The translations under genes were made by a program, and so were the position numbers. From the NCBI GenBank assembly GCA_030622265.1, contig JAUXGG010000022.1:1-11446 (forward strand): a DNA stretch of 11,446 nt, in the 5' to 3' direction. Shown here piece by piece: positions 1-11,446 of this stretch. Position 1 is the first letter of the stretch. Each line of letters starts with the position of its first letter. This stretch comes from Candidatus Eiseniibacteriota bacterium. Lineage in GTDB: Bacteria; Arandabacterota; Arandabacteria; Arandabacterales; Arandabacteraceae. The notes below the pieces were generated by a model. That model had not been told where the DNA came from. It saw only the letters and a program-made list of their open reading frames with translations, and ran no database searches.

Positions 1-569
1 AGGACCAGGATAGGAAGCGGCCCTGCGGTCCAGGCCGTGAGTGTCGGGTTTATGAGCAGCATCATGATGATGCTGAAGACGATCAGGGTCAACGCCTCAT
101 AGAACCTGAAGATCCCGCTGCACGCAAACCACGCCAGCTTGTCCTCGCTGACATCGTCCGTCATCCTGGTGATAAGGTCCCCTGTCTTGAATCGGCTGAA
201 GAAATCCGGCCCTTTCCTGGTCAAGTCCTCGAAGGCGTGCTGCCTGAACTCCCACTCGAGGCGTATGTTCATGTAGGCCCTGTACCCGATGAGGAACGAG
301 CGAATGACAAACCCGGCCAGGCCCACCACGATAAGCATGATCACGTAGTTTTCGATGCGGCCGGCTCCAATGGCCTCCACCCAGCTGCTGACAAACGGCA
401 GTCTGGTCGGTCTTATCTCCCCTGAATGAAGCAGGTCGAAGATGTTCTTAAGCAGTATGGGCTGCAATACCAGCAGCGCACTGCTCAGGAATGATACCGT
501 CAGGAATATGACGAGCGGCCGCTTATGATTCCGGTAGTATCGCCAGAACCATCTGAAATATCTCAGCAT
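1..569 (-). CDS. ABC exporter half-transporter, second subunit (partial, C-terminal part outside window)
   Basis: About 189 N-terminal codons are visible and the frame runs off the left edge without a stop. The translation begins MLRYFRWFWRYYRNHKRPLV and shows a hydrophobic segment (ending near SSALLVLQPILL), a second one (NYVIMLIVVGLAGFVIRSFL) and the cytoplasmic-loop signature FFSRFKTGDLITRMTDDV, which matches the transmembrane domain of type IV ABC exporters. The nucleotide-binding domain must lie to the left. The ATG (569-567) overlaps the TGA of the upstream ABC gene by 7 nt in another frame and is preceded by a GAGGAAGG ribosome-binding site, so the two are translationally coupled and probably form a heterodimeric exporter of the BmrC/BmrD or TM287/288 type. 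Substrate cannot be read from sequence. Confidence 0.93.
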   Translation of the reverse strand, partial: MLRYFRWFWRYYRNHKRPLVIFLTVSFLSSALLVLQPILLKNIFDLLHSGEIRPTRLPFVSSWVEAIGAGRIENYVIMLIVVGLAGFVIRSFLIGYRAYMNIRLEWEFRQHAFEDLTRKGPDFFSRFKTGDLITRMTDDVSEDKLAWFACSGIFRFYEALTLIVFSIIMMLLINPTLTAWTAGPLPILV

Positions 570-2407
570 GCCTTCCTCACCCCATTCCTGTTTCCGTTCA
601 TGTTCCCATTTCTGTTATTGGGCGCGAACTGAAGCTGCGCGAGCTTCGAATAGTACCCGCCCGCGGCCACCAGCTCGTGATGCGTCCCCTGCTCGATGAT
701 CTCGCCCTCACGTATTACCAGGATCCTGTCCACGTTGAGGATCGTGGACAGCCTGTGCGCGATCACGATCGAGGTGCGATCACGCATCAGGGTCGCAAGC
801 CCATCCTGAATCAGCCGTTCGGTCTCAGGGTCCACCGAACTGGTGGCCTCATCCAGGATCAGGACCTCGGGATCGAAGTGCAGAGCTCTTGCAAAGGACA
901 GGAGCTGCCGTTCGCCGCGGCTCAAGTTGGCACCGCGCTCGGAGAGCTCGCTCTCGTACCTGTCCGGCATGGCCTCGATGAACCTGTCGGCAGAGACCGT
1001 GCGGCAAACCTCAGCCACCCTGTCGAGATCTGTGGTCCCGAAAGAGAGCGCAACATTGCTTGCCACGTTTCCGGGGAACAGAAAGATGTCCTGGAGTACC
1101 AGTCCGAACTTCTCGCGTAAGTTCCTGATGGATATGTCGCGTATGTCGATTCCGTCCACCAGGATTCGTCCCTTCTGCGGGTCATAGAACCTGAGAAGCA
1201 TGTTTATCACCGTAGACTTGCCCCCACCCGTGACCCCGGCCAGGGCATAGCGCTTACCCCTCGGGATCGTGAAGGAAACATCCTTAAGGACATAGTCATC
1301 ATCGCCCGTATACGAGAACCACACATTCTCGAACTTTATCTCCGAGTCGAACTCAGCCCACGCCACGGGCTCCGCAGTATCGGGCACCTTCTCCTCGGTC
1401 TCGAGAAGCCCGAAAATCCGTTTCGCTCCTGCCGCGGCCTTCTGGATAACCGAGACCTCCTCGGCAACCAGGTGAACGGGCTCAAAGAGCATCCGCACAT
1501 AAGTTATGAACATCACCAGGGTCCCGATCGTGAGCCCTCCAGCCCCGGCCCCGGCCCCGGCCCCAACCCAGCGCGTGCCAAAGTACAGCACCAGCGCGAT
1601 GATGAAGGTCTCCATAAAGAATATGAAGTTGAACATGACCACCACGATCAGCTCGGCCACGAGCTGGGGCCGGTACTTTCTCCTGTTGGTCTCGTCCATG
1701 CGTTTCTGGACTTCGTCTGCCTGGTCGAAGATCTGGATGATCTCCATTCCCTGCATGAACTCGGTAAGCGAAGCGGTCACATCAGCCATCCGTTTCCTGA
1801 TCTCGAGCCACTTGGGCGTCGTTAACCGGTGGTAGAAATAGAGCGCGACCGAGGTCACCGGAATGATGATCGCCACCACCAGGCTCAACCTCGGGGACAC
1901 GATGAACATCCATAAGAACATCCCAACCACCAGTATCAGCGACCCGATCATCCCGACCACCGTGTTCGTGAACATCTTCCGCAGAGCTTCGGTATCCGAC
2001 TCCACGCGGGCCATCAGGCGCCCTGTCGGGTTCCGGTCGAAGAACGACACCGACATGCGCATGATGTGATCGAAGAGCCGCCGCCTGAGCAGGATCATCA
2101 CCTTCTGCCCGATGATTTCCATCCTCAAGCGGAACAGGTAGTTGGTGACCAGGAAGATACCCTGCAACAGAACATACAGGAGTACTGTATTGACCAGCCC
2201 ACCGTAGTCGCGCCCACTGATGTCGACATCGATGGCGCGGCGGATCAGGTTCGGTCCCGCCAGGTACACTCCCTTGGAGAGAGCCAGCAGTCCAAAGCAG
2301 ACCACCAGCCATTTCCAATGAGGCTTGAGCAGCGGAAGCAGCCGCTTCAGGGCCTGCCTGGAGCTGATCCCATCATGCCTGTCATCTTCGTAATAAGCTG
2401 ATTCCAT
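563..2407 (-). CDS. ABC exporter half-transporter, first subunit (permease fused to ATPase)
   Basis: A 614-residue membrane-bound multidrug/lipid-type exporter subunit. Residues about 30-320 form the transmembrane domain, with the loop motif FFDRNPTGRLMARVESD at 122-138. Residues about 355-590 form the ATPase: Walker A GVTGGGKST (391-399), Q-loop Gln439, signature LSRGE (495-499), Walker B VLILDE (515-520) with the catalytic Glu520, D-loop SSVD (523-526) and H-loop His551. The signature deviates from LSGGQ, as can happen in one partner of asymmetric heterodimers; the Walker B Glu is intact. An unusual run of alternating Gly-Ala (282-291) sits in the loop before the last membrane helices, and the C-terminus is a low-complexity Asn/Gly/Arg tail (about 597-614). 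It is first in a two-gene operon and is preceded by an attenuator-like leader. Start ATG at 2407 has only a weak GAGAGAG ribosome-binding site. Confidence 0.97.
   Translation of the reverse strand: MESAYYEDDRHDGISSRQALKRLLPLLKPHWKWLVVCFGLLALSKGVYLAGPNLIRRAIDVDISGRDYGGLVNTVLLYVLLQGIFLVTNYLFRLRMEIIGQKVMILLRRRLFDHIMRMSVSFFDRNPTGRLMARVESDTEALRKMFTNTVVGMIGSLILVVGMFLWMFIVSPRLSLVVAIIIPVTSVALYFYHRLTTPKWLEIRKRMADVTASLTEFMQGMEIIQIFDQADEVQKRMDETNRRKYRPQLVAELIVVVMFNFIFFMETFIIALVLYFGTRWVGAGAGAGAGGLTIGTLVMFITYVRMLFEPVHLVAEEVSVIQKAAAGAKRIFGLLETEEKVPDTAEPVAWAEFDSEIKFENVWFSYTGDDDYVLKDVSFTIPRGKRYALAGVTGGGKSTVINMLLRFYDPQKGRILVDGIDIRDISIRNLREKFGLVLQDIFLFPGNVASNVALSFGTTDLDRVAEVCRTVSADRFIEAMPDRYESELSERGANLSRGERQLLSFARALHFDPEVLILDEATSSVDPETERLIQDGLATLMRDRTSIVIAHRLSTILNVDRILVIREGEIIEQGTHHELVAAGGYYSKLAQLQFAPNNRNGNMNGNRNGVRKAC
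1543..1564 (-). repeat. GGGGCC hexanucleotide repeat inside the ABC gene
   Basis: On the coding (minus) strand this reads four GGGG tracts separated by CC, that is (GGGGCC) units with a fourth GGGG run. It encodes the alternating Gly-Ala stretch of the permease domain. Each unit is 6 nt, so gain or loss of units would change the loop by two residues without shifting the frame. Four G4 tracts with 2-nt loops also meet the usual rule for an intramolecular G-quadruplex. Confidence 0.9.
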
Positions 2408-2481
2408 CTCTCTCTTCGATCTTCCCCTTCTTGCGCCTGTGGCGCCTCGTCTCCCGGCGCGGCAGCGCCTGTACCAAATGC

Positions 2482-2515
2482 AAAAACCCGCCGGACCATC
2501 TTGGCGATCCGGCGG
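2482..2515 (-). terminator. Intrinsic terminator in the exporter leader
   Basis: On the minus strand, CCGCCGGATCG (2515-2505) pairs with TGGTCCGGCGG (2498-2488) around a 6-nt loop. This gives an 11-bp stem with two G-U pairs, followed after one G by five T (2486-2482). It lies about 75 nt before the first ABC start codon and after the leader ORF, so it would stop transcripts before the exporter genes. Its 5' arm is also part of the alternative fold described for 2506-2578. Confidence 0.82.
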
Positions 2516-2578
2516 TTCAGTTGGAGTCCTGGGTGGCTACTTAGAGTTGCCTTCGACCACCTCCATAACCGGCGGACC
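2506..2578 (-). promoter_or_regulatory. Candidate antiterminator of the exporter attenuator
   Basis: On the minus strand, GGTCCGCCGGTT (2578-2567) can pair with AACCGCCGGATC (2517-2506) in 11 of 12 positions (one C-C mismatch, one G-U). Inside it, GGAGGTGG (2564-2557) can pair with CCAC (2536-2533) and CTCC (2526-2523). The 3' arm covers the 5' arm of the terminator, so the two folds exclude each other. The 5' arm is codons 18-22 of the leader ORF, and the leader stop codon lies in the apical loop. A ribosome that reaches the stop would disrupt this fold and allow termination; one stalled early would leave it free to form and allow read-through. The pairing is seen directly; the mechanism is inferred. 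Confidence 0.66.
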
Positions 2579-2630
2579 ACTCGAGGAGGGTATTCACCCC
2601 GAAAGGCTGAATACTGAGAATCGCGATCAT
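2541..2630 (-). CDS. 29-residue leader peptide of the exporter attenuator
   Basis: ATG at 2630 is preceded by GGGAGGAG with suitable spacing, one of the best ribosome-binding sites in the window. The peptide starts MIAILSIQPFGVNTLLEW and ends YGGGRRQL before TAA at 2543-2541. I recognise no homology. Its place between a strong promoter and an intrinsic terminator, upstream of an ABC exporter pair, matches the arrangement known for bmrB ahead of bmrCD in Bacillus subtilis, where translation of a leader peptide controls transcription of the exporter. The sequence is not like BmrB (which is longer), so this would be an analogue. Codons 6-14 also sit in a local hairpin (GTATTCA 2614-2608 with TGAATAC 2596-2590), which could pause polymerase or ribosome. 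Confidence 0.6.
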   Translation of the reverse strand: MIAILSIQPFGVNTLLEWSAGYGGGRRQL

Positions 2631-2659
2631 AGTACTCCTCCCAGGTCCGAGTCCTTCTG

Positions 2660-2690
2660 GATCGATTAAGTTAGATGCCCATTATCGATC
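2660..2690 (-). other. Hairpin in the 5' part of the exporter leader
   Basis: On the minus strand GATCGAT (2690-2684) and ATCGATC (2666-2660) form a perfect 7-bp stem around a 17-nt loop, near the start of the predicted leader RNA and upstream of the leader ORF. It is not followed by a T tract, so it is not a terminator. It may protect the 5' end or fold with other parts of the leader. Confidence 0.4.
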
Positions 2691-2720
2691 ACCCGGTTAC
2701 GGTTGGATCGTTACTCCTTC

Positions 2721-2751
2721 TTGACTTCTACCATACTTGAACGATTATGAT
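2721..2751 (+). promoter_or_regulatory. Possible divergent promoter for the DMT gene
   Basis: TTGACT (2721-2726) and TATGAT (2746-2751) stand 19 nt apart on the plus strand, a long but usable spacing. The -10 is almost the same base pairs as the opposing TATCAT because TATGATA is near-palindromic, so the two promoters could not be open at once. Weak evidence. Confidence 0.3.
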
Positions 2752-2776
2752 ACCCGCTCGTCCCCCTGCTTGTCAA
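2747..2776 (-). promoter_or_regulatory. Strong sigma70-type promoter for the leader and ABC operon
   Basis: The minus strand has a perfect -35 TTGACA (2776-2771), an 18-nt spacer and -10 TATCAT (2752-2747; one mismatch to consensus). Transcription should begin near 2740, giving a leader RNA of about 330 nt before the ABC start codon. A weaker plus-strand promoter overlaps the same -10. Confidence 0.72.
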
Positions 2777-2872
2777 TATATTTGTTCTGGCAGGCCTGTG
2801 ATGCTGTGCCATAATCCCCACACTCGAACATCAGGTACATGTGGGACGCTTCCCCGGAAGAACGGAAACACG

Positions 2873-3514
2873 TTGGGTGAACTCTTCTCAGTACTGGCGG
2901 CCGTAGTCTGGGCCATGGCCGTCATATTCCTGCGAAAGTCAGGCGAGACCGTGTCTCCCTTTGCGCTCAATCTCTTCAGGGTGGCCATAACTGTTCCGCT
3001 GTTCCTCATTACGCTTGTCGCTGCGAAACAGCCCATTCTGTCCGGTGCGCCCGTCTCAGATTATCTCATCCTCTTTGCCAGCGGGATCATCGCAATCGCC
3101 GTCTCAGACACTCTGCTTCACAAGAGCCTTAACATGATCGGGGCCGGGATACCCGCTATCACAGGTTGCCTCTATCCCCCGTTTGTCACCATCATGGCCT
3201 TCCTCATAATAGATGAGAGGCTGGGGCCCTGGCAGTTTGCTGGGATGGGGCTTGTTGCATCCGGCGTGATTGTGGCTGCGAAGCACAAGCCCCCGGAGGA
3301 AGCCTCGCGCAGGCAGATAGCGCTCGGGCTAATGTGGGGAATTCTCGCCATGGCAACGGTGGCTTTCGGCATCCTGATCGCCAAGCCCGTGCTGGTTCGC
3401 TCGTCCGTACTCTGGGCCACCGCGATGAGACAGGCAGGCTCCCTCGCGATCCTGCTCCTCAAGGAACCTTTCACGCGCCGCAAGCTGATCGCGGTTGTGC
3501 TGGGGACAGTATAA
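2873..3514 (+). CDS. DMT/EamA family permease, internally deleted and truncated (probable pseudogene)
   Basis: Inner-membrane metabolite or drug transporter of the drug/metabolite (10-TM EamA) superfamily. From the TTG at 2873 it is 213 residues, against about 280-300 in the family. The first EamA repeat looks complete (start GELFSVLAAVVWAMAVIFLR to SGVIVAA). The second begins normally (SVLWATAMRQAGSLAILLL) but then jumps in frame to KEPFTRRKLIAVVLGT, a motif that in relatives follows two more helices, so about 70 residues are missing. The last residue and TAA are supplied by the inverted repeat at 3509. The frame is open to an ATG at 2747, but the extra N-terminus looks untranslated (Cys/Pro/Arg-rich, no membrane character), and the TTG has GGAA upstream and begins the conserved N-terminal helix. 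Probably non-functional. Confidence 0.82.
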   Translation: MGELFSVLAAVVWAMAVIFLRKSGETVSPFALNLFRVAITVPLFLITLVAAKQPILSGAPVSDYLILFASGIIAIAVSDTLLHKSLNMIGAGIPAITGCLYPPFVTIMAFLIIDERLGPWQFAGMGLVASGVIVAAKHKPPEEASRRQIALGLMWGILAMATVAFGILIAKPVLVRSSVLWATAMRQAGSLAILLLKEPFTRRKLIAVVLGTV

Positions 3515-3566
3515 AAAGGGGACAGCGCCCTTTTCTTGTGAAAAGGGCGCTGTCCCCTTTTTATAC
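3509..3566. repeat. REP-like perfect inverted repeat with GGGGACAG core
   Basis: Positions 3509-3535 and 3540-3566 are perfect reverse complements (27 bp) around the 4-nt loop TTGT. Each arm starts GTATAAAAAGGGGACAGCG. An extra direct copy of GGGGACAG lies just outside at 3502-3509. GGGGACAG palindromes of this kind recur in many bacterial genomes and resemble REP/REPIN elements moved by RAYT (Y1 HUH) transposases; no transposase is in the window. GTATAA at the outer end of each arm gives Val-stop to both converging genes. Confidence 0.88.
3515..3560. terminator. Bidirectional intrinsic terminator formed by the inverted repeat
   Basis: Read from either strand, the stem GGGGACAGCGCCC with its complement is followed directly by TTTTT and then ATAC. 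It therefore fits a rho-independent terminator for the DMT gene (plus) and for the cysteine desulfurase-like gene (minus). Confidence 0.75.
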
Positions 3567-4739
3567 CGAGGTGTTCTTGATCTTCTTGATCGAGGCAATT
3601 TCCCTGACGGCTTCTATGGCAGTGTCGATGTGTTCCTCTGTATTGAACGGCCCGATACCGAGACGCACCGTACCGTGAATCTTGTCCGTCCCGAGCTGCT
3701 TATGCACGAGCGGCGCGCAATGAAGGCCTGTCCGGCATGCGATGTTATGCTCCACATCCAGCATCCTACCCACATCGGCGGCTTCCGACCCCTCTACATT
3801 GAAGCTGAGTACAGATATGTGGTTCTCGGGACTGTCCGCGCAATAGAGTGTGATGCCGTCTATCGCTCGCAGTCCATCCCTGAGCCTCGACCAGAGTTTC
3901 ATCTCCTGCTCATGAATGGCGTCCACTCCCTGCTCATTGATCCACTCAAGGCCCGCCTTGAGTCCCGCCACGCCCACAATGTTAAGCGTGCCGCACTCCA
4001 TACGATAGGGAAACTCATCCAGGTGGAAGCGATATGCCGACCGGATCCCCGTACCCCCGAAGCGCGTGCAGCGGATGGGCGTGTCTTCGCTGACATAGGA
4101 CCCACCGATACCCGTGGGTCCAAGCAGGCATTTATGCCCGGTAAAGGCCAGCAGGTCGATGCACATCTTCTCGACATCTACATCCACTACCCCGGCCGTC
4201 TGGCAGGCATCCACCGCAAAACAAACTCCCGCGTCACGGCAGACTTCCCCCACTTCCTTTACCGGCTGAACAGTGCCGATCACATTGGATGCGTGGTTCA
4301 TGATTACCATGCTGGTGTTTTTCTTGATCGCCTTCCTGACATCGTCCGGGTCGATGAAGCCCCGGTCATCCATGGGCACATGGGTAACATCGATCACCCC
4401 GTCACGCTTCAAATGATTGAGAGGCCTCAGGACCGAATTGTGCTCGACATTGGTGGTGACTACATGGTCGCCCTCATTGAGCACGCCCTGGATAATCATG
4501 TTGAGCGAGTCGCTGGCATTATAACTAAAGGTCAGGTACTTGGGATCGGTCCCGCCAAAGAACCCCGCAAGCATCTTGCGGGTGCCTTGTACGACTTCCG
4601 CGGTCTCCTGGCTGGCGTCATATCCCGCACGCCCCGGGTTGAAGCCCTGGGTCCGGTAGAACTCGTACATATAGTCGTATACGTTCTGTGGTTTGGGATA
4701 GGTAGTTGAGGCATTGTCCAGGTAGATGCTGTCCTTCAT
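3561..4739 (-). CDS. Cysteine desulfurase-family PLP enzyme (aminotransferase class V)
   Basis: A cytoplasmic fold-type I PLP enzyme of 392 residues, close to the NifS/SufS/Csd length. Visible features: IYLDNASTTYPKP near the N-terminus, VEHNS with PLP-stacking His100, DACQTAG with Asp177, TGHKCLLGPTG with the Schiff-base Lys203, a loop CRTGLHCAP carrying candidate catalytic Cys341, and RLGIGPFNTEEHID near the end. The family removes sulfur (or selenium) from cysteine (selenocysteine) as an enzyme persulfide; the LHCAP loop resembles the group II (SufS-like) active site, so activity is plausible. No IscU, SufE or thiI-like partner lies next to it. ATG at 4739 is chosen because GGGGGTGA stands just before it; a GTG at 4745 is possible but lacks room for that site. 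The last codon and stop come from the inverted repeat. Confidence 0.93.
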   Translation of the reverse strand: MKDSIYLDNASTTYPKPQNVYDYMYEFYRTQGFNPGRAGYDASQETAEVVQGTRKMLAGFFGGTDPKYLTFSYNASDSLNMIIQGVLNEGDHVVTTNVEHNSVLRPLNHLKRDGVIDVTHVPMDDRGFIDPDDVRKAIKKNTSMVIMNHASNVIGTVQPVKEVGEVCRDAGVCFAVDACQTAGVVDVDVEKMCIDLLAFTGHKCLLGPTGIGGSYVSEDTPIRCTRFGGTGIRSAYRFHLDEFPYRMECGTLNIVGVAGLKAGLEWINEQGVDAIHEQEMKLWSRLRDGLRAIDGITLYCADSPENHISVLSFNVEGSEAADVGRMLDVEHNIACRTGLHCAPLVHKQLGTDKIHGTVRLGIGPFNTEEHIDTAIEAVREIASIKKIKNTSV

Positions 4740-4779
4740 CGTCACCCCCGCTATGACTTAGACCATCAAATCACTCATC

Positions 4780-4808
4780 AATATATCACCGCCGGCGCCG
4801 GTTTCCAA
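4780..4808 (-). promoter_or_regulatory. Promoter of the cysteine desulfurase-like gene
   Basis: Minus strand TTGGAA (4808-4803), 17-nt spacer, TATATT (4785-4780), about 40 nt before the start codon. The spacer contains a perfect 10-bp palindrome, CCGGCGCCGG (4792-4801), which could be an operator, though GC palindromes arise easily in such DNA. Confidence 0.55.
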
Positions 4809-4823
4809 GCCATTTAGGCCTCC

Positions 4824-4963
4824 TCCGGCTCTGACGGAGCTGCAACGATTTTCGCCCCGGTTTCGCGTATCTGGTCTTCCTTGATCCTGCCGGCATGTTC
4901 TAGCACGAAGCGCTGCTCCTCGATGACCGAGACTACGTGAATGGATATGCTTCGCCGGAGGCC
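4824..4963 (-). pseudogene. Possible remnant of a coding sequence
   Basis: Immediately after the TAG of the lipoprotein gene, and in the same frame, about 45 codons read like protein (HVVSVIEEQRFVLEHAGR, then IKEDQIRETGAKIVAAP) before TAA at 4824. There is no start codon or ribosome-binding site. The stretch ETGAKIVAAP resembles the segment just before the PCHNC motif in HdrD/DsrK-like Fe-S oxidoreductases, but here the Cys residues do not follow. I read it as a decayed C-terminal fragment; the family assignment is weak. Confidence 0.3.
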
Positions 4964-5767
4964 CTAGGTGCCCGTCACCAGGATGGTCCCGTTTGTGACG
5001 GTGATCCCGATTATCCCCTCACCGTCACCCAGTGTACCCGTCACCGAAGTTGACGTGGTCTCCAGATCAGTGAAGGCAAGACCGGAGGTGCTGATGCCGC
5101 CGTTCGTGACGCGGGCCGAAAACCCGGCCGAGGTTTCCGTGGGGATCTCAAGCCCCACACCACCGTTCACGACCACAATCACTATCTCGCCATTGAGCGG
5201 CAGTGTCACATCACCGACCACGGTACCGTTCACGACGTTGATGGTCGCTTCCCCAACGAAGTTGTCGAGCACTACCCCGCCATTGGTGCTCGAGATCGTA
5301 AGGTCGCTTGCGACATCCTGGATCGTGATGGTCCCGTTCACACTTGAGACCATGACCGCCATCTCAGGCGGCATGGTAATCTCATAGTCAACCTCGTAGC
5401 TCCGGCCCTCGGTGTCACTCGGCTGGGTAGTCCTGGCGGACACCTCATCGGTGACGTTCTCGACAATGACATCAAGCCCAGGAAGCCGCTCGTCCGCATC
5501 TTCCTGGCTCGGGGCGCGAACGCACTTCGTGCCCTTGATAATCACCGAGTCGACTCCTGAGACTCCCCTCACCGTCACGGTTCCCGATATGGCTTCAACC
5601 CTGACTCCGCTCTGGTCAGCGACTTCGAAGCTGTAGTAGAAATCCTCCACCGCGCTGTACGTGTTGTCTCCGTCGTCCGGTCCGGTCGAACTACCACCAC
5701 ACCCCATCCATACCAGGCAGAGAGTCAGTAATGCGGGGAGCGCGATTCCGATGATCAGCCTTTTCAT
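4964..5767 (-). CDS. Putative lipoprotein with DUF4097-like beta-solenoid repeats
   Basis: 267 residues. The N-terminus MKRLIIGIALPALLTLCLVW followed by MGCGGSS is a lipoprotein signal peptide with the lipidated Cys at position 23 (the -3 residue is Trp, which is not standard). After a Gly/Ser/Asp linker, a beta-rich body carries repeated N-G-(T/G) turns with Asn at 144, 162, 190, 201, 222 and 259, each followed by a short alternating hydrophobic strand. This is the pattern of DUF4097/adhesin-like parallel beta-helices. The role is unknown; such proteins are exported and anchored to a membrane. The ATG is preceded by AGGAGG with 6-nt spacing and by a promoter at 5814-5842. Two Cys are present, the lipid Cys23 and Cys82. 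Confidence 0.88.
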   Translation of the reverse strand: MKRLIIGIALPALLTLCLVWMGCGGSSTGPDDGDNTYSAVEDFYYSFEVADQSGVRVEAISGTVTVRGVSGVDSVIIKGTKCVRAPSQEDADERLPGLDVIVENVTDEVSARTTQPSDTEGRSYEVDYEITMPPEMAVMVSSVNGTITIQDVASDLTISSTNGGVVLDNFVGEATINVVNGTVVGDVTLPLNGEIVIVVVNGGVGLEIPTETSAGFSARVTNGGISTSGLAFTDLETTSTSVTGTLGDGEGIIGITVTNGTILVTGT

Positions 5768-5813
5768 CTTATGCCTCCTGAGGGTAATCCGTTAGGTTGG
5801 CGTTGCAGGGGCC

Positions 5814-5842
5814 AGTCTAAGACCGTAGCTGGATCAAGTCAA
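5814..5842 (-). promoter_or_regulatory. Promoter of the lipoprotein gene
   Basis: Minus strand TTGACT (5842-5837), 17-nt spacer and TAGACT (5819-5814), about 45 nt before the start codon. The -35 has one mismatch and the -10 two mismatches to the sigma70 consensus. Confidence 0.55.
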
Positions 5843-5920
5843 TCAGGATAATCGTCTGATGCGTGAGGATCCCCGACTTCACCTGAATGTCATGCTCATA
5901 GTAAGTGCCAGACATCACCT

Positions 5921-7156
5921 TCACGGGGTCACCGGCGCTCTCCAGAGTCTGAATGTGCAGGCTGAGCCGGCCTCAAGCCCGGATGTACCGGGTGGAACGA
6001 TTACCACACCGTCAGCCTCTGAGCCGGCAACAAGGTCACCCGCACCACTGCTCCGTATGAGCTCCGCGGTCATCCCGTCCTTACCGAAGACCAGGCGGCC
6101 GAGCATAAGCCGCTGCCAGCCCTTCTTTCCAGGGACCTGCTCCGCAAGACGCCCCCGGACCGAGGGCCTGCACTTCGCCACAGGCCAGCCCCCGAGCCGT
6201 CTCAAGAGCGGGAGCACTAACTCGTGAAAGGCCGTCATCGCACTCAATGGGTTTCCGGGCAGTCCGAATATATAGCCACCCTGCGAGGTTGTGGCAAAGA
6301 GCGAGGGTTTGCCTGGCGCCATGGCGATGCCGTGAAAACACATCGTCCCGCCGGCGGCGCCGATCGCGTCGGCCACAAGGTCGTACTTCCCCACGGACGT
6401 ACCGCCCGTCATTACGGCCACGTCGCTCCGCTCGAGCGCCGTCCGGAGATACTCGGTAATCAGCCCGGCTTCGTCGGCGACAAAGGAACTGGACACGACT
6501 TCGTATCCCCGTAGACCGAGAGCCGCGGCAAGCATAGGTCCGTTTGAGTTGCGGGTTTCATGCGGCTTGACTTCGTGATCCACTTCCCGCAATTCCGCAC
6601 CGGTCACCACCACGGAGACAGAGGGCCTGCGATGGACCTCCACCGAACTCTCTCCGGCAGTCGCGCAGGTCCCTATTGCCATGGCGTCCAGGCGGGTGCC
6701 AGCCGGAAGCAGCTCGTCACCCTCACGGGCGATCTCCCCTCTCAGAGAGATGTTGGAGCCCCTCTCAAGCGGCTTGAGAATTCGCACCAGCTCTTCCCCA
6801 CCCACTTCCCCCTGTTCCGGCTCGGTGTCCTCAACCATTACCACTGTGTCGGCGCCCTCAGGCAGGTTGGCACCGGTGAAGATCCTCACGCATTCGCCCC
6901 GACCAATGACCGGCGCCGCATCCGATCCGGCTGCGACCTCGCCACGAACCCTGAGAACCGTGGGCGGCGATCCCAGATCAGCTGATCTTACGGCATAGCC
7001 ATCCCTGGTAGACCGGTCAGCCGGGGGCAGGTCGCCGTCGGCACGAACCGGGCTCACCAGTACATGATTCAGGGCGGCATCGAGAGCGAGGTGTACGGCG
7101 GGGAGAGGTTTGCTGGCTTCGAGAATAAGCCCCCAAGCGTCTTCGGATGATATCAT
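5921..7156 (-). CDS. moeA: Molybdopterin molybdenumtransferase MoeA
   Basis: Inserts molybdate into adenylylated molybdopterin to give molybdenum cofactor, in the cytoplasm. At 411 residues it is full length for the family. Motifs in order: LPPADRSTRDGYAV (43-56) with the conserved Asp52, CVRIFTGANLPEGADTVVMV (89-108), GSNISLRGE (133-141), VVTGAELRE (183-191), NSNGP (203-207), the molybdopterin-binding loop TGGTSVGKYD (250-259), MAPGKPSLFA (279-288), FGLPGNPLSAM (297-307), and a C-terminal domain IV (about 330-411). No other moa/mob/mog gene is adjacent. The start ATG has only a poor ribosome-binding site (GTGGGC), so translation may be weak or depend on upstream sequence. Lys257 sits where many relatives have an acidic residue in the SVG loop; this is probably tolerated. 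Confidence 0.97.
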   Translation of the reverse strand: MISSEDAWGLILEASKPLPAVHLALDAALNHVLVSPVRADGDLPPADRSTRDGYAVRSADLGSPPTVLRVRGEVAAGSDAAPVIGRGECVRIFTGANLPEGADTVVMVEDTEPEQGEVGGEELVRILKPLERGSNISLRGEIAREGDELLPAGTRLDAMAIGTCATAGESSVEVHRRPSVSVVVTGAELREVDHEVKPHETRNSNGPMLAAALGLRGYEVVSSSFVADEAGLITEYLRTALERSDVAVMTGGTSVGKYDLVADAIGAAGGTMCFHGIAMAPGKPSLFATTSQGGYIFGLPGNPLSAMTAFHELVLPLLRRLGGWPVAKCRPSVRGRLAEQVPGKKGWQRLMLGRLVFGKDGMTAELIRSSGAGDLVAGSEADGVVIVPPGTSGLEAGSACTFRLWRAPVTP

Positions 7157-7456
7157 AATCAGCCCACTTTCGAATGCGAACCGCGCCCCAGGTTCCTGCT
7201 AATTCAAAAGGCGCCAAGGCTCAGCGAGATTCATTCTCTGACATGTCATCTATGAGGTAATCAACTTCTCCATTTTGAACAACTTGTAATTCAGTTTGAA
7301 ATCCAGTTGCTCACAGGCCTCAGTGTTTCTTCTCAGGCAGTAGGTACGGGTCCGGCGCGCCCCGTCTTATAGGGGTCTCCTCCTCAATTGAGCAATGTGA
7401 CCCGCCAACACCTGACCCGCAGAGCGTTGGCCGCGCCTTACCCTCGTCGAGTGAAT
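7157..7456 (-). other. Spacer with broken coding-like frame
   Basis: No intact gene is seen. One minus-strand frame reads protein-like from 7460 to 7221 with two close TGA stops (7320 and 7311): CSIEEETPIRRGAPDPYLLP, then after the stops ATGFQTELQVVQNGEVDYLI up to TGA at 7221. No start codon or ribosome-binding site fits. The part around 7220-7310 is clearly more AT-rich than the flanks. This could be a decayed gene fragment or the leader of moeA. Confidence 0.3.
7366..7395 (-). promoter_or_regulatory. Possible moeA promoter
   Basis: Minus strand TTGCTC (7395-7390), 18-nt spacer, TATAAG (7371-7366). The -10 has one mismatch but the -35 is poor. A 10-bp palindrome CTCAATTGAG (7383-7392) overlaps the -35 and could be an operator. 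The resulting leader to moeA would be about 200 nt. Confidence 0.33.
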
Positions 7457-9193
7457 TCAGTCATCATCTGAGTCCCTCGCATATACCCCCAGAGGCGTAT
7501 CTGCAACGGGGACACAGTCCAACTCATCCTGAACCTGACAATCTACCCAGTATGATCTTCTAATAAAGACCGCTCTGTCCTTAACGTGATAGGGCCAATT
7601 ACGGACGAACAGGTAATCTCGCTGGAAGATCCCAGAAGATACCAACTCTCTGTGCATCTTGGTCCGGTAGCTGGTGTCAATGTACTCCTTCATCTCGTTT
7701 GGCGAAGCATTCAGCACCATCGTACCGGGAATGTAACCCTCAATGATATCGGGATGCTGCTCTAAGACCCACTTCATGTCCGTCTTTGAATCTACAGGGC
7801 CTTCCGGATCAAAAGAGCCGTACTTCGCTATATGAGGTGTGTTCAATCCAAGGTTATCAATATGTATGGCGTCCACGACATAAGGCAATTCGCCGGCAAG
7901 GCTGCTGGCAACGACAGCGTTGCGTTGACTGAGCCACTTGAGCCTTAAGAGGTAGTCATCATGCTGGGCGTGAGTCAGACTAGGGTAGGATGCCAGGGAT
8001 GCCTGAATAGATTTCAACATCAAGTTGTCGTGAGCGCCCAAGATGGACAGGTTTGTGATGAATACGACAACGAGCAAAACCAAAACGTGGAACAATCGGG
8101 AATTCGGGGATAGGCGTACAACTGCATAAACAGCAAGAAATGCAATAGGCGCAGAGAGGTGAACAAGGTGACGCCAGTAAGGAAAGGCGGAGTAGTTATC
8201 TCCGCCGACCTTTGCGATGTATGCTATAAAAGTGATGATCAGACACAGAATTACACCGAGTCCCCAGGGCCAGTCACGATACCTTGGCCTGACAAGTGAG
8301 AAAGCAACACTGAGTGCGGCCACAACACAAAGAAACGCGACAATCCCATTTCCGGCTACCCACTCGCCAACATATCGAAGTCCCCGCAAGATGTGATGAG
8401 AACCGCCGCCATCAACTTTGGCCCAGTATGAATTGGGCAGGATATGCCCGAAGTAGATTAGCCTGTGAACAATTAGAAACCCGGCTGAGAATGCCACAGC
8501 ACCTGCTGAGATGTAGGTGCTACGCACACTACGCCCCTCCCGCCGGCGAGTAATGAAATCGAGGGCAATTGCTGCGCCAGCAATCATCGGGCCCTCAGGA
8601 CGAGTCAGGACGAGGAGAACGGACAGAAGTGGCAAAAGGAATCTGCTCCGGCGCAGGAATATGGAAACAAAGGCAAGCCCGGTAAGCGCAGAGAAGAGAG
8701 GCGTCTCCATACCGGATGTTGCATACCAGGAAAAGGGCAGGTAGAACGCCAGAAACACGCCTGCGAGTACGGTTTCATTGGGATGCTCAAAAACGTCATT
8801 GTGATGTTTGCTTGAACCTCGGCGTACCAATGGAAATGAGATCAGTGTAGAGCAAAGAACGAGATGCATGAGAATGCCGATGGCTTTTGCGGCCGTGCGG
8901 ACGTCGATTCCCAGGGTGCGGGCTCCACCGATAAGAAGCATCCACAGAAACGTAGTATATCCTTCTACTCGTTCTCCCTCTGTGTTCCATGCACCAAGCC
9001 CATGTCCTTCGGCAAAATGCTCTGAATAACGAAATGTAATATAGGCATCCTCCAGGGTGGAAGCGTAGAACAACGTGTCAAGGCAGATGATTGCGATGAC
9101 CGCCAGGATCAATAGTATCAGGATTTCGACAGGTCGGAACGCGTCATGGTTCGGCCGATCGGCCCGGTGAGGGACAGGTGGAGTCCCTGTCAT
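7457..9193 (-). CDS. GT-C-type polytopic membrane glycosyltransferase-like protein
   Basis: 578 residues with a short hydrophilic N-terminus, about ten or more hydrophobic segments from residue 22 to about 390, and a soluble C-terminal region of about 190 residues. Conserved features fit the family of lipid-linked-sugar-dependent GT-C enzymes such as AftB-like arabinosyltransferases: LEDAYITFRYSEHFAEGHGL (47-66) with the acidic Glu48-Asp49 pair after the first helix, ERVEGYT (74-80), SGMETPLF (160-167), LTRPEGP (196-202), LPNSYWAK (252-259) and GGDNY (330-334) followed by Arg341. Such enzymes use a polyprenyl-phosphate sugar at the outer face of the inner membrane to modify glycans or proteins; donor and acceptor are unknown here. 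ATG at 9193 has GGAGG 7 nt upstream. A repeated promoter/leader (9254-9346) precedes it. Confidence 0.88.
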   Translation of the reverse strand: MTGTPPVPHRADRPNHDAFRPVEILILLILAVIAIICLDTLFYASTLEDAYITFRYSEHFAEGHGLGAWNTEGERVEGYTTFLWMLLIGGARTLGIDVRTAAKAIGILMHLVLCSTLISFPLVRRGSSKHHNDVFEHPNETVLAGVFLAFYLPFSWYATSGMETPLFSALTGLAFVSIFLRRSRFLLPLLSVLLVLTRPEGPMIAGAAIALDFITRRREGRSVRSTYISAGAVAFSAGFLIVHRLIYFGHILPNSYWAKVDGGGSHHILRGLRYVGEWVAGNGIVAFLCVVAALSVAFSLVRPRYRDWPWGLGVILCLIITFIAYIAKVGGDNYSAFPYWRHLVHLSAPIAFLAVYAVVRLSPNSRLFHVLVLLVVVFITNLSILGAHDNLMLKSIQASLASYPSLTHAQHDDYLLRLKWLSQRNAVVASSLAGELPYVVDAIHIDNLGLNTPHIAKYGSFDPEGPVDSKTDMKWVLEQHPDIIEGYIPGTMVLNASPNEMKEYIDTSYRTKMHRELVSSGIFQRDYLFVRNWPYHVKDRAVFIRRSYWVDCQVQDELDCVPVADTPLGVYARDSDDD

Positions 9194-9253
9194 GATACAT
9201 CCTCCGTGAGTGTTTGGTGTTTTCTCTGGATCACATAACTGCTGCCTGCGGCA

Positions 9254-9346
9254 ATCCTGCTAACTACACCATGGGCGGTTGCTTCCGCATGACACTCGGC
9301 AACCCACGGCCCAGAATTACCACGGAGCCAACCGATTGTCAACACA
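9254..9346 (-). repeat. Repeated promoter/leader sequence, copy 1 (before the GT-C gene)
   Basis: Matches 9722-9817 in the same orientation at about 70% by eye. The ends are best conserved: TAACTACACC on the left and the identical 19-mer CCAACCGATTGTCAACACA at 9328-9346. On the minus strand the 19-mer contains TTGACA (9342-9337), followed after 17 nt by TGG-TAATTC (-10 at 9319-9314), so the repeat probably carries the promoter and 5' leader of the gene starting at 9193. Confidence 0.7.
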
Positions 9347-9571
9347 ACTGCCCTTATAGGGAGTTCCCCCGTTTTTGCCCAATACAGCAGAATCCCACTA
9401 CTCCACTTAGCAATCCGGATAATCCGTTGAAGTCAAATCAGTTGCGGGAATCACCAATCACTTTTCGGGGAAACTCCTGAGCTGCTCGTATGATGCGTGT
9501 TAGGCTGTTTTTGCCGCACCGCTGGTCATCGCGAATACAGGGTAAGTCCACAGACTCCAGTACTGGGTTGA
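9347..9571. other. Spacer without recognised gene
   Basis: Between the lysine-rich small gene and the first repeat copy I see no supported gene. It contains short palindromes, for example CCAGTACTGG near 9557-9566 and a CGGATTATCCG near 9417-9427, but none with a T tract. Confidence 0.4.
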
Positions 9572-9572
9572 A

Positions 9573-9674
9573 TCACTTCTTCTTTTCTCTCTTAAGCTTC
9601 CGCTTCTCTTTTGGAGAAAGCTGGGGCTTCTTCTTTTGCTCTTTCTTGCTGTCTCGCTTCCCATGATCACCCAT
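9573..9674 (-). CDS. Small lysine-rich hypothetical protein (33 residues)
   Basis: A short frame, MGDHGKRDSKKEQKKKPQLS followed by PKEKRKLKREKKK and TGA. ATG at 9674 has GGAGGA (9686-9681) 6 nt upstream; an in-frame ATG at 9680 sits too close to that site. More than half of the residues are Lys or Arg and there is no hydrophobic segment. Small basic proteins with a LSPKEKR-like tail occur widely in bacteria and may bind nucleic acid or ribosomes; no function is established here. An overlapping 68-codon frame (9500-9706) is less likely because the Lys-rich frame fits the ribosome-binding site and a known composition type. The repeated promoter/leader copy 2 lies just upstream. Confidence 0.6.
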   Translation of the reverse strand: MGDHGKRDSKKEQKKKPQLSPKEKRKLKREKKK

Positions 9675-9721
9675 ATCCATTCCTCCATCATGTTCCTGTC
9701 ATCCAACTACTGCTTGTATTG

Positions 9722-9817
9722 ATCCTGTTAACTACACCGTGGACGGCTTCTGCCTCGACATAAAACGCAGCAACCTACGACCTGTAACTACCAAGAGTCC
9801 AACCGATTGTCAACACA
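9722..9817 (-). repeat. Repeated promoter/leader sequence, copy 2 (before the small basic protein)
   Basis: Partner of the copy at 9254-9346, sharing the 19-mer at 9799-9817 and TAACTACACC at 9729-9738. The minus strand has TTGACA (9813-9808), 17 nt, then TGG-TAGTTA (-10 at 9790-9785). It is followed about 110 nt downstream by the start of the lysine-rich gene, the same geometry as copy 1 and its gene. Confidence 0.7.
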
Positions 9818-9872
9818 GGTACCCTCAATTAGCCATCTCTACCCAACTGATGATCTTCGCAATTCACTGGTG

Positions 9873-9977
9873 ATGAGTGAGAAAGTGTCCCTCCGTATGC
9901 TGAGTTTGAACCGCATCACAGAGTGGCTCAATGAGATGAATCTGCTGCGAAAGGCCCAGGCAGCGACTGGCCAATAA
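9873..9977 (+). pseudogene. Short helical frame on the plus strand, possible gene remnant
   Basis: Reads MSEKVSLRMLSLNRITEWLN then EMNLLRKAQAATGQ and TAA, with coding-like composition and amphipathic helix character. The frame stays open upstream through PTDDLRNSLV but has no convincing ribosome-binding site, and the upstream part overlaps the repeat. It may be the tail of a lost gene or a small protein. Apart from this frame and repeat copy 2, I see nothing in 9675-10026. Confidence 0.25.
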
Positions 9978-10026
9978 CACATTCCAACTTGTGACGGTCG
10001 ACCCGACCCTGTCCATGTCTCGGACC

Positions 10027-11446
10027 TTACTTCAGCACCACGAGCTTTTGTGTATCCGAGTGAACGCCGGTGTGCAGTCTCAAGAAGTAGACCCCGTCAC
10101 TGAGATCGCCAACCTCGAGCTTGCAGGTGTGGCGCCCTGCCTCCATATAGGAATTCACGACCTTGCCAACCTCTTGACCGAGCACATCGTACAGGATGAC
10201 GGTGACAAGAGAGGCCTCAGGGACGACGTATCGAACCGTGGCCGAGGGATTGAACGGATTCGGGTAAATCCTGCTTATTCCCGCGACCAGGGCGCCAGTC
10301 CGGTCCCCACCTACCGCAGTTGTCACATACAGGTGAGTCGCGAATTCCGGCAGGTCGATGAATGGATTGCGATTGTTCTGAATGGTGAAGATGGTAGCGT
10401 TTCTCTCAAGTTCCTTCTGGCTGACGGGATCCGCCGCATGCCAATCGAGAAACATGTCTATCGCCCAGGGCAAGAGGTCTGCACCGTCCGTCATGGGGCT
10501 TCCCGGCCAGCCGGCATCTTCTGTGTAATACCTGGTGGTCATATAGAAGTATGTGCGTGCAAGGTCGCCTTTGTACTCGTCGATCGGCTCAAAGACGGTC
10601 TCCGAGTACCCCGGGTAAGAACATGGGCCTACCTCGCTCCCATTCAGTGATACCCACAGAGGTGAAGTGACCTCTCCGTACGGGTACACACCGCGGCTGC
10701 CGTTCACATGAGCATCGCAGGGGTAAAGCGCGAAGAGATCTGAATTCATGGGCGCCACGTCGCCGCCAAACCAGCTCTTGGGCCACGAATGCTCACGGGT
10801 GTAGCCCATACCTTCCTGCCCCCCGATGCCGCCCTGGTCAACGCCAAAAGTGTACTCATACGGTGGCGTGCCCCCGGGAATGTCAGAGTAGATGTCCCAC
10901 ACCTTTCCGTTGGGTTTATCATCGGTGGTATAGAAAGCGGTCCACGCATAGTCATAACTATGGACGGTATGGTTCTTGATGATATCGTGAAGCGCAGCCC
11001 TAAGCTCCTCGCCGGCGAGGTTATCGACGCTGTCATAGTAGCCCTCTGGAAAGCTGGTGTCTACGAAGTTGAACACCTCATTGACATCAACCATGACATT
11101 CCCGTAAAGATCTTCCACGCCGCTCACCGTCAGCGTATATGCGCCCTCAGACATTGCGGATACGGTCAACAGGACCTGATCAGGATATACTCCGTACATC
11201 TCCACGCCCACTACACTCAGGCTGTCGATCATGTAATTGCCACTCGTTTCGGCGGAAGTTTGCTCAACCTCCTCCGAGAATGTTACGATGACGGTCGTAT
11301 CACTCGCAACGGCAATGCCGTCTATGGCCGGCGCCGAACCGTCCGCAACCCATGCAATATCGTCTCCATCCCTGGGCTCGATCTTGAAGTTCCCGTAGGT
11401 AAACGTTACAGGTCCGCTGACGTCGTATGACGAGCCGAGGACAGGC
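10027..11446 (-). CDS. Secreted endonuclease I-type nuclease with Ig-like and C-terminal sorting-like domains (partial)
   Basis: The frame is open to the right edge, so the signal peptide and N-terminus are outside; 472 residues are visible. Domains: an Ig-like beta domain of the SbsA type (about 11400-11060: DTTVIVTFSEEVEQTSAETS ... YTLTVSGVEDLYGN), then an Endonuclease_1 (EndA/NucM/Vvn) core (about 11030-10345) with the His-Me finger motif TREHSWPKSWFGG (catalytic His codon 10791-10789) and the downstream NNRNPFIDLPEF, and finally a FlgD-like/T9SS type A-like module (about 10270-10030) with IYPNPFNPS, LYDVLGQEV and DGVYFLRL. The family cleaves DNA and RNA non-specifically outside the cell. 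The C-terminal module suggests export through a type IX-like route or surface attachment. An internal ATG at 11232 is not the true start because the Ig-like domain continues upstream of it. The end is not followed by a clear terminator. Confidence 0.93.
   Translation of the reverse strand, partial: PVLGSSYDVSGPVTFTYGNFKIEPRDGDDIAWVADGSAPAIDGIAVASDTTVIVTFSEEVEQTSAETSGNYMIDSLSVVGVEMYGVYPDQVLLTVSAMSEGAYTLTVSGVEDLYGNVMVDVNEVFNFVDTSFPEGYYDSVDNLAGEELRAALHDIIKNHTVHSYDYAWTAFYTTDDKPNGKVWDIYSDIPGGTPPYEYTFGVDQGGIGGQEGMGYTREHSWPKSWFGGDVAPMNSDLFALYPCDAHVNGSRGVYPYGEVTSPLWVSLNGSEVGPCSYPGYSETVFEPIDEYKGDLARTYFYMTTRYYTEDAGWPGSPMTDGADLLPWAIDMFLDWHAADPVSQKELERNATIFTIQNNRNPFIDLPEFATHLYVTTAVGGDRTGALVAGISRIYPNPFNPSATVRYVVPEASLVTVILYDVLGQEVGKVVNSYMEAGRHTCKLEVGDLSDGVYFLRLHTGVHSDTQKLVVLK

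Follow-up and report, generated by a model that had tools for sequence, protein, structure and literature searches.

The attenuators of enterobacterial trp operons combine 1:2, 2:3 and 3:4 helices with a short open reading frame (ORF), and a ribosome at the stop codon blocks the antiterminator. For bmrB-bmrCD, the available parts of the published study report that translation of the leader is required for efficient and for lincomycin-induced read-through, that two terminator mutations abolish control, and that drugs targeting the 50S subunit induce, whereas kanamycin and gentamicin do not (PMC4191407). Inducers of that system include lincomycin, erythromycin and chloramphenicol. An anti-antiterminator is also predicted there, without a known role (PMC4191407). 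The upstream ORF (uORF) toiL of topAI-yjhQ in E. coli senses several classes of ribosome-targeting antibiotics via ribosome position and is, as far as the accessible text of that report goes, the nearest multi-drug uORF sensor (PMC12121999). Naville and Gautheret described "ABC-leaders", which are intrinsic-terminator attenuators before ABC transporter operons, one of them before a multidrug exporter of lactobacilli (PMC2965389). The five shown in the accessible part of their paper come from Firmicutes and Gammaproteobacteria, their mechanism was left open, and one is a T-box (PMC2965389).

The window, that is the whole stretch of 11,446 nucleotides that was analysed, carries an element of this general kind. 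Its order on the minus strand was confirmed as promoter, 29-codon leader ORF, antiterminator, intrinsic terminator and then a heterodimeric ABC exporter. With the trp attenuators it has in common the three-helix layout, the short ORF and the predicted block of the antiterminator by a ribosome at the stop codon; unlike them, it shows no run of control codons, has its first arm ahead of the ORF and acts on an exporter. In so far as bmrB-bmrCD is covered by the consulted sections (PMC4191407), both systems place a leader ORF, a terminator, an antiterminator and an anti-antiterminator before a heterodimeric ABC exporter with one degenerate site. The bmrB leader has 53 codons and a terminator inside the coding region, whereas here the terminator lies beyond the end of the ORF, whose stop codon falls within the antiterminator loop, arm 1 stands ahead of the ORF, and the anti-antiterminator covaries; the two were compared by layout. 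While toiL acts on translation initiation and Rho-dependent termination, the present element has an intrinsic terminator (PMC12121999), and unlike the ABC-leaders, as far as these are described in the accessible text (PMC2965389), one leader-ORF element here tracks one exporter across three phyla. A description of the present leader was not found among the matches listed in a literature search that took in few subscription papers.

Layout of the leader and its exporter

The window is contig C156 of a genome (G000) of 2.29 Mb that is 74% complete, and among named relatives the closest that was found is "Candidatus Eisenbacteria bacterium CSMAG_463", a MAG with a 95% identical exporter. The features are listed in Table 1.

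Table 1. Features of the attenuator and exporter in the window, with the evidence for each
Feature	Position	Strand	Basis
Sigma-70-type promoter, TTGACA-18-TATCAT	-35 box 2776-2771, -10 box 2752-2747	-	11/12 consensus matches
Arm 1, part one; putative anti-antiterminator 5' arm in the 5' UTR (CCGUAACCGG...)	2686..2702	-	pairs with CCGGUUAUGG
Arm 1, part two; UCGGACC, adjoining the Shine-Dalgarno sequence	2644..2650	-	pairs with leader GGUCCG in the fold
Shine-Dalgarno sequence of the leader ORF, GGGAGGAG	2635..2642	-	sequence; ORF and Shine-Dalgarno rule across the family
Leader ORF, 29 codons, MIAILSIQPFGVNTLLEWSAGYGGGRRQL, then stop	2541..2630	-	sequence and homologous leaders
Arm 2, within the leader ORF; alternative partners arm 1 and arm 3	2563..2580	-	folds and covariation
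Arm 3; terminator 5' arm and antiterminator 3' arm	2506..2517	-	folds and covariation
Intrinsic terminator, 11 bp with T5	2482..2515	-	fold; kept in orthologues
First ABC exporter subunit, 614 aa, canonical Walker B (LILDE)	563..2407	-	Pfam ABC_membrane and ABC_tran
Second ABC exporter subunit, cut by the window end	3..569	-	Pfam ABC_membrane

The original prediction had called the promoter perfect, which applies to the -35 box, and its 18-nt spacer (one base above the ideal) and coordinates also stand; the -10 box, however, matches the consensus at 5/6 positions only. Across the family, promoter-like sites with at least 10/12 matches lie upstream of 57/90 leaders, compared with 2.9% of base shuffles. 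The 29-codon leader ORF and the 11-bp terminator with T5 were found where they had been placed. The terminator stem (2515-2488) has 11 pairs followed by G and T5, at -21.1 kcal/mol, and its end lies 74 nt before the exporter start. Terminator-like matches in the window number 13, against 7.4 +/- 3.0 in shuffles; since this excess is insufficient by itself, the terminator is proven by its conservation. The alternative helix was likewise recovered as predicted, with 2578-2567 pairing to 2517-2506 at 11/12 positions (one G-U pair and one C-C mismatch), so that the 5' arm of the terminator is consumed. Its own 5' arm corresponds to codons 18-22 of the leader, and the stop codon (2543-2541) is in its loop, 25 nt before the terminator.

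For the first exporter subunit, the top-scoring solved structures are P-glycoprotein-type ABCB transporters, and its matches among solved bacterial heterodimers include 6raf_A, which we take to be TmrA, TM_0288, and YheH, presumably BmrD. The second subunit has a full-length orthologue in locus L033 with a degenerate Walker B motif, LILDD, and the solved structures listed for that orthologue are all ABCB-type eukaryotic transporters. LILDD-type sites are the degenerate sites of such ABC heterodimers. By its sequence, the exporter is thus an asymmetric heterodimer of the BmrCD/TM287-288 kind, and the view of the locus as a bmrB-bmrCD-like attenuator ahead of an ABC exporter pair is borne out by this and by the comparisons given below. 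The canonical subunit comes first here, which is the reverse of the order in bmrCD.

Some further features of the window were recorded on the way. Upstream and divergent, an EamA-type transporter gene (2747-3514, plus strand) appears decayed, since by eye about 75 internal residues are absent relative to its orthologue in L033 (2082-3134, minus strand). At its end, positions 3516-3559 form a perfect 20-bp inverted repeat with a 4-base loop and a GGGGACAG core, labelled REP-like by us, which attracts spurious Rfam matches; the sub-threshold Rfam matches in the window come from this repeat, and another Rfam match is a tRNA in L122. The ORF at 10027-11445 (minus strand) combines an Endonuclease I domain with a Por secretion-system C-terminal tail and apparently encodes a secreted nuclease.

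Occurrence of the attenuated exporter in three phyla

Within the window's phylum, the exporter orthologue (75-100% identity) and the leader occur in the same 5/8 genomes, and the searches found neither of them in G002, G005 and G007. The leader ORF, the terminator and the shared motif were also present on the Zixiibacteriota contig L035 of genome G060. A covariance model built from six sequences gave matches in 33/132 genomes of the G060 phylum at E <= 0.01, and 22/28 parsed model loci were leaders that stand before the orthologous exporter or before a shortened version of this exporter. Low-scoring matches (L077, L084, L087, L088, L090 and L098, also L067 and L069) were rejected as chance terminators or other genes. 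Searching with the exporter itself gave a match at E <= 1e-120, orthologues and paralogues taken together, in 106/132 genomes. The locus set finally comprised 94 orthologous loci from the G060 phylum and five from the window's phylum (99 in all), with L151 (63 bases), fragments of G082, G135, G112 and G075, and L189 (match from residue 149) removed before counting.

A strict hairpin rule recognised the terminator in 41/94 orthologues of the G060 phylum and in 5/5 of the window's phylum. By a looser folding rule the numbers were 83/94 and 3/5, and the two loci missed (the window and L003) were among those caught by the strict rule. Terminator and leader ORF were called together in 86/99 loci, a count that includes L121 and L138 with masked leaders, of which L138 shows no clear leader-terminator pair and is not trusted. 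Six further loci were recognised by eye (the window, L003, L105, L168, L170 and L172). Of the remaining seven, two run into contig ends (L124 and L126), three lack a clear leader (L146, L150 and L184), one has a terminator that has decayed (L141), and in L182 a terminator is present. In two genomes, an extra copy of the leader stands before a shortened exporter frame (L094 in G083, 320 aa; L082 in G087, 269 aa), with another exporter match elsewhere in each genome.

Paralogues of the G060 phylum (39-41% identity, first 20 listed) had a hairpin by the strict rule in 0/20 cases and by the looser folding rule in 1/20, that one lacking a credible leader. Of 47 homologues elsewhere, with at most 43% identity, 38 were without a T-run hairpin within 400 nt and nine had one, at -8.7 to -17.1 kcal/mol; in the same 400-nt scan, all eight orthologous loci had a hairpin, at -18 to -26 kcal/mol.

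A wider search took in 386 genomes, which for the most part come from across the domain, and gave an exporter match at E <= 1e-145 in 12. Two of these 12 (G376 and G504) belong to a third phylum, in which 4/7 genomes examined carry the orthologue and the putative leader switch was seen in 3/3 readable loci. L212 and L217 have the leader ORFs MTAYNTNSVCRSAVFRPGGKLIR and MIRNRMMPYASPCALFGGKG, respectively; both loci have a terminator, and their antiterminator duplexes reach -18.5 kcal/mol in L212 and -20.1 kcal/mol in L217. In L211, the same layout was recognised by eye; a C interrupts its T-run and the automated rule reported no terminator. L218 is cut by the contig end and was unreadable, and no leader switch was seen by eye in L213-L216 (42-47% identity).

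A FastTree phylogeny was computed for 45 exporters, among them a chosen subset of 26 attenuated ones; with midpoint rooting these 26 fall into a single clade (support 0.80). The window's phylum is nested among the type-A loci of the G060 phylum, of which six were in the tree (L100-L105, joint support 1.0). This topology suggests a single origin of the attenuated exporters and transfer between phyla. It may be added that the type-A exporters group with the window's phylum and not with the rest of their own. By the comparative evidence, the predicted ribosome-controlled attenuator is real, old and widespread. The original prediction, which spoke of such logic having arisen in an FCB-type bacterium, therefore understated the case, as the element is common to three phyla and tied to one orthologous exporter.

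Competing helices and translation of the leader

The model proposed for the element has four arms: arm 1 would lie in the 5' UTR and extend as far as the Shine-Dalgarno sequence, arm 2 would be a segment of the ORF about nine codons before the stop, and arms 3 and 4 would be the 5' and 3' arms of the terminator, with 1:2, 2:3 and 3:4 as the possible pairings. In its fold of lowest energy, the leader has arm 2 paired to the 5' UTR, CCGUAACCGG (2702-2693) with CCGGUUAUGG (leader codons 20-23) and UCGGACC with GGUCCG, and further pairing joins the Shine-Dalgarno region and the ORF. This 5' UTR helix is the anti-antiterminator, which was absent from the original prediction, and the layout is accordingly 1:2, 2:3 and 3:4.

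The helices were examined by a partner-swap test, in which the duplex energy of each locus's own arms was compared with that of arms exchanged between loci. Over 64 dissimilar loci, helix 2:3 reached -20.7 with its own arms and -17.0 with swapped ones (z = -11.0), and helix 1:2 reached -22.0 and -18.9 (z = -8.0), while the control pairing 1:3 gave -10.7 and -10.5 (z = -1.0). With 84 loci the z values were -11.8 for 2:3, -8.3 for 1:2 and -1.0 for the control. The arms were picked with the same energy model that was used for testing, a point answered by the swap and by the 1:3 control. L121 and L138 were excluded from the pairing tests for masked leader bases, which left 84 loci, or 90 after the six recognised by eye were added. 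Compensatory changes, which the original prediction had named as a check on its two helices, were found in both.

A descriptive table of pairs in 87 loci, read from the best duplex or fold per locus, goes in the same direction, the swap being the actual test. For the antiterminator pair, five or six standard types occur at positions 4 to 8 of arm 3 and two to four at positions 0 to 3, and the terminator pair varies as well. Position 7 of arm 3 is paired with arm 2 in 81/87 loci and with arm 4 in only 41/87, and thus 2:3 is selected separately and is no by-product of 3:4. Arm 2 starts at a median of 28 nt before the stop codon and spans -28 to about -10 (84 loci), a near-constant spacing. By eye, an inner hairpin UUGUGA...UCACAA around the stop codon is visible in several leaders of the G060 phylum. 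In the 5' UTRs of many leaders of that phylum, CGTAA or CGTAG is seen repeatedly, a few dozen bases before the leader start, again by eye.

The leader ORF was assessed by a rule asking for an ATG ORF of 20-36 codons, a Shine-Dalgarno duplex of -5 kcal/mol or better and a stop starting 12-40 nt before the hairpin. It held in 74/90 loci, as against 1.6% of 1800 dinucleotide shuffles; the 90 loci were mostly preselected by a looser ORF rule, and relative to all 99 loci the 74 still make up three quarters. Conservation of the ORF among relatives, also put forward at the outset, is thereby upheld. Most leaders have 22-33 codons and end about 20-30 nt before the terminator. The parts of the element, their conservation and covariation, the ORF and the spacing of arm 2 to the stop codon have thus been established by comparison and calculation.

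Taken together, the locus very probably encodes a trp-like and BmrB-like ribosome-position attenuator with three mutually exclusive helices that controls the asymmetric ABC exporter, opened by an early stall and closed when the leader is finished. A ribosome that completes the leader and sits at the stop codon would cover arm 2, the 3:4 terminator would form and the exporter would be off. A ribosome stalled or slow in the first half of the leader would keep arm 1 off arm 2, which would then be free to form 2:3, and the exporter would be transcribed. Where no ribosome is present, 1:2 could form first and favour termination. We infer that translation of the leader decides the outcome, that slowed translation, for example by ribosome-targeting antibiotics, is the signal, and that compounds of this sort are the cargo of the pump. 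To take any stalled ribosome as the signal may go too far, because kanamycin and gentamicin failed to induce bmrB in the experiments described in the accessible sections (PMC4191407).

These states were calculated for 90 loci by folding the RNA downstream of a placed ribosome up to the terminator loop. With the ribosome at codon 9, arm 3 was held by arm 2 (mean probability > 0.5) in 88/90 loci, and with the ribosome at the stop codon in 0/90, an outcome that is partly built in because the fold begins downstream of the ribosome. At equilibrium and without a ribosome, arm 3 pairs with arm 2 above 0.5 in 69/90 loci; the untranslated off state would therefore require that 1:2 forms first, or it may leak. 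The gain from stalling over the untranslated state is modest, with means of 0.76 and 0.60, and exceeds 0.2 in 23/90 loci. Before arm 3 exists, the mean pairing of arm 2 with the UTR is 0.56, compared with 0.26 for a shuffled and 0.32 for a swapped UTR, and the real UTR beats the shuffled one in 80/90 loci and the swapped one in 75/90.

Alternative explanations and significance

The many leaders that share a peptide motif might be taken for sequence-specific arrest peptides, in which a C-terminal S-x-G-Y-G-G or R-G-G-R/G halts the ribosome together with a drug or metabolite, the RNA following suit. Such a reading is in line with arm 2 lying in one reading phase in 55/62 type-B and 10/12 type-A leaders (the motif could not be placed in 15/91), and with a proline five codons before the motif in 28/73 leaders, against a background of 5.7% (73/91 leaders have the motif pattern and entered the proline analysis). 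All four proline codons are used within the eight codons before the motif, and a glycine stands two codons after the proline position in 21/73 leaders. The motif, however, is arm 2 itself, and RNA pairing therefore explains why it is shared. The single frame is also broken in both types: arm 2 lies in other phases in L104, L105, L113, L142, L156, L158, L163, L169 and L178 (the ORF calls of L104, L158 and L178 are uncertain, and L104 has a second frame in the usual phase without a Shine-Dalgarno sequence, which makes its phase exception uncertain), and downstream of the stop codon in L141 and L153. One phase prevails, yet the RNA and the position of the stop are kept even in off-phase leaders. 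S-x-G-Y-G-G was dropped as an arrest peptide, as the same RNA is found in other phases and after the stop codon. The peptide is weakly constrained: in 29 overlapping pairs, uncorrected pN/pS is 0.73 ahead of arm 2 and 0.67 in the ten final codons. A ribosome halted at the motif would hide arm 2 and thereby promote termination. Arrest by a specific peptide is thus unlikely. Shortage of one amino acid, with the ribosome stalling at control codons as in trp, would fit the three-helix layout of the trp attenuators and an ORF length within the usual range. The commonest residues before arm 2, though, are mixed (I 12%, N 10%, L 9%), no run of a single amino acid is visible in the listed leaders, the Gly and Arg codons belong to arm 2, so that a stall at them would shut the switch, and the target is an exporter and not a biosynthetic operon, all of which makes this explanation highly improbable.

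A riboswitch or a protein-binding attenuator with an incidental small ORF could be imagined from the extended conserved fold that arms 1 and 2 form, and in the accessible part of their description the possibility of an aptamer was left open for the "ABC-leaders" of other taxa (PMC2965389). An ORF with its Shine-Dalgarno sequence in place, at a frequency far above that in shuffles, speaks against this, and the leader was matched by no Rfam 15 covariance model, either in the window (E <= 1) or in the 12 loci searched (E <= 0.1); the idea is quite improbable, though somewhat less so than amino-acid attenuation. Least credible of all is that there is no switch, but a small upstream gene with its own terminator and an independently transcribed exporter. 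The distance from the terminator end to the exporter start would leave room for a promoter, but the antiterminator pairing is kept where the terminator is unpaired (position 7), and the element tracks one exporter clade and not its paralogues.

For the preferred ribosome-position attenuator, the recurrent proline, often as P-x-G, may be a pause site: a ribosome of the usual footprint that holds this proline in the P site would extend to the edge of arm 2. A more far-reaching version, which is held tentatively and as somewhat less than an even prospect, is that the leader would be a general meter of translation speed and no drug-specific arrest peptide. Ribosome position would be what is conserved, the proline pause would reach the arm 2 edge and leave arm 2 free, and an ancient attenuator would have stayed with a single exporter lineage across three phyla, moving between phyla together with the exporter.

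With this element, ribosome-mediated attenuation of a multidrug-type exporter would be extended from Bacillus to three phyla, represented here mainly by metagenome assemblies. About 90 natural variants of one switch have become available, in which each helix is open to testing by compensatory mutations. Whether the attenuators of ABC transporters descend from an ancient one or were recruited repeatedly, a question raised in the accessible part of an earlier survey (PMC2965389), becomes testable because the element keeps to a single exporter clade and does not go with the paralogues. Should the pump respond to translation inhibitors, the switch would be an environmental marker of antibiotic exposure.
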